64,000 nt of DNA from Pseudoxanthomonas suwonensis (lineage in GTDB: Bacteria > Pseudomonadota > Gammaproteobacteria > Xanthomonadales > Xanthomonadaceae): contig NZ_PDWP01000020.1 in NCBI RefSeq assembly GCF_010093235.1, positions 1 through 64,000 of the forward strand. The letters are read 5' to 3'. Made by a program: the position numbers and the translations under genes. Of this stretch, positions 1 to 64,000 are shown piece after piece. Each line of letters opens with the position of its first letter. Position 1 is the stretch's first letter. The notes beneath the pieces were generated by a model that ran no database searches, had not been told where the DNA came from, and worked only from the letters and a program-made list of their open reading frames with translations.

Positions 1-33
1 CACCCACCACCCCCGTCAACTAACCGGTGTGCC

Positions 34-66
34 TCGCCGGCACGCACCAATGTGTATCAGAGACAG
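34..66 (+). other. Probable Nextera/Tn5 sequencing-adapter remnant
   Basis: Positions 50-66 read ATGTGTATCAGAGACAG, which is the Tn5 mosaic end used in Nextera libraries (ATGTGTATAAGAGACAG) with one mismatch over 17 bases. The 16 bases before it (34-49) begin TCGCCGGCA, close to the TCGTCGGCA that starts the Nextera read-1 oligo. This AT-richer stretch is out of place in the surrounding GC-rich DNA. Everything before about position 67 is therefore likely to be library sequence or a low-quality contig end, not chromosome. Confidence 0.75.
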
Positions 67-386
67 GTCCCACCCCCGCCTCCGCGCGCCCCTCCGACCA
101 GGCGCTGCAGGTCCTCGCTGACGCCATCGCCTCGTTGCAGACCGGCGAGGAGGTTGCGGCCTTCCTGCGCGACCTGTGCACGCCGGCCGAGCTGGAGGCG
201 ATGGTCGACCGTTGGGGGGTGGTGCCGCTGCTGCTCCGGGGCGTGCCGTATCGCGAGATCTACGAGCTGACCGGGGTCAGCGTCACCACCATTGGCCGGG
301 TCGCGCGCACGCTGGAGCGCGGTGCCGGCGGCTATGCACTGGCCCTGGGCCGGAGCGTCACTTCCAGCGCGGAAACGACACCATGA
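67..386 (+). CDS. YerC/YecD family TrpR-like DNA-binding protein (5' end lost)
   Basis: A small helix-turn-helix protein of the Trp-repressor superfamily, YerC/YecD branch. The core is well kept: [17 protein letters not shown] is followed by the recognition region [20 protein letters not shown] and the end of the typical domain, [12 protein letters not shown]. The open frame can be read back to a GTG at 27, but that part runs through the adapter-like stretch, so the true N-terminus is probably missing and I start the feature after it. The stop overlaps the hisG start (ATGA, 383-386), so it is co-transcribed and translationally coupled with the his operon. A role as an amino-acid-responsive regulator of the his genes is inference from position; the ligand is unknown. 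Confidence 0.8.
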
Positions 387-1300
387 CTCCCCCCCTTGGA
401 GCGGCCCCCCGCGACCGCCTCCGCATCGCCATCCAGAAGAGCGGCCGCCTCGCCGAGCCGGCCCGCAAGCTGCTGGCCGCCTGCGGCCTGAGCTGGCGCG
501 AGAGCCGCGACAAGCTGTTCTGCTATGGCGAATCCCTCCCGGTCGACCTGCTGCTGGTCCGTGACGACGACATTCCCGGCCTGATCGCCGACGGTGTCTG
601 CGACCTGGGCGTGGTCGGTCGCAACGAACTGGACGAGCAGGCCGGCGCGCGTGCGCAGATTGGCCTGCCGCAGGCCTACCGCGAACTGCGCGGCCTGGGC
701 TTCGGCCAGTGCCGGCTGATGCTGGCAGTGCCGGAGGACTGGGACTGGACCGGCCCCGCGCAGCTGCGCGGCCGCGGCCTGCGCATCGCCACCAGCTATC
801 CGTCCATCCTCTCGCGCTGGCTGCAGGAACAGGAGATCGACGCCCAGGTGGTGGAGCTGTCCGGCTCGGTCGAGATCGCCCCGCGCCTGGGCACGGCCGA
901 GCTGATCTGCGACCTGGTCTCCAGCGGCGCCACCCTCAAGGCCAACCAGCTCAAGCCGGTGGAAACGCTGCTGGAAAGCGAGGCGGTGCTGGCTGGTCCG
1001 GCCGGCGGCTTCGACGACGCCCGCGCCGCGCTGGCGCAGATGCTGCTGCGGCGCATGGATGGCGTGCTGCAGGTGCGCGAGCGCAAACTGCTGATGTTCA
1101 ACGCCGACCGCGAAGCGCTGCCGGCGCTTGAGCGGTTGCTGGCCGATGCCGGCCCGCTGGTGCAGCTGCCTTCTGCCAATGGCGCGCTGACCCTGCAGGC
1201 CATGTGCGAGGGCGCCGTGAGCTGGCAGCAGCTGGAGGAGCTGGAACGCGCCGGTGCGCGCCAGCTCATGGTCCTGGGCGTGGAGAGGTCGCTGGCATGA
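383..1300 (+). CDS. hisG: ATP phosphoribosyltransferase, long form
   Basis: First enzyme of histidine biosynthesis, joining PRPP and ATP to give phosphoribosyl-ATP in the cytoplasm. 305 residues, the length of the long HisG form with a C-terminal ACT-like regulatory domain, so it should be hexameric, inhibited by histidine and independent of HisZ. The N-terminal catalytic part is clear ([31 protein letters not shown], and [10 protein letters not shown] near residue 138). The ATG at 383 overlaps the stop of the YerC-like gene, and the end overlaps hisD by ATGA. An in-frame upstream extension exists but lies inside the regulator gene and is not used. First gene of an eight-gene overlapping his operon. 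Confidence 0.95.
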
Positions 1301-2631
1301 GCGCCGTGCAGAACACCCCCGCGCAGCCGGCCTGGAACCGGCTACGGTGGTCCGCGCTGGACGAGGCGGCGCGTGCACGTGCGCTCACCCGCCCGGTCCA
1401 GGTCGTGGCCGATGCCACGCGCCAGGCCGTGGCCGCCGTGCTCGACGCGGTGCGCAGCCGTGGCGACGAGGCCCTGCGCGAGCTGACCGCGCGCTTCGAC
1501 AAGGTCGAGCTGGAGCGTTTCGAGGTCGGCGCCGAGGAATTCGCCGCGGCCGAAGCCGCCGTGTCGCCGGAACTGCGCCGGGCCATGGCCGATGCCGCCT
1601 CGCGCATCGAGGCCTTCCACCGTGCCGGCATGGGCAAGGGTTACAGCGTCGAGACCGCGCCCGGCGTGGTCTGCGAACGCATCATCCGCCCGGTGCCGCG
1701 CGTCGGCCTGTACGTTCCCGCCGGCAGCGCGCCGCTGCCTTCGACCGCGCTGATGCTTTGCGTGCCGGCCGCGCTGGCGCGTTGCCGCCAGGTGGTGCTG
1801 TGCACGCCGCCGCGCGCCGATGGCACGGCCGACCCGGCGGTGCTGGTGGCCGCGCGCCTGGCCGGCGTGGACCGCGTGTTCAAGCTCGGCGGCGCCCAGG
1901 CGATCGCCGCGCTGGCCTTCGGCACCGCCAGCGTACCCAAGGTCGACAAGATCTTCGGCCCCGGCAACAGCTACGTGGACGAGGCCAAGCGCCAGATAGC
2001 CCAGTGCGGCGCGGCGGCGATCGACATGCCGGCTGGTCCCTCCGAGGTGCTGGTGATCGCCGACGACGGCGCCAACCCGGCCTACGTGGCCTCGGACCTG
2101 CTGTCGCAGGCCGAGCACGGCCCGGATTCGCAGGTGCTGCTGCTGTCCGACAGCGCCGCCCTGATCGACCGCGTCGAGGCCGAGCTGGCGACCCAGCTCC
2201 AGGCGCTGCCGCGCGCGGACATCGCCCGCAAGGCGCTGGCGTCCTCGCGCCTGGTCCTGGTCGATTCGCTCGACGAGGCCTTCGCCATCAGCAACACCTA
2301 TGCGCCCGAACACCTGATCCTGGCCCTGCGCGAGCCGCGCGACTGGCTGGATCGCGTGGAGGCCGCAGGTTCGGTGTTCCTCGGCGACTGGACGCCGGAG
2401 GCACTGGGCGATTACTGCAGCGGCACCAACCACGTCCTGCCGACCAATGGCGCCGCGCGCGCATGGAGCGGAGTGAGCGTGGCCAGCTTCCAGAACTTCG
2501 TCAGCGTGCAGGCGGCCAGCCGCGAGGGCATCCTCGCCATCGGCGAGTGCGCGGTGACCATGGCCCGCGCCGAACAGCTCGACGCCCACGCCAATGCCGT
2601 GGACCTGCGCCTGAAGGGGGCGGCGGCATGA
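1297..2631 (+). CDS. hisD: Histidinol dehydrogenase
   Basis: Catalyses the last two steps of histidine synthesis, NAD-dependent four-electron oxidation of L-histidinol to L-histidine, with a zinc ion. 444 residues, normal for the family. Visible family blocks are [15 protein letters not shown], the Rossmann-like glycine region [29 protein letters not shown], and [14 protein letters not shown]; the [12 protein letters not shown] block carries zinc-site Gln and His residues, and [10 protein letters not shown] carries the Glu-His catalytic pair. The start overlaps hisG by four bases and the stop overlaps hisC by four, indicating coupled translation. Confidence 0.96.
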
Positions 2632-3713
2632 GCGGGGATCTCCTTTCGCTGGTGCGCGAGGACCTGCGCGGCTTCGGCGGCTACAGCTCGGCGCGCAGCC
2701 ACGCGCTGGACGGCGAGATCTGGCTCAACGCCAACGAAAGCCCCTGGGCCAACCCGGCCGATCCGGGCAGCCGCTGCCGGCGCTATCCCGACCCGCAGCC
2801 CGCCGCGCTGGTGCAGGCGCTGGCGCGGCTTTACGGCTGTGAGGCGTCGCAGGTTCTGGTGGGCCGCGGCAGCGACGAGGCCATCGACCTGCTGGTGCGC
2901 GCGCTGTGCGTGCCGCAGCGCGATGCGATCGTGACCACGCCGCCGGTGTTCGGCATGTACGCGGTCAGCGCCCGGCTTCAGAACGCACCGCTGCGCGAGG
3001 TGCCGCTGGTCGATGGCGCCGATGGCTTCATCGTCGACCTCGAGGCCGTGGCCACGGCGGCCGAGCAGGGCGGCGCCAAGCTGGTGTTCCTGTGCAGCCC
3101 GTCCAATCCCACCGGCGGCGACGTGCCGCTTGAAGGCATCGCCACGCTGGCGAAGCGCCTTGCCGGTCGTGCGCTCGTGGTGGTGGACGAGGCCTACGGT
3201 GAATTCTCCGACCAGCCATCGGCAGTGACGCTGATGGGCGGGAACCGCAACATCGCCGTGCTGCGCACGCTGTCCAAGGCGCATGCGCTGGCGGCGGCGC
3301 GGATCGGCACGCTGATCGCCGATCCTTCGCTCATCCGCGTGCTGCGTGCGTGCCAGGCCCCATATCCGATCCCGGCGCCGTGCACCGAGCTGGCCGTCGC
3401 CGGCCTGTCGCCGGAGGCGCTGGCGCGTACCGCCGAGCGCGTGGCGGTGGTGCGCAGCGAGCGCGCGCGGCTGGCCGCGGCGCTGGCCTCCGCGCCGGGC
3501 GTGCGCCGGGTCTATCCGTCCTCGGGCAACTACCTGCTGGTGCGCTTCGACGACGCCCGGGCCGCGTTCGACGGCCTGCTGGCCGCCGGCGTGGTGGTGC
3601 GCGACCAGCGCGCCGCGCCCCGGCTGGGAGACGCGCTGCGCATCACCATCGGCACCCCCGAACAGAACCAACGCGTGCTGGCCGTCCTGGCCGCACTGGA
3701 AGCCGCTGCATGA
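2628..3713 (+). CDS. hisC: Histidinol-phosphate aminotransferase
   Basis: PLP enzyme that transfers an amino group from glutamate to imidazole acetol phosphate, giving histidinol phosphate. 361 residues, fold type I aminotransferase. Seen: the substrate-phosphate region [27 protein letters not shown], the CSPSNPTGG Asn/Pro motif, [10 protein letters not shown] (Asp binding the pyridine nitrogen), and the PLP lysine in [25 protein letters not shown] near the C-terminus is the usual small-domain signature. ATGA overlaps at both ends tie it to hisD and hisB. Confidence 0.96.
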
Positions 3714-4783
3714 CCCCGATCCTTTTCATCGACCGCGACGGCACCCTGATCGAGGAGCCGGAAGATTTCCAGATCGACGCCTACGAGAAGCTGCGCTTCG
3801 TCGAGGGCGTGATCCCGGCCCTGCTGAAGCTGCGCGACGCCGGCTACCAGTTCGTGATGGTCTCCAACCAGGACGGCCTGGGCACGGACAAGTATCCGCA
3901 GGAGGCCTTCGACGGCCCGCACAACCTGATGATGCAGGTGTTCGAGAGCCAGGGCATCCGCTTCCGCGACGTGCTGATCGACTGCAGCTGGCCGCACGAG
4001 AACAAGCCCACGCGCAAGCCGGGCATCGGCCTGGTCCTGCCCTACATCCAGGACCGTTCCATCGACTGGAAACGCTCGGCCATGGTCGGCGACCGCCCGA
4101 CCGACAACGAGTTCGCCGCCAACCTCGGCATCCGCGCGTTCCAGCTGAAAACCCCGCAGTTCGGCGGGGAGTGGGACTGGTCCGGCATCGCCCACGAGCT
4201 GGCCGACGCGCCGCGGCGCGCCGTGGTCCAGCGCAACACGAAGGAAACGAAGATCCGCGTCGCCGTCGACCTCGACCGCGTGGCCGATCCGAAGATCCAT
4301 ACCGGCCTGCCGTTCTACGACCACATGCTGGAGCAGATCGGCAAGCACGGCGGCTTCGCCCTGGAAATCGATGCCGAGGGCGACCTGCACATCGACGAGC
4401 ACCACACCATCGAGGACACCGCGCTGGCCCTCGGCCAGGCGCTGCGCGAGGCGCTGGGCGACAAGCGCGGCATCGGCCGCTATGGCTTCACCCTGCCGAT
4501 GGACGAGACCCAGGCCAGTGCGGCGCTGGATTTCAGCGGTCGCCCGTACCTGGTCTACGAGGGCAGCTTCGTGCGCGAGCGCGTCGGCGACATGCCCACC
4601 GAGCTGGTGCCGCACTTCTTCCGCTCGCTGTGCGACGCCGCGGGCCTGAACCTGCACATCACCGTGACCGGCGACAACGACCACCACAAGATCGAGGCGA
4701 GCTTCAAGGCGCTGGCGCGCGCGCTGCGCCAGGCCATCCGCCGCGAGGGCGACGCGTTGCCGTCGACCAAGGGGGTGCTGTGA
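3710..4783 (+). CDS. hisB: Bifunctional histidinol-phosphatase / imidazoleglycerol-phosphate dehydratase
   Basis: Fused enzyme for two non-consecutive steps. Residues about 1-165 are a HAD-type histidinol-phosphatase: [12 protein letters not shown] gives the nucleophile Asp8 and Asp10, followed by VSNQDGLGT, a Cys/His zinc loop around [15 protein letters not shown], and [12 protein letters not shown]. Residues about 170-357 are the IGP dehydratase with the two metal-binding repeats, [17 protein letters not shown] and [18 protein letters not shown]. At 357 residues it matches the fused gammaproteobacterial form. The stop overlaps the GTG start of hisH. Confidence 0.96.
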
Positions 4784-5391
4784 GCGTCGCGGGCAAGCGG
4801 GTCGTCGTCATCGATGCCGGCGGCGCCAACCTCGGCTCGGTCTGCTACGCGCTGGAACGCCTGGGCGTGCAGCCCGAGGTGGTCGCTGGTGCGTCCGGAC
4901 TGGAAGGCGCCGACCGGGTGATCCTGCCCGGCGTCGGTGCCGCGCCCGAAGGCATGCGCCGCCTGCACGCACAGGGCCTGGTCGAGCCGTTGCGCAGGCT
5001 GCAGGTGCCGTTGATGGGCATCTGCCTGGGCATGCAGCTGCTGTACGAACGCTCGGACGAGGGCGACGTGGAATGCCTGGGGCTGCTGCCCGGCGTGGTC
5101 CGCCACCTGCCGCAGCTCACTTGCATCCGGATCCCGCACATGGGCTGGAACGGTCTTCGCAAGCTGCGCGAATCGCCGTTGCTGGACGGCGTGGAGGAGG
5201 GCGCGAAGGCATACTTCGTACACAGCTACGCCGCGCCGATCACCGCCGCCACCGTGGCCGCCACCGACCACGGCAGCCTGTTCACCGCGGTGGTGCACGA
5301 CGGCCTGCGCTGCGGCGCCCAGTTCCACCCGGAGCGCTCGGCCGCTACCGGCGCGCGCATCCTCCGCAACTTCCTGGAGATGGATTTCTGA
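4780..5391 (+). CDS. hisH: Imidazole glycerol phosphate synthase, glutaminase subunit
   Basis: Class I glutamine amidotransferase that releases ammonia for HisF. 203 residues. The catalytic triad is visible: the nucleophilic Cys in [13 protein letters not shown], and the His and Glu in [18 protein letters not shown] is the HisH-specific block at the HisF interface. The start is a GTG inside the hisB stop context (GTGA overlap). Its stop shares one base with hisA (TGATG), so the gene is expressed only as part of the operon. Confidence 0.95.
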
Positions 5392-6143
5392 TGGGCTTCA
5401 CCGTCTATCCGGCGCTGGACATCCGCGGCGGGCGCGTCGTGCGCCTGGCCCAGGGCGACTATGCGCGCGAGACCCGGTACGGCGACGATCCGCTGCCGCG
5501 CGCCGCCGCATTCGCCCAGGCCGGGGCGCGCTGGATGCACCTGGTCGACCTGGATGCGGCCAAGGCCGGCGGCTACACCCTGGCGCCGCTGCTGGGGCAG
5601 ATCGCGCGCGAGACCGGCCTGCAGGTGCAGACCGGCGGCGGCGTGCGCGGCCGCGACGACGTGGCCCGGATCCTCGATGCCGGCGCGGCGCGGGTGGTGG
5701 TCGGCTCGCTGTCGGTGCGCGAACCGGAGACCGTGATCGGCTGGCTTTCCGAGTTCGGCGGCGACCGCATCACCGTCGCCCTGGACACGCGCCAGGACGA
5801 CGCCGGTACCTGGCAGCTGCCCGTGCACGGCTGGACCGAGAATGCCGGCGCAAGCCTGGACCAGTTGCTGCCGCGTTTCGTGGATGCCGGCCTGCGCCAC
5901 CTGCTGTGCACCGACATCGCCCGCGACGGCATGCTGTCCGGTCCCAACCTGGACCTGTACGCGCACCTGGCGCGGCTGGCGCCAGGCGTGGCCGTGCAGG
6001 CTTCCGGCGGCGTGCGCGACGCGGCCGACGTCGCCGGCGCCCGCCAGGCCGGCTGTGCCGGCGCGGTGCTGGGCAGGGCGCTGCTGGAAGGGCGCCTGCA
6101 GCTGGCCGACGCGCTGGCGGTGGAGGAGGCCGTGCCATGCTGA
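5391..6143 (+). CDS. hisA: ProFAR isomerase (HisA)
   Basis: Amadori isomerase converting ProFAR to PRFAR, a (beta/alpha)8 barrel of 250 residues. The catalytic Asp is in [19 protein letters not shown] near the N-terminus and the second in [14 protein letters not shown]. Phosphate-binding half-barrel motifs appear as QTGGGVR and [11 protein letters not shown]. The start overlaps hisH by one base; the 3' end overlaps hisF by seven bases. Confidence 0.96.
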
Positions 6144-6910
6144 GCCGCCGCATCATTCCCTGCCTGGACGTGCGCGACGGCCGCGTGGTCAAGGGCGTGC
6201 GCTTCCGCGACCACGTCGACATGGGCGACATCGTCGAGCTGGCAATGCGCTATCGCGACCAGGGCGCCGACGAGCTGGTGTTCTACGACATCGGCGCCAG
6301 CCCGGAAGGCCGCTCGGTCGACTACGCCTGGGTCGAACGGGTGGCGCGGCTGATCGACATCCCGTTCTGCGTGGCCGGCGGCATCCGCGACGTGGAAACC
6401 GCGCGCCGGGTACTGCATGCCGGTGCCGACAAGATCTCGGTCAACTCGCCGGCCCTGGAGCGTCCGCTGCTGGTGTCCGAGCTGGCCGACGCCTTCGGCG
6501 TCCAGTGCGTGGTGGTCGGCATCGATTCCATCCGCGAGTCCGATGGCCAGTGGCGGGTGCGCACCAACACCGGCGATCCGGGCAAGACCCGTGCGGTGGG
6601 CATCCGCACGGTGGACTGGATCGTCGAGGCACAGCGCCTGGGCGCCGGCGAGATCGTGCTCAACTGCATGGACAGCGACGGCGTGCGCCGTGGCTACGAC
6701 ATCGAACAGCTGCGCCAGGCACGTGCACTGTGCCGGGTGCCGCTGGTAGCCTCCGGTGGCGCCGGTGCCCCGGAGCACTTCGCCGAGGCCTTCGAGCGCG
6801 CCGACGTGGACGGTGCCCTGGCGGCCAGCGTGTTCCACAGCGGCGCGATCGCCATTCCCGAACTCAAGAGATACCTGCGGCAAAGGCAGGTCGAGGTGCG
6901 TGATGTCTGA
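6137..6910 (+). CDS. hisF: Imidazole glycerol phosphate synthase, cyclase subunit
   Basis: Partner of HisH; uses ammonia and PRFAR to make imidazole glycerol phosphate and AICAR, the latter feeding purine synthesis. 257 residues, paralogous barrel to HisA. Conserved stretches include [20 protein letters not shown] (catalytic Asp11), [36 protein letters not shown] (second catalytic Asp), and the phosphate loop [12 protein letters not shown]. It overlaps hisA by seven bases and hisIE by eight. Confidence 0.96.
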
Positions 6911-7592
6911 TGTTTCCAGCGCGGACGCGGTCGGCCGCATCGGCGTATTCCCCGGTGGTCTGGACTGGGACAAGTCCGGCGGCCTGCTGCCGGCCATCGT
7001 CCAGGACGCCGATACCCTGCGCGTGCTGATGCTCGGCTACATGGACCGCGAGGCGCTGCAGGCCACGCTGGCCCGCCGCCTGGTGACGTTCTACAGCCGC
7101 AGCAAGCAGCGCCTGTGGACCAAGGGCGAGACCTCCGGCCACGTGCTGGAACTGGTCGACGTGCAGGCCGACTGCGATTCCGACGCGCTGCTTGTGCTGG
7201 CGCGTCCGCGCGGCCCGACCTGCCACCTGCAGCGGCCCAGCTGCTTCGAGGCGGCACCGCACGCCACCAACGCCGTGCCGCGCAAGGTTGAGCCGGAAAT
7301 CGGCTTCCTCGCCAAGCTCGACGCGTTGGTCGCCCAGCGCGAGCGCGAGCGTCCGGAAGGCAGCTACACAACCAGGCTGTTCGAGGCCGGCGTGCGCCGG
7401 ATCGCGCAGAAGGTGGGCGAGGAGGGCGTGGAGACCGCGCTGGCCGGCGTCGCCCAGAGCGACGAACACCTGCTGGGCGAAGTGGCCGACCTGGTCTACC
7501 ACACCACCGTGCTGCTGCACGCGCGCCGCCTGTCGCTGACCGATGCGGTGGCGGTCCTCGAGGAACGCCACGCCGAGCGCACCGGCCACTGA
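6903..7592 (+). CDS. hisI: Bifunctional phosphoribosyl-AMP cyclohydrolase / phosphoribosyl-ATP pyrophosphatase
   Basis: Fused HisI-HisE enzyme for steps two and three of the pathway; 229 residues. The HisI half (about residues 20-125) has [35 protein letters not shown], the metal-binding [12 protein letters not shown], and [12 protein letters not shown] with the catalytic cysteines. The HisE half (about 135-229) has [20 protein letters not shown] and [10 protein letters not shown] with the acidic nucleotide-pyrophosphatase residues. The ATG at 6903 is chosen because it overlaps the hisF stop and matches the family start. It is the last gene of the his operon; 57 bases follow before the next gene, with no strong terminator visible. 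Confidence 0.95.
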
Positions 7593-7649
7593 CGACTGCG
7601 TCGCGCACGGCGGTAGCCTAGAATCCGGCTTTTCCCCAGGGGACGAGCC

Positions 7650-9215
7650 ATGTCCAGACGTTCCGCCGCGTGGCTGCTGGCCTGCATCTCCGCGCTGGCC
7701 TGCGCCAGCGTCCAGGCGCAGGCCACGGTCGAGGTGACCGGCGTGGTCTACCAGGAGCAGGACGGCCGGCCCGGTCGTGGTTCCGGCGAGCCCGGCCTTG
7801 CCGGCGTGCTGGTGTCCGACGGCGAGCAGCTCGTGCGCACCGACCAGGATGGCCAGTACCGGCTGCAGGCACGCGCGGGCAGCGCGGTGTTCGTGGTCAA
7901 GCCGGCTGGGCATCGCTTCATTCCCGCTGCCGACGGCCTGCCCGCGTTCTGGGCACGCGTGCCAGGCAACGGCCGGCGCTTCGCTGCCGACTTCGCGCTC
8001 CCGCCGGGCACGGGAGCCGACGGCCGCTTCGGGGCGCTGGTGTTCACCGACCCCCAGGTCAAGAACGGGCGCGACATCGAGCATTCCCGCCGCGCCGTGG
8101 TCGAGCCGCTGGGCCGCCCTGGTGCGGCGCTCGGCGTCACCCTCGGCGACCTGGTCGACGACCGCACCGATCTTTATCCGGCGCTCAATGCGGTGACCAC
8201 CCAGCTGGGCGTGCCGTGGTTCCACGTCCCGGGGAACCATGACCTCGACGAGGGCGCGACCTCGGACGCAGGCTCGCTGCGCGCCTGGAGCCGGACCTTC
8301 GGCCCGGACACCTATGCGGTGGAGGAGGGCGCCGCCGCCTTCGTGCTGCTGGACGACGTGGTGGTCACTCCCGGCGAAGGAGCCGGCTACACGGGCGGCC
8401 TGCGCGAGGACCAGTTCCGCTTCATCGAGCGCTATGTCGCCCAGCTGCCACGCGACCGGTTGCTGGTGCTGGGCCTGCATATCCCGCTGTTCGACCGTGG
8501 CCGCGGGGCCTTCCGCGCCGCCGACCGCGAGCGCCTGTTCGCCCTGCTCAAGGACCATCCGCGCGTGCTTGTGCTCAGCGGCCACAGCCACAACCAGCAG
8601 CACTACTGGCACGGCGCCGCCGACGGCTGGCATGGCACCACGCCGCTGCACGAGTACAACGTCGGCGCGATCTGCGGCGCGTTCTGGTCCGGAGTGCCGG
8701 ATGCACGCGGCATCCCGGAGGGGACCATGAGCGACGGGACCCCGATCGGCCACGCACTGCTCACCGTGGAGCGCGATGGCACCTACGCGCTGGCGTACCG
8801 TCCGGCGCGCGCGGACGGCAGCGATCCCGCGTTCACCACGGCCATGGCCCTGCACGCGCCGAAGGTGCTCCGCCGCGGCGCGTATCCGGCCTGGGGCGTG
8901 TTCGCCAACGTGTTCATGGGCGACGCGGACACCAGGGTCGAGTACCGCATCGACGGTGGCCCGTGGAAGCCGATGCGCCGGGTCGAGCGTGCGGACCCGC
9001 GCCTGCTGGTGGAGAACGTGGCCGACGACCTGGCTCCGAGCCTGCGCGGCTACGACCGATCGCCGGAAGCCACCGCCTCGGGCCATCTGTGGCGCGGTGC
9101 GCTGGATACCAGGCTGGAGGCCGGCACGCACCGTGTCGAGGTGCGGGCATTCGATCGCTGGCAGGGGGAGGTGGTGGCGGCGACCAGCTATGCGCTGGAG
9201 GATGCGCAGCCCTGA
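7650..9215 (+). CDS. Exported calcineurin-like metallophosphoesterase with N- and C-terminal accessory domains
   Basis: 521 residues with a signal peptide (positively charged start, then a hydrophobic run ending AQA at about residue 24), so periplasmic or secreted. Residues about 25-110 form a carboxypeptidase-regulatory-like beta domain (GVVYQEQDG, LVRTDQDGQYRLQ). The phosphoesterase core follows with LGDLVDD, VPGNHDLDE, and the C-terminal metal motif LSGHSHNQQHYW. The first metal motif reads FTDPQ instead of the usual D-x-H, a variant I believe is shared by relatives with this N/C-domain layout. About 120 C-terminal residues form another beta domain. The substrate is unknown. It sits 57 bases after the his operon, apparently unrelated to it. 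Confidence 0.85.
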   Translation: MSRRSAAWLLACISALACASVQAQATVEVTGVVYQEQDGRPGRGSGEPGLAGVLVSDGEQLVRTDQDGQYRLQARAGSAVFVVKPAGHRFIPAADGLPAFWARVPGNGRRFAADFALPPGTGADGRFGALVFTDPQVKNGRDIEHSRRAVVEPLGRPGAALGVTLGDLVDDRTDLYPALNAVTTQLGVPWFHVPGNHDLDEGATSDAGSLRAWSRTFGPDTYAVEEGAAAFVLLDDVVVTPGEGAGYTGGLREDQFRFIERYVAQLPRDRLLVLGLHIPLFDRGRGAFRAADRERLFALLKDHPRVLVLSGHSHNQQHYWHGAADGWHGTTPLHEYNVGAICGAFWSGVPDARGIPEGTMSDGTPIGHALLTVERDGTYALAYRPARADGSDPAFTTAMALHAPKVLRRGAYPAWGVFANVFMGDADTRVEYRIDGGPWKPMRRVERADPRLLVENVADDLAPSLRGYDRSPEATASGHLWRGALDTRLEAGTHRVEVRAFDRWQGEVVAATSYALEDAQP

Positions 9216-9240
9216 TCCGCAGCCCTGGCGGACGGCAGAG

Positions 9241-9387
9241 CCAGCCGCCAGCCGCCAGCCGTCAGCCGCCAGCCGCCAGCCGCCAGCCGCCAGCCGCCAG
9301 CCGCCAGCCGCCAGCCGCCAGCCGCCAGCCGCCAGCCGCCAGCCGCCAGCCGCCAGCCGTCAGCCGTCAGCCGCCAGCCGCCAGCCG
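9241..9387. repeat. Heptanucleotide tandem repeat, 21 units
   Basis: Exactly 21 consecutive 7-bp units fill 147 bases. Eighteen read CCAGCCG; units 4, 18 and 19 read TCAGCCG, the only variation. It lies 26 bases after the phosphoesterase stop, in non-coding DNA. The short unit and near-identity suggest slipped-strand change of copy number. The segment has no gene of its own; long frames through it are simple repeat translations. Confidence 0.95.
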
Positions 9388-9393
9388 TTGTTG

Positions 9394-9588
9394 GTGCTTC
9401 GGCTGTTGCCGCTGCCTTTGATTCTGCTGTTGCTCCTCCCTCCCGTTGGAGCGAACCGAGCATCGCAGCGGCGATGCGGGCCTCTACGCCCCCGCCGGCA
9501 CTCCGATGCTCGGCTCGCTATAACGGGCGGGGAAGAGCAACAGCAAAGGCAAACGCAAACGCAAACGCAACGGCAACAGCCGGAGCAA
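9394..9588. repeat. Long imperfect inverted repeat with a hexamer microsatellite in one arm
   Basis: The left arm (about 9394-9465) and right arm (about 9503-9588) are reverse complements of each other with interruptions. They share the blocks CGGCTGTTGCCG, CTGTTGCTC and GAGCGAACCGAGCATCG (one mismatch). The right arm holds extra copies of a GCAAAC hexamer, so the arms differ in length. A smaller hairpin (GCATCGC, loop AGCG, GCGATGC; 9460-9477) lies at the centre. The element fills the gap between the phosphoesterase and mtnC together with the heptamer array. It could act as a terminator between convergent genes or be an extragenic palindromic element. Confidence 0.8.
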
Positions 9589-9630
9589 CGGCAGAGGCTG
9601 GGGCCGGTGGCTCGTCGCCGGGGCGTCGCC

Positions 9631-10329
9631 TCAGCGCGGCAGCGCGATCTCCTGGAAGCCCGTTACGCGGGTGTGCCCATGCGCCGCATCCTCCAGCCTC
9701 GGATGCGGGTAGTCCTCCGGGCGGTCGACCAGCACCGTGTGCAGGCCGGCGGCGCGGGCCGCGTCGAGCTCCTCGACCACGTCGGAGAGGAACAGGATCG
9801 AGTGCGGGGCCACGCCGATGGATCCGGCGATGCGGGTGTAGCTGGCCGGCTCGCGCTTGCCGCCGACCTCGGTGTCGTACCAGCCGGAGAACAGGCCGGT
9901 CAGGTCGCCGGCGTCGCTGTGGCCGAAGAACAGCTTCTGCGCAGGCACCGAGCCGGACGAGTACACGTACAGCGGCAACCCCAGGTCGTGCCAGCGCTGC
10001 AGCGCCTCGGCCGCGTCGCGGTAGATCGGCGCGGTGAAGTCGGCATTTCGGTATCCGGCCTCCCAGACCATGCCCTGCAGCGCCTTCAGCGCGGTGTGCT
10101 TGCGGTCCTGGTCGATCCAGCCCTGCAGCGTCTCCACGATCAGCTGGTCCTGGCAGGCGCCACCGATCTCCACCGCCACCGCGTCCAGCCAGCGCCGCAC
10201 CTCCGGGTCCTGGCCGTGCCCGGCGACGAAACCGGGCAGGGCGCGGCGCGCGTACGGGAACAGCACGTCGCGCACGAACGAGATGCTGCTGGTGGTGCCT
10301 TCGATGTCGGTGAGGATGGCGCTGGTCAT
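9631..10329 (-). CDS. mtnC: Enolase-phosphatase E1
   Basis: Bifunctional HAD enzyme of the methionine salvage pathway: it enolises 2,3-diketo-5-methylthiopentyl-1-phosphate and removes the phosphate to give acireductone. 232 residues. [13 protein letters not shown] carries the Asp8 nucleophile and Glu10; [17 protein letters not shown] is the second HAD motif; [18 protein letters not shown] is the acidic motif. It is the last gene of the mtnB-mtnD-mtnC run, separated from mtnD by 64 bases that contain a strong hairpin. Confidence 0.93.
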
Positions 10330-10349
10330 TCGGGATCCTTGAAACGGAG

Positions 10350-10373
10350 CGCCCCTCGCGATGGCGAGGGGCG
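10350..10373 (-). terminator. Hairpin between mtnD and mtnC
   Basis: A perfect 10-bp stem (CGCCCCTCGC with GCGAGGGGCG) and a 4-base loop lie in the mtnD-mtnC gap. On the minus strand it is followed by CTCCGTTTC, without a clean U-run. It may be a weak terminator or an mRNA-stability or processing hairpin that lowers mtnC expression relative to mtnD. Confidence 0.5.
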
Positions 10374-10393
10374 GTGGGGCGTGCCGGCGGGAC

Positions 10394-10957
10394 TCAGTGC
10401 ACCTGCGGTTCGTAGCGCGGGAAGCGCTGGGCGATGTCGGTCCCGGTGAAGTGGCCGACCCAGCCGTCCGGCTCGGTGAAGAAGCGGATGGCGACGAAGC
10501 TCGGCTCCGGACCCATGTCGAACCAGTGGCGGGTGCCGTCGGGCACGGCGATCAGGTCGTCCTTGACGCACTCCACCTCGTAGACCTTGTCGTCCAGGTG
10601 CAGGGTGAACAGGCCCGAACCGGCGACGAAGAAGCGCACCTCGTCTTCCTTGTGGAAGTGCTCGTCGAGGAATTTCCTGCGCATCTCCTCGCGGTTCGGG
10701 TTGTCCGGGGCGATGCTGACCACGTCCACGGTCTTGAAGCCGCGCGCGGCCACCAGGCGGTCGATGTCGGCGCGGTAGGCCTCCATCACTTCCTCGGGGC
10801 TGGCGCCGGGGGTGATCGGCCTGGCCGCATGCCAGCGTTCGAAGGTCACGCCCACGCGTGCCAGTTCGGCGGCGATGGCATTGCCGTCGGTGCTCTCGAA
10901 CAGCGGCTGTTCGGGGCGGTTCTCGTCGAAGATGCGCAGTCGGCTCATGGGGGTCAC
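10394..10957 (-). CDS. mtnD: Acireductone dioxygenase
   Basis: Cupin metalloenzyme that splits acireductone with oxygen to the keto-acid precursor of methionine plus formate (the Fe form). The metal site is visible as [13 protein letters not shown] (His-x-His-x4-Glu) and the distal His in [10 protein letters not shown]. 187 residues from the first ATG; a second in-frame ATG three codons later (10948) would also fit. Downstream of mtnB by 106 bases and upstream of mtnC, all on the minus strand. Confidence 0.93.
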
Positions 10958-11063
10958 CTGTTGCTCAAGCCGCGGGATGCCGCGTGGACAGTGAAGATTA
11001 CCAGTTGGGGGCCGGCTCGCTCATGACGCGGGGTTTTCAGGCCCCGCCGCGCCGGAATGAGGC

Positions 11064-11705
11064 TCAGGCGCCCAGCCGGCGCAGCTCCAGCTCGCAGCCG
11101 AGCAGGAACTCGAACGCTTCCAGGTGGCGGCGGGCATCGGCCATGGTGCGGCCCCAGGCGTACAGGCCATGGCCGTCGATCAGGTAGCCCCACATCGGCT
11201 GGCGGTCGAGCAGTTCGTCCACCTGCGCCGACAGCACGGTCATGTCCTGGGTGTTGGCGAACACCGGGACCTCGATCGCGGTCTCGTGGGTGCTGTTGCC
11301 CTCGAAGGCCTTCAGCAGCTCGTAGCCCTCCAGGCGGATGCGGCCCTCGCGTGCGTACAGCCGCGAGGCGACGGTCTGCACCTTCGAATGGGTATGCAGC
11401 ACGCAGCCGACCTCCGGGAAGCGGCGGTACAGGCGGGTGTGCAGCAGGGTCTCGGCCGACGGACGCAGCTGGCGGCCGACGGCGCGGCCCTCCAGGTCCA
11501 CGACCATGATGTCGTCCTCGACCAGCCGGCCCTTGTCGCGCCCGGAGACGGTGATGGCCGCGTGGGCCTCGTCCAGGCGCTGGGAGAAGTTGCTGCTGGT
11601 CGCCGGGGTCCAGCCCAGCTGCGCCAGCTCGCGCACGTTGCTGATCAGGGACTGGGCGCGCTCGCGCAGCAGCGCCGGGTCGTAGGGAAGCTCGGTCGTG
11701 TCCAT
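11064..11705 (-). CDS. mtnB: Methylthioribulose-1-phosphate dehydratase
   Basis: Class II aldolase-fold zinc enzyme that dehydrates methylthioribulose-1-phosphate in methionine salvage. 213 residues. [26 protein letters not shown] (zinc His-x-His) and [11 protein letters not shown] (third zinc His) are all present. First gene of the mtnB-mtnD-mtnC run. mtnA (the isomerase) is not in this window and must be elsewhere. Confidence 0.92.
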
Positions 11706-11773
11706 GGGGCAAGTCTAGCGTGTGCAGCGCCGGGCCCGGCACGCAGGTGCGCGCCGGGTGCGTCGACCGGCAG

Positions 11774-13264
11774 TCAGGGAGTGGTCGGCTCGCTGCCCGC
11801 CACCGGTTCCTGCGGGCTTTCCGTTTCCGGCAGGCGCAGGATCTTGAACCCGGCAAGGGCCATGGCGATCGCGATCACCGGGCCGACCAGGTTGAAGAAC
11901 GCATACGGCAGGTAATCCAGCGTCGCCACGCCGAGGGTGGCGGCCATGTACGCGCCGCAGGAGTTCCACGGCACCAGTGGCGAGGTGATGGTGGCGCCGT
12001 CTTCCAGGGCCCGCGACAGGTTCTGCGGGGCCAGGCCGCGGCGGCGGTACTCGGACTGGAACAGCCGGCCTGGCAGCACCAGCGACATGTACTGGTCGGC
12101 GGCAACGATGTTCATGCCAAGGGCGGTGGCGATGGTCGTGGCGACCAGCGAGCCGGCCGAGCGCGCGGCCACCAGCACGCTGCGGATCAGGCGCTCGAGC
12201 AGGCCGGTGCGCTCCATCACCGCGCCGAAGCCCAGCGCGCTGACGATCAGCCACACGGTGTTGAGCATGCTCGCCATGCCGCCGCGGGTGAGCAGTGCGT
12301 CGGCCGCGGCGTTGCCGGTGCTGGCCTGGTAGCCGTCGAACATGGCCTTCCACGCGCCGGCGAACATGGCCACCGGCCGGGACAGTTCCTCGTTGCCGGC
12401 CAGCGCCACCGCAAGGTCCGGCTGGAACACGATCGCGAACACGCCGCCCAGCAGCGCGCCGACCATGATCGTCGGATAGGCCGGGAAGCGCGCCACCGCC
12501 CGGCCGAACACCACCACCAGCGGGATCAGCAGGTGCCAGCCGAGGTGGAAGTGCGACTGCAGCAGCTGCGGCAACTCGCCGATGCTGGCCCCGGCCACCG
12601 GGGTCGCCGCGGTGGAGAAGCCGACGACGGTGAACAGCACCAGCGCGATCGCGAAGCTGGGGATGGTGGTCCAGGTCAGGTGGCGGATATGCGCGAACAG
12701 GTCGGCGCCGGCCGCGGCCGGGGCAATGATGGTGGTGTCGGAAACCGGCGACATCTTGTCGCCGAAGTAGGCGCCGGAGATCACCGCGCCGGCGGTGATC
12801 GGCAGCGACATGTCCATGCCCTGGGCCACGCCGATCAGGGCCACGCCCAGGGTGCCGGCCACCGTCCACGAGCTGCCGATGGCCAGCGCGACGATGCCGC
12901 AGATCAGGCAGGTGGCCGGGTAGAAGTACGCCGGGTGCATCAGCTTCATCCCGTACACGATCAGCGCGGGAACGGTGCCGCTGAGGATCCAGGTGCCGAT
13001 CAGGGCGCCGACCGACAGCAGGATGAAGATCGGCACCACCGCCAGGGACACTCCGTGCACCAGGCTGTCCTGGATGTCCTTCCAGGCGATGCCGTTGCGC
13101 AGGCCGACCAGCGCGGCCACGCCGCTGGCCAGCATCAGCGCCACCTGGTTGGGACCGTAGGCGGTGTCGTCGAACAGGTTGACCGCGCAGACCAGCGCGG
13201 CGACCAGGAACAGCAGGGGAGCCAGCGCCTGGAGGATGCTGGGATCGCGCGTCGTCTTGCTCAC
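11774..13264 (-). CDS. nhaC: NhaC-family Na+/H+ antiporter
   Basis: Inner-membrane protein of 496 residues with about 11-12 hydrophobic helices. The duplicated halves show the NhaC signature regions: AIGSSWTVAGTLGVALIG, SGAYFGDKMSPVSDTTIIA in the first half, and LEDGATITSPLVPWNSCGAYM in the second. Na+/H+ (or Na+-malate/H+-lactate type) exchange is the family function; which ion this one carries cannot be read from the sequence. It starts 19 bases after the stop of the upstream permease on the same strand, so the two are probably one transcript. Confidence 0.88.
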   Translation of the reverse strand: MSKTTRDPSILQALAPLLFLVAALVCAVNLFDDTAYGPNQVALMLASGVAALVGLRNGIAWKDIQDSLVHGVSLAVVPIFILLSVGALIGTWILSGTVPALIVYGMKLMHPAYFYPATCLICGIVALAIGSSWTVAGTLGVALIGVAQGMDMSLPITAGAVISGAYFGDKMSPVSDTTIIAPAAAGADLFAHIRHLTWTTIPSFAIALVLFTVVGFSTAATPVAGASIGELPQLLQSHFHLGWHLLIPLVVVFGRAVARFPAYPTIMVGALLGGVFAIVFQPDLAVALAGNEELSRPVAMFAGAWKAMFDGYQASTGNAAADALLTRGGMASMLNTVWLIVSALGFGAVMERTGLLERLIRSVLVAARSAGSLVATTIATALGMNIVAADQYMSLVLPGRLFQSEYRRRGLAPQNLSRALEDGATITSPLVPWNSCGAYMAATLGVATLDYLPYAFFNLVGPVIAIAMALAGFKILRLPETESPQEPVAGSEPTTP

Positions 13265-13283
13265 GGTATGTGTCCGCCTGTGG

Positions 13284-14771
13284 TCAGCGCTTGTTGAGCT
13301 TGCTGTGGCGGTAGCCGTAGCAGAAATAGATCACCTGGCCCAGCACGGTCCAGCCGACGAACACCTTCCAGTGCTCGGCGAACGACTGCCAGAACAGGCC
13401 CAGGCAGGCGAGGAAGCCCAGCGGGCAGATCAGCCAGAAGAACGGGACCCGGAACGGGCGCGGCAGTTCCGGGCGCTTGAAACGCAGCACGAACACGCCC
13501 AGGCACACGGTGGCGAAGGCCAGCAGGGTGCCCATCGACACCAGTTCGCCAAGCACGCTCAGCGGCATGAAGCCGGCCAGCAGGCAGGCGATCACGCCGA
13601 CGATGACCGTGCCCACGTGCGGGGTCTGGTAGCGCGGATGGACCCTGCCGAAGAGACGCGGCATCAGCCCGTCGCGGGACATCGAGTAGAAGATGCGCGG
13701 CTGCGCCATCAGCATCACCAGGATCACCGAGGACAGGCCTGCGATGGCGCCGATCTCGACCGCGGTCTTCAGCCAGCCCACGTTGGCGGTGGGGTCGGCC
13801 TTGAGCACCTCCTCCAGCGCGGTGGCCACCGGCTTGGCGCTGTCCAGCAGCGAGTAGTGGGTCATGCCGGTCAGCACCGCGCACACCGCGATGTAGACCA
13901 GGGTGCAAACCGCGAGCGAGCCGAGGATGCCGATCGGCATGTCGCGCTGTGGGTTCTTCGCCTCGCCGGCGGCGGTGGAGACCGCGTCGAAGCCGATGTA
14001 GGCGAAGAACACGATGGTGGCGGCGCGGAACACGCCGTCCATGCCGAACTTGCCCGGCCCCGTGTTCTCCGGGATGAACGGGGTCCAGTTGGCCGGATCG
14101 ATGTACTGGATGCCGAAGCCGAGGAAGGCCGCGATCACGGTGATCTTGATGGCGACCACGATGGCGTTGGCGATCGCCGACTGGGTGATGCCGACGTAGC
14201 ACAGGCCGCTGACCGCGGCCACGATCAGCACCGCCGGCAGGTTGATGATGCCGGCGGTGGCCACGAACCCGGTGCCGTTCCAGGCCAGCGGCGCGGCGGC
14301 CAGCTCGGCGGGGAAGGGCAGGCCAAGGGTGGTGGTCAGGAAGCTGGTCAGGTAGCCCGACCAGCCCACCGCGACCGTGGCCGAGGCGAACAGGTATTCC
14401 AGCACCAGGCACCAGCCGATGAACCAGGCCACGCCTTCGCCGAGGGTCGCGTATGCATATGAATAGGCGCTGCCGGAGACCGGCATCATCGAGGCGAATT
14501 CGGCATAGCACAGGCCGGCCATGGCGCAGGCGAAGCCGGCCAGGACGAAGCTGAGCATGATCGCGGGGCCGGCATGGTTGGCCGCGGCCTGGCCGGTCAG
14601 CACGAAGATGCCGGCGCCGATCACCGCACCTACGCCCAGCAGGACCAGCTGGCGGGCGGTCAGGGTGCGGCGCAGTGTCGCCTCGCCCTGGAGCGAGCCT
14701 TCGACCGGCTCGCCAGCATCGACGTGCGGTGCCGGTTCCATGGGCTTGGTGATGAACAGACGGTTGGGCAT
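13284..14771 (-). CDS. Amino acid permease (APC superfamily, cationic amino acid transporter type)
   Basis: 495 residues with about 12 membrane helices. The N-terminal helix carries the APC signature GVGAVIGAGIFVLTG and the next helix continues AANHAGPAIMLSF; GFDAVSTAAGEAKNPQRDMP is the usual cytoplasmic loop after helix 6. It resembles YfnA/CAT-type permeases, so a cationic or branched amino acid substrate is plausible but not proven. The ATG at 14771 is chosen because the protein then starts MPNRLFITKPM; the frame stays open far upstream with no family similarity. Divergent from the Nudix gene, likely co-transcribed with nhaC. Confidence 0.85.
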   Translation of the reverse strand: MPNRLFITKPMEPAPHVDAGEPVEGSLQGEATLRRTLTARQLVLLGVGAVIGAGIFVLTGQAAANHAGPAIMLSFVLAGFACAMAGLCYAEFASMMPVSGSAYSYAYATLGEGVAWFIGWCLVLEYLFASATVAVGWSGYLTSFLTTTLGLPFPAELAAAPLAWNGTGFVATAGIINLPAVLIVAAVSGLCYVGITQSAIANAIVVAIKITVIAAFLGFGIQYIDPANWTPFIPENTGPGKFGMDGVFRAATIVFFAYIGFDAVSTAAGEAKNPQRDMPIGILGSLAVCTLVYIAVCAVLTGMTHYSLLDSAKPVATALEEVLKADPTANVGWLKTAVEIGAIAGLSSVILVMLMAQPRIFYSMSRDGLMPRLFGRVHPRYQTPHVGTVIVGVIACLLAGFMPLSVLGELVSMGTLLAFATVCLGVFVLRFKRPELPRPFRVPFFWLICPLGFLACLGLFWQSFAEHWKVFVGWTVLGQVIYFCYGYRHSKLNKR

Positions 14772-14939
14772 TGCGCGTTTCCCCCTGGTGGCCTGCAAGG
14801 GCCGGGTGCGAAGCGGCCAGCTGACGGCCACACAAGCGCCGTACCTTGCCAAACGGCCGGGGCGCTTGGCAATGCGCGGCGCGGCGCGGCCGGCTACGTG
14901 CATAATCCGGCGCCTCCCCTCGAAGCGGACCGGATTGCC

Positions 14940-15500
14940 ATGGCGCCCGCACAAGCCCTGGCCACGCAGCTGGCCGAATACCGCTGCCGCTGGCCCGACC
15001 ATGCCGCGCTGGCCGAGGCCTTCCTCGACCTGCTCGGCGACCCGGCTGATCCGTTCATCCGCGATCGCCTGGAGGGTCATTTCACCGGGTCGGCCTGGGT
15101 GGTCAGCGCCGACGGACGGCGGACCCTGCTGACCCACCACCGCAAGCTGGACCGCTGGCTGCAGCCGGGCGGCCACGCCGACGGCGAGCGCGACCTGGCG
15201 CAGGTGGCGCTGAAGGAGGCGCAGGAGGAGACCGGCCTGCCTGGCCTGCGCCTGGAGGACGGACGGATCTTCGACCTGGACCGGCACTGGATCCCGGAGC
15301 GCGGCGGCGTGCCCGGGCACTGGCACCACGACGTGCGCTACGTGGTGCGCGCCGGCGCGGACGAGCGTTTCGTGGTCAGCGAGGAGTCCCACGCCCTGGC
15401 ATGGCGCGACATCGAGGAACTGCTCGACGATCCCGGCTGCGACGGATCGATGCGGCGCATGGCCGCCCGCTGGCTGGCCGCGCACCGCGACGGCCGTTGA
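14940..15500 (+). CDS. Nudix hydrolase
   Basis: 186 residues. The Nudix box is readable as GHADGERDLAQVALKEAQEETGL in two parts: GHADGERDLAQV followed by ALKEAQEETGL. The first box glutamate is replaced by arginine, while the metal-binding KEAQEE core is kept; the preceding LDRWLQPG is typical of this group. It should hydrolyse a nucleoside diphosphate linked to another group, but the substrate is unknown. The start at 14940 leaves 168 bases to the divergent permease; longer in-frame starts overlap the permease gene. Confidence 0.85.
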   Translation: MAPAQALATQLAEYRCRWPDHAALAEAFLDLLGDPADPFIRDRLEGHFTGSAWVVSADGRRTLLTHHRKLDRWLQPGGHADGERDLAQVALKEAQEETGLPGLRLEDGRIFDLDRHWIPERGGVPGHWHHDVRYVVRAGADERFVVSEESHALAWRDIEELLDDPGCDGSMRRMAARWLAAHRDGR

Positions 15501-15714
15501 TCCAGGGCAACCGCTGACTCATCGTATTCGCCAGGATGGCCGGCACCGGCCGCACCGCCGGGGCGGGCCATCCGCGGGATCGGCGGGTTCTCGCTGCAGC
15601 CGGGTTTCGATGTTTCCGGCCTGGCCGGCGGCATGCGCGGCTTCGCGCTACGTACCCCGGAAACAGGACGGGTCGGCAATGCCGGCCCGCCGGGTCACAC
15701 CTGGCAGCGCGTGC

Positions 15715-16956
15715 TCAGTACAGGACGCGCGTGCGCAGGGTGCCTTCGATGGCGGACAGCTCCTCCTTCAGCACCGCCGCCTGGGCCTCGTCCGCGGCCA
15801 CGTCGATCACCACGTAGCCGACCTTCGGGTCGGTGCGCAGGAACTGGCCGTCGATGTTGACCGCATTGCGGCTGAAGATCTCGTTGACCTTCGACAGCAC
15901 GCCCGGCACGTTGCGGTGGATGTGCAGCAGGCGCAGGCTGCCCTCGTGCTCGGGCAGGGTGACCTCCGGGAAGTTCACCGCCGACAGGGTGCTGCCGTTG
16001 TCGCTGTAGCGCACCAGCTTGGCCGCCACCTCCACGCCGATGTTCTCCTGCGCCTCAAGCGTGCTGCCGCCGATGTGCGGGGTCAGGATCACGTTGTCGA
16101 AGCGGGTCAGCGGCGAGACGAAGGGATCGTTGTTGCCCTTGGGCTCGACCGGGAACACGTCGACCGCGGCGCCGCCGACATGGCCCGATTCCAGCGCCGC
16201 GGCCAGCGCGTCGATGTCGACCACGGTGCCGCGCGAGGCGTTGATCAGGTGCGCGCCCGGCTTCATCGCCGCGATCTGGGCGGCGCCGAACATGTTCTTC
16301 GTCGCCGGGGTTTCCGGCACGTGCAGGGTGACCACGTCCGATTGCGCCAGCAGGTCCTCCAGGCTCTGCGCGGCGCGCGCATTGCCCAGCGAGAGCTTGG
16401 TCTCGATGTCGTGGAAGACCACGTGCATGCCCAGCGCCTCGGCCAGCACGCCGACCTGGGTGCCGATGTGGCCGTAGCCGATGATGCCCAGGGTCTTGCC
16501 GCGCGCCTCATGGCTGCCGGCGGCGGACTTGGACCAGCCGCCGCGGTGGCATTGCGCGTTCTTCTGCGGGATGCCACGCATCAGCATCACCGCCTGCGCG
16601 ACCACCAGCTCGGCCACCGAGCGGGTGTTGGAATAGGGCGCGTTGAACACCGGGATGCCGGCCAGCTCGGCCGCTTCCAGGTCCACCTGGTTGGTGCCGA
16701 TGCAGAAGCAGCCCACCGCGATCAGGCGCTTGGCATGGGCCAGCACGGCGGCGGTCAGGTGGGTGCGCGAGCGGATGCCGACGATGTGGGCCTCGGCGAT
16801 GCGCGCCTTCAGCTCGTCCTCCGGCAGCGACTTCTCGTGGAATTCGATCTGGCTGTAGCCGGCCGCGCGGAAGGTCTCCACCGCGGTCTGGCTGACGCCC
16901 TCCAGCAGCAGCACGCGGATGTCCGATTTCGGGAAGGAGGTCTTCTTGGGCGACAT
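15715..16956 (-). CDS. serA: D-3-phosphoglycerate dehydrogenase
   Basis: First step of serine synthesis: NAD-dependent oxidation of 3-phosphoglycerate. 413 residues from the ATG of MSPKKTSFPKSDIRVLLLEG, matching the E. coli-type enzyme of about 410; an ATG 13 codons upstream is possible. Seen: substrate loop SRTHLT, NAD-binding GIIGYGHIGTQVG, catalytic Arg in NASRGTVVD, and the His-Glu pair in LTPHIGGSTLEAQENIG. The C-terminal ACT domain (GSLRLLHIHRNVPGVLSKVN) should bind serine for feedback. Divergent from the D-2-hydroxyglutarate dehydrogenase gene with 257 bases between, which supports a metabolic link. Confidence 0.95.
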   Translation of the reverse strand: MSPKKTSFPKSDIRVLLLEGVSQTAVETFRAAGYSQIEFHEKSLPEDELKARIAEAHIVGIRSRTHLTAAVLAHAKRLIAVGCFCIGTNQVDLEAAELAGIPVFNAPYSNTRSVAELVVAQAVMLMRGIPQKNAQCHRGGWSKSAAGSHEARGKTLGIIGYGHIGTQVGVLAEALGMHVVFHDIETKLSLGNARAAQSLEDLLAQSDVVTLHVPETPATKNMFGAAQIAAMKPGAHLINASRGTVVDIDALAAALESGHVGGAAVDVFPVEPKGNNDPFVSPLTRFDNVILTPHIGGSTLEAQENIGVEVAAKLVRYSDNGSTLSAVNFPEVTLPEHEGSLRLLHIHRNVPGVLSKVNEIFSRNAVNIDGQFLRTDPKVGYVVIDVAADEAQAAVLKEELSAIEGTLRTRVLY

Positions 16957-17213
16957 GCGCGCGGCTTCCGGATCAGCAGTGGCGGGAGCCGCCAACTATG
17001 CCAGAACCGCCCCCTGTTTTCCGCGCTGCGTCATCGCCTGGACGCAACACCGCGTGTCCCCGGTGGCGGCAGTTTCGCCAGGGAAAGTTGCCGTTGAAAC
17101 AAGGGCTTGGCGAAACGCCGGGCGCGTCCGGCCCGCGTCCGCGCCGCCGCTGGACGCGACCGGCCCCAGGCTGGCACGCTTGCCGGCTCCCGCACCGCCT
17201 GCCGCACCTTCCC

Positions 17214-18602
17214 ATGACCGATCCCCGCATCGCCGACCTGCTTGCGTCGGTGCCCGACCTGCGCCTGAAGACCGACGCCGCCGACCTGGAGCACTACGGC
17301 CGCGACTGGACCCGCCGCTGGACCCCGGCGCCGCTGGCCATCGCCCTGCCGGCCACGGTCGAGGAGGTCCAGGCCGTCGTGCGCTGGGCCAACCGCCACC
17401 GGGTCGCGATCGTGCCCTCCGGCGGCCGCACCGGCCTGTCCGGCGGCGCGGTGGCGGCCAATGGCGAGCTGGGGCTGAGCCTGGAGCGGATGAACAAGGT
17501 CGTCGAATTCGACCGCGTCGACCGCACCCTGACCGTGCAGGCCGGCATGCCGCTGGAGGCGGTGCACAACGCGGCGGCCGAGCACGGGCTCATCTATCCG
17601 GTCGACTTCGCCGCGCGCGGCTCCTGCTCGATCGGCGGCAACATCGCCACCAATGCCGGCGGCATCCGCGTGATCCGCTACGGCAACACCCGCGAGTGGA
17701 TCGCCGGGCTGACCGTGGTCACCGGCGGCGGCGAGCTGCTGCACCTCAACCGCGGCCTGGTCAAGAACTCGTCCGGCTACGACTTCCGCCAGCTGATGAT
17801 CGGCTCCGAAGGCACCCTGGGCATCGTGGTCGAGGCCGTCCTGCGCCTGACCGATCCGCCTCCGCCGACCAACGTGATGCTGCTGGCGCTGCCCTCGTTC
17901 GAGGTGCTGATGCAGGTGTTCGCCGAGTTCCGCGGCCGCCTGCGCCTGGAGGCGTTCGAATTCTTCACCGACCGCGCCCTGGCCCATGTCCTGGCCCACG
18001 GCGCGCAGAAGCCGCTGGAAGACGAGTACCCGTTCTACGTGGTCACCGAATTCGCCAGCAACGACGAGGCCACCGAGGCCGCGGCCATGGCCGCGTTCGA
18101 GCACTGCATGGAGCAGGGCTGGGTGGCCGACGGCGTGATCAGCCAGTCCGAGGCGCAGGCGCAGCAGATCTGGCGCCTGCGCGAGGGCATCACCGAATCC
18201 GTGGCCAGGTACAAGCCCTACAAGAACGACGTCTCGGTAAGGGTTTCGGCCATGCCGGCCTTCCTGCGGCAGGCCGAGGCCCTGCTGGGCGAGGCCTATC
18301 CGCATTTCGACGTGGTCTGGTTCGGCCATATCGGCGACGGCAACCTGCACATCAACGTGCTCAAGCCGGACGACACCTCCGACGCGGACTTCGTGGCCCA
18401 GTGCGAGCACGTGACCAAGCTGCTGGCGCAGGCGCTGCAGGAACATGGCGGCAGCATTTCCGCCGAGCACGGCATCGGCCTGGTCAAGAAGCCCTACCTG
18501 GGCAGCACCCGCAGCGAGGCCGAGATCGCGCTGATGCGGGGGGTCAAGCAGGTGTTCGATCCCAACGGGATCCTCAACCCCGGCAAGCTGTTCGACAGCT
18601 GA
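17214..18602 (+). CDS. FAD-linked D-2-hydroxyglutarate dehydrogenase (GlcD family)
   Basis: 462 residues with an FAD_binding_4 domain (PSGGRTGLSGGAVAANG, SIGGNIATNAGG, SSGYDFRQLMIGSEGTLGI) and an FAD-oxidase C-terminal domain with the metal-site segments WFGHIGDGNLHINV and EHGIGLVKKPYLG. The family includes D-lactate, glycolate and D-2-hydroxyglutarate dehydrogenases. I favour D-2-hydroxyglutarate because it is head-to-head with serA: in Pseudomonas, SerA reduces 2-oxoglutarate to D-2-hydroxyglutarate and this type of enzyme recycles it, pulling serine synthesis. The start at 17214 is the family start; the upstream extension is not conserved-looking. Confidence 0.82.
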   Translation: MTDPRIADLLASVPDLRLKTDAADLEHYGRDWTRRWTPAPLAIALPATVEEVQAVVRWANRHRVAIVPSGGRTGLSGGAVAANGELGLSLERMNKVVEFDRVDRTLTVQAGMPLEAVHNAAAEHGLIYPVDFAARGSCSIGGNIATNAGGIRVIRYGNTREWIAGLTVVTGGGELLHLNRGLVKNSSGYDFRQLMIGSEGTLGIVVEAVLRLTDPPPPTNVMLLALPSFEVLMQVFAEFRGRLRLEAFEFFTDRALAHVLAHGAQKPLEDEYPFYVVTEFASNDEATEAAAMAAFEHCMEQGWVADGVISQSEAQAQQIWRLREGITESVARYKPYKNDVSVRVSAMPAFLRQAEALLGEAYPHFDVVWFGHIGDGNLHINVLKPDDTSDADFVAQCEHVTKLLAQALQEHGGSISAEHGIGLVKKPYLGSTRSEAEIALMRGVKQVFDPNGILNPGKLFDS

Positions 18603-18682
18603 GCGGCAGTGCGGCGAAGGTGCACGGAGCCCGGGTGGCAGGGTAGTCTTCACGGATCTTTCACCAATCCTGGCCTGTCCCC

Positions 18683-18991
18683 ATGAAGCACCTCGTCCTG
18701 CCTGCCGCCGCCGTCCTGCTGGCCTTCGCCCTGCCGTCGCAGGCCTCCAGCTTTGCCGGCACTTCCGCCGGTGCCTCCTCGGCCGGCACCTCGGCGTCCT
18801 CCGGCAGCACCTCCGGCGACGACAAGCTGGTCCAGGCCGCGCGCGAGGACGCCGCCGGCTTCGTCGCCAGCGAAGGCCAGGTGCGCAGCGCCCGCTTCGA
18901 GGCCGCCCTGCGCGTGCTGCGCGAACGCGACGCCGCCGCCCGCCAGGCTAGTGACCTGGAGCTGGCGCGGAAGATCCTCGCCGCCGAATGA
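18683..18991 (+). CDS. Small exported DUF2388-type protein
   Basis: 102 residues: a clean signal peptide (MKHLVLPAAAVLLAFALPSQA), a Ser/Gly/Ala/Thr-rich low-complexity stretch (about 22-45), then DDKLVQAAREDAAGFVASEG and a charged helix. That second half matches what I know of DUF2388 proteins, best known in Pseudomonas, which have no assigned function. The stop overlaps the next start by ATGA, so it is translationally coupled to the DUF4105 gene. Likely periplasmic. Confidence 0.75.
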   Translation: MKHLVLPAAAVLLAFALPSQASSFAGTSAGASSAGTSASSGSTSGDDKLVQAAREDAAGFVASEGQVRSARFEAALRVLRERDAAARQASDLELARKILAAE

Positions 18992-20804
18992 TCCGCCTCC
19001 CGGCGCTGGCGGCCCTCCTGCTGGCCAGCGCCACGGTCGCCGCCGCGCCGCGCTTCGGGCTTCCCGCCGGACTCGGCGCCGCCGACGCAGCCGCGACGCA
19101 GGTCCTGGTCGCGGCCGCCCAGGCGCGGCTGCCGCCCTCCTGGGCCCAGGCCCTCGATCGCCCGGTCGCGCTGGAATGGCGCGACGACCTTCCCGAAGGC
19201 GTGCATGGTCGCGCCCGGCAGTGGCGCATCCTGCTCAGGCGGGAACTGCTGGACGACTGGAAGCAGCGGCAGGGCACGGCCGCCCCTGAAGCGGAAGCCC
19301 CCGCGTTGGCGGCGCTGCTGCACGAACTGGCGCACCTGTACGACCGCACCGCTTCCGGCGGCATGTCGCGGGATCCGCGCCTGCTCGGCCTGGCTGGCTG
19401 GCAGAAGTCCGCGGTGCGGCCCGGCCGCCGCGCCCGCAACGATTTCCGCGACCGCAGCCCCGATCCGTACGAACTGGCCTCGCCGCGCGAGTACGTGGCG
19501 GTCAACCTCGAGCATTACCTGCTGGACCCGGACTATGCCTGCCGGCGTCCGGCGCTGGCGGCGTACTTCGACGCGCGTTTCGGCACCGCCCCGGCGCGCC
19601 CTCCGGCCTGCGCGGAAGGGCTGGCCTTCGTCCAGGATCCGGCGGCCGGCGCCGAGCCGCTGCGCCTGCTGGATCCCCGGCGGGTCTACGCGGTCGACTA
19701 CCTGCTGGCCGGCGACGGCGCGGGCATGGCCAGCCGCTGGGGCCACGCCATGCTGCGCCTGGTGGTATGCGCGCCCGGGCGCGAACCCGGGCCGGACTGC
19801 CGGCTGGACCTGCAACACCACCTGGTGCTGTCGTTCCGCGCCTTCGTCGACGACCTGCAGATCTCCAGCTGGAGCGGCCTGACCGGTCGCTATCCCTCGC
19901 GCCTGTTCGCGCTGCCGCTTGGGCAGGTGGTCGACGAGTACACCCGGGTGGAGCTGCGCGACCTGCACGCGATCCCGCTGGCACTGTCGCCCGAAGAGGT
20001 GGCGGCGGTTGCCACGCGCGCGGCGCAGCTGCACTGGAGCTACGACGGCCGCTACCTCTTCGCCAGCAACAACTGCGCGGTGGAAACCTGGAAGCTGCTG
20101 CACGACGCGGTGCCGCGCCTGGCGGCGCTGCCGCTGCGCTCGCTATTCCCCAACGGCCTGGCGCGAAGGTTGCGCCGGCACGGGGTGGTCGATGCCGCGG
20201 CGGTGCCCGTGGATGCGGCGGAAAGGGTGCGGCTTGGCTTCCACTTCGAGGCGGCCAGCACCATTACGAATCGATGTACGCGGTCGCCCGTGCCGCCCTT
20301 GGCCTGCAGGCCGGCAGCGCCCGCGACTGGATCGCGCTGCCGCCGGCGCGGCGCAGGCCGGCGCTGGAGCAGGCGGGGCTGAAGGCTGCCGCGGCCCTGC
20401 TGGTGCTGGAGTCGGCCGCGCTGCGGCGCGAGGAGGCCCTGGCCCGCGACGCGCTCAAGCGCCGCTGGATGGGGCGCATCGCCGCCGCCGACAGTGGCGT
20501 GGCCGGGGACGTGCAACTGTTCCTCGAGGTGGGCGATGCCTTCAGCCGCCCGGCCGCCTGGCTGGAGGATGTGGAGGGCTACGGACTGCCGCAGTGGGCC
20601 GAACGCGAGCGTCTGGAGGCCACCGCGGTCGCCTCCGCGGAAGGCCGCCGGAGCCATGCCCGCGAGCTGGAAGCGCGCATCCGCGCATTGCTGCCTGCCA
20701 CGCGGCGTGAGGCGCTGGACGGCACGGAGTCGAACCTGGCGCTGCTGGGCGAGCGCCTGCGTCGGTTGGCGCGGGAGGAAGGAGGGTTGCAGGCCGCGCA
20801 GTAG
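18988..20804 (+). pseudogene. DUF4105 / Lnb-like periplasmic protein gene, interrupted by one frameshift
   Basis: Reading from 18988 gives a signal peptide (to about residue 20), HELAHLYDRT, then the DUF4105 (Lnb N-terminal periplasmic) core with SRWGHAMLRLVVC, SSWSGLTGRYPSRLF and SNNCAVETWKLL. At about 20259 the frame breaks; in the next frame the protein continues HYESMYAVARAALGL... to 20804. Restoring one C (AGC-AC to AGC-CAC) rejoins the frames into about 605 residues ending in a helical domain. So either a real one-base deletion or a sequencing error; both sides are well conserved, which favours an error or a very recent loss. The core Cys and His are intact. Coupled to the DUF2388 gene. 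Confidence 0.8.
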
Positions 20805-20883
20805 ACGGGTCGCCCGGACAAGGCCGCGGCCCCATCCGGGGTCGGCTGCATCCCGGGACGACGCGGACCCCCATGCGTGGTGT

Positions 20884-20908
20884 CCCGGATGCGCTCCGCT
20901 TATCCGGG
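20884..20908. repeat. REP-like extragenic hairpin
   Basis: CCCGGAT and ATCCGGG form a 7-bp stem around an 11-base loop that contains GCGCTCCGC. This wording (CCGGAT-GCGCTCCGC-ATCCGGGCTACG) is a common dispersed extragenic repeat in Pseudomonas and xanthomonads. It lies in the 239-base gap between the convergent DUF4105 gene and efpL. Confidence 0.65.
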
Positions 20909-20958
20909 CTACGCGAACGCCCTGGCCCGGTGAACGCGGGACCCGTGGCCGCCCTCGC

Positions 20959-21006
20959 GAATCACCAATCCCCAATCACCAATCCCGGATCACCAATGCC
21001 AAATCC
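20959..21006. repeat. CCAATC-type extragenic repeat cluster (single orientation)
   Basis: Successive degenerate units of the form AATCACC, AATCCCC, AATCCCGG follow one another over about 48 bases. The same word family occurs at 21621-21749 and 39341-39424. Such AATCCC/GGGATT arrays are widespread between genes in the Xanthomonadaceae; their role is unknown. Confidence 0.75.
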
Positions 21007-21008
21007 CG

Positions 21009-21038
21009 CCATCCCGGCCGCATCCGCGGCCGGGATGG
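21009..21038 (-). terminator. Strong hairpin just after efpL
   Basis: A perfect 13-bp stem (CCATCCCGGCCGC with GCGGCCGGGATGG) and a 4-base loop begin six bases beyond the efpL stop. On the minus strand it is followed by CGGGATTTGGC, so there is only a short T-run. Probable transcription end for efpL, and perhaps for the convergent DUF4105 gene. Confidence 0.65.
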
Positions 21039-21043
21039 GCCAC

Positions 21044-21610
21044 TCAGTCGGCGCGGCCGCCGAACTCGCCGGTGGTGGTGTTGACCAGGATCTTCTCGCC
21101 GTTGGCGATGTACTCCGGGACCATGATCTCGATGCCGGTGCTGAGCTTGGCCGGCTTCGGGCGCTTGGTCGCGGTGCCGCCCTTCAGTTCCGGCGGGGTC
21201 TCGACCACTTCCAGGGTCACGTGCTGCGGCAGCTGGATCGCCACCGGCTGCTCGTCGATCACCTGCACGTAGATGCCGGTCAGGCCGTCGGTGATGTAGC
21301 CCACCGCATCGCCCAGCGCGGCCGGGTCCAGGGTGTACGGGGTGTAGTCCTCGTCGTCGAGGAACACGAAGGCGTCGCCGTCCTTGTACGAGAAGCTGGC
21401 CTGGCGGCGCAGCAGCTCGACCTCGGTCAGCTGGTCGTCGGCGTCGAAGCTGGCGTCCAGCTTGGTGCCGCCGGGCACCGAGTACATGATGAAGCGGTAG
21501 CGGACGTTGCCGCCGCGGCCCTGCGGCGAGCTGCGCTCGATGTCGCGGATCTGGTAGACGCCGTTGTTGTACTCGACGACGTTGCCCTTCTTGATTTCGC
21601 TGGCTTTCAT
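21044..21610 (-). CDS. efpL: Elongation factor P-like protein EfpL (YeiP)
   Basis: 188-residue three-domain EF-P paralogue that rescues ribosomes stalled at proline-rich sequences. It is the YeiP/EfpL branch and not canonical EF-P: the tip of the first domain reads [13 protein letters not shown] with arginine (Arg32) where EF-P carries its modified lysine, and it has the YeiP-type [31 protein letters not shown] and the GGRAD C-terminus. Start ATG at 21610 gives [15 protein letters not shown]. It is followed by a strong hairpin and preceded by an inverted GGGATT/AATCCC repeat pair. Confidence 0.88.
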
Positions 21611-21620
21611 GGATGAAGTC

Positions 21621-21749
21621 CGGGATTGGAGATTCGGGATACGGGATTCGTTGTGCGGGCTGGGTTCTTCGTGATTCGACGATCGCGCCGGAGCGGGGAA
21701 GGCTCTGCTCTTGCTTCTCCCAATCCCCAATCCCGAATCCCCAATCCCC
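21621..21749. repeat. Inverted pair of GGGATT / AATCCC repeat arrays
   Basis: The left arm (21621-21650) carries GGGATTGGAGATTCGGGAT-type units and the right arm (21719-21749) CCAATCCCCAATCCCGAATC-type units, so the pair can fold into a large imperfect hairpin. It lies between the SDR gene and efpL, in the presumed transcript upstream of efpL. The remaining roughly 68 bases between the arms hold nothing I recognise. Confidence 0.75.
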
Positions 21750-21753
21750 GCTC

Positions 21754-22524
21754 CTATTTCGGCGCCAGGCGGGTCGCGCCGTCGAGGCGGATGGTCTCTC
21801 CGTTGAGGTAGCGGGTGCGCAGGATGAAGGCGACGGTGTCGGCGAACTCGGCCGGCTGGCCCAGGCGGGCCGGGAAGGGGATGGTCGCCGCCAGCGACTG
21901 CTGCACCGATTCGGGCATGCCGTCGACCATCGGGGTCCAGAAAACGCCCGGGGCCACGGTCATGACGCGGATGCCGAAGCGCGCCAGTTCGCGCGCCATC
22001 GGCAGGGTCATGCCGACCACGCCGCCCTTGGAGGCCGAGTACGCGGCCTGGCCGATCTGGCCCTCGTAGGCGGCGACCGAGGCGGTGTTGACGATCACCC
22101 CGCGCTCGCCGTCCTCGCCCGGCGCGTTGTGCTGCATGAGCGCCGCCGCGGCCTTGGCCACGTTGAAGCTGCCGACCAGGTTGACCATCACGGTACGGGC
22201 GAAGCCGTCCAGCGGCATCGGGCCTTCCTTGCCGAGCACGCGGCCGGCGCCGAGGATGCCGGCGCAGTTGACCGCAACGTTCAGGCCGCCGAGGAAGTCG
22301 CGCGCGGCCGCCAGGGTCGCGGCGACGCCGGCCTCGTCGGTGACGTCGGTGCGGAAGTAGCGCGCGTTGTCGGCGCCCAGCGCCTCGACCGCGGCGGCGC
22401 CCTTGTCGTCGTTGACGTCGAGCAGGGCGACCTTGCCGCCATCGGCGACGATGCGCTGGGCCACGGCCAGGCCCAGGCCGGAGACGCCGCCGGTGACCAC
22501 GGCGCGGACGGTATCTGGCTGCAT
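21754..22524 (-). CDS. Short-chain dehydrogenase, 3-hydroxyacyl-CoA dehydrogenase type II-like
   Basis: 256 residues, classic SDR. It shows [17 protein letters not shown] (NAD-binding TGxxxGxG), DVNDDKG (acidic residue selecting NAD), [11 protein letters not shown], the catalytic Ser in [11 protein letters not shown], and Tyr/Lys in AAYSASKGG. The wording is close to HSD17B10-type 3-hydroxyacyl-CoA dehydrogenases of fatty acid or branched-chain acyl degradation. I use the ATG at 22524 ([13 protein letters not shown]); an in-frame ATG ten codons upstream adds a poor-looking N-terminus. Confidence 0.85.
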
Positions 22525-22602
22525 CGGAAGGTTTCCGGTGTAAGGGTCGTCCATTGTAGGCGGAGCCCCCGGCGCAGCGGCAGGGGGCTCCGCCCGACCC
22601 GG

Positions 22603-25283
<2,681 letters not shown>

Positions 25284-25287
<4 letters not shown>

Positions 25288-26378
25288 GCGGCCTGCTCCA
25301 GGGCGGCGGCGGGAACACGCGGCGCCACCCCACTCACGGCCTCGGCGATCGCACGGATATGGTCCGGGGTGGTGCCGCAACAGCCACCGACCAGGTTGAG
25401 CAGCCCGGCCTCGGCGAACTCGCGCAGGGTCGCGGCCATCTCTTCCGGTGTCTCGTCGTAGCCGCCGAAGGCGTTGGGCAGGCCGGCATTGGGATGGGCG
25501 CTGACGTAGTACGGCGAGACCTGGGCCAGGGCCTCGATGTGCGGGCGCAGGTCCCGCGCGCCCAGTGCGCAGTTCAGGCCGATCGACAGCGGCCGCGCAT
25601 GGGCCAGCGAGGTGTGGAAGGCCTCCGCGGTCTGCCCGGACAGGGTGCGCCCGGAAGCGTCGGTGATCGTGCCGGAGATCATCACCGGCAGGCGCGCGCC
25701 GCGGGCCTCGAACGCTTCCTCGACCGCGAACAGCGCCGCCTTGGCGTTGAGCGTGTCGAAGATGGTCTCGACCATGATGGGGTCGGCGCCGCCGTCGACC
25801 AGGCCCTCGACCGCCTCGCGGTAGGTGGCGCGCAGCTCGTCGAAGCTGGTGTTGCGGAAGCCGGGATCGTTGACGTCCGGGCTGATCGAGGCGGTGCGGC
25901 TGGTCGGGCCGAGCACGCCGATCACGAAGCGCGGCCGGCCCGTGGCCTTCTCCACCTCGTCGCAGGCCTTGCGCGCCAGGGCCGCGCCAGCCTTGTTGAG
26001 CTCGTAGACCAGGTGCTCGAGGTGGTAGTCGGCCTGGCTGACCGAGGTGGCGTTGAAGGTGTTGGTCTCGACCAGGTCGGCGCCGGCCTCAAGGTAGGCG
26101 CGGTGGATGCCTTCGATGACCTCGGGACGGGTGAGCAGCAGCAGGTCGTTGTTGCCCTTGAGGTCGTGGCCGCAGCCCGGGCCGTGGCCCTCGTGCGCGG
26201 GATGGTGCTGGCGGTCGTAGCCCTCGGCGAAGCGCTCGCCGCGGTAGTCGGCCTCGCCAAGGCCATGGCGCTGGATCATCGTGCCCATCGCGCCGTCGAT
26301 GACCAGGATGCGTTCGCGCAAGCCGCGCTCGAGCAGGGCGACTCGTTCGGGATGCAGCCAGGGGAGGGAGCGGGACAT
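25284..26378 (-). CDS. metH: Methionine synthase, homocysteine-binding subunit
   Basis: 364 residues forming only the N-terminal homocysteine S-methyltransferase barrel of Met[41 protein letters not shown] (zinc Cys) and [16 protein letters not shown] (two zinc Cys) are all intact. It overlaps the second metH gene by four bases, so together they make a two-polypeptide MetH, an arrangement I know from xanthomonads. Nine bases downstream of the ArsR-methyltransferase regulator gene, so one operon. Confidence 0.93.
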
Positions 26379-26386
26379 GGCAGGTC

Positions 26387-27315
26387 TCAGGGTTTTTGGG
26401 CGATTAGCGAGATCACCTCGAAATGCGGGGGGCGACGTTCGCGGGTCACCGTCTCCAGGCTGGTGACCACCAGCCCGGATTTCTCGGCGAACCGGCGCAG
26501 TTCCTTGGCGGTGAAACCGAGGTTGACGTGGCCGTAGGTCTCGACCACCGCCTTGTGTTCGTGGCGCGCCAGGCTGGTCAGCAGCAGGCGGCCACCCTTG
26601 CGCAGCACGCGCGCGGCTTCGGCCACCGCCACCGCAGGGCGGTCGGCATAGGTGAGGGCGTGCATCAGCACCACCAGGTCGAAGCTGGCCGGATCGAAGG
26701 GCAGGGCGTGCATGTCACCCTCGCGCACCTCGACGTTCTCCAGCCGGCGCAGGCGCTCGCTGGCGGCGGCGACCACGCGGGCGCTGGTGTCGACGCAGAC
26801 GTAGCGGTGCGAGTGCGGGGCCAGCAGCTCGGCCAGCACGCCGTCGCCGGAGGCGATGTCCAGCACGTCGCCGGTGTGCAGCAGCGGCAGCGCGCTGCGC
26901 GCCAGGGCCTCCCAGGTGCGGCGGGGGAGTAGTGGCGCTCCATGCCGCCGGCCACGCTGTCGGCCCGGTTCTGGTCGGCCGCGCGCGCCGCCAGCACCGC
27001 CGGCAGGCGTTCGGCGTCCTGGCGCAGCAGCGGATCGTCGCTGCCGGTGCTCAGGGCCTGCCACAATGCGCGCTGCGCCGGGTCCAGCGAGGCATGGTCG
27101 AAACGGTAGTAGGCCGACACGCCGGCGCGGCGGTCGCGCACCAGGCCGGCTTCCTTGAGCCTGGCCAGGTGGGTGGACACGCGCGGCTGCGCCAGGCGGG
27201 TAATGGCGGAAAGCTCGGCCACCGTGAGTTCTTCCAGTTCCAGCAAGGCCAGCAGGCGTACCCGGGTGGCGTCGGCGAAGACCTTCAGCCGGGTCGACCA
27301 GTCCTCCAGATCCAT
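26387..27315 (-). pseudogene. ArsR-type regulator fused to a SAM-dependent methyltransferase (SahR-like), with one frameshift
   Basis: From 27315 the protein opens with an ArsR/SmtB winged helix (LKVFADATRVRLLALLELEE, LAQPRVSTHLARLKEAGLV), then a middle helical part to GGMERHYSP. At about 26922 one base is missing: adding a C/G restores MERHYSPGRTWEALAR and joins a class I methyltransferase ([51 protein letters not shown]) ending at 26387; about 309 residues in total. No metal-binding cysteines are seen in the HTH. Fused ArsR-methyltransferase proteins near methionine-cycle genes are the SahR type, sensing S-adenosylhomocysteine. Located first in the metH operon with an operator just upstream. 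Confidence 0.8.
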
Positions 27316-27327
27316 TGAATATCTTCC

Positions 27328-27345
27328 TATCGCGATATAGCGATA
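27328..27345. promoter_or_regulatory. Palindromic operator for the ArsR-like regulator
   Basis: TATCGCGATATAGCGATA is an inverted repeat with perfect 6-bp half-sites (TATCGC / GCGATA) separated by GATATA. It sits 13 bases before the regulator start and in the divergent gap to the acyl-CoA dehydrogenase gene, in strikingly AT-rich surroundings for this genome. It is probably the autoregulatory site controlling the metH operon. The symmetrical placement means it could also affect the divergent gene. Confidence 0.7.
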
Positions 27346-27437
27346 TTGTCGGCTCCGGGCCGACGCCGGTCAACCGCATACGCCAGCGAATGGCGTAGTG
27401 GTTACAATCGCGACAGACATAGACCGGAGGGGTCCCC

Positions 27438-28586
<1,149 letters not shown>

Positions 28587-28613
28587 TCCACGGCCAGAGA
28601 CGCGACACCCAGG

Positions 28614-28636
28614 GGGGCCGGGCAACCGGCCCCTTT
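28614..28636 (+). terminator. Rho-independent terminator after acyl-CoA dehydrogenase
   Basis: An 8-bp perfect GC stem (GGGGCCGG with CCGGCCCC) closed by a GCAA tetraloop, followed by TTTGCTTTGC. It lies 28 bases past the stop codon. Confidence 0.75.
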
Positions 28637-28714
28637 GCTTTGCACGGATGGCCCGCGTGCTTCCGCGCGGCGTCCGGATCGCTTCAAATGGCAGGCCGAG
28701 GGGCAGGAAGGACG

Positions 28715-31162
28715 ATGGGGCAGCCCGACGCAAACGCAGCAGCACCGCGCCGTACCGGGCGCGCACTGGCGTGCCTGCGCTGGGGCCTGGCCACCGTGCT
28801 CGTCGCCATGCTGGTGCTGGACCTGGCTTGCCCGCCGCCGCTGCCCGGCGCGGACGGCACCGCCACCGTGGTCACCGCCGCCGACGGCACGCCGCTGCCC
28901 GCCTTCGCCGACCGCGACGGCGTGTGGCGCCATCCGGCGACGGTGGAGTCGGTTTCGCCGCTGTACCTGGACGCGCTGCTGCCCTACGAGGACCGCTGGT
29001 TCCGCCTGCATCCGGGCATCAACCCGGTGGCCCTGCTCCGGGCCGGCTGGCAGTGGCTGCGCAGCGGCCGCATCGTGTCCGGGGGCTCGACCCTCAGCAT
29101 GCAGGTCGCCCGCATCATCGACGGACACGACACCCGCAGCGGCCTGGGCAAGCTGCGGCAGATGGCGCGCGCGCTGCAGCTGGAGGCGCGGCTGTCCAAG
29201 GACCAGATCCTGCAGCTCTACCTGGAGCGGGCGCCGTTCGGCGGTACCATCGAGGGCGTGGAGGCGGCCAGCTGGGCCTACCTGGGCAAGCCGGCCTCGG
29301 CACGGTCGCCGGCCGAGGCCGCGCTGCTGGCGGTGCTGCCGCAGGCGCCCAGCCGGCTGCGCCCGGACCGCCATCCGGAAGCCGCGCGGGCGGCACGCGA
29401 CAAGGTCCTGGCGCGGATGCAGGCGCTGGGGCGCTGGACGCCGCAGCAGGTCGAGGATGCGAAAATCGAGCCGGTGGTCGCGCGCTCCTTGCGGGTGCCG
29501 CAGCATGCGGCCCTGCTGGCGCAGCGGCTGCGCCAGCAGCATCCGCGCGCCCGCCGGCTGGTCACCACGGTCGATGCCAACCTGCAGCGCGCCCTGGAGG
29601 AGCGGGTGGGGGCGTACTTCGCGTCGCTGCCGCCACGTACCTCGGCCGCGCTGCTGGTGGTGGACAACGCCAGCCTCGCGACCCTGGCCTACATCGGTTC
29701 GGCCGCCTTCGGCGACGACCAGCGCCTGGGCCACGTGGACATGGTCCGCGCCTGGCGCTCGCCCGGCTCCACGCTCAAGCCGTTCCTGTACGGCATGGCC
29801 CTGGACCAGGGCCTGATCCATTCGGAAAGCCTGCTGGTGGATGCGCCGCAGGACTTCGGCGGCTACCGTCCGGGCAACTTCGGCGAGGCGTTCAATGGTC
29901 CGGTCGGCGCCGCGGCGGCGCTGCGGCTGTCGCTCAACGTGCCGGCAGTGGACCTGCTGGATCGGGTCGGGCCGGCGCGCTTCGCCGCGCGCCTGGAGCA
30001 CGCCGGCCTGCCGTTGCGGTTCCCGCGCGGTACGCGTCCGGGGCTGCCGCTGGTCCTGGGTGGCACCTCGGCGCGGCTGGAGGACCTGGTCGGCGCCTAT
30101 GTGGCGCTGCAGCGCGGGGGCGTCGCCGGGCAGGTGCGGTACCTGGAGGACGATCCCCTCGTGCAGCGCCGGCTGCTGTCCCCGGGCGCGGCGTGGATCG
30201 TGCGCGAGGTCCTGCAGGCGTCGCCCCGGCCGGGCCTCGCCAGCGGTGCCTTCGGCTCGCGAACCCCGCCGGTGGCCTGGAAGACCGGCACCAGCTACGG
30301 CTTCCGTGACGCCTGGGCGATCGGCGGCACCCGCCGCTACACCGTCGGCGTGTGGGTCGGGCGTCCGGACGGGACGCCGCTGCCGGGGCAGTACGGCGCG
30401 GTCACCGCGCTGCCGCTGCTGCTGGACACCATCGATGGCCTGCCGCACCAGCCCGGCGACGCCGATCCGCTGCCGAGGCCCGCGTCGGTCGATGCGGTGG
30501 AGGCGTGCTGGCCGTTGGGGCTGGCCGCCGCCGACACCCCGGCGCCGCTGTGCCAGCGCCGCCTGCGCGCCTGGAGCCTGGATGGCGTGGTGCCGCCGAC
30601 CTTCCCCGAGCGCCAGGCCCGGTTGTGGAGTCCGGGGCGAGAGCGCTTCCAGGTCGACGCGCGCACCGGCATGCGCCTGTCCGCATCCTGCCGGCTGGAA
30701 CATCCGGTGCGCGAGGCCGAGATCGCGCGCTGGCCGGCGCTGGTGTCGCCCTGGCTGACCACGGTCCAGCGCCGGGCCTCGACCCTGCCGCCACTGGCGC
30801 CGGATTGCGCCGACGATGGCCGCGAGGCGGCCGCGACCCTGCACGTGGACGGCATCGCCGACCGCGCCACCCTCGTGCCCGCGCCCGGCGGCGAGGGGCG
30901 GCTGACGCTGCAGGTGCGCGCGCTGGGCACGGACGCGCCGGTGCAGTGGCTGCTGGATGGACGCTGGATCGCGCGTACCGAGGGCGGGCGCCCGTTCCTG
31001 TACGACTACGCCGGCGCCGGGGCGGGCAGGCACGTGCTGTCGGCGCTGGCCGACAACGGCGCCTGGGCGCAGGTGCGGTTCCGCGTGGCCGCCACCGGTG
31101 GGCGCGGCGGTACCGCGCCGGATGCGGACGGGCCCGGCGCGGGGCAGGGCGCGGGCCACTGA
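28715..31162 (+). CDS. pbpC: Penicillin-binding protein 1C
   Basis: 815 residues. One N-terminal membrane anchor (about 20-38), then a GT51 glycosyltransferase (EDRWFRLHPGINPVALLRA, SGGSTLSMQVAR, LQLYLERAPFGG) polymerising lipid II, a transpeptidase with SPGSTLKPFLYG (Ser-x-x-Lys), RLSLNVPAVDLL and KTGTSYG, and a BiPBP_C beta domain at the end. This layout defines PBP1C. The ATG at 28715 has AGGAAGG just upstream. The usual partner gene for an alpha-2-macroglobulin (yfhM) is not adjacent. Convergent with the peroxiredoxin gene, 15 bases apart. Confidence 0.92.
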   Translation: MGQPDANAAAPRRTGRALACLRWGLATVLVAMLVLDLACPPPLPGADGTATVVTAADGTPLPAFADRDGVWRHPATVESVSPLYLDALLPYEDRWFRLHPGINPVALLRAGWQWLRSGRIVSGGSTLSMQVARIIDGHDTRSGLGKLRQMARALQLEARLSKDQILQLYLERAPFGGTIEGVEAASWAYLGKPASARSPAEAALLAVLPQAPSRLRPDRHPEAARAARDKVLARMQALGRWTPQQVEDAKIEPVVARSLRVPQHAALLAQRLRQQHPRARRLVTTVDANLQRALEERVGAYFASLPPRTSAALLVVDNASLATLAYIGSAAFGDDQRLGHVDMVRAWRSPGSTLKPFLYGMALDQGLIHSESLLVDAPQDFGGYRPGNFGEAFNGPVGAAAALRLSLNVPAVDLLDRVGPARFAARLEHAGLPLRFPRGTRPGLPLVLGGTSARLEDLVGAYVALQRGGVAGQVRYLEDDPLVQRRLLSPGAAWIVREVLQASPRPGLASGAFGSRTPPVAWKTGTSYGFRDAWAIGGTRRYTVGVWVGRPDGTPLPGQYGAVTALPLLLDTIDGLPHQPGDADPLPRPASVDAVEACWPLGLAAADTPAPLCQRRLRAWSLDGVVPPTFPERQARLWSPGRERFQVDARTGMRLSASCRLEHPVREAEIARWPALVSPWLTTVQRRASTLPPLAPDCADDGREAAATLHVDGIADRATLVPAPGGEGRLTLQVRALGTDAPVQWLLDGRWIARTEGGRPFLYDYAGAGAGRHVLSALADNGAWAQVRFRVAATGGRGGTAPDADGPGAGQGAGH

Positions 31163-31177
31163 GCCCCCGGCCGGGAC

Positions 31178-31660
31178 TCAGGCCGGCAGGTGCTCCAGCA
31201 CGTAGTCGGCCGAGGACACCTTGAACTCGCCCGGCGCCTCGACGAACAGCTGGCGGACCACGCCGTTTTCGGCATACAGCGCGAAGCGCTTCGCCCGGAT
31301 GCCCATGCCGTAGCCGCTGGCGTCCATCTCCATGCCCAGGGCGCGGGTCAGGTCGGCATTGCCGTCGGAGACCAGCTGCAGGCCGTCCGGCGCATCCAGG
31401 GTGCGGCCCCAGGCCTGCATCACGAACGGATCGTTGACTGCCATGCAGATCACGTCGACGCCGCGGGCGCGGAAATCGTCGAAGCGCTTGATGAAGCCCG
31501 GCAGGTGCTTTTCCGAGCAGGTCGGGGTGAACGCGCCCGGCACGGCGAACAGCACCACCTTGCGTGCCTCGAACAGGGTGGGGGTGTCCACGTTCTCCAC
31601 GCCTTCGCGGATGCGCTTGAGCACGACTTCGGGGATGGGATCGCCGATCTTGATGGCCAT
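31178..31660 (-). CDS. Prx5-type peroxiredoxin
   Basis: 160 residues, thiol peroxidase that reduces hydrogen peroxide and organic peroxides in the cytoplasm. The peroxidatic cysteine lies in PGAFTPTCSEKHLPGF (about residue 49), and the partner region VNDPFVMQAWG is typical of the Prx5/AhpE-like group. No C-terminal glutaredoxin domain, so it relies on external glutaredoxin or thioredoxin. Confidence 0.92.
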   Translation of the reverse strand: MAIKIGDPIPEVVLKRIREGVENVDTPTLFEARKVVLFAVPGAFTPTCSEKHLPGFIKRFDDFRARGVDVICMAVNDPFVMQAWGRTLDAPDGLQLVSDGNADLTRALGMEMDASGYGMGIRAKRFALYAENGVVRQLFVEAPGEFKVSSADYVLEHLPA

Positions 31661-31738
31661 GTGGGGTTCCTTGCGCGGTGCGCGTGCGTTGGCTGAACGC
31701 AGTCTAGCCGCTGCCGCGCCTGCCGTCCGTGGAGGGGT

Positions 31739-31766
31739 GTTGAAAGACCGCGGGGCGCTCCCATCT
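31739..31766 (+). promoter_or_regulatory. Sigma-32 (RpoH) heat-shock promoter for hsp20
   Basis: GTTGAAA (31739-31745) and TCCCATCT (31759-31766) match the sigma-32 elements CTTGAAA and CCCCATNT at all but one base each, with a 13-base spacer inside the usual range. It lies 46 bases before the hsp20 start. Confidence 0.78.
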
Positions 31767-31812
31767 TGCGGGCATGGCCGCCCGGCGGCCCCGACAAAGG
31801 AGAGTGACCGAC

Positions 31813-32262
31813 ATGAGCATCGTCCGTTACAACGCCCTCAACAGCCTGCCTGGCCGCAACCTGCAGGAGGAGTTCAAGCAGGTCTTCGAACGCTTCTTCG
31901 GCGATACGCTCGCCGACCAGTCCGACGTGGTGACCAGCCAGTGGGCACCGCGGGTGGACATCAGGGAAGAGAGCGACCGCTTCGTCATCCTCGCCGACAT
32001 CCCGGGCGTGGACCCGAAGGACATCGAGGTGCAGATGGACCGCGGCATGCTCACCCTCAAGGGCGAGCGCGCCAGCGAACAGAAGGAGGAGAACGAGCGC
32101 TACACCCGGCGCGAGCGCCAGTGGGGCAGCTTCTACCGCCGCTTCGCCCTGCCGGACAGCGCCGATCCGGATGGCATCACCGCCACCGGCCGCAACGGCG
32201 TGCTGCGCATCGACATCCCCAAGCGTCCCGAGACCACGCCGCGCCGCATCGAGGTGAACTGA
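31813..32262 (+). CDS. Hsp20 small heat-shock protein
   Basis: 149-residue ATP-independent holdase. The alpha-crystallin domain runs from about WAPRVDIREESDRFVILADI to the end, with PGVDPKDIEVQMDRGMLTLKG and the beta9 motif GVLRIDIPK. A strong AAGGAGAG ribosome site lies nine bases before the ATG at 31813. A heat-shock promoter sits upstream, and the J-protein gene cbpA follows 172 bases downstream, forming a small proteostasis cluster. Confidence 0.93.
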   Translation: MSIVRYNALNSLPGRNLQEEFKQVFERFFGDTLADQSDVVTSQWAPRVDIREESDRFVILADIPGVDPKDIEVQMDRGMLTLKGERASEQKEENERYTRRERQWGSFYRRFALPDSADPDGITATGRNGVLRIDIPKRPETTPRRIEVN

Positions 32263-32434
32263 GCCGCGGACCGGCTGTCCGCCTGCGCGGACGGCCGGAA
32301 CTGGAAGCGGTGTCGCGTCGCCGCGCGACGGCGCGGTGGCGGCAGGCCTTAGAATCCCGGCCCGTGGCGTTCGCGCCGCGGGCCGTCGTGTTTCCAGCCC
32401 CGGGCCATGGCCGGGGCGTCAGCAGGGTATTTGC

Positions 32435-33316
32435 ATGGAGTTCAAGGATTACTACGCGATCCTCGGGGTCGAGCCGGGCGCCGGCGAGGCCGAGATCCGC
32501 TCGGCCTATCGCAGGCTGGCGCGCAAGTACCACCCGGACGTGAGCAAGGAGCCCGACGCCGAGGAGAAGTTCAAGGCTGTCGGCGAGGCCTACGAGGCGC
32601 TGCGCGACCCGCAGAAGCGGGCGGCCTACGACCAGCTGCGCGCGCGCGGCTACCGCCCCGGCCAGGAGTTCCATCCGCCGCCGGGCGGCTTCGACGGCGC
32701 GGGCTTCGACTTCGACGAGATCTTCGGCGACATCGGCGGACGCTCCGGTGGCGGCTTCAGCGACTTCTTCGAAAGCCTGTTCGCGCGCCAGCGCGGCGCC
32801 GGCGCGCGCGGTCCCGCCGGTGCGGGAACGCAGCCGCGGGGCGACACCCGGGCCAAGCTGGCGGTGCCGCTGGAAGCGGTCTACCGCGGCGACAGCGTGC
32901 GCATCACCCTCAACGGCCGGCAGCTGGACGTTCGCGTTCCCAGGGGCATCCGCGCCGGACAGTCGATCCGCCTGGCCGGCCAGGGCAACGGCGGCGGCAA
33001 CCTGCTGCTGGAAGTGGAATACCAGGCCCATCCGCAGTTCGAGGTGGACGGCCGCAACATCCTCTATACGCTGCCGCTGCAGCCCTGGCAGGCGGCGCTG
33101 GGCACCACCGTCACCGTGCCGACCCTGGGTGGGCCGGTGGAGCTGAGGGTGCCGCCGGATTCGGATTCCGGGCGCAAGCTGCGCCTGCGCGGCCGCGGCT
33201 TGCCGGGCGAGCCGCAGGGCGACCAGATCGTCGAGCTGGAGGTGCAGGCGCCGGCGCCGGTAACCGAGGCCCAGCGCAAGGCATACCGCGAACTGGCGCG
33301 CGCGTTCGGGGAATGA
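32435..33316 (+). CDS. cbpA: DnaJ-class co-chaperone CbpA
   Basis: 293 residues: J domain (about 1-70) with the HPD triad in KYHPDVSKEPDAEE, a Gly/Phe-rich linker (about 85-135), and two beta-barrel substrate-binding domains. There is no zinc-finger cysteine cluster, which separates CbpA from DnaJ. It stimulates DnaK; in E. coli the family also binds curved DNA. The ATG at 32435 gives MEFKDYYAILGV, the family start. No cbpM modulator gene follows. Confidence 0.9.
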   Translation: MEFKDYYAILGVEPGAGEAEIRSAYRRLARKYHPDVSKEPDAEEKFKAVGEAYEALRDPQKRAAYDQLRARGYRPGQEFHPPPGGFDGAGFDFDEIFGDIGGRSGGGFSDFFESLFARQRGAGARGPAGAGTQPRGDTRAKLAVPLEAVYRGDSVRITLNGRQLDVRVPRGIRAGQSIRLAGQGNGGGNLLLEVEYQAHPQFEVDGRNILYTLPLQPWQAALGTTVTVPTLGGPVELRVPPDSDSGRKLRLRGRGLPGEPQGDQIVELEVQAPAPVTEAQRKAYRELARAFGE

Positions 33317-33394
33317 AGACTTCGCGCCGCGTCGGGGACGCGGCGCCTGTGCGGATGGCGGGCCCGGGCCGGCGGGGCCGGCGCCGGGATGGCC

Positions 33395-33778
33395 TCAGGC
33401 CTGCTGGCCGGCCGGCGTGCCCAGCAGGCGGTTGATGAGCTCCGACAGCTCGGCCTCGGAGAAGGGCTTGGTCAGGTACGCGCGCGCGCCCTGGCGCATG
33501 CCCCACATGCGGTCGGTGTCCTGGTCCTTGGTCGTCACCAGGACCACCGGGATGTCGCGGGTCGAAGCCTCGCGCGACAGGGTGCGGGTGGCCTGGAACC
33601 CGTTGAGGTTGGGCATGACCACGTCCATCAGGATCAGGTCCGGCAGTTCGGCCTTGGCCACCTCCACGCCCGCGGCGCCGTCCTCGGCGGTGAGCGTCTG
33701 GTGGCCAAGCTTCTCGACGATCCTCTGGATGCCGAGCAGCTGCGAAGGCGAATCGTCCACGATCAGAATGCGGGCCAT
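33395..33778 (-). CDS. pilH: Single-domain response regulator, PilH-like
   Basis: 127 residues, a receiver domain alone. The acidic pair is Asp8/Asp9 in ILIVDDSPSQ, the phosphoacceptor is Asp52 in LILMDVVMPNLNGF, and the switch residues are VLVTTKDQ and YLTKPFSE. The wording DSP...FQATR...TTKDQDTDRMWGMRQGAR is very close to PilH of the Pil-Chp twitching motility system of Pseudomonas. The rest of the pil-chp cluster is not in this window, so pilH here is an orphan and assignment rests on similarity. Confidence 0.8.
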   Translation of the reverse strand: MARILIVDDSPSQLLGIQRIVEKLGHQTLTAEDGAAGVEVAKAELPDLILMDVVMPNLNGFQATRTLSREASTRDIPVVLVTTKDQDTDRMWGMRQGARAYLTKPFSEAELSELINRLLGTPAGQQA

Positions 33779-33975
33779 GCGGATTCCCCGTTGTTTTTAC
33801 CCCTGCCGGCGAGTGTAGACGGTTGCAGGGCGTGGCAGAAGCCGCAAGGGGTCCCGCGTGCCCCAGGCGTGGCCATGGGCCGACCAGCGGCAACCCCGAC
33901 GGGGGCGCCTGCGCCGGAGGTATGGCTAGAATCGGCCGGGACCGCAGCCGGCGGCCGCCGCCTCGGGGGAAGGGA

Positions 33976-34821
33976 ATGGCAGGGTTCCGCATTCGCGCAG
34001 GCGCCGCCTGCATCCTGGCGCTGGGGCTGTCCCTGGCCTGTACATGGCCGTCCATGGCCGCCGCCGGAGGTCCTGGTGGCGCGCCTTGGGTATTCGGCAG
34101 CACCCCGGTCTGGCAGGACGAGTTCGACGGCGAGGGCGCGCCGGACCCGGAGCGCTGGAGCCATGACATCGGCGGCCACGGCTGGGGCAACAACGAGCTG
34201 CAGTACTACACCGACCAGCTGGCCAATGCCTTCGTCAGCGACGGGCTGCTGACCATCGTCGCCAGGCGGCAGCGCGCCGGGAAGCTGCGCTACACCTCCG
34301 CGCGCCTGGTCTCGCGCGGCAAGGGCGATTTCCGCTACGGCCGCATCGAGTTCCGTGCGCGCCTGCCGGTGGCCCGCGGTAGCTGGCCGGCGCTGTGGAT
34401 GCTGCCCACCGACAACCGTTACGGCGACTGGCCGCGTTCGGGCGAGATCGACGTGATGGAGCACGTAGGCCACGATCGCGGCGTGGTCCACCAGACCGTG
34501 CACACCCAGGCCTACAACCACACGAAGCGGACCCAGCGCGCCGCACAGAAGCGGATCGATGACCTGGACGCGAAATTCCACCGCTACCGCGTGGACTGGA
34601 CCCCGGACTACATCCACGGCTACATCGACGACGAGCGCGTGTTCGAGTTCGCCAACGAGGGCACCGGGCCCGACGCCTGGCCGTTCGACCAGCGCTTCCA
34701 CCTGCTGATGAACCTGGCGGTGGGCGGCGACTGGGGCGGCGCCCAGGGCGTGGACAAGGACGCGTTCCCGGTGTGGATGGAGGTGGACTACGTCAGGGTC
34801 TATCCGCTGCTGGAACACTGA
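33976..34821 (+). CDS. Secreted GH16 beta-glucanase (laminarinase type)
   Basis: 281 residues with a signal peptide (RIRAGAACILALGLSLA...SMAAA). The mature part is a GH16 jelly roll: WQDEFDGEGAPDPERW, GHGWGNNELQYYT, RIEFRARLPVARGSWPALWM and the catalytic GEIDVMEHVG (nucleophile and acid/base Glu in the ExDxxE motif). Pattern fits beta-1,3 or mixed-linkage glucan hydrolysis. Start at 33976 has GGGGAAGGG upstream. No carbohydrate-binding module is visible. Confidence 0.9.
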   Translation: MAGFRIRAGAACILALGLSLACTWPSMAAAGGPGGAPWVFGSTPVWQDEFDGEGAPDPERWSHDIGGHGWGNNELQYYTDQLANAFVSDGLLTIVARRQRAGKLRYTSARLVSRGKGDFRYGRIEFRARLPVARGSWPALWMLPTDNRYGDWPRSGEIDVMEHVGHDRGVVHQTVHTQAYNHTKRTQRAAQKRIDDLDAKFHRYRVDWTPDYIHGYIDDERVFEFANEGTGPDAWPFDQRFHLLMNLAVGGDWGGAQGVDKDAFPVWMEVDYVRVYPLLEH

Positions 34822-34985
34822 GCGGCGTCCGTTGTCCGGGCGATGCCCGCCCGGCATCGCGCGCAGTCCTGGCGGGGAGATGCCAAGGCTGAAAGGGCAG
34901 GCCCGATGGCCTGCGTGTGTGTCACGGGGCCACCGGAGGGGGAACAGTACCCCGGGGGCTGCGGTTCCGTTGGGGAGGACAGCCT

Positions 34986-35579
34986 ATGAAGGGAAGGACC
35001 CTGTTTGGCGCCGTGCTGCTTGCGATGGCCATGCTTTGCCTGTCGGGCTGCCTGGCCACCGAGGCGCTGCGCGAGGGATCACGGTGGGAACGCATCGAGT
35101 CGGTCCTGGTTTCCGCGGATGGCACCAGCATCGCCATCGTCGGAGCCAAGCACGATTATGTGTTCACCAATGCGTCCGAACTGACCGCGTGCCTGGGGAG
35201 CGATCTCCATGGGCTGATGGAAGCCAGCATCTACGACTTCCATGTGGACCGGGAGAACGTCGTCACTGGTTCGCTGGTCCTGAGGATCAAAACGGTCGAC
35301 GAGATCGCCGAGCCCAAGGCGGTAGCGCTGGGCTTCACCCGGGATTCGCATGAGCGCTGGTCCAGGGAGATCCGCCTGGAGGGAAAGCGCTACAAGCGGA
35401 ACACCGGCGTTGCCCTGCACGAATCCCAGATGTTGAATCGGAGCTACTCGGTACAGGTCATGGAGGCACGACACCCCGCGCTGATGGCCCTGTCCCCGCT
35501 CACCGTGGCGGCCGACGGCGCAATCACGCTGTTCGCGCTCCCGGTCATGTTCCTGGCGTGGGGCATCACAGGGAAATGA
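34986..35579 (+). CDS. Lipoprotein of unknown function
   Basis: 197 residues. MKGRTLFGAVLLAMAMLCLSGCLA gives a signal peptide with the lipobox LSGC, so the mature protein starts at Cys21. The middle reads as a beta-rich domain (ESVLVSADGTSIAIVGAKHDYVF); the C-terminus is hydrophobic (about 170-195), possibly a membrane helix. I do not recognise the family. Its codons are less GC-biased than those of its neighbours (for example AAA, ATT, TTG use), which suggests recent arrival or weak selection. Start chosen for the lipobox and the GGGGAGGAC ribosome site. It stands alone between the GH16 and acuI genes. Confidence 0.75.
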   Translation: MKGRTLFGAVLLAMAMLCLSGCLATEALREGSRWERIESVLVSADGTSIAIVGAKHDYVFTNASELTACLGSDLHGLMEASIYDFHVDRENVVTGSLVLRIKTVDEIAEPKAVALGFTRDSHERWSREIRLEGKRYKRNTGVALHESQMLNRSYSVQVMEARHPALMALSPLTVAADGAITLFALPVMFLAWGITGK

Positions 35580-35642
35580 TTCGAGGGCCGTAGCGCACGG
35601 CATCGGGCGCTACGGCATGCCGCATGCCGTAGCCGCGGCGGC

Positions 35643-36641
35643 TCAGCCGATCCGCACCACCGTGCGGCCCAGGGACTGCCCGGCGAGCATGCGTGCGAAC
35701 ACCTGTGGCAGCCCGTCGAGGGTGACCTCGGCGGTGGCGATGGCGTCCAGCTGCGCGGGCTTCCACTCGTCCGCCAGCAGGGCCCAGATATCGTCGCGGA
35801 TATCGCGCGCGGTGCCGGCCGAGCCGATGCCCAGCAGCGACACGCCGCGCAGGATGAAGGGCATCACCGTGAGCGCGTCCAGCGCCGGGGTCGCGGCCAG
35901 GCCGGCCGCGGCCACGTTGCCGTAGGGCGCCGTCTGCGCCAGCAGGCTGACCAGCATCGGGCCGCCAACATTGTCCAGCCCGCCGCCGAAGCGCACCGAC
36001 TCGAGCGGACGTTTCGCCTCCAGTGCATCGCGGCCCAGCACCTCGCTCGCGCCCAGCGACCTGAGGTAGCCGGCCTGGTCGGCCTTGCCGCTGATCGCGT
36101 GGACCTCGTAGCCGGCCTTGCTGAAGATCGCCACGGCCATCGAGCCCACGCCGCCGGTGGCGCCGGTCACAGCGAGCGGACCCAGTTCCGGGCGCTGGCG
36201 GTTCTCGCGCATGCGGTAGAGGGCCAGCGCTGCGGTGAAGCCGGCGGTGCCCAGGATCATGCTCTGGCGCAGGTCCAGGCCACGCGGCAGCGGCACGACC
36301 CATTCGGCCGGCAGGCGCGCGTACGCCGAATAGCCGCCGTCTCGGGTCTCGCTGAGGCCGCAGCCGGTGACCAGCACCGGGTCGCCTTCGCGGAACTTCG
36401 GATCGGTCGAGGCGACCACGTGGCCGGCCACGTCGATCCCGCCGACCAGCGGGAAGCGGCGCAGGATCTTGCCCTTGCCGGTGCCGGCGAGCGCGTCCTT
36501 GTAGTTCACCGAGGACCAGGCGGCCTTGATGACCACCTCGCCCGGGGCCAGGTCGTCGAGCACGACCTGCTCCACGCCGCTGCGGTAACCGGCGTCGTCG
36601 TTATGGATGCGGAAGGCTGGGAAGGGGGCGGTCAGCGGCAT
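35643..36641 (-). CDS. acuI: AcuI/YhdH-type NADPH-dependent acrylyl-CoA reductase-like oxidoreductase
   Basis: 332 residues, zinc-free medium-chain dehydrogenase/reductase. N-terminal GroES-like domain (VVIKAAWSSVNYKDALAGTGKGKI, PLVGGIDVAGHV), Rossmann domain with VTGATGGVGSMAVAIFSKAGYEV, and the family block DNVGGPMLVSLLAQ. The wording is that of YhdH/AcuI, which detoxifies acryloyl-CoA; the actual substrate here is unproven. Three in-frame ATGs lie close together (36653, 36647, 36641); I use the last because GGAG sits six bases before it. Confidence 0.87.
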   Translation of the reverse strand: MPLTAPFPAFRIHNDDAGYRSGVEQVVLDDLAPGEVVIKAAWSSVNYKDALAGTGKGKILRRFPLVGGIDVAGHVVASTDPKFREGDPVLVTGCGLSETRDGGYSAYARLPAEWVVPLPRGLDLRQSMILGTAGFTAALALYRMRENRQRPELGPLAVTGATGGVGSMAVAIFSKAGYEVHAISGKADQAGYLRSLGASEVLGRDALEAKRPLESVRFGGGLDNVGGPMLVSLLAQTAPYGNVAAAGLAATPALDALTVMPFILRGVSLLGIGSAGTARDIRDDIWALLADEWKPAQLDAIATAEVTLDGLPQVFARMLAGQSLGRTVVRIG

Positions 36642-36837
36642 TTCCATCTCCATCGTCCCGGTGGGTCGGGGAACCAGTCCCGCGGATTCTTGCTGCCTTG
36701 CCCCGTGAAAAGCAAAACGGCGCCGGGGAAACCACCATGTCGCTGGTGACGCCGGGCGCGCCGCCACCGCTGCGCCGGGGAAGCGCCAAGGCGCTGGCGA
36801 CGCCCACGCGCCAGCGGCCCCTGCCGCATGCGCGGCG

Positions 36838-37431
36838 TCACTTCATTACGCTGCGCCGCTTCTCATCGATCCACTTGCTCGCCTGCGCCGGCTCGTAATC
36901 CCGCATCCACGCCAGCATTTCATCGATGTCGCTGCCATGCCACAGGTCCGCGCGCTGGGCCGGGTGCAGGAAGCGCTCCTCGACCATGCGGTCGATCATG
37001 CCGATCAGCGGGGCGTAGAAGCCTTCGATGTCCAGGAAGGCGCAGGGCTTGTTGCCGATGCCCAGCTGGCGCCAGGTCAGCATCTCGAAGATCTCCTCCA
37101 TGGTGCCGAAGCCGCCGGGCAGGGCGACGAAGGCGTCGGAGAGCTCGAACATGCGCATCTTGCGTTCGTGCATGGAGCCCACGATCTCCAGCTCGGTCAG
37201 GCCGCGGTGGGCGACCTCCCAGTCGGCCAGCTGCTTGGGGATCACGCCGGTGACCTGGCCGCCGGCGGCCAGCACCGCGTTGGCGACGGTGCCCATCAGG
37301 CCGACGTTGCCGCCGCCATAGACCAGGCGCAGGCCTTCCTGGGCGATGCGGTCGCCGAGGGCGATGGCGCGCTCGGCATAGGCGGGCTTGGAGCCGGCAT
37401 TGGAGCCGCAATAGACACAGATCGAACGCAT
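36838..37431 (-). CDS. LOG family protein (cytokinin riboside 5'-monophosphate phosphoribohydrolase type)
   Basis: 197 residues, Rossmann-like lysine-decarboxylase-like fold. ICVYCGSNAGSKPAY, LVYGGGNVGLMG and the signature PGGFGTMEEIFEMLTW are present, the last with the catalytic Glu. The family hydrolyses nucleoside monophosphates to base and ribose-5-phosphate; some members make cytokinins. The natural substrate here is unknown. Minus strand, 196 bases before acuI; that gap contains only a GC-rich hairpin. Confidence 0.88.
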   Translation of the reverse strand: MRSICVYCGSNAGSKPAYAERAIALGDRIAQEGLRLVYGGGNVGLMGTVANAVLAAGGQVTGVIPKQLADWEVAHRGLTELEIVGSMHERKMRMFELSDAFVALPGGFGTMEEIFEMLTWRQLGIGNKPCAFLDIEGFYAPLIGMIDRMVEERFLHPAQRADLWHGSDIDEMLAWMRDYEPAQASKWIDEKRRSVMK

Positions 37432-37479
37432 GGATCAGTTCCGTTGTGGGGAGGGATGCGGAGTCGCGCCTGGCCGGAT

Positions 37480-37653
37480 TCAATCGCTGCCGTGGCCGCG
37501 GCGCAGGTAGATCAGGGCGGCCAGCACGAGGAAGGCCACGCCCACGGCGCTGAACGCGGGGCGTCCGCCGTGGATGGCACCGATGATGAAGAGTACGCCG
37601 GCGGCGCCGTACAGCGCGGCGGTAACGCGTGGCGGGAGTGCCTTGTTTTCCAT
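37480..37653 (-). CDS. Small two-helix membrane protein, 57 residues
   Basis: Read from the minus strand: starts MENKALPPRVTAALYGAAGV, continues through a first hydrophobic segment (about 11-26), a short HGGRP turn, a second segment (about 33-49), and ends in a basic tail YLRRGHGSD. GAGGAGC lies seven bases before the ATG. It sits between lpd and the LOG gene, 30 bases after the lpd terminator. I do not recognise a family. Two predicted helices with a positive C-terminus fit a small inner-membrane protein. Confidence 0.65.
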   Translation of the reverse strand: MENKALPPRVTAALYGAAGVLFIIGAIHGGRPAFSAVGVAFLVLAALIYLRRGHGSD

Positions 37654-37682
37654 CGCTCAGCTCCTCGTCCTGCTGGAACCGG

Positions 37683-37714
37683 AAAAACGCGAAGCCGGGC
37701 AGTCGCCCGGCTTC
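37683..37714 (-). terminator. Rho-independent terminator of the sucA-sucB-lpd operon
   Basis: On the minus strand a perfect 10-bp stem (GAAGCCGGGC with GCCCGGCTTC, loop of four) is followed by GCGTTTTTCC. It lies about 180 bases past the lpd stop and directly before the 57-residue gene. On the plus strand the other side also runs into a T7 tract at 37745-37751 behind a weaker stem, so the region may terminate both ways. Confidence 0.78.
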
Positions 37715-37847
37715 CGTGCCGCGCCCCCAAGCGGAGCACGGCGTTTTTTTGCCATCGCCACCGGAGGGTGGCCGACGTCGTGCCGCAGCCCCCGCGAGGG
37801 GGAAGTCCGCGCCAACGGCGTGGAACGGTGGGATGGCATTGCGCATG

Positions 37848-37872
37848 CAGGCATCCGCCGCGCGGATGCCTG
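37848..37872 (-). other. Stable hairpin just after lpd
   Basis: A perfect 11-bp stem (CAGGCATCCGC with GCGGATGCCTG) with a 3-base loop, 19 bases past the lpd stop. No T-run follows. It may protect the 3' end of the operon mRNA. Confidence 0.55.
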
Positions 37873-37890
37873 GATCCACAAGGCGAACCC

Positions 37891-39424
<1,534 letters not shown>

Positions 39425-39432
39425 CTCGGCTC

Positions 39433-40638
39433 TTACAGACCGAACAGCATGCGGTTCGGGTTCTCGAGCTGGTTCTTGATGTCGACCAGGAACTGCACCG
39501 CGTCCTTGCCGTCGATGATGCGGTGGTCGTAGGACAGGGCGATGTACATCATCGGCGCGATCACGACCTGGCCGTTCTCGGCGATCGGGCGCTCCTTGAT
39601 CGCGTGCATGCCCAGGATCGCGCTCTGCGGCGGATTGACGATCGGGGTCGACATCAGCGAACCGAAGGTGCCGCCGTTGGTGATGGTGAAGGTGCCGCCC
39701 TGGAGGTCGTCCAGGCCCAGCTTGCCCTCGCGCGCCTTCTTCGCGTACTCGGCGATGCCCTGCTCGATGTCGGCGAAGCCCATGCGCTCCACGTTGCGCA
39801 GGACCGGGGTGACCAGGCCCTTGTCGGTGGACACGGCGATCGAGATGTCCGAGTAGCCGTGGTAGATGATGTCGTCGCCGTCGACCGAGGCGTTGATGAT
39901 CGGGAAGCGCTGCAGGGCGTTGGCGGCGGCCTTCACGAAGAAGCTCATGAAGCCCAGCTTGATGCCGTGGGTCTTCTGGAAGTCCTCGCCCAGCTGCTTG
40001 CGCGCGGCCGAGACCTTGGCCAGGTTGACCTCGTTGAACGAGGTCAGCATGGCGATGGAGTCCTTGGACTGCATCAGGCGCTCGGCGATGCGCTTGCGGA
40101 TGCGGGTCATCGGCACGCGCTCTTCCGGGCGCGCGCCGCCGGCCTTGCCGGCGCCGCCGGTGCGGGCGTAGTTGAGGATGTCTTCCTTGGTCACCGCGCC
40201 ACGGCGACCGGTGCCCTCGACCTGCGAGGCATCGACGCCTTCGCGGATCGCGGTGGCACGGGCGCCCGGGGGCAGCTCGGCGCCGCCGGCCTTGGCGGCC
40301 GGGGCCGGAGCAGCCGCCTTGGCCGGAGCCTCGGCCTTCGGGGCCTCGGCCTTGGGCTCTTCCGCCTTCTTCCCTTCCGCCGGGGCGGCCTCGGCCACCG
40401 CGCCTTCCTCGATGATCGCCAGCACCTGCTGGCTGGTCACGGTGTCGCCCTCGGAGAACTTGATCTCCTTCAGCACGCCGTCTACCGGCGAGGGGACTTC
40501 GAGCACGACCTTGTCGGTCTCCAGGTCCACCAGGTTCTCGTCGCGCTTGACCGAGTCACCGGCCTTCTTGTGCCAGCTGGCGATAGTGGCGTCGGAGACG
40601 GATTCGGGGAGGACCGGAACTTTGACTTCGGTGGCCAT
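39433..40638 (-). CDS. sucB: Dihydrolipoamide succinyltransferase (E2)
   Basis: 401 residues, core of the 2-oxoglutarate dehydrogenase complex. Lipoyl domain (about 1-75) with the lipoylated lysine in [13 protein letters not shown]; an Ala/Lys/Glu-rich linker (about 80-115); E3-binding domain ([20 protein letters not shown], about 125-160); and the catalytic domain with the active site [16 protein letters not shown] near the C-terminus. It has one lipoyl domain, as usual for SucB. Between sucA (60 bases upstream) and lpd. Confidence 0.95.
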
Positions 40639-40698
40639 GGGGCGTCCTTGGGGCGTATGTCGGTAGGGCGGAAAGGCGGTGTTTTCTCGTGCCGTCGC

Positions 40699-43530
40699 TT
40701 ATTCGGCGACGACCTGGCTGCCGGGCGGGTTGACCAGCGCGTCGGCGACCAGCTGCTGCTGCTCGGCCACATGGTCGGCGAAGTGGCCGACGGCGGGCGA
40801 GGGCGAGCGGCTGCGGCCGGCGTAGCTGAGCGCCTGGCCCTTGGCCAGGCACGCCTGCAGGTGGTGCTTGATCTGGTACCAGGCGCCCTGGTTCTGCGGT
40901 TCTTCCTGGCACCAGATGACGTCGGTGGCCTTGGTGTACTTCTGCTGCAGTTCGGCCGACAGCAGGGCGCGCGGGAACGGGTAGAGCTGCTCGACGCGGA
41001 TGATGGCCACGTCGTCCTGGCCGCGCTTCTGCGCGTCCTCCAGCAGGTCGTAGTAGACCTTGCCCGAGCACAGCACCACGCGCTTGACCTTCTTCGGGTC
41101 GGCGGAGGCGTCCGGGATCAGGTGCTGGAACTCGCCGTTGGCCAGCTCGTCCAGGGTCGACACGGCCAGCTTGTGGCGCAGCAGCGACTTCGGCGACATG
41201 ACCACCAGCGGCTTGCGGGTGGCCATCTTCATCTGCCGGCGCAGCATGTGGAAGCACTGGGCCGGGGTGGTCGGCACGCAGACCAGCATGTTCTCCAGCG
41301 CGCACAGCTGCAGGAAGCGCTCCAGGCGCGCGGAGCTGTGCTCCGGGCCCTGGCCTTCGTAGCCGTGCGGCAGCAGCAGGGTCAGGCCGGAGATGCGGCC
41401 CCACTTGGCCTCGCCGGCGGCGATGAACTGGTCGATCACGACCTGCGCGCCGTTGGCGAAGTCGCCGAACTGGGCTTCCCAGATGTCCAGGGTGTTCGGG
41501 TCGGTGGTGGAGAAGCCGTACTCGAACGCCATCACCGCCTCTTCGCTCAGCAGCGAGTCGATGATGGTGCAGCGCTCCGGGCTGTCGACCAGCTGGCGCA
41601 GCGGCAGGTAGTAGCTGTCGGTCTTCTGCTCGTGCAGGATCGCGTGGCGGTGGAAGAAGGTGCCGCGGCCGGCGTCCTGGCCGACCAGGCGCAGGCCATG
41701 GCCTTCGGCCAGCAGGGTGGCGTAGGCCAGGTTCTCGGCGAAGCCCCAGTCGCCCGGCAGCTCGCCGGCGCTCATCTTCGCGCGGTCCTCGTAGATCTTG
41801 GCCACGCGCGGATGCAGCGACACGCCCTGCGGGATGGTGTTGATCAGCTTGGCCAGCTGCTGCAGCGTGCCCTTCTTGACCCGGGTGTCGACCGGGTCGG
41901 AGAGCTTGCCCGACAGGTACCTGGACCAGTCGATGGTCAGCTCGTAGTCCTCGGGCTTGGACGGCGCCAGCTCGGTGGTGACCTCGCCGGCGTCGAGCTT
42001 GTTGCGGTAGCCGTCGACCAGCGCCTTGCCCTCGTCGGCGGCGATCACGCCGGCCTTCTCCAGCCTGCCGGCATACAGCTCGCGGGTGGTCGGGTGCTTG
42101 CGGATGGTCTGGTACATCACCGGCTGGGTCGCCGCCGGCTCGTCGGCCTCGTTGTGGCCGTGGCGGCGGTAGCAGACCAGGTCGATGACCACGTCCTTCT
42201 TGAACTTCTGGCGGAACTCGTAGGCCAGCTTGGCCACGAACACCACCGCTTCCGGGTCGTCGCCGTTCACGTGGAACACCGGGGCGCCGACCATCTTGGC
42301 CACGTCGGTGCAGTACAGGGTGGAACGGGCGTCTTCCTTGTTGCTGGTGGTGAAGCCGACCTGGTTGTTGACCACCACGTGCACGGTGCCGCCGACGGCG
42401 AAGCCGCGCGCCTGCGACATCTGGAACAGCTCCATCACCACGCCCTGGCCGGCGAAGGCCGCGTCGCCGTGGATCAGGATCGGCAGGACCTTGGAGCGCT
42501 CGGTGTCGCCGCGACGCTCCTGGCGCGAACGCGCGGAACCGGCGACCACCGGGTCGACGATCTCAAGGTGCGAGGGGTTGAAGGCCAGGGCCAGGTGGAC
42601 CGGGTCGCCCGGGGTGGCGATGTCGGCCGAGAAGCCCATGTGGTACTTCACGTCGCCGGCGTGGGCCAGGGCGTCGTGCTCGAACTTGCCCTCGAACTCG
42701 TCGAACAGCTTGCGCGGGTTCTTGCCGAGGGTGTTGACCAGGACGTTCAGGCGGCCGCGGTGGGCCATGCCGATGACGATGTCCTTGACCTTGTCCACGC
42801 CGGACTGGCAGATCACGGTGTCAAGCAGCGGGATCAGCGATTCGCCGCCTTCCAGCGAGAAGCGCTTCTGGCCGACGTACTTGGTGTGCAGGTAGCGCTC
42901 CAGGCCCTCGGCGGCGGTCAGCCGTTCCAGCACGCGCTTGCGGGTCTCGGCGCTGAGGTTGTAGTCGCCGCCGGCCAGCTCCAGGCGCTGGTACAGCCAC
43001 TGGCGCTGCTCGACCTCGGCCATGTGCATGAATTCGGCGCCGATCGAGCCGGTGTAGGTCGCCTTCAGGCGCGCCAGCAGGTCGCGCAGCTTCATCCGCG
43101 GCTGGCCGGCCAGGCCGCCGGTGCTGAACTCGGCGTCCAGGTCGCGCTCGGACAGGCTGTGGAACTCAAGGCCCAGGTCCGGCGGGTTCATCGGCGGGGT
43201 CAGGCCCAGCGGATCGAGCTTCGCGCCGAGGTGGCCGCGCGAGCGGTAGGCGGTGATCAGGCGGCCGACGTTGCGCTCGCGCTCGTCACCGGCGCCCTGC
43301 GCGGCAGGCGCGGCATTGGCGGCGTTGCGCGCGGCTTCGGCCACGTGGGCGATGACCGCCGAGTGCGGCACGTCTCCGGCTTCGCGTCCCTTGAACCCGT
43401 CGAAGTAGGCCTTCCACTTCGGGTCCACGCTGTCGGGGGAGACCAGGTACTGCTCGTACAGGTCCTCGATGAAGGCGGCATTGCTGCCGAGCTGCGAAGA
43501 CTGCGCAAACTGCTTGAGTAGGTTGTCCAC
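40699..43530 (-). CDS. sucA: 2-oxoglutarate dehydrogenase E1
   Basis: 943-residue thiamine-diphosphate enzyme that decarboxylates 2-oxoglutarate and transfers the succinyl group to SucB. N-terminal SucB-binding helix (LYEQYLVSPDSVDPKWKAYF), IGMAHRGRLNVL, the ThDP motif HGDAAFAGQGVVMELFQMSQ, VVNNQVGFTTSN, YRRHGHNEADEP, and the transketolase-like half with LLPHGYEGQGPEHSSARLER. First gene of the operon; the 232 bases upstream to the GNAT gene hold its promoter region, where no confident elements could be picked out. Confidence 0.96.
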   Translation of the reverse strand: MDNLLKQFAQSSQLGSNAAFIEDLYEQYLVSPDSVDPKWKAYFDGFKGREAGDVPHSAVIAHVAEAARNAANAAPAAQGAGDERERNVGRLITAYRSRGHLGAKLDPLGLTPPMNPPDLGLEFHSLSERDLDAEFSTGGLAGQPRMKLRDLLARLKATYTGSIGAEFMHMAEVEQRQWLYQRLELAGGDYNLSAETRKRVLERLTAAEGLERYLHTKYVGQKRFSLEGGESLIPLLDTVICQSGVDKVKDIVIGMAHRGRLNVLVNTLGKNPRKLFDEFEGKFEHDALAHAGDVKYHMGFSADIATPGDPVHLALAFNPSHLEIVDPVVAGSARSRQERRGDTERSKVLPILIHGDAAFAGQGVVMELFQMSQARGFAVGGTVHVVVNNQVGFTTSNKEDARSTLYCTDVAKMVGAPVFHVNGDDPEAVVFVAKLAYEFRQKFKKDVVIDLVCYRRHGHNEADEPAATQPVMYQTIRKHPTTRELYAGRLEKAGVIAADEGKALVDGYRNKLDAGEVTTELAPSKPEDYELTIDWSRYLSGKLSDPVDTRVKKGTLQQLAKLINTIPQGVSLHPRVAKIYEDRAKMSAGELPGDWGFAENLAYATLLAEGHGLRLVGQDAGRGTFFHRHAILHEQKTDSYYLPLRQLVDSPERCTIIDSLLSEEAVMAFEYGFSTTDPNTLDIWEAQFGDFANGAQVVIDQFIAAGEAKWGRISGLTLLLPHGYEGQGPEHSSARLERFLQLCALENMLVCVPTTPAQCFHMLRRQMKMATRKPLVVMSPKSLLRHKLAVSTLDELANGEFQHLIPDASADPKKVKRVVLCSGKVYYDLLEDAQKRGQDDVAIIRVEQLYPFPRALLSAELQQKYTKATDVIWCQEEPQNQGAWYQIKHHLQACLAKGQALSYAGRSRSPSPAVGHFADHVAEQQQLVADALVNPPGSQVVAE

Positions 43531-43762
43531 GATATGTCGCGTCTGGAGGAAGGGCGGTCGCGCCGCCGACCCCGGGACTGGCCCTTGGCCGGCCCGGAAA
43601 GCCGCAAAAGTATAACCCCCATTCAGCCGCGGGGGGCCTTAGCCAAAGGGCGCATTAACCTGACGGCGGCACCTGTCGAGGTGCGGTTCACCTTCGGCGC
43701 GGCCAAGCATCGCCAATGGAACGCAACGGTGTGATGAGGACACCCGCGCCGCACCGGCGCGA

Positions 43763-44662
43763 TCAGCCCAGGGCGCGCAGCTCGGTGCAGGGCCGCGAGC
43801 GCGTCCACACCGGTTCGAAGGCCTGGGCCAGGCGGCGCGCCGCCGGCCGGTCCTCGATCCCGCCTTCGCCCTCGAAGCGCTGGCCCAGCGGGCGGAACAG
43901 GGCGCCGCCGGTGTCGTTGAAGGCGTAGGCGGACGGGTAGCGGCCGTCGACCGGATCGTCGGTCTGGCGGAGCTCGAACACGCTGGGCAGGCGCTGGGCC
44001 AGGGCCAGCAGGGGCGCATCCTCGCGCTGCGGTGTGGCCGCGTCCTGCAGGAGGATCCTCACCTGGCAGCGACCGCGGCGGGTGGCGAAGCGGCGGATGG
44101 CGTCGACCACGTCGCGACGGTCCAGCAGCCCGGGGTCGAGTGCCCGGCTGTAGATGGACAGTCCACGACGGGCATGGCCGGCCAGCGCCACCAGCACCGC
44201 TGCGGCGGCTTCTGCGTCCTCCACCGGGCTGGAGCCGGGCAGGCGCCGGACCATCAGCCGGTGGTCGATCCCGGCCTCGCTGAATACCGGCCCGCAGGGC
44301 ACGAATCCGGCGCGGGCGTAGAACGGCAGGGCATGCAGCTGGGCGTGAAGGCTCACCTCGGGCCAGCCCCGGGCGCGGGCATGGGCCACCAGCGCCTCGA
44401 GCAGGGCCTCGCCGATGCCGCGGCCGCGGTAGGCCTCGAGCACCGCCATGCGCCCGATCCGCCGGTCCGGGGTCAGCCGCGCCGTGCCGACGGGCGTGCC
44501 GTCGGCGGTCCGGGCCAGCACGTGGGCGCTGACCGGATCCAGCGCATCGCGCTCCAGTTCCGCCGGTACGCCCTGGCCTTCGACGAATACCGTCGTGCGC
44601 ACGGCATGCACGTCGGCATGCTCGCGGGCGTAGTCGGCCAGGGCGACGGCGGCAGGTGCCAT
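43763..44662 (-). CDS. GNAT N-acetyltransferase fused to a DUF7931-like C-terminal domain
   Basis: 299 residues. The N-terminal half is a GNAT acetyltransferase (VRTTVFVEGQGVPAELERDA, acetyl-CoA loop RMAVLEAYRGRGIGEALLEAL, FYARAGFVPCGPVF) of the ElaA/YjcF-like kind. The C-terminal half (about 155-299; RRGLSIYSRALDPGLLDRRD) resembles a phospholipase-D-like remnant, DUF7931, found fused to GNATs in this family. Substrate unknown. Its ATG overlaps the roxA stop by one base, so it belongs to the VOC-roxA-GNAT operon. Confidence 0.8.
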   Translation of the reverse strand: MAPAAVALADYAREHADVHAVRTTVFVEGQGVPAELERDALDPVSAHVLARTADGTPVGTARLTPDRRIGRMAVLEAYRGRGIGEALLEALVAHARARGWPEVSLHAQLHALPFYARAGFVPCGPVFSEAGIDHRLMVRRLPGSSPVEDAEAAAAVLVALAGHARRGLSIYSRALDPGLLDRRDVVDAIRRFATRRGRCQVRILLQDAATPQREDAPLLALAQRLPSVFELRQTDDPVDGRYPSAYAFNDTGGALFRPLGQRFEGEGGIEDRPAARRLAQAFEPVWTRSRPCTELRALG

Positions 44663-45978
44663 CAGGCTTCGACCTCGTCCTCGCCGGCGTCGTCGCCGGC
44701 ACCGCTGTCCAGTCCGTAGTGCCCGGCCTGGTACAGGGCGAAGCCGGCGTCGCGCGCGGCGGGGGACAGGGCCTGCCAGGTGGCCAGGTCCAGCACCGTG
44801 GCGTCGGCCAGGCGGCGGGCGTCGGCCTGCGGCACCACCAGGGTGCGGCCGCTGCAGTACAGGCTGGCGTCGCGGCCGTCGTGGCGACGGCGCCAGGCCA
44901 GGCGCGAGGCCGGGTGGCGGTGCAGGGCGCCGCCCTGGGCCAGTACTTCCTCCAAGCCCTCGCGCGGCAGCTCGTGGCCGGAGGGCATCACGTCGCCGGC
45001 CGCGCGATAGGTGGTGATGAAGCGGCCGAACCAGTCGCCCAGCCGGTCCGGGTCGTTCATGCGGATGGCGTTGAGCGCCTCGACCACGCGGTTCATGGCC
45101 GACACGTCGATCTCGTTGGGATCGGCCGGCAAGGCCAGGTCCTCGTCGTGGTAGCGGATCGCCTCGTCGGCATCCAGCAGCACCTCGTCCAGCCAGTCGC
45201 CCATCAGCTCGGCGGCCGACGGGGCGCGCATGCCGACCGAGAAGGTCAGGCACGGATCCTCGGCCACGCCGTGGTGCGGCACCAGCGGCGGCAGGTAGAG
45301 CATGTCGCCCGGGGCCAGCACCCAGTCATGGGTCGGGTTGAACTGGCGCAGCAGCTTGATCGCCGCGTCCTCGCGGAAGGACAGGTCCGGCGCCGGGCGG
45401 CCCATCGCCGCCGAGGCGTCGATCATCCAGCGCCGGTGGCCATGGGCCTGCAGCAGGAACACGTCGTAGTGGTCGACGTGTGCGCCGACCGAGCCGCCGG
45501 TGGCGGCGAAGCTGATCATGACGTCGTCGATGCGCCAGCGCGGCAGGAAGCGGAAGTGCTCCAGCAGCGCGGCCACGTCCGGGTCCCACTTGTCCACGTC
45601 CTGGACCAGCAGGGTCCAGTCATGGTCGGGCATGCCGGGGAAGTCCTCTTCCTGGAACGGGCCGTGGCGCACGTCCCAGGCGTCACTGGCACGGTCGTGG
45701 CTGATCAGGCGCGCCAGCACGCCTTCCTCGCAGGCCAGGCCGGCCAGGTCCTCGGGCATCACCGGGGTCTGGTAGCCGGGGAAGGCGTTGCGGATCAACA
45801 GGGGGCGCTTGTGCCAGTAGTCGCGCAGGAACGCCTGCGGCGACATGCCCAGCGGCTGGTTGCGGCTGGCGTCGACCTCGAAGGGCAGGGCGCGGGCGCG
45901 CGGGGCCGCCTTGGCGGACGTTGCGGACTTCTTGGTCTGGGCGGTCTTGCTGGGTTTCGTGGGGCGCTTGGAGGTCAT
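44662..45978 (-). CDS. roxA: Ribosomal protein L16 arginine 3-hydroxylase (RoxA/YcfD), JmjC-type
   Basis: 438 residues. A basic, low-complexity N-terminus (about 1-30), then a 2-oxoglutarate/Fe(II) oxygenase cupin: PLGMSPQAFLRDYWHKRPLL, VGAHVDHYDVFLLQAHGHRRW (His-x-Asp iron ligands) and LYLPPLVPHHGVAEDPCLTFSVG (third ligand His). The C-terminal winged helix and dimer region follow. It hydroxylates an arginine of ribosomal protein L16. About 60 residues longer than E. coli YcfD, because of the basic leader and tail. Overlaps both neighbours, by four bases with the VOC gene and one with the GNAT gene. Confidence 0.9.
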   Translation of the reverse strand: MTSKRPTKPSKTAQTKKSATSAKAAPRARALPFEVDASRNQPLGMSPQAFLRDYWHKRPLLIRNAFPGYQTPVMPEDLAGLACEEGVLARLISHDRASDAWDVRHGPFQEEDFPGMPDHDWTLLVQDVDKWDPDVAALLEHFRFLPRWRIDDVMISFAATGGSVGAHVDHYDVFLLQAHGHRRWMIDASAAMGRPAPDLSFREDAAIKLLRQFNPTHDWVLAPGDMLYLPPLVPHHGVAEDPCLTFSVGMRAPSAAELMGDWLDEVLLDADEAIRYHDEDLALPADPNEIDVSAMNRVVEALNAIRMNDPDRLGDWFGRFITTYRAAGDVMPSGHELPREGLEEVLAQGGALHRHPASRLAWRRRHDGRDASLYCSGRTLVVPQADARRLADATVLDLATWQALSPAARDAGFALYQAGHYGLDSGAGDDAGEDEVEA

Positions 45979-46373
45979 GGGGCGATCTCGTCGTAGCCGC
46001 GGCCGAGGAACTGGAGCAGGCACCAGCCGTGCCCGAACGGGTCGGCCAGCCGTGCGATGCGCCCCCACGAGGCTTCGCGCACCTGGCCTTCGGCGCGGGC
46101 GCCGGCAGCGAGGGCGCGGGCCAGGGCCGCGTCCAGGTCATCGACCACGACATCCAGATGGAGTGGGGTCCAGTGTCGGTCGTAGTCGCGCCGCGCATCA
46201 CCGGCGGCGATGGAGCCGGCCGGCTTGCGCAGCAGGTAGATGGGAGCCTGCGCGCCGAGCATCTCGATCCCGTCGTCGCCGAAGCGGCGCGCCGGCGACA
46301 GCCCGAAGGCATCCCGGTAGAAGGCTTCGGCGCGGGCCAGGTCGTCGACGTCGATGTTGATCAGCAGGTGCAT
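45975..46373 (-). CDS. VOC family (glyoxalase/bleomycin-resistance-like) protein
   Basis: 132 residues in the two-repeat VOC fold: INIDVDDLARAEAFYRDAFGLSP, a central strand region, HLDVVVDDLDAALARALAAGA, and ARLADPFGHGWCLLQFLGRGYDEI, which carries the usual metal His and C-terminal signature. Function unknown; no fosfomycin or glyoxalase I specific residues can be assigned. First gene of the VOC-roxA-GNAT operon, overlapping roxA by ATGA. The start at 46373 is the family start; the frame is open further upstream. Confidence 0.85.
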   Translation of the reverse strand: MHLLINIDVDDLARAEAFYRDAFGLSPARRFGDDGIEMLGAQAPIYLLRKPAGSIAAGDARRDYDRHWTPLHLDVVVDDLDAALARALAAGARAEGQVREASWGRIARLADPFGHGWCLLQFLGRGYDEIAP

Positions 46374-46537
46374 GGCGTCGACTTTGCGGTGCGGGTGGGA
46401 CGCCGCAGCGCGGGCGCGGTCGGGCAGTTGCGACGCGCGCAGGATATCGCAGGGAACCAGGCATGCCTTGAGCAGGGTCAAGCCACTGGCGTGCCCGGAA
46501 ACGAGACCGGCCCGCATGCGGGGGCCGGTCCGGTGGG

Positions 46538-47941
<1,404 letters not shown>

Positions 47942-48077
47942 TTAAGGCGTGCACGCGGGGCGTGCCGGGCGGGGCGCCTGGCGCGTCGCCACGCGCCGTT
48001 GGTCCTGCCGCATCAGCCTGCAATGGAGTGGCGGGTTGGTCGAGGCCAGGCGGGCAGCCGGCGGGCTCCGGGGGGAG

Positions 48078-48185
48078 CCGCGGCAGTGCGGGGGCATGGG
48101 GCATCGCGCGGCTCCGCGTCCTGCTCCAACGCGCGACCGCGGCACATCCATGTGCCGCTTGCCCCATGCCCCCGCACCACCGCGG
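48078..48185 (+). repeat. Structured repeat, copy A: predicted three-way junction
   Basis: Outer CCGCGG/CCGCGG closes on an 18-bp perfect stem P1 (48086-48103 with 48160-48177; inner strand GTGCGGGGGCATGGGGCA). Inside are P2 (TCGCGCG 48104-48110 with CGCGCGA 48130-48136, 19-base loop) and P3 (CGGCACAT with ATGTGCCG, 48140-48157). The loop edge and P2 contain GCTCCAACGCGCGACC (48123-48138), which is identical in copy B. It has no coding content. Confidence 0.8.
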
Positions 48186-48357
48186 CTTCGGGAGTTTCCA
48201 GCTCGTGGCTTCGCTCCTGTTCTCCCCCTCGCCCTCCGGCAGAGGGCGGTGGGTGAGGGACGATGCCCGGCCACGGCCGGAATGCCGACCTTCCCGCCCG
48301 CCCTTCCGTGGCATCACGGGGAGAGAAACGAAGCTGTGACCGGGGCGTGCCCGAAGA

Positions 48358-48465
48358 CGCGGTGGCCAGGGGGCGCGGCGCAAGCAGGCCATGGATGGCC
48401 TGCGGTCGCGCGTTGGAGCCTGGATGGCGGAGTCGCGCGATGCGCCGCACCCCCTGAGCACCGCG
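48358..48465 (-). repeat. Structured repeat, copy B: same fold, opposite orientation
   Basis: Reverse-complement relative of copy A. Outer CGCGGTG/CACCGCG, then P1 (48367-48382 with 48441-48456, 16 pairs with one mismatch), P3 (CAGGCCAT with ATGGCCTG, 48385-48402) and P2 (TCGCGCG 48406-48412 with CGCGCGA 48434-48440). P1 and P3 sequences differ from copy A but still pair, whereas the 16-base block at 48404-48419 is the exact complement of that in A. Confidence 0.8.
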
Positions 48466-48678
48466 GCTCCGTCCGGAGCTGCCCACGCCAGGACCGCCAG
48501 AACCAAGCACACCCGATCCCGAGGCGATCGCGCCCCGCTTTGGGAGCTTCGCTTGTCAGGTCTGCGGGGAGTACGCAGCACAGTTGCATGGCCGGAACAG
48601 ACCGGGGCCGCGGAGTGGCGACAGCCATGGACACTGGCGGGGGTATGCTCGCCGCGATCCCCAACGCCGGAGACGGCC

Positions 48679-50160
48679 ATGAGTCCATCCCCCGCACGTT
48701 CCCCCCGCGCCAGGAAGTCACCGGCGCGGCCTGATACCACCGCGCCGGCCCGGCGCACCCGTGTCGAGCACGACAGCATGGGCGAGCTGCAGGTTCCCGC
48801 CGACGCCCTCTGGGGCGCGCAGACCCAGCGCGCGGTGCAGAACTTCCCGGTGTCAGGCCGGCCGATGCCGCGCGGTTTCATCCGCGCGCTGGGCCTGGTC
48901 AAGGCGGCCGCGGCCGAGGTCAACGCCGGACTGGGCCTGCTGCCCAAGAACCTGGCCGGCGCGATCCGCGCCGCCGCGCTGGAAGTGGCCGAGGGCCTGC
49001 ACGACGCCCATTTCCCGGTCGACATCTACCAGACCGGTTCGGGCACCTCGTCCAACATGAATGCCAACGAGGTGATCGCCAGCCTGGCCAATGCCTCGGG
49101 CAGGGCCGGCAAGCGCGCCGTGCATCCCAACGACCACGTCAACCTGGGGCAGAGCTCCAACGACGTGGTGCCCACCGCGATCCGCGTGTCCGCGCAGCTG
49201 GCCGTCGTCGAGGACCTGCTGCCGGCGATCCGGCACCTGCGCCGCACCATCGAGAAACGCGCCCGCGAACTGCGCAAGGTGGTCAAGACCGGCCGCACCC
49301 ACCTGATGGATGCGATGCCGCTCACCTTCGGCCAGGAATTCGGGGCCTGGGCCTCGCAGCTGGCTTCCGCCGAAGGCCGCCTGGAGGACGCGCTCAAGCG
49401 CCTGCGCCGGCTGCCGCTGGGCGGCACCGCGATCGGCAGCGGCATCAACGCCGATCCGCGCTTCGGCGAGCGCGCCGCGCGCGCGCTGTCGCGGCTGGCC
49501 GGCACCCGCTTCGAGAGCGCGCAGGACAAGTTCGAGGGCCTGGCCTCGCAGGACGACGCGGTGGAACTGTCCGGCCAGCTCAACGCGCTGGCGGTGGCCC
49601 TGATCAAGATCGCCAACGACCTGCGTTGGATGAACTCCGGCCCGCTGGCAGGCCTGGGCGAGCTGGAGCTGCCGGCGCTGCAGCCGGGCAGCTCGATCAT
49701 GCCGGGCAAGGTCAACCCGGTGATCCCGGAGGCCACGGTGATGGCCGCCGCGCAGGTGATCGGCCACCACACCGCCATTACCGTGGCCGGCCAGGCCGGC
49801 AACTTCCAGCTCAACGTGACCCTGCCGCTGGTAGCGGCCAACCTGCTGGAGTCGGTGCAGCTGCTGTCGAACGTGTCGCGGCTGCTGGCCGACCGCTGCA
49901 TTGCCGGGCTGAAGGTGCGCGGCGAGGTGGTGAAACAGGCGCTGGACCGCAATCCGATCCTGGTGACTGCGCTCAATCCGGTGATCGGCTACGAGAAGGG
50001 TGCGGCCATCGCCAAGCAGGCATACAAGGAAGGCCGGCCGGTGCTGGAGGTGGCGATGGAGGTCACCGGGCTCCCGGCGAAGACGCTTGCGCCGCTGCTT
50101 GATCCGGCCGTGCTCGCGCGCGGCGGCATCCACGGCAAGCCGGGCGGTGGCGGCGGCTGA
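48679..50160 (+). CDS. fumC: Class II fumarate hydratase
   Basis: 493 residues, the oxygen-stable iron-free fumarase of the TCA cycle. RVEHDSMGELQVPADALWGAQTQRA begins the catalytic core, followed by QTGSGTSSNMNANEV, HPNDHVNLGQSSND, KTGRTHLMDAMP and the superfamily signature GSSIMPGKVNPVIPE. About 30 extra basic, Pro/Ala/Arg-rich residues precede the core compared with E. coli FumC (start MSPSPARSPRARKSPARP), so the start at 48679 may be too early, though GGAG lies upstream and no nearer ATG fits. Followed by a terminator-like palindrome that works best in the opposite direction. Confidence 0.93.
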   Translation: MSPSPARSPRARKSPARPDTTAPARRTRVEHDSMGELQVPADALWGAQTQRAVQNFPVSGRPMPRGFIRALGLVKAAAAEVNAGLGLLPKNLAGAIRAAALEVAEGLHDAHFPVDIYQTGSGTSSNMNANEVIASLANASGRAGKRAVHPNDHVNLGQSSNDVVPTAIRVSAQLAVVEDLLPAIRHLRRTIEKRARELRKVVKTGRTHLMDAMPLTFGQEFGAWASQLASAEGRLEDALKRLRRLPLGGTAIGSGINADPRFGERAARALSRLAGTRFESAQDKFEGLASQDDAVELSGQLNALAVALIKIANDLRWMNSGPLAGLGELELPALQPGSSIMPGKVNPVIPEATVMAAAQVIGHHTAITVAGQAGNFQLNVTLPLVAANLLESVQLLSNVSRLLADRCIAGLKVRGEVVKQALDRNPILVTALNPVIGYEKGAAIAKQAYKEGRPVLEVAMEVTGLPAKTLAPLLDPAVLARGGIHGKPGGGGG

Positions 50161-50187
50161 AAAAAGAAGGCCGCGCATGCGCGGCCC
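50161..50187 (-). terminator. Terminator for the minus-strand envelope operon
   Basis: GGCCGCGC and GCGCGGCC form an 8-bp palindrome (50170-50187) that on the minus strand runs straight into TTCTTTTTT. It lies between the convergent fumC and the last gene of the 50333-55122 operon and fits as that operon's terminator. On the plus strand it has A-runs before, not T-runs after, the stem. Confidence 0.75.
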
Positions 50188-50332
50188 GGGGAATCCGTCG
50201 TGACGTGGGCCGCGACAGTGGGGATGGGAGCCATCGCGATCCGGTGGCGATGGCGGGATCCGACTGGAGCGATCGCCGCGCGTGGGCGATGGCCGGGGGA
50301 GGGCCCGGCCGCGGCCGGACGGGACCGCCGGA

Positions 50333-51067
50333 TCACTGCCGCGAGGACGTGCCCCGCGCCGCGGCATCGGCCTCGGCGGCGGCATCCATCTCCCCGGCCG
50401 CCGGGTCCAGGGCGCCGGACAGGTTCGCGGTGACCTCGAGCTTCCGGCTGCCATCGCCATCCTTGCCGCAGGTGGCCACGTCCTGCTCGTCCAGCGTGGC
50501 GTAGGGTCGGAACTCGGGCAGGGCGCGCGCCAGGGCCTGCGGCGAGGCCAGCAGGCCGGGCAGGGCGCTGCAGACCCCGGCCATGACCTCGGCCTCGAGG
50601 CGGTCGCCTTCGGCCTCCATGCGCGCCTCGAACTCCTCGGTGCTGCCGGTGGCCACCGCCTTCAGGGCGCCGGTGGCGGCGGTGACGCCCAGGCCCGCTC
50701 CGCGTGCCCCCGCCGCCAGGCCGGCCCTGGCGATCGAGATCACCTGCCGGCGATGCTCCAGCAGCAGGCGGCGCTGGTTCGGGTCGATGGCCACCGCCCT
50801 GCCCTCGATCAGCAGGTCGCCCTGCGGGGTGATCTCGGCGTGCGGCAGGTTCCCGGTGTCGTTGCCGAACTGGACGCCATTGCGGTTCTTGCCGCCGATG
50901 CTGATGTTCTGGTCTTCCAGCCGCTTGTCCGCGCGTTCGATCGCAGCCTTGATGCCGCGGGTCACCAGCGAATCGCCGGGCGTGTCCTGTTGTCCGCGGT
51001 CCCCGCAGCCGGCCAGCGGCAGCAGGACGACCAGGGCGAGCGGGAGGATCGGGACATGGATGCGCAT
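50333..51067 (-). CDS. Exported lipoprotein, DUF2884 (YggN)-like
   Basis: 244 residues. MRIHVPILPLALVVLLPLAGCGD is a lipoprotein signal with the box LAGC (Cys21). The middle carries AEITPQGDLLIEGRAVAIDPNQRRLLLEHRRQVI, close to the DUF2884/YggN core, and the end LPEFRPYATLDEQDVATC. Function unknown; family proteins are periplasmic or envelope-anchored. It is a paralogue of the next gene upstream, sharing both of those blocks. Last of the seven-gene GntR-ABC operon, 11 bases after its paralogue. Confidence 0.75.
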   Translation of the reverse strand: MRIHVPILPLALVVLLPLAGCGDRGQQDTPGDSLVTRGIKAAIERADKRLEDQNISIGGKNRNGVQFGNDTGNLPHAEITPQGDLLIEGRAVAIDPNQRRLLLEHRRQVISIARAGLAAGARGAGLGVTAATGALKAVATGSTEEFEARMEAEGDRLEAEVMAGVCSALPGLLASPQALARALPEFRPYATLDEQDVATCGKDGDGSRKLEVTANLSGALDPAAGEMDAAAEADAAARGTSSRQ

Positions 51068-51078
51068 GCAGGTTCTCC

Positions 51079-51744
51079 TCACAGGCGGGCGAATTCGCGC
51101 CGCAGGTCCGATTCGCAGCGCTCGACGTCGTCGGCCTGCAGGGTCGCGTACGGCCGGAACTCCGGCAGGTCCGCGGCCAGCGCCTGCTGCGTCTGGTACA
51201 GCGCCGGGAGGCTGCCGCACAGCTGCACCAGGCCCGGCTCCAGGCTGGCGAGGATGTCGCGCTCCAGCTTGCGCTCGAGGCGGCCGGTCATGGCGTTGAA
51301 CAACAGGCTGAACAGTCCGCGGTCCACGGTATCCAGCGCGACCTGGGCCGCCTGCTCGCCGACATCCATGCCAGCCAGGGCCACCGCGATCACCTGCTGC
51401 CGATAGGCCAGCAGCTGCCGGCGTTGCGCGTCATCGATCGCGACCGGCTTGCCGTCGACCAGCAGGTCGCCGTCGGGGGTGATCTCGCCGCGCGGGCGGT
51501 CCGGATCGCCCTTGCGGGGCTTGCGCGAACCGAAGTTCAGGCTGTCGCCGAGCTCGAGGTTCTCGCGCTGGATCTCGGCGCGGGCCGCGGTCATTTCCCG
51601 CCGGACCTCGGCGCGTGCGGCCGCCAGTTCGGAGGCGATCTCGCCGGAAACGCCGTCGGCAGGGGCCGCCACGGCCGACAGCGGCAGCAGGGCGGCCAGC
51701 ACGAGGCCGCGGAAACGGTAGGGAACAGCAGTCCGGGTGTACAT
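51079..51744 (-). CDS. Exported DUF2884 (YggN)-like protein, paralogue of the following gene
   Basis: 221 residues with a signal peptide (YRFRGLVLAALLPLSAVAA). After a helical, Ala/Glu/Arg-rich segment (about 32-65) comes GEITPDGDLLVDGKPVAIDDAQRRQLLAYRQQVIAVAL in two blocks, and near the end LPEFRPYATLQADDVERC. It lacks a lipobox, so it should be soluble in the periplasm while its paralogue is membrane-anchored. The pair looks like a tandem duplication. Same operon as the ABC transporter and SGD-repeat gene, 13 bases from the latter. Confidence 0.75.
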   Translation of the reverse strand: MYTRTAVPYRFRGLVLAALLPLSAVAAPADGVSGEIASELAAARAEVRREMTAARAEIQRENLELGDSLNFGSRKPRKGDPDRPRGEITPDGDLLVDGKPVAIDDAQRRQLLAYRQQVIAVALAGMDVGEQAAQVALDTVDRGLFSLLFNAMTGRLERKLERDILASLEPGLVQLCGSLPALYQTQQALAADLPEFRPYATLQADDVERCESDLRREFARL

Positions 51745-51757
51745 GGAGGTCCTCCTG

Positions 51758-52579
51758 TCAGTCACGACGCGGCACGTCGACCCGGGGCACGTCGCGATGG
51801 CGGACGTCGCCGCTGCCGCCGCTGTCGACCTTGAGGGCGGCGGCGCCACGGACCTCGAGGTCGCCGGAGCCGACGCTGCCCACCCGCACCGTGCCGCCGG
51901 CGCGGGCCAGGCTGGCATCGCCGGAGCCGATCGAGCCGATCCCGACGTCGCCGCGCGCACCTTCCAGCTCAAAGTCGCCGGAACCGATGCTGCCGACCTC
52001 GACGTCGCCGCCGATGTCGCGCGCCTCGACGTCGCCCGAGCCGATCGACAGCACCTTCAGCGCGCCGGCGCCGGCGACTTCGATGTCGCCCGAGCCCACC
52101 TTGGCGGTCACCGCGCCGCGGATGCCACGCAGGCGCGCATCGCCCGAGCCGACATCGACGCTGGCGGCAGCGCCGCCGTCGAGGATGGCGTCGCCCGAGC
52201 CGACCACCAGCTGCACCAGCACGTCGTCCGGCACGGTGCCCGAGAGCTCCATCCAGCCATGGGAACGGCCCGTCAGGTTCAGGCGCGGGGCCGGTCCGCG
52301 GGCGGACACCACCAGGGTGTCGCCCTGGCGCTGCTGGACCAGCTCCAGTTCGTCGAGCAGGGCGGCGCTGGACGCGCAGGCCCGGCCATCGATGCGGTGC
52401 TGGCCGCTGGCGGAGGCCGCCAGCCGCACCAGGTGCTGGCCGGTCTCCACGCGCACCGTGCGCACGCCTTCCAGGTCCAGCTGTACGGCGCGCCCGGCCG
52501 AATGCTCGCAGCGCTTTTCGGCCAGCGCGGTGGCGGGGGCCAGGGACAGGCAGAGCAGGATGGGAAGCAGGTTCTTCAT
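51758..52579 (-). CDS. Exported beta-solenoid protein with eight G-S-G-D repeats (DUF4097/DUF2807-like)
   Basis: 273 residues with a signal peptide ending near ALA (about residue 20). Residues about 25-120 form a globular head with two cysteines (RCEH, RACASS). From about 123 to 265 the motif (V/I)-G-S-G-D recurs eight times, spaced 17-19 residues, the rhythm of a right-handed beta-helix with one SGD turn per coil, as in DUF4097/DUF2807 proteins. The last coil is followed by a charged tail RHRDVPRVDVPRRD. Function unknown; likely a periplasmic or surface scaffold. It lies between the ABC permease gene and the DUF2884-like pair. Confidence 0.82.
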   Translation of the reverse strand: MKNLLPILLCLSLAPATALAEKRCEHSAGRAVQLDLEGVRTVRVETGQHLVRLAASASGQHRIDGRACASSAALLDELELVQQRQGDTLVVSARGPAPRLNLTGRSHGWMELSGTVPDDVLVQLVVGSGDAILDGGAAASVDVGSGDARLRGIRGAVTAKVGSGDIEVAGAGALKVLSIGSGDVEARDIGGDVEVGSIGSGDFELEGARGDVGIGSIGSGDASLARAGGTVRVGSVGSGDLEVRGAAALKVDSGGSGDVRHRDVPRVDVPRRD

Positions 52580-52619
52580 GGGGATCTCCGTATTGGCGGT
52601 GGCTGGGCCTTGCCGCGGA

Positions 52620-53618
52620 TCAGGCTTCGTCGCGCCAGCGACGCAGGGGAATGGCGGCGGCGATGAAGGCCACGCCCACTGCCACGCCGATCCACAGGTC
52701 CCAGGTGCCGATCGCGTTCCAGTTGCTGCTGTGGTCCAGGATCCGGCCGACCAGCTGGGCGGGACCGTCGATGCCGTCGCCGGACATGTTCTCCAGCTCG
52801 CGCAGGTTGCGGGTGCCCGGCATCACGCTCATCAGTCCGCGGTAGACGGCCACGTACCAGAGCTTGCCCAGGGGCAGGGCGGGGCCGGCCAGCACGTTGT
52901 TGGCGATGAAGCCCACGAAGGTGGTCATGACGCAGCCCAGCACCGGCACCAGTGCGGCCCACAGGAAGGGCTTGCTGCGCACCAGGGCCGAGCAGAACAT
53001 CAGCCAGCCCACCGCCGGGAGCATCCACAGCGTGTCCAGCGGCACGGTCGCCAGCATGCGCCCGGCCACGGTGAACGGATGCGAGTGGGTGAACAGGGCC
53101 GAGGCGTGCGGCAGGCCGCCGGCGACCATGGCCACCGCGGCGATCAGCCACAGGACCACGCCGACCAGCAGGCCGATCACGGCCGAGAGCAGGGGCGCCA
53201 GCAGCAGTGCCCAGGCGGCCTTGGACAGCACGGTCTGGGTGTCCGACACCGGCATGGACTTCCAGAACAGCGCGCTGCGGTCGCGGCGGTCGGCGTACAG
53301 GCTGCCCAGCGCGTAGAAGAACACCACGAAGCCCAGCCCCACCGCGGTCATGCTGGTGCCGGCGATCAGCAGGCCATCGCCGGCGGCGCCCACGGCGTCG
53401 AGGTAGCCCGCCAGGTCGGTGATGGCGCCCGGCGGTTCGCGGCGCGCCTGTACCGCGACCGTCGCCGCGAGCAGGGACGACAGGAAGACGGTGATGCCGC
53501 CGGTGATCAGCGGGGCCCACAGGAAACCGCCGCGGTTCTCCCAGTATTCGCGGCGCAGCAGCCAGCCGAAGGTCCGGGTCCAGCGGTTGCCGGCGATGTT
53601 TGCGGCAATGGCATTCAT
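52620..53618 (-). CDS. ABC-2 type transporter permease
   Basis: 332 residues. A cytoplasmic start (WTRTFGWLLRREYWENRGGF), then about six hydrophobic helices (for example 38-58, 90-112, 140-170, 205-245, 305-325). LWKSMPVSDTQTVLSKAA style cytoplasmic loop (here FWKSMPVSDTQTVLSKAAWA) is typical of ABC-2 permeases of the YtrC/YtrD kind. Overlaps the ATPase gene by ATGA, so the two form one transporter. Whether it imports, exports or acts as a signalling complex is unknown. Confidence 0.85.
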   Translation of the reverse strand: MNAIAANIAGNRWTRTFGWLLRREYWENRGGFLWAPLITGGITVFLSSLLAATVAVQARREPPGAITDLAGYLDAVGAAGDGLLIAGTSMTAVGLGFVVFFYALGSLYADRRDRSALFWKSMPVSDTQTVLSKAAWALLLAPLLSAVIGLLVGVVLWLIAAVAMVAGGLPHASALFTHSHPFTVAGRMLATVPLDTLWMLPAVGWLMFCSALVRSKPFLWAALVPVLGCVMTTFVGFIANNVLAGPALPLGKLWYVAVYRGLMSVMPGTRNLRELENMSGDGIDGPAQLVGRILDHSSNWNAIGTWDLWIGVAVGVAFIAAAIPLRRWRDEA

Positions 53619-54502
53619 GCGTAGGTTCCTTTCATCAGGGCGACGAACAGGTCGGCCAGGCCGGGCGTGCGGACCTCGCCGAGGGCGGCGGCGCGCTCCG
53701 GCGCCAGCCCGTCGTACAGGAAGACGGTCTTGCCGAAGGGCAGGGCGCGTTCCTCCACCGGACCCAGGGCGCGTGCCTCGGCGGCGCGGTCGGCACCGAC
53801 CAGCACTTCGGTGTAGCGTTCGGCCAGGTGCTCCATCTCCGCCGACAGCACGATCCGGCCGTCGCGGATGAACAGCACGTCGGTGAGGATGTGCTCGATC
53901 TCCTCCACCTGGTGGGTGGTGACCAGGATGGTCTTCTGCTCGTCGAAGTAGTCCTCCAGCAGGCGCTGGTAGAACTGCTTGCGGTAGAGGATGTCCAGGC
54001 CCAGGGTCGGCTCGTCCAGCACCAGCAGGCGGGCGTCGATCGCCATCACCAGGGCCAGGTGCAGCTGCACGATCATGCCCTTGGACATCTCGCGCACCCG
54101 CAGCTTCGGGTTGAGCTGGGTGTTGGCCAGGAAGCGCTCGCACTTGTCGCGGTCGAAGCGCGGATGCACGCCGGCGACGAAGTCGACCGCTTCCTTGACC
54201 CGCATCCAGCGCGGCAGTACCGCCACGTCGGCGATGAAGCAGACCTGCTTCATCAGTTCGTCGCGCTGGGTGCGCGGATCCAGGCCCAGGACCGTCAGCT
54301 GGCCGTCGAACGGGGTCAGGCCAAGGATGGCCTTGAGGGCCGTGGTCTTGCCGGCGCCGTTGGGGCCGATCAGGCCGACGATGCGTCCCGCGCCGATGTC
54401 GAAGTCGGCGCCGGCGACGGCGAGCTTGTTCTTGTAGGCCTTGCGCAGGCCGCGGGCGGACACCACCGGCGCGGCGGAGGTTTCGGGAGCGAGCGCATTC
54501 AT
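53615..54502 (-). CDS. ABC transporter ATP-binding protein (YtrB type)
   Basis: 295 residues. Walker A IGPNGAGKTTALKAI, Q-loop region CFIADVAVLPRWMRV, signature MSKGMIVQLHLALV in place of LSGGQ (usual in ABC-2 drug or YtrB-like ATPases), Walker B RLLVLDEPTLGLD and the switch His in LVTTHQVEEI. The last 70 residues form a small accessory domain. It overlaps the permease and is preceded by gntR by one base. YtrA-type GntR regulators next to such ATPases are described in Bacillus and Xanthomonas. Confidence 0.9.
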   Translation of the reverse strand: MNALAPETSAAPVVSARGLRKAYKNKLAVAGADFDIGAGRIVGLIGPNGAGKTTALKAILGLTPFDGQLTVLGLDPRTQRDELMKQVCFIADVAVLPRWMRVKEAVDFVAGVHPRFDRDKCERFLANTQLNPKLRVREMSKGMIVQLHLALVMAIDARLLVLDEPTLGLDILYRKQFYQRLLEDYFDEQKTILVTTHQVEEIEHILTDVLFIRDGRIVLSAEMEHLAERYTEVLVGADRAAEARALGPVEERALPFGKTVFLYDGLAPERAAALGEVRTPGLADLFVALMKGTYA

Positions 54503-54503
54503 G

Positions 54504-54866
54504 TCAGTTCTTCCCCACGGACTGGAGCAGTTCCTGTGCCGACAGGCCGAGGCGCTGGATGCGCTCGACGACCGCGGGCCATTCCTCGGTGAGGAAGCGT
54601 TCGCGCTCGCTGCTGCGCAGCTTCCGCGAGGCCTCCTCGGTGACGAACATGCCCAGGCCGCGACGCTTTTCCACCAGTCCCTCGTCGGCCAGCTCCTGGT
54701 AGGCGCGGGAGACGGTGATGGGGTTGAGCTGGTACTCGGCCGCCACCTGGCGCACCGAGGGGAGGGCGTCGCCCGGTTTGAGGATTCCGTCGAGCATCAT
54801 GGCGATCACGCGCTCCTTCAATTGACGATAGATCGGAGCGCCGTCGCTCCACTGGATGTCGCTCAT
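54504..54866 (-). CDS. GntR family regulator, YtrA subfamily
   Basis: 120 residues: winged helix (PIYRQLKERVIAMMLDGILKPGDALPSVRQVA, NPITVSRAYQELADEGLVEKRRGLGMFV) followed by only a short two-helix dimerisation tail, as in the YtrA subfamily. It should repress its own operon and respond to an envelope or antibiotic signal, as YtrA does for cell-wall antibiotics in Bacillus. It sits one base before the ABC ATPase and five bases after the small membrane protein gene. Confidence 0.88.
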   Translation of the reverse strand: MSDIQWSDGAPIYRQLKERVIAMMLDGILKPGDALPSVRQVAAEYQLNPITVSRAYQELADEGLVEKRRGLGMFVTEEASRKLRSSERERFLTEEWPAVVERIQRLGLSAQELLQSVGKN

Positions 54867-54870
54867 TCGT

Positions 54871-55122
54871 TCAGCTCCGGGAGCGCAGCGCGTGCGCGAA
54901 GGAGAAATAAGGCATGGACAGCGACGCGCGCAGCCGGTAGGCCGGCCGTTCGGCCGCCGCCTCCAGCCCGGCTTCGGCGCGCTCCACTGCGGCCTCGCCG
55001 AGTCCATAATCGCCCTGGCGTCCTTCGTGGGCGGGCAGCAACCAGGCCATGGTGCAGAGGGCCACGGCAACGCCCGACGCGATGAGCCAGAAACGGCGGC
55101 CTGCGTGGGTAATGCGGTTCAT
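54871..55122 (-). CDS. Small single-helix membrane protein, 83 residues, first gene of the operon
   Basis: One hydrophobic helix (FWLIASGVAVALCTMAWLL, about 11-29) after a basic N-terminus, then a charged Ala/Glu/Arg-rich region with ASLSMPYFSFAHALRSRS at the end. Not recognised. It is predicted to sit in the inner membrane with the C-terminal part outside. It starts 24 bases after the palindromic operator and runs into gntR with a five-base gap, so it is the leading gene of the transporter operon and may be a small partner of it. Confidence 0.65.
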   Translation of the reverse strand: MNRITHAGRRFWLIASGVAVALCTMAWLLPAHEGRQGDYGLGEAAVERAEAGLEAAAERPAYRLRASLSMPYFSFAHALRSRS

Positions 55123-55145
55123 GGGGCGTCCTGCTCTGGGTGACT

Positions 55146-55169
55146 GGTGTTGTATTAAACTATAACACC
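55146..55169. promoter_or_regulatory. GntR/YtrA-type operator overlapping the promoter
   Basis: Inverted repeat with arms GGTGTT and AACACC separated by 12 AT-rich bases, inner pairs partly symmetrical (TA...TA). It lies 24 bases before the first minus-strand gene and 69 before the glutathione peroxidase gene. The TATAAC and TATTAAAC words supply likely -10 elements, so repressor binding would cover the promoter. Confidence 0.68.
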
Positions 55170-55238
55170 TATACACGGCATGTCAAACAGCTTTGCCCCC
55201 AACTGATGGCCTATCCGGCCGATCCCCGGGAGGAGTCG

Positions 55239-55820
55239 ATGAAAACGCCCAAGTTCCTGATTGCGCTGGCCTTGCTTGGCCTTGCCGCGGCTGCTCCAGC
55301 GGCCGGCCCCGACCTGCTCGATGTCGAATACCGCCCGCTGGCCTCGCGCAGCACCGTGAACCTGGCCCAGCGCCACGCCGGGCAGGTGCTGCTGGTGGTC
55401 AACACCGCCAGCAAGTGCGGCTTCACCCCCCAGTACGAGGGCCTGGAGGCGCTGCAGCAGCGCTACGCCGGGCGCGGGTTCTCGGTGATTGGTTTCCCGT
55501 CCAACGATTTCCGTGGCCAGGAGCCGGGCGACGAGGCCCAGATCGCCGAGTTCTGCACGCTTACGTACGGGGTGAAGTTCCCGATGTACGAGAAGGTGCA
55601 GGTCACCGGCGACGATGCCACGCCGCTGTACCGCCGGCTGGCGAAGGCAACCGGCGTGCAGCCGGGCTGGAACTTCCACAAGTACCTGGTCTCGCGGGAC
55701 GGGCGGGTGGTCGCGAACTGGCCCAGCAAGGTCGAGCCGGATGATCCGGCGCTGGTGGCGGCGATCGAACGCGAGCTCGCCCGTCCGGCGCCGCGCGGCA
55801 CGGCCGCCGCGGCGCGCTGA
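55239..55820 (+). CDS. Exported glutathione peroxidase-like protein
   Basis: 193 residues with a signal peptide (KTPKFLIALALLGLAAAAPAAG), so a periplasmic GPx-type thiol peroxidase. The catalytic cysteine is in VNTASKCGFTPQYEGLE, the conserved Gln region reads FPSNDFRGQEPGD, and the Trp region is WNFHKYLVSRDG. It has Cys in place of selenocysteine; most bacterial enzymes of this family use thioredoxin. Ribosome site GGGAGGAG precedes the ATG at 55239. Confidence 0.88.
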   Translation: MKTPKFLIALALLGLAAAAPAAGPDLLDVEYRPLASRSTVNLAQRHAGQVLLVVNTASKCGFTPQYEGLEALQQRYAGRGFSVIGFPSNDFRGQEPGDEAQIAEFCTLTYGVKFPMYEKVQVTGDDATPLYRRLAKATGVQPGWNFHKYLVSRDGRVVANWPSKVEPDDPALVAAIERELARPAPRGTAAAAR

Positions 55821-55901
55821 CCGCCCGCCGCGGCGCGTGCGACAATGCGCGCCGACCGGCCGCGTGCCGGCAATCGATCCACCTCATTGGAACCGTAACG
55901 A

Positions 55902-56834
55902 ATGAACAACCGCATGCGCGGCGCCCTGGCGTCGCTGGTGATGGGAGCGAGCATGGTGGCCGGCGCGGCGATGGCCCAGGACAAGGCCACGCTGGCCACC
56001 GAGAAGGACCGGATCAGCTACGCCATCGGCCTGGACGTGGCCAGCTCGTTCGAGCCGCTGGCCCAGGACGTCGACGTGGACGCGATGCAGCGCGCCGTCG
56101 CCAATGCCTTCGCCGGCGGGCAGCCGCTGCAGTCCGAAGATGACGCGCGCGCCACCGACGCCGCGCTGCGCGCGGCGATGGCTGCCCGCTCCGGCCAGCG
56201 TGTGCCGGGCATGGCCCCGGGCGCCGAGCCGCCGAAGCCCGCGCCAGACCAGGTCGGCCTGCTGGTCGGCGACCGCATGGTCGGCCCGTCGCTGCTGCCG
56301 CTGAAGGACGAGATCGACCTGGAGGTGCTGATGCAGGCCGTGCGCACCGCCTTCGCCAAGGGCAAGCCGCTGATGACCCGCGAGGAGGCCGGCGCCGCCC
56401 TGCAGGGATACCTGGCGAAGAAGCAGCAGGCCGCCGCCGAGAAGAACCGCTCCGAGGGCGCGGCGTTCCTGGCCGAGAACCGCAAGCAGAAGGGCGTGAT
56501 CACCACCCCGTCGGGCCTGCAGTACATGGTCCTGCGCCAGGGCAATGGCCCGCGTCCCACCCCCAGCGACACCGTCCGCGTGAACTACGAGGGCAAGCTG
56601 CTGGACGGCACCGTGTTCGACAGCTCGTACTCGCGCGGCCAGCCCGCCGAGTTCCCGCTGCGCAACGTGATCGCCGGCTGGACCGAGGGCGTGGCCCTGA
56701 TGCCGGTGGGCGCCAAGTACCGCTTCTGGATCCCGTCCGACCTGGCCTATGGCGCCAACGGCGCTCCGGGTGGCGTGATCGGCCCGGACGCGACGCTGAC
56801 CTTCGACGTCGAGCTGCTGGGCATCGCCCCCTGA
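55902..56834 (+). CDS. FKBP-type peptidyl-prolyl isomerase, exported, with doubled N-terminal domain
   Basis: 310 residues. Signal peptide ending AMAQ (about 25). Two FKBP_N-like helical units follow: one around ISYAIGLDVASSFEPLAQDVDVDAMQRAV and a second around VGLLVGDRMVGPSLLPLKDEIDLEVLMQAV. Next are a helical spacer and the FKBP catalytic domain (about 200-310) with VRVNYEGKLLDGTVFDSSY and the closing FDVELLGI. FkpA/Mip-like folding helpers are periplasmic; the duplicated dimerisation unit makes this protein about 50 residues longer than most. Confidence 0.88.
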   Translation: MNNRMRGALASLVMGASMVAGAAMAQDKATLATEKDRISYAIGLDVASSFEPLAQDVDVDAMQRAVANAFAGGQPLQSEDDARATDAALRAAMAARSGQRVPGMAPGAEPPKPAPDQVGLLVGDRMVGPSLLPLKDEIDLEVLMQAVRTAFAKGKPLMTREEAGAALQGYLAKKQQAAAEKNRSEGAAFLAENRKQKGVITTPSGLQYMVLRQGNGPRPTPSDTVRVNYEGKLLDGTVFDSSYSRGQPAEFPLRNVIAGWTEGVALMPVGAKYRFWIPSDLAYGANGAPGGVIGPDATLTFDVELLGIAP

Positions 56835-56855
56835 TCTTCCGGGGAAGCGCCGTGC

Positions 56856-56878
56856 GCCGCCCGGCTGGTCCGGGCGGC
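56856..56878 (+). other. GC hairpin after the FKBP gene
   Basis: 9-bp perfect stem (GCCGCCCGG with CCGGGCGGC), loop of five, 22 bases past the stop; no T-run follows. Possible factor-dependent terminator or mRNA end stabiliser. Confidence 0.45.
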
Positions 56879-56926
56879 GGTCGGGCAACATGGCCGGCCG
56901 TGCGCGCGGCGAGGACTTGAAGCGAC

Positions 56927-57151
56927 ATGCAATACGGGCAGGACGAACTCGAGCAGCGCCTGGTGGAACTGGAGACGCGACTGGCGTTCCAGGAACAGGC
57001 GCTGACGGAGCTGAGCCAGGCGCTGGCCGAGGCGCGGCTGGAGCGTGCGCGCACCGACGCGCTGTTGCAGGCGGTGCTGGCCGACCTGCGCGGATTGCGC
57101 GGTACGCTCTATGCCGACCCCGGAAGCGAACCGCCGCCGCCGCACTACTGA
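56927..57151 (+). CDS. slyX: SlyX family coiled-coil protein
   Basis: 74 residues, heptad-rich helix (LEQRLVELETRLAFQEQALTEL) with the SlyX C-terminal block ending in PPPPHY. SlyX is often near fkpA in proteobacteria, as here; its function is unknown. Short and almost entirely coiled coil. Confidence 0.85.
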   Translation: MQYGQDELEQRLVELETRLAFQEQALTELSQALAEARLERARTDALLQAVLADLRGLRGTLYADPGSEPPPPHY

Positions 57152-57208
57152 TTTCCGTGGCGGCCGCGCCGCCGCAACCGATCCAGGGCCCGTGGCCCGT
57201 TCCCGCCC

Positions 57209-57853
57209 ATGACCGATACCCTTCGCGACCAGCTCCTCAACCTCGGCTTCAAGGCGCCCGCGCCCGAACGCCGCCCGCAGCCGCGCCAGGACGGCGGCGG
57301 CAAGCCGCGTCCGCAGTCGCCTTCCGGTGCCCGCAAGGGTGGCCCGCAGGGGCAGGGCGGTCGTGGCCGGGATGCGGGGCAGGCCGCCGGCCAGCGCCGT
57401 GAAGGCGCGCCCAGGCGCAAGCCGGCCGGCGAGATGGACCTGGGCAAGGCCTGGGCCCTGCGTGCCCAGCAGGAGAAGCAGGAGCGCCTCGAGGCCGAGC
57501 AGCGCCGCCAGGAAGAGGCGCGCCAGCGCCGCGAGGCGCGGGCGAAGCTCGAGGAGCTGCTGAAGGACAAGGCCCTCAACGACGAGGCGGCGGACATTGC
57601 CCGCCACTTCGAGTACGGCGGCAAGATCAAGCGCGTCTACGTCAACGCCGGACAGCTGCGCGCGCTCAATGCCGGCGAACTTGGCGTGGTCCAGCTCAAC
57701 GGACGCTACATCCTGGTCGAGGCCGCGGTGCTGGACCAGGCCGAGGCGATCTTCCCGCAGGCGGTGGCGCTGAGGGTCGATCCCAACGCCACGGCGGAAG
57801 AGGATCCCTACGCCGATCCGCGCTACCAGGTGCCCGACGACCTGGTCTGGTAA
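57209..57853 (+). CDS. yaiL: DUF2058 (YaiL-like) nucleoprotein
   Basis: 214 residues. N-terminal LRDQLLNLGFK motif, then a long Gly/Arg/Pro/Gln-rich disordered basic region (about 18-70), a charged helix (about 75-120), and a C-terminal domain with RHFEYGGKIKRVYVNAGQLRALNAGELGVV split into the blocks RHFEYGGKIKRVYV and RALNAGELGVVQLNGRYILV. This matches DUF2058 family proteins annotated as nucleoprotein or polynucleotide-associated enzymes; function unproven. Confidence 0.8.
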   Translation: MTDTLRDQLLNLGFKAPAPERRPQPRQDGGGKPRPQSPSGARKGGPQGQGGRGRDAGQAAGQRREGAPRRKPAGEMDLGKAWALRAQQEKQERLEAEQRRQEEARQRREARAKLEELLKDKALNDEAADIARHFEYGGKIKRVYVNAGQLRALNAGELGVVQLNGRYILVEAAVLDQAEAIFPQAVALRVDPNATAEEDPYADPRYQVPDDLVW

Positions 57854-57927
57854 GCCGCGCCGCCGGCCACGTCCTGCCATCTGGCGGCTTGCCGGGTGCC
57901 ATGCCGCCCGGCTAGCCTGCGAGGCCT

Positions 57928-58656
57928 ATGGACAGCACGCCTCTGCGGATCCTCATTCACGGCGCTTCCGGGCGCATGGGCCGGACCCTGCTGCGACTGG
58001 CAGCCGAAGCGCCGGAGCGCTGGCAGGTGGTCGCGGCGGTGACCGGCCGCGCGCCGCTGCAGCGGGTGGTCGACGGCATCCCGCAGTTCGCCGCTGCCGA
58101 GCTGTCCGGCGTGCCGGATTTCGACGTGGCCATCGACTTCAGCCTGCCCGACGGCTTCGGCCCGGTGCTGGCGCAGTGCGTGCGCCGCGGGCGGCCGCTG
58201 GTGTCCGGCACCACCGGCATTTCAGGTGAGCAGCGCCAGGCGCTGCAGGATGCCGCCGGCTCGATCCCGGTGCTGTGGGCGTCCAATTTCAGCGTCGGCG
58301 TGGCGGTACTCGACGCGCTGGTCGAGCAGGCCGCGCGCGCGCTGGCCGGCTGGGACTGCGACATCGTCGAGCAGCACCACGTGCACAAGAAGGACGCGCC
58401 CTCGGGGACCGCGCTGACCCTGGGCGAGTCGGCCGCCCGCGGCGGCGCCGAACCGCGTTACGCCAGCCTGCGCGCCGGCGATATCGTCGGCGAACATACG
58501 GTGCAGTTTGCCGGGCAGGGCGAGCGCGTGGAGCTGGTCCACCGCGCCACCAGCCGCGACATCTTCGCCCGCGGTGCGCTGCAGGCCGCGACGGCGCTGG
58601 CGGGCCGTCCGGCGGGCCTCTACACCATGCGCGGCCTGCTTTTCGGGAGCGACTGA
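57928..58656 (+). CDS. dapB: 4-hydroxy-tetrahydrodipicolinate reductase
   Basis: 242 residues, NAD(P)H enzyme of lysine and diaminopimelate synthesis. LIHGASGRMGRTLLRLA is the nucleotide loop, FDVAIDFSLPDG follows, and VEQHHVHKKDAPSGTALTLGE carries the catalytic His and Lys. Slightly shorter than the E. coli enzyme (273), chiefly in loop regions. 74 bases after the DUF2058 gene. Confidence 0.93.
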   Translation: MDSTPLRILIHGASGRMGRTLLRLAAEAPERWQVVAAVTGRAPLQRVVDGIPQFAAAELSGVPDFDVAIDFSLPDGFGPVLAQCVRRGRPLVSGTTGISGEQRQALQDAAGSIPVLWASNFSVGVAVLDALVEQAARALAGWDCDIVEQHHVHKKDAPSGTALTLGESAARGGAEPRYASLRAGDIVGEHTVQFAGQGERVELVHRATSRDIFARGALQAATALAGRPAGLYTMRGLLFGSD

Positions 58657-58694
58657 AACCAGCACCGGGCCGTTCCCCGCGCTGAACGGCGGCG

Positions 58695-58723
58695 TTCCCT
58701 TTTGGGGGCGTCGCCGGTACAAT
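58695..58723 (+). promoter_or_regulatory. Candidate carAB promoter
   Basis: TTCCCT at 58695-58700 and TACAAT at 58718-58723 are 17 bases apart, a weak -35 and good -10 for a sigma-70 promoter. They lie about 115 bases before carA, leaving a leader long enough for attenuation. Confidence 0.5.
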
Positions 58724-58748
58724 TCCCGCTCGCCTGTTACCCCATGCC

Positions 58749-58780
58749 CGGACCGGAGAGATGCCAGTCCGCGGTTTTTT
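58749..58780 (+). terminator. Terminator-like hairpin in the carA leader (possible attenuator)
   Basis: CGGAC (58749-58753) and GTCCG (58767-58771), with two further GG/CC pairs inside, make a short stem followed by CGGTTTTTT. It lies within the carA 5' leader, 56 bases before the start codon. Such a placement suggests transcription attenuation of the pyrimidine/arginine operon. Confidence 0.5.
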
Positions 58781-58836
58781 GCAGCCCGCCTCTGGCTGGG
58801 CCGGCGACAGGGCTCCTCCACCTGAAGGCGAACGAC

Positions 58837-59958
58837 GTGACCCATCCCGCAATCCTCGTCCTCGAAGACGGCACCGTGTTCGAGGGCGAATCCGTAGGCG
58901 CAAGTGGCCTCGCCGTCGGCGAAGTGGTGTTCAACACCGCCATGACCGGCTACCAGGAGATCGTGACCGACCCGTCCTATGCGCGGCAGCTGGTCACCCT
59001 GACCTATCCCCACATCGGCAACACCGGCTGCACCGGCCAGGACGACGAGGCCGGCAAGGTCTGGTCGGCCGGCCTGATCGTGCGCGCCGTGCCGCGACGC
59101 CCCAGCAACTGGCGCAGCGAAGCCCCGCTGCAGGACTGGCTGGCCGCGCGCGGCGTGGTCGCCATCGCCGGCATCGACACCCGCAAGCTGACCCGCCTGC
59201 TGCGCGAGCGCGGCGCCCAGAACGGCGCGCTGATGGCGGGCGAGGGCATCGGCGTGGACACCGCGCTGGAAGCGGCGCGCAAGTTCCCGGGCCTGAAGGG
59301 CATGGACCTGGCCCAGGTGGTCAGCACCACCGAGCGCTACGCCTGGACCGAGGGCCAGCTCGACCTGGACGCCAACGCCTTCGTGACCACGGAGAAGAAG
59401 TTCCGCGTCGTGGCCTACGACTTCGGCGTGAAGACCAACATCCTGCGCATGCTCGCCGAGCGCGGCTGCGAGGTCACCGTGGTGCCGGCGAAGACCCCGG
59501 CCGCCGAGGTACTGGCGCTCAACCCGGACGGCGTGTTCATGTCCAACGGCCCCGGCGACCCGGAGCCGTGCGACTACGCGATCGCCGCGATCCGCGAGTT
59601 CGTGGCGAAGAAGGTGCCGCTGTTCGGCATCTGCCTGGGCCACCAGCTGCTGGCGCTGGCCGCCGGCGCGCGCACCATGAAGATGGCCAATGGCCACCAC
59701 GGCGCCAACCATCCGGTGCAGGACCTGGACACCGGCCGCGTGCTGATCACCTCGCAGAACCATGGTTTCGCGGTGGACGAGGCCAGCCTGCCGGCCAACG
59801 TGCGGGTCACCCACCGTTCGCTGTTCGACGGGACCAACCAGGGCATCGAACTGACCGACGCGCCGGCGTTCTCGTTCCAGGGCCATCCGGAAGCCTCGCC
59901 GGGCCCGCACGACGTATCGCCCCTGTTCGACCGTTTCGTGGCGTCGATGGCGGCCTGA
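58837..59958 (+). CDS. carA: Carbamoyl-phosphate synthase small subunit
   Basis: 373 residues, glutamine amidotransferase subunit supplying ammonia for carbamoyl phosphate (arginine and pyrimidines). N-terminal domain with [18 protein letters not shown], then class I GATase with [13 protein letters not shown], the nucleophile Cys in [14 protein letters not shown], and His/Glu in [13 protein letters not shown]. Start is GTG 58837 ([18 protein letters not shown]); ATGs further upstream fall in the leader and are not conserved. Confidence 0.95.
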
Positions 59959-60033
59959 CCGGCCCCGGACCGACACGCCTACCGGCCCGGGAGCCGCAGC
60001 CCAAGGCGCGCTCCCCGCAATCCAGAGAACGAA

Positions 60034-63272
<3,239 letters not shown>

Positions 63273-63276
<4 letters not shown>

Positions 63277-63749
63277 GAGCACCCCTGACCCTGAAAGGCG
63301 CCCAGCGCCTGCGCGAGGAGCTGGAGCACCTCAAGTCGGTGAAGCGTCCGGAAGTGATCGCCGCCATCGCCGAAGCGCGTGGCCACGGCGACCTGAAGGA
63401 GAACGCCGAATACCACGCCGCGCGCGAGCAGCAGGGCTTCATCGAAGGCCGCATCAAGCAGCTGGAGAGCGAGCTGTCGCACGCCGACCTGATCGACGTG
63501 ACCAAGCTCAACGCCGGCAGCAAGGTGGTGTTCGGCGCCACCGTGACCCTGGCCGACGTCGAGACCGACGAGGAGGTCCGCTACCAGATCGTTGGCGACC
63601 TGGAGGCCGACATCAAGCAGGGCCTGATCGCGATCTCCTCGCCGGTGGCACGCGCGCTGATCGGCAAGGAGGAGGGCGACTCGATCGTGATCGACGCGCC
63701 CGCCGGCCAGCGCGAGTTCGAGATCGTCAGCGTCGAGTACGTGGGCTGA
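63273..63749 (+). CDS. greA: Transcription elongation factor GreA
   Basis: 158 residues; induces RNA cleavage by stalled RNA polymerase. N-terminal coiled coil with the acidic tip [20 protein letters not shown], then the FKBP-like C-terminal domain ending [10 protein letters not shown]. The start is a GTG overlapping the carB stop, so carA-carB-greA is one transcript. Confidence 0.95.
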
Positions 63750-63759
63750 GCGCACGGCG

Positions 63760-64000
63760 ATGACCGCCATCGCGCTCCTGCTGCCGTCCCGCGACAGGCT
63801 GCCCGGGGCCCTGCCGCGGCCGGCCGCGCGCGCCCTCGGGCGCGCCGACCGCGAGCAGCTGGATGCCGGCGGCCGTGCCCAGCTGCGCAGGCATTTCCGC
63901 CTGACCCCGGACCGCTTGCCGGTGGCCGCGCTCACCCGCCGCGCCGACGCCGGCAGCGATGCCGGCAACTCGCTGTGGCTGCGCGCCGACCCGGCCCATG
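63760..64000 (+). CDS. Phosphoglycerate mutase-like hypothetical protein, truncated by the window end
   Basis: The first 80 residues only (MTAIALLLPSRDRLPGALPR ... WLRADPAH). This matches what I recall of the conserved protein following greA in xanthomonads, sometimes annotated as cofactor-independent phosphoglycerate mutase; that label is unproven and the domain lies mostly outside the window. It starts 10 bases after greA, so it probably continues the carAB-greA transcript. Confidence 0.55.
   Translation, partial: MTAIALLLPSRDRLPGALPRPAARALGRADREQLDAGGRAQLRRHFRLTPDRLPVAALTRRADAGSDAGNSLWLRADPAH

Follow-up and report, generated by a model that had tools for sequence, protein, structure and literature searches.

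The gap between purB and fumC in the window, that is the whole 64,000-nucleotide stretch of DNA analysed here, holds two structured units that face each other. We read this pair as one full copy of a non-autonomous, REPIN-like interspersed element that is probably processed as single-stranded DNA, and we give this reading a probability of about 0.4. Processing in trans as single-stranded DNA is the best reading because the copies are mobile, one strand is under a folding constraint and the orientation of the units appears, in the one complete genome evaluated, to be linked to replication. The repeat itself is real, undescribed as far as the literature and Rfam searches reach, and a new variant of interspersed palindromic repeats.

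Facing units in the purB-fumC gap

The divergent genes purB (minus strand) and fumC (plus strand), assigned with Pfam, enclose units A and B, which are separated by a spacer of 159 nt (Table 1). Alignment of both copies indicated homologous three-way-junction folds, in which a long stem (P1) is closed by two short arms (P2 and P3), in agreement with the first-pass annotation, which had described facing copies made of these three stems; profile matches refined the unit limits to 125-127 nt. It had also claimed that P1 and P3 change in pairs between A and B while the block GCTCCAACGCGCGACC remains identical. The alignment confirmed this, and the block was found exactly twice, in A (+) and in B (-), in the 64-kb window as in the whole genome. 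The P2 stem of unit A is near-invariant across the genus, and a further GGA lies in the loop region of the P2 arm of unit B, on the + strand. Folded as DNA, the 413-nt palindrome reached -169.5 kcal/mol, against a shuffled mean of -114.1 (z -11.4; 0 of 100 shuffles as low), and single arms folded into P1, P2 and P3 with z values of -5.0 to -8.9 (both arms, both strands).

Table 1. Features of the two facing units in the window (GGA strand, strand carrying the GGA tips).
Feature	Position	Strand	Evidence and remarks
Unit A, 125 nt	48067-48191	+	Profile match, fold, alignment; GGA strand is -
Unit A, P1 5' arm	48076-48103	+	Inverted repeat I3, 93% complementary to 48160-48187; fold
Unit A, P2 arm	48104-48136	+	TCGCGCG 48104-48110 with CGCGCGA 48130-48136; fold, covariation helix 4
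Unit A, P3 hairpin	48139-48158	+	- strand reads GCGGCACATGGATGTGCCGC (CANGGANG); sequence, fold
Unit A, P1 3' arm	48160-48187	+	Inverted repeat I3; fold
Spacer between units	48192-48350		Orientation relative to purB/fumC opposite in G006
Unit B, 127 nt, inverted	48351-48477	-	Profile match, fold, alignment; GGA strand is +
Unit B, P1 arm (3' arm in unit orientation)	48356-48382	+	Sequence, fold
Unit B, P3 hairpin	48384-48403	+	+ strand reads GCAGGCCATGGATGGCCTGC (CANGGANG); sequence, fold
Unit B, P2 arm	48406-48440	+	TCGCGCG 48406-48412 with CGCGCGA 48434-48440; sequence, fold
Unit B, P1 arm (5' arm in unit orientation)	48441-48466	+	Sequence, fold
Block GCTCCAACGCGCGACC	48123-48138; 48404-48419	+; -	Exact string search

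Two copies alone could not carry a claim of covariation, which is thus borne by 56 related units. The profile gave 92 matches in 61 fetched sequences, and 56 units were aligned (A2) for a covariance model, R1. The first-pass annotation had proposed such a test, and pairs do covary: two-sided changes were found in 17 of 39 pairs (reached by 2 of 500 shuffles), with 169 covarying cells versus 46.3 in shuffles (0 of 500) and a covariation score of 0.247 versus 0.092. These figures are counts and not probabilities, because this alignment also supplied the structure and kinship among copies can by itself lift them above shuffles. All these measures fell when partner columns were slid by one to three positions. 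Covariation concerned P1 and P3, the P2 stem being almost invariant, and divergent genera displayed other P1 letters in the same layout.

In the genome of the window (G000), two further clear BLAST relatives were found, on contigs C2 and C19, and the covariance model gave at least five matches in all (E 0.001). The copy on C19 is truncated and abuts, at the contig start (L100:1-145), sequence that we take to be like a sequencing-library adapter, so that this contig end is probably an assembly artefact. A second structured repeat (...GGGGCGCCTGGCGCGTCGCCACGCGCC) lies just upstream of unit A (47960-48000 of the window); by eye it recurs as GCCGGGAATGA...GGCGCTGGCGACGTCTGGCGCGTCGCCACGCGCCAGC in L060, L069, L089, L091, L102 and L107, beside or within the P1 stem of units.

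Dispersal and movement of the repeat

The search for other copies proposed in the first-pass annotation revealed a family. BLAST with the palindrome found matches in 15 of 17 Pseudoxanthomonas genomes, 2 to 112 in each, and none in two; such counts include the palindrome read in either orientation and perhaps repeats of the spacer, and copy numbers are approximate. The unit profile matched the best loci of those 15 genomes. Beyond the genus, R1 matched at least 34 of 149 genomes and at least 15 of 54 genera of the family Lysobacteraceae, 23 candidates being scored per genome, so that copy numbers are again approximate. In the complete genome G014 the model matched 131 times, and in G013 19 times. 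The exact P3 hairpin was also present, among the matches listed, in Lysobacter, Luteimonas and Thermomonas, and seven such loci of the family, once folded, displayed the three-way layout by eye. A Bradyrhizobium match (L299) was set aside as chance, its surroundings being devoid by eye of this architecture.

The unit is therefore a high-copy extragenic palindrome, occurring singly or in inverted pairs. According to open-frame heuristics for gene calling, 43 of 119 units lie between convergent genes, 48 between tandem genes (29 sense, 19 antisense), 4 between divergent genes and 24 at locus edges; three of the four divergent cases are purB-fumC, where the pair is present in G000, G006, G013 and G007. 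Draft copy numbers are probably underestimates, because draft contigs end at or near units (L054, L057, L061, L066, L071, L102 and L104, in G015). Carriage by phages or plasmids was considered and rejected, one G014 element having no match in phages and one unit none in plasmids, and the exact P3 hairpin was found in no viral contig. Rfam gave nothing at gathering score for the window and 20 loci, only sub-threshold matches, mostly to microRNA families. A search of open-licence PMC literature, which does not prove absence, yielded no description that we recognised of this repeat or of CsrA-binding repeats, in line with the earlier remark that no described family has this design.

Mobility of the copies was shown in G014, where the two-ended element measures about 500 bp, with a left end of 127 nt and a right end of 124 nt, and where 86 places comprise 44 inverted pairs and 42 singles. 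At six G014 sites, the unit was carried by 20 of 20 G014 loci and by 0 of 20 orthologous stretches from G000, G004, G005, G006, G007 and G013; eight sites had been queried and six fetched, short gaps being chosen, and a further site among those queried, L377, has a unit in its G013 orthologue. Random 5' truncation as the origin of single right ends was rejected, since the start of 13 of 14 falls within core positions 243-261, close to a GTAG repeat, and that of the remaining one at 375. A GTAG-type REP pair was observed inside the G014 element (L375-L394), which thus nests two repeat systems; these GTAG repeats are sequences separate from the foot of the unit.

Copies are also often replaced or converted within genomes: of 16 orthologue comparisons (sampled copies only), 12 involve at least one copy that is closer to a paralogue from the same genome. 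The window pair, matched in inverted sense with that of G006 (Pseudoxanthomonas sp. J31) and with few paralogues sampled, had no closer paralogue in its own genome. The paired element is indeed inverted relative to purB/fumC between the window (48067-48477) and G006 (L099:1639-2012), which reflects either an inversion in place or a separate insertion.

Next to many units lie imperfect arrays of the hexanucleotide GCAANN. Among 72 units of five genomes, all the arrays seen were outer (35 versus 0). In G014 they were outer at 17 of 20 right ends, and at left ends inner in 17 of 20 and outer in 2; in other genera they were inner in 12 of 99 and outer in none. These arrays were dropped as a sign of a polar process, since their side differs in G014 and in other genera; slippage at the fold is a plausible cause. 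Within the G014 elements L375-L394, arrays lie on the right-end side of both units and so point the same way across each element. In L386, L387, L390, L391 and L392 (G014), flank and first unit bases are duplicated in tandem over about 50 nt, as if the polymerase had slipped at the base of the fold.

The constrained strand and the search for a mover

Compensatory change had been taken in the first-pass annotation as a sign of selection on structure or of spread. The copies do spread, but such change is not in itself proof of selection: in a DNA palindrome it can also come from templated repair, and mismatches were therefore tested for one-strand wobbles. P1 arms were aligned with a strand-blind score, and G-T mismatches on the strand of the quoted block were counted against those on the opposite strand. 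The ratio was 42:80 in 53 of 56 genus units and 25:116 in 100 of 109 family units (alignment A3, with five reversed self-matches kept here and in the counts over 109 units of hairpins and loops below), and became 66:185 once identical units were removed. By group (26 genomes and four loci without a mapped genome), 25 of 30 favoured the opposite strand, 2 the quoted strand and 3 were ties. The two exceptions, G000 and G006, have two units each, the window's own among them. One strand alone is thus kept foldable in Lysobacteraceae, and this wobble asymmetry designates the strand opposite to that on which the block had been quoted, a point that the first-pass annotation had missed together with the GGA tips. 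Such strand asymmetry is a better argument for selection than compensatory change.

Orientation relative to replication was evaluated in G014, with dnaA as origin, the terminus assumed opposite and score classes set afterwards. For ends of at least 90 bits the two arms gave ratios of 16:3 and 3:15 (Fisher p 5.5e-5), and ends below 74 bits showed the reverse, 6:24 and 23:11 (p 1.6e-4). Intermediate units of 74-82 bits (n=24) gave p 0.12 and those of 82-90 bits (n=5) leaned the other way, 4:1. All 130 units pooled showed no replichore bias (p 0.16), as expected if the two ends point opposite ways. The pattern was seen in convergent, tandem and divergent sites of 40 fetched loci, which were partly picked by orientation, so that this agreement is not independent of the replichore bias.

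From a mechanistic point of view, the proposed element joins two inverted structured units through a short spacer, and units are also found singly; the GGA strand of each unit folds into a long stem ending in two short arms with GGA tips. The element may spread in trans as single-stranded DNA exposed at replication forks, the GGA strand being recognised and cut by a putative nuclease, HUH-like or other, by analogy with TnpA acting on IS200/IS605 ends and RAYTs acting on REPs. A point against this is that lagging-strand exposure would favour one end only, because the GGA strands of the two ends lie on opposite DNA strands.

The transposase that the first-pass annotation proposed to look for was sought as Y1_Tnp (RAYT), and the linkage was negative: the 25 Y1_Tnp loci fetched from Pseudoxanthomonas genomes are all without a unit, and genome G001 has at least 11 unit matches in spite of being without a Y1_Tnp match. 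The comparison with REP/RAYT systems made there is apt, but these loci gave no support for a RAYT link. Reverse transcriptase was rejected as a mover, PF00078 being present in 2 of 17 genus genomes (G000 and G008) and absent from the high-copy genomes G004, G005, G007, G011, G014 and G015.

Like REP, REPIN and BIME repeats with RAYTs, the present units are extragenic, palindromic, non-autonomous and present in high copy number, singly or in inverted pairs. REP units are hairpins of 20-40 bp with GTAG or CGTC tags (PMC3733652), whereas the present unit is a three-way junction of 125-150 nt with GGA tips, no GTAG/CGTC foot in its 125-nt consensus and no RAYT beside it in the 25 loci. The inverted repeats (TIRs) of TIRYT genes resemble the units in being long, some of them self-complementary and paired; their hosts include Stenotrophomonas and they share a motif, GGGGWSAS (PMC3733652), and their likeness to our units is one of description. 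Ends of IS200/IS605 are likewise structured as single strands and linked to the lagging strand (PMC6006769), but they differ from the present element, which has two inverted units, a three-way junction and no linked HUH transposase found. Repeats of the ERIC/RU-1 type deserve mention as well. We know of no three-way junction or GGA tips in them. They are likewise of about 127 bp, intergenic and MITE-like (PMC2759123).

GGA tips in two phyla and alternative readings

Hairpins like CANGGANG correspond to the CsrA/RsmA consensus. Of the 109 family units, 101 have CANGGANG on the GGA strand and 7 on the other strand, and 7 have it when shuffled; for the 56 genus units the corresponding numbers are 52, 0 and 4. 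Without the five reversed self-matches, CANGGANG was present in 101 of 104 oriented family units versus 2 on the other strand. Exact ACAGGATGT occurred in 26 of 109 family units and 0 of 56 genus units. Among family units, 95 of 109 have GGA in two of their hairpin loops, as do 53 of 56 among genus units. Unpaired GGA amounted to 3.39 per genus unit versus 0.65 expected from unpaired composition (5.2-fold), and to 2.35 per family unit versus 0.54 (4.3-fold; 104 units, no CANGGANG filter), an enrichment that is a description and not a proof because homologous units enrich other trimers too, TCC, TTG and TGG being strongly enriched unpaired in genus units.

An element of like build was found in another phylum. 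The exact P3 hairpin was present, among the matches listed, in Thermodesulfovibrio and other Nitrospirota MAGs, in copies with the same kind of fold and A+T-rich long stems. Model R2, built from six of them, showed 29 of 49 pairs covarying (51 cells versus 19.4 in shuffles) and matched at least 42, 51, 35 and 33 times in four Nitrospirota MAGs (150 candidates). CANGGANG was present in 31 of 33 aligned units and a second GGA arm in 26 of 33; unpaired GGA reached 2.55 per unit versus 0.84 expected (3.0-fold), GAG being raised as well (45 versus 27.8). Wobbles were 58:14, or 26:14 minus one invariant G-U pair and 12:6 in P1 alone, in an alignment (A6) fitted to a structure derived on the GGA strand, which argues weakly for a one-strand constraint in Nitrospirota. 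Orientation to genes was even (10 and 12 of 30 loci in tandem settings, open-frame gene calls). The arm order differs, P3 being the second arm on the GGA strand, so that common descent is not proven; the likeness may be a convergence on the same recognition. By eye, L439, L445, L447, L456, L460 and L461 have further inverted flanks on the outside, which fall into two or more types (TGTCCGGTAAA... and CCAAATCCAGC...) and may be the true ends. In L450:1105-1294 and L462:1873-2064, again by eye, the P3 arm holds an inserted hairpin of about 40 nt and retains a GGA tip.

These tips make it possible, if rather doubtful, that the units are RNA elements: the GGA strand would be transcribed, from its own promoter or by read-through, and its loops would bind CsrA/RsmA, titrating it or marking transcripts, spread being a by-product or domesticated. 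The strand preference of CANGGANG, its frequency in Nitrospirota units, the two GGA loops and the excess of unpaired GGA are in line with this, as is the presence of a CsrA gene in 17 of 17 genus genomes and in all four Nitrospirota MAGs. CsrB, RsmY and RsmZ carry GGA motifs in loops and single-stranded patches, and the units resemble RNAs of this type in having several such motifs. So does RsmU, an RsmA-sequestering GGA RNA known in Xanthomonas and reported as limited to it (PMC7694677). These are transcribed RNAs of one or a few loci, whereas the present repeat is dispersed and known from DNA only. The absence of an Rfam match at gathering score and an orientation to genes that is fixed in neither phylum argue against the RNA reading, and the trimer control is weak, in homologous units where TCC, TTG, TGG and, in Nitrospirota, GAG are also raised. 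CsrA is not known to depend on the conserved stem letters, which also counts against this reading. Conversely, we know of no role for GGA tips in single-strand transposition: they fit RsmA binding and are without explanation in the reading as processed single-stranded DNA, and both could hold.

It is unlikely that the element moves as double-stranded DNA in the manner of a MITE, its long inverted ends serving an unlinked transposase as substrate. Inverted units at both ends of a short mobile element of about 500 bp would suit this reading, as would the outer inverted flanks seen by eye on some Nitrospirota copies, and the transposase search covered Y1_Tnp. However, single units are common (about half of the G014 places), strand asymmetry and replichore bias are unexpected, and the fetched loci showed no target duplication or autonomous copy, their junctions not being sharply placed. 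It is more improbable still that the palindromes are neutral and owe their continued pairing to templated (quasi-palindrome) repair and to gene conversion, with no selection on the fold. The frequency of closer paralogues within genomes among the sampled copies and, by eye, a double change between matching units of G000 and G006 are consistent with such a process, but it predicts neither the wobble asymmetry, overall or across groups, nor the conserved GGA hairpin, nor a like element in another phylum. An intrinsic terminator or fixed mRNA 3'-end structure is very improbable in spite of the units frequently lying between convergent genes, as divergent genes flank the window copy, units are found in either orientation and some come, by eye, after a separate terminator.

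The repeat brings to the REP/BIME world a structured class built on a three-way junction, an element of like build being present in another phylum, and the wobble asymmetry offers a way to tell the constrained strand in palindromic repeats. What could raise this repeat above a variant of such repeats is its GGA signature. We advance only tentatively, and consider somewhat improbable, that a selfish mobile repeat with candidate CsrA/RsmA-binding folds, like-built in two phyla, scatters tens to more than 100 GGA-tipped structures per genome and can so load or rewire the Csr/Rsm network of its host. If the GGA tips do not bind CsrA, they may point to a single-strand nuclease that reads GGA-tipped Y folds; if they do, this would be the first case known to us of a mobile repeat seeding sites for a global regulator.
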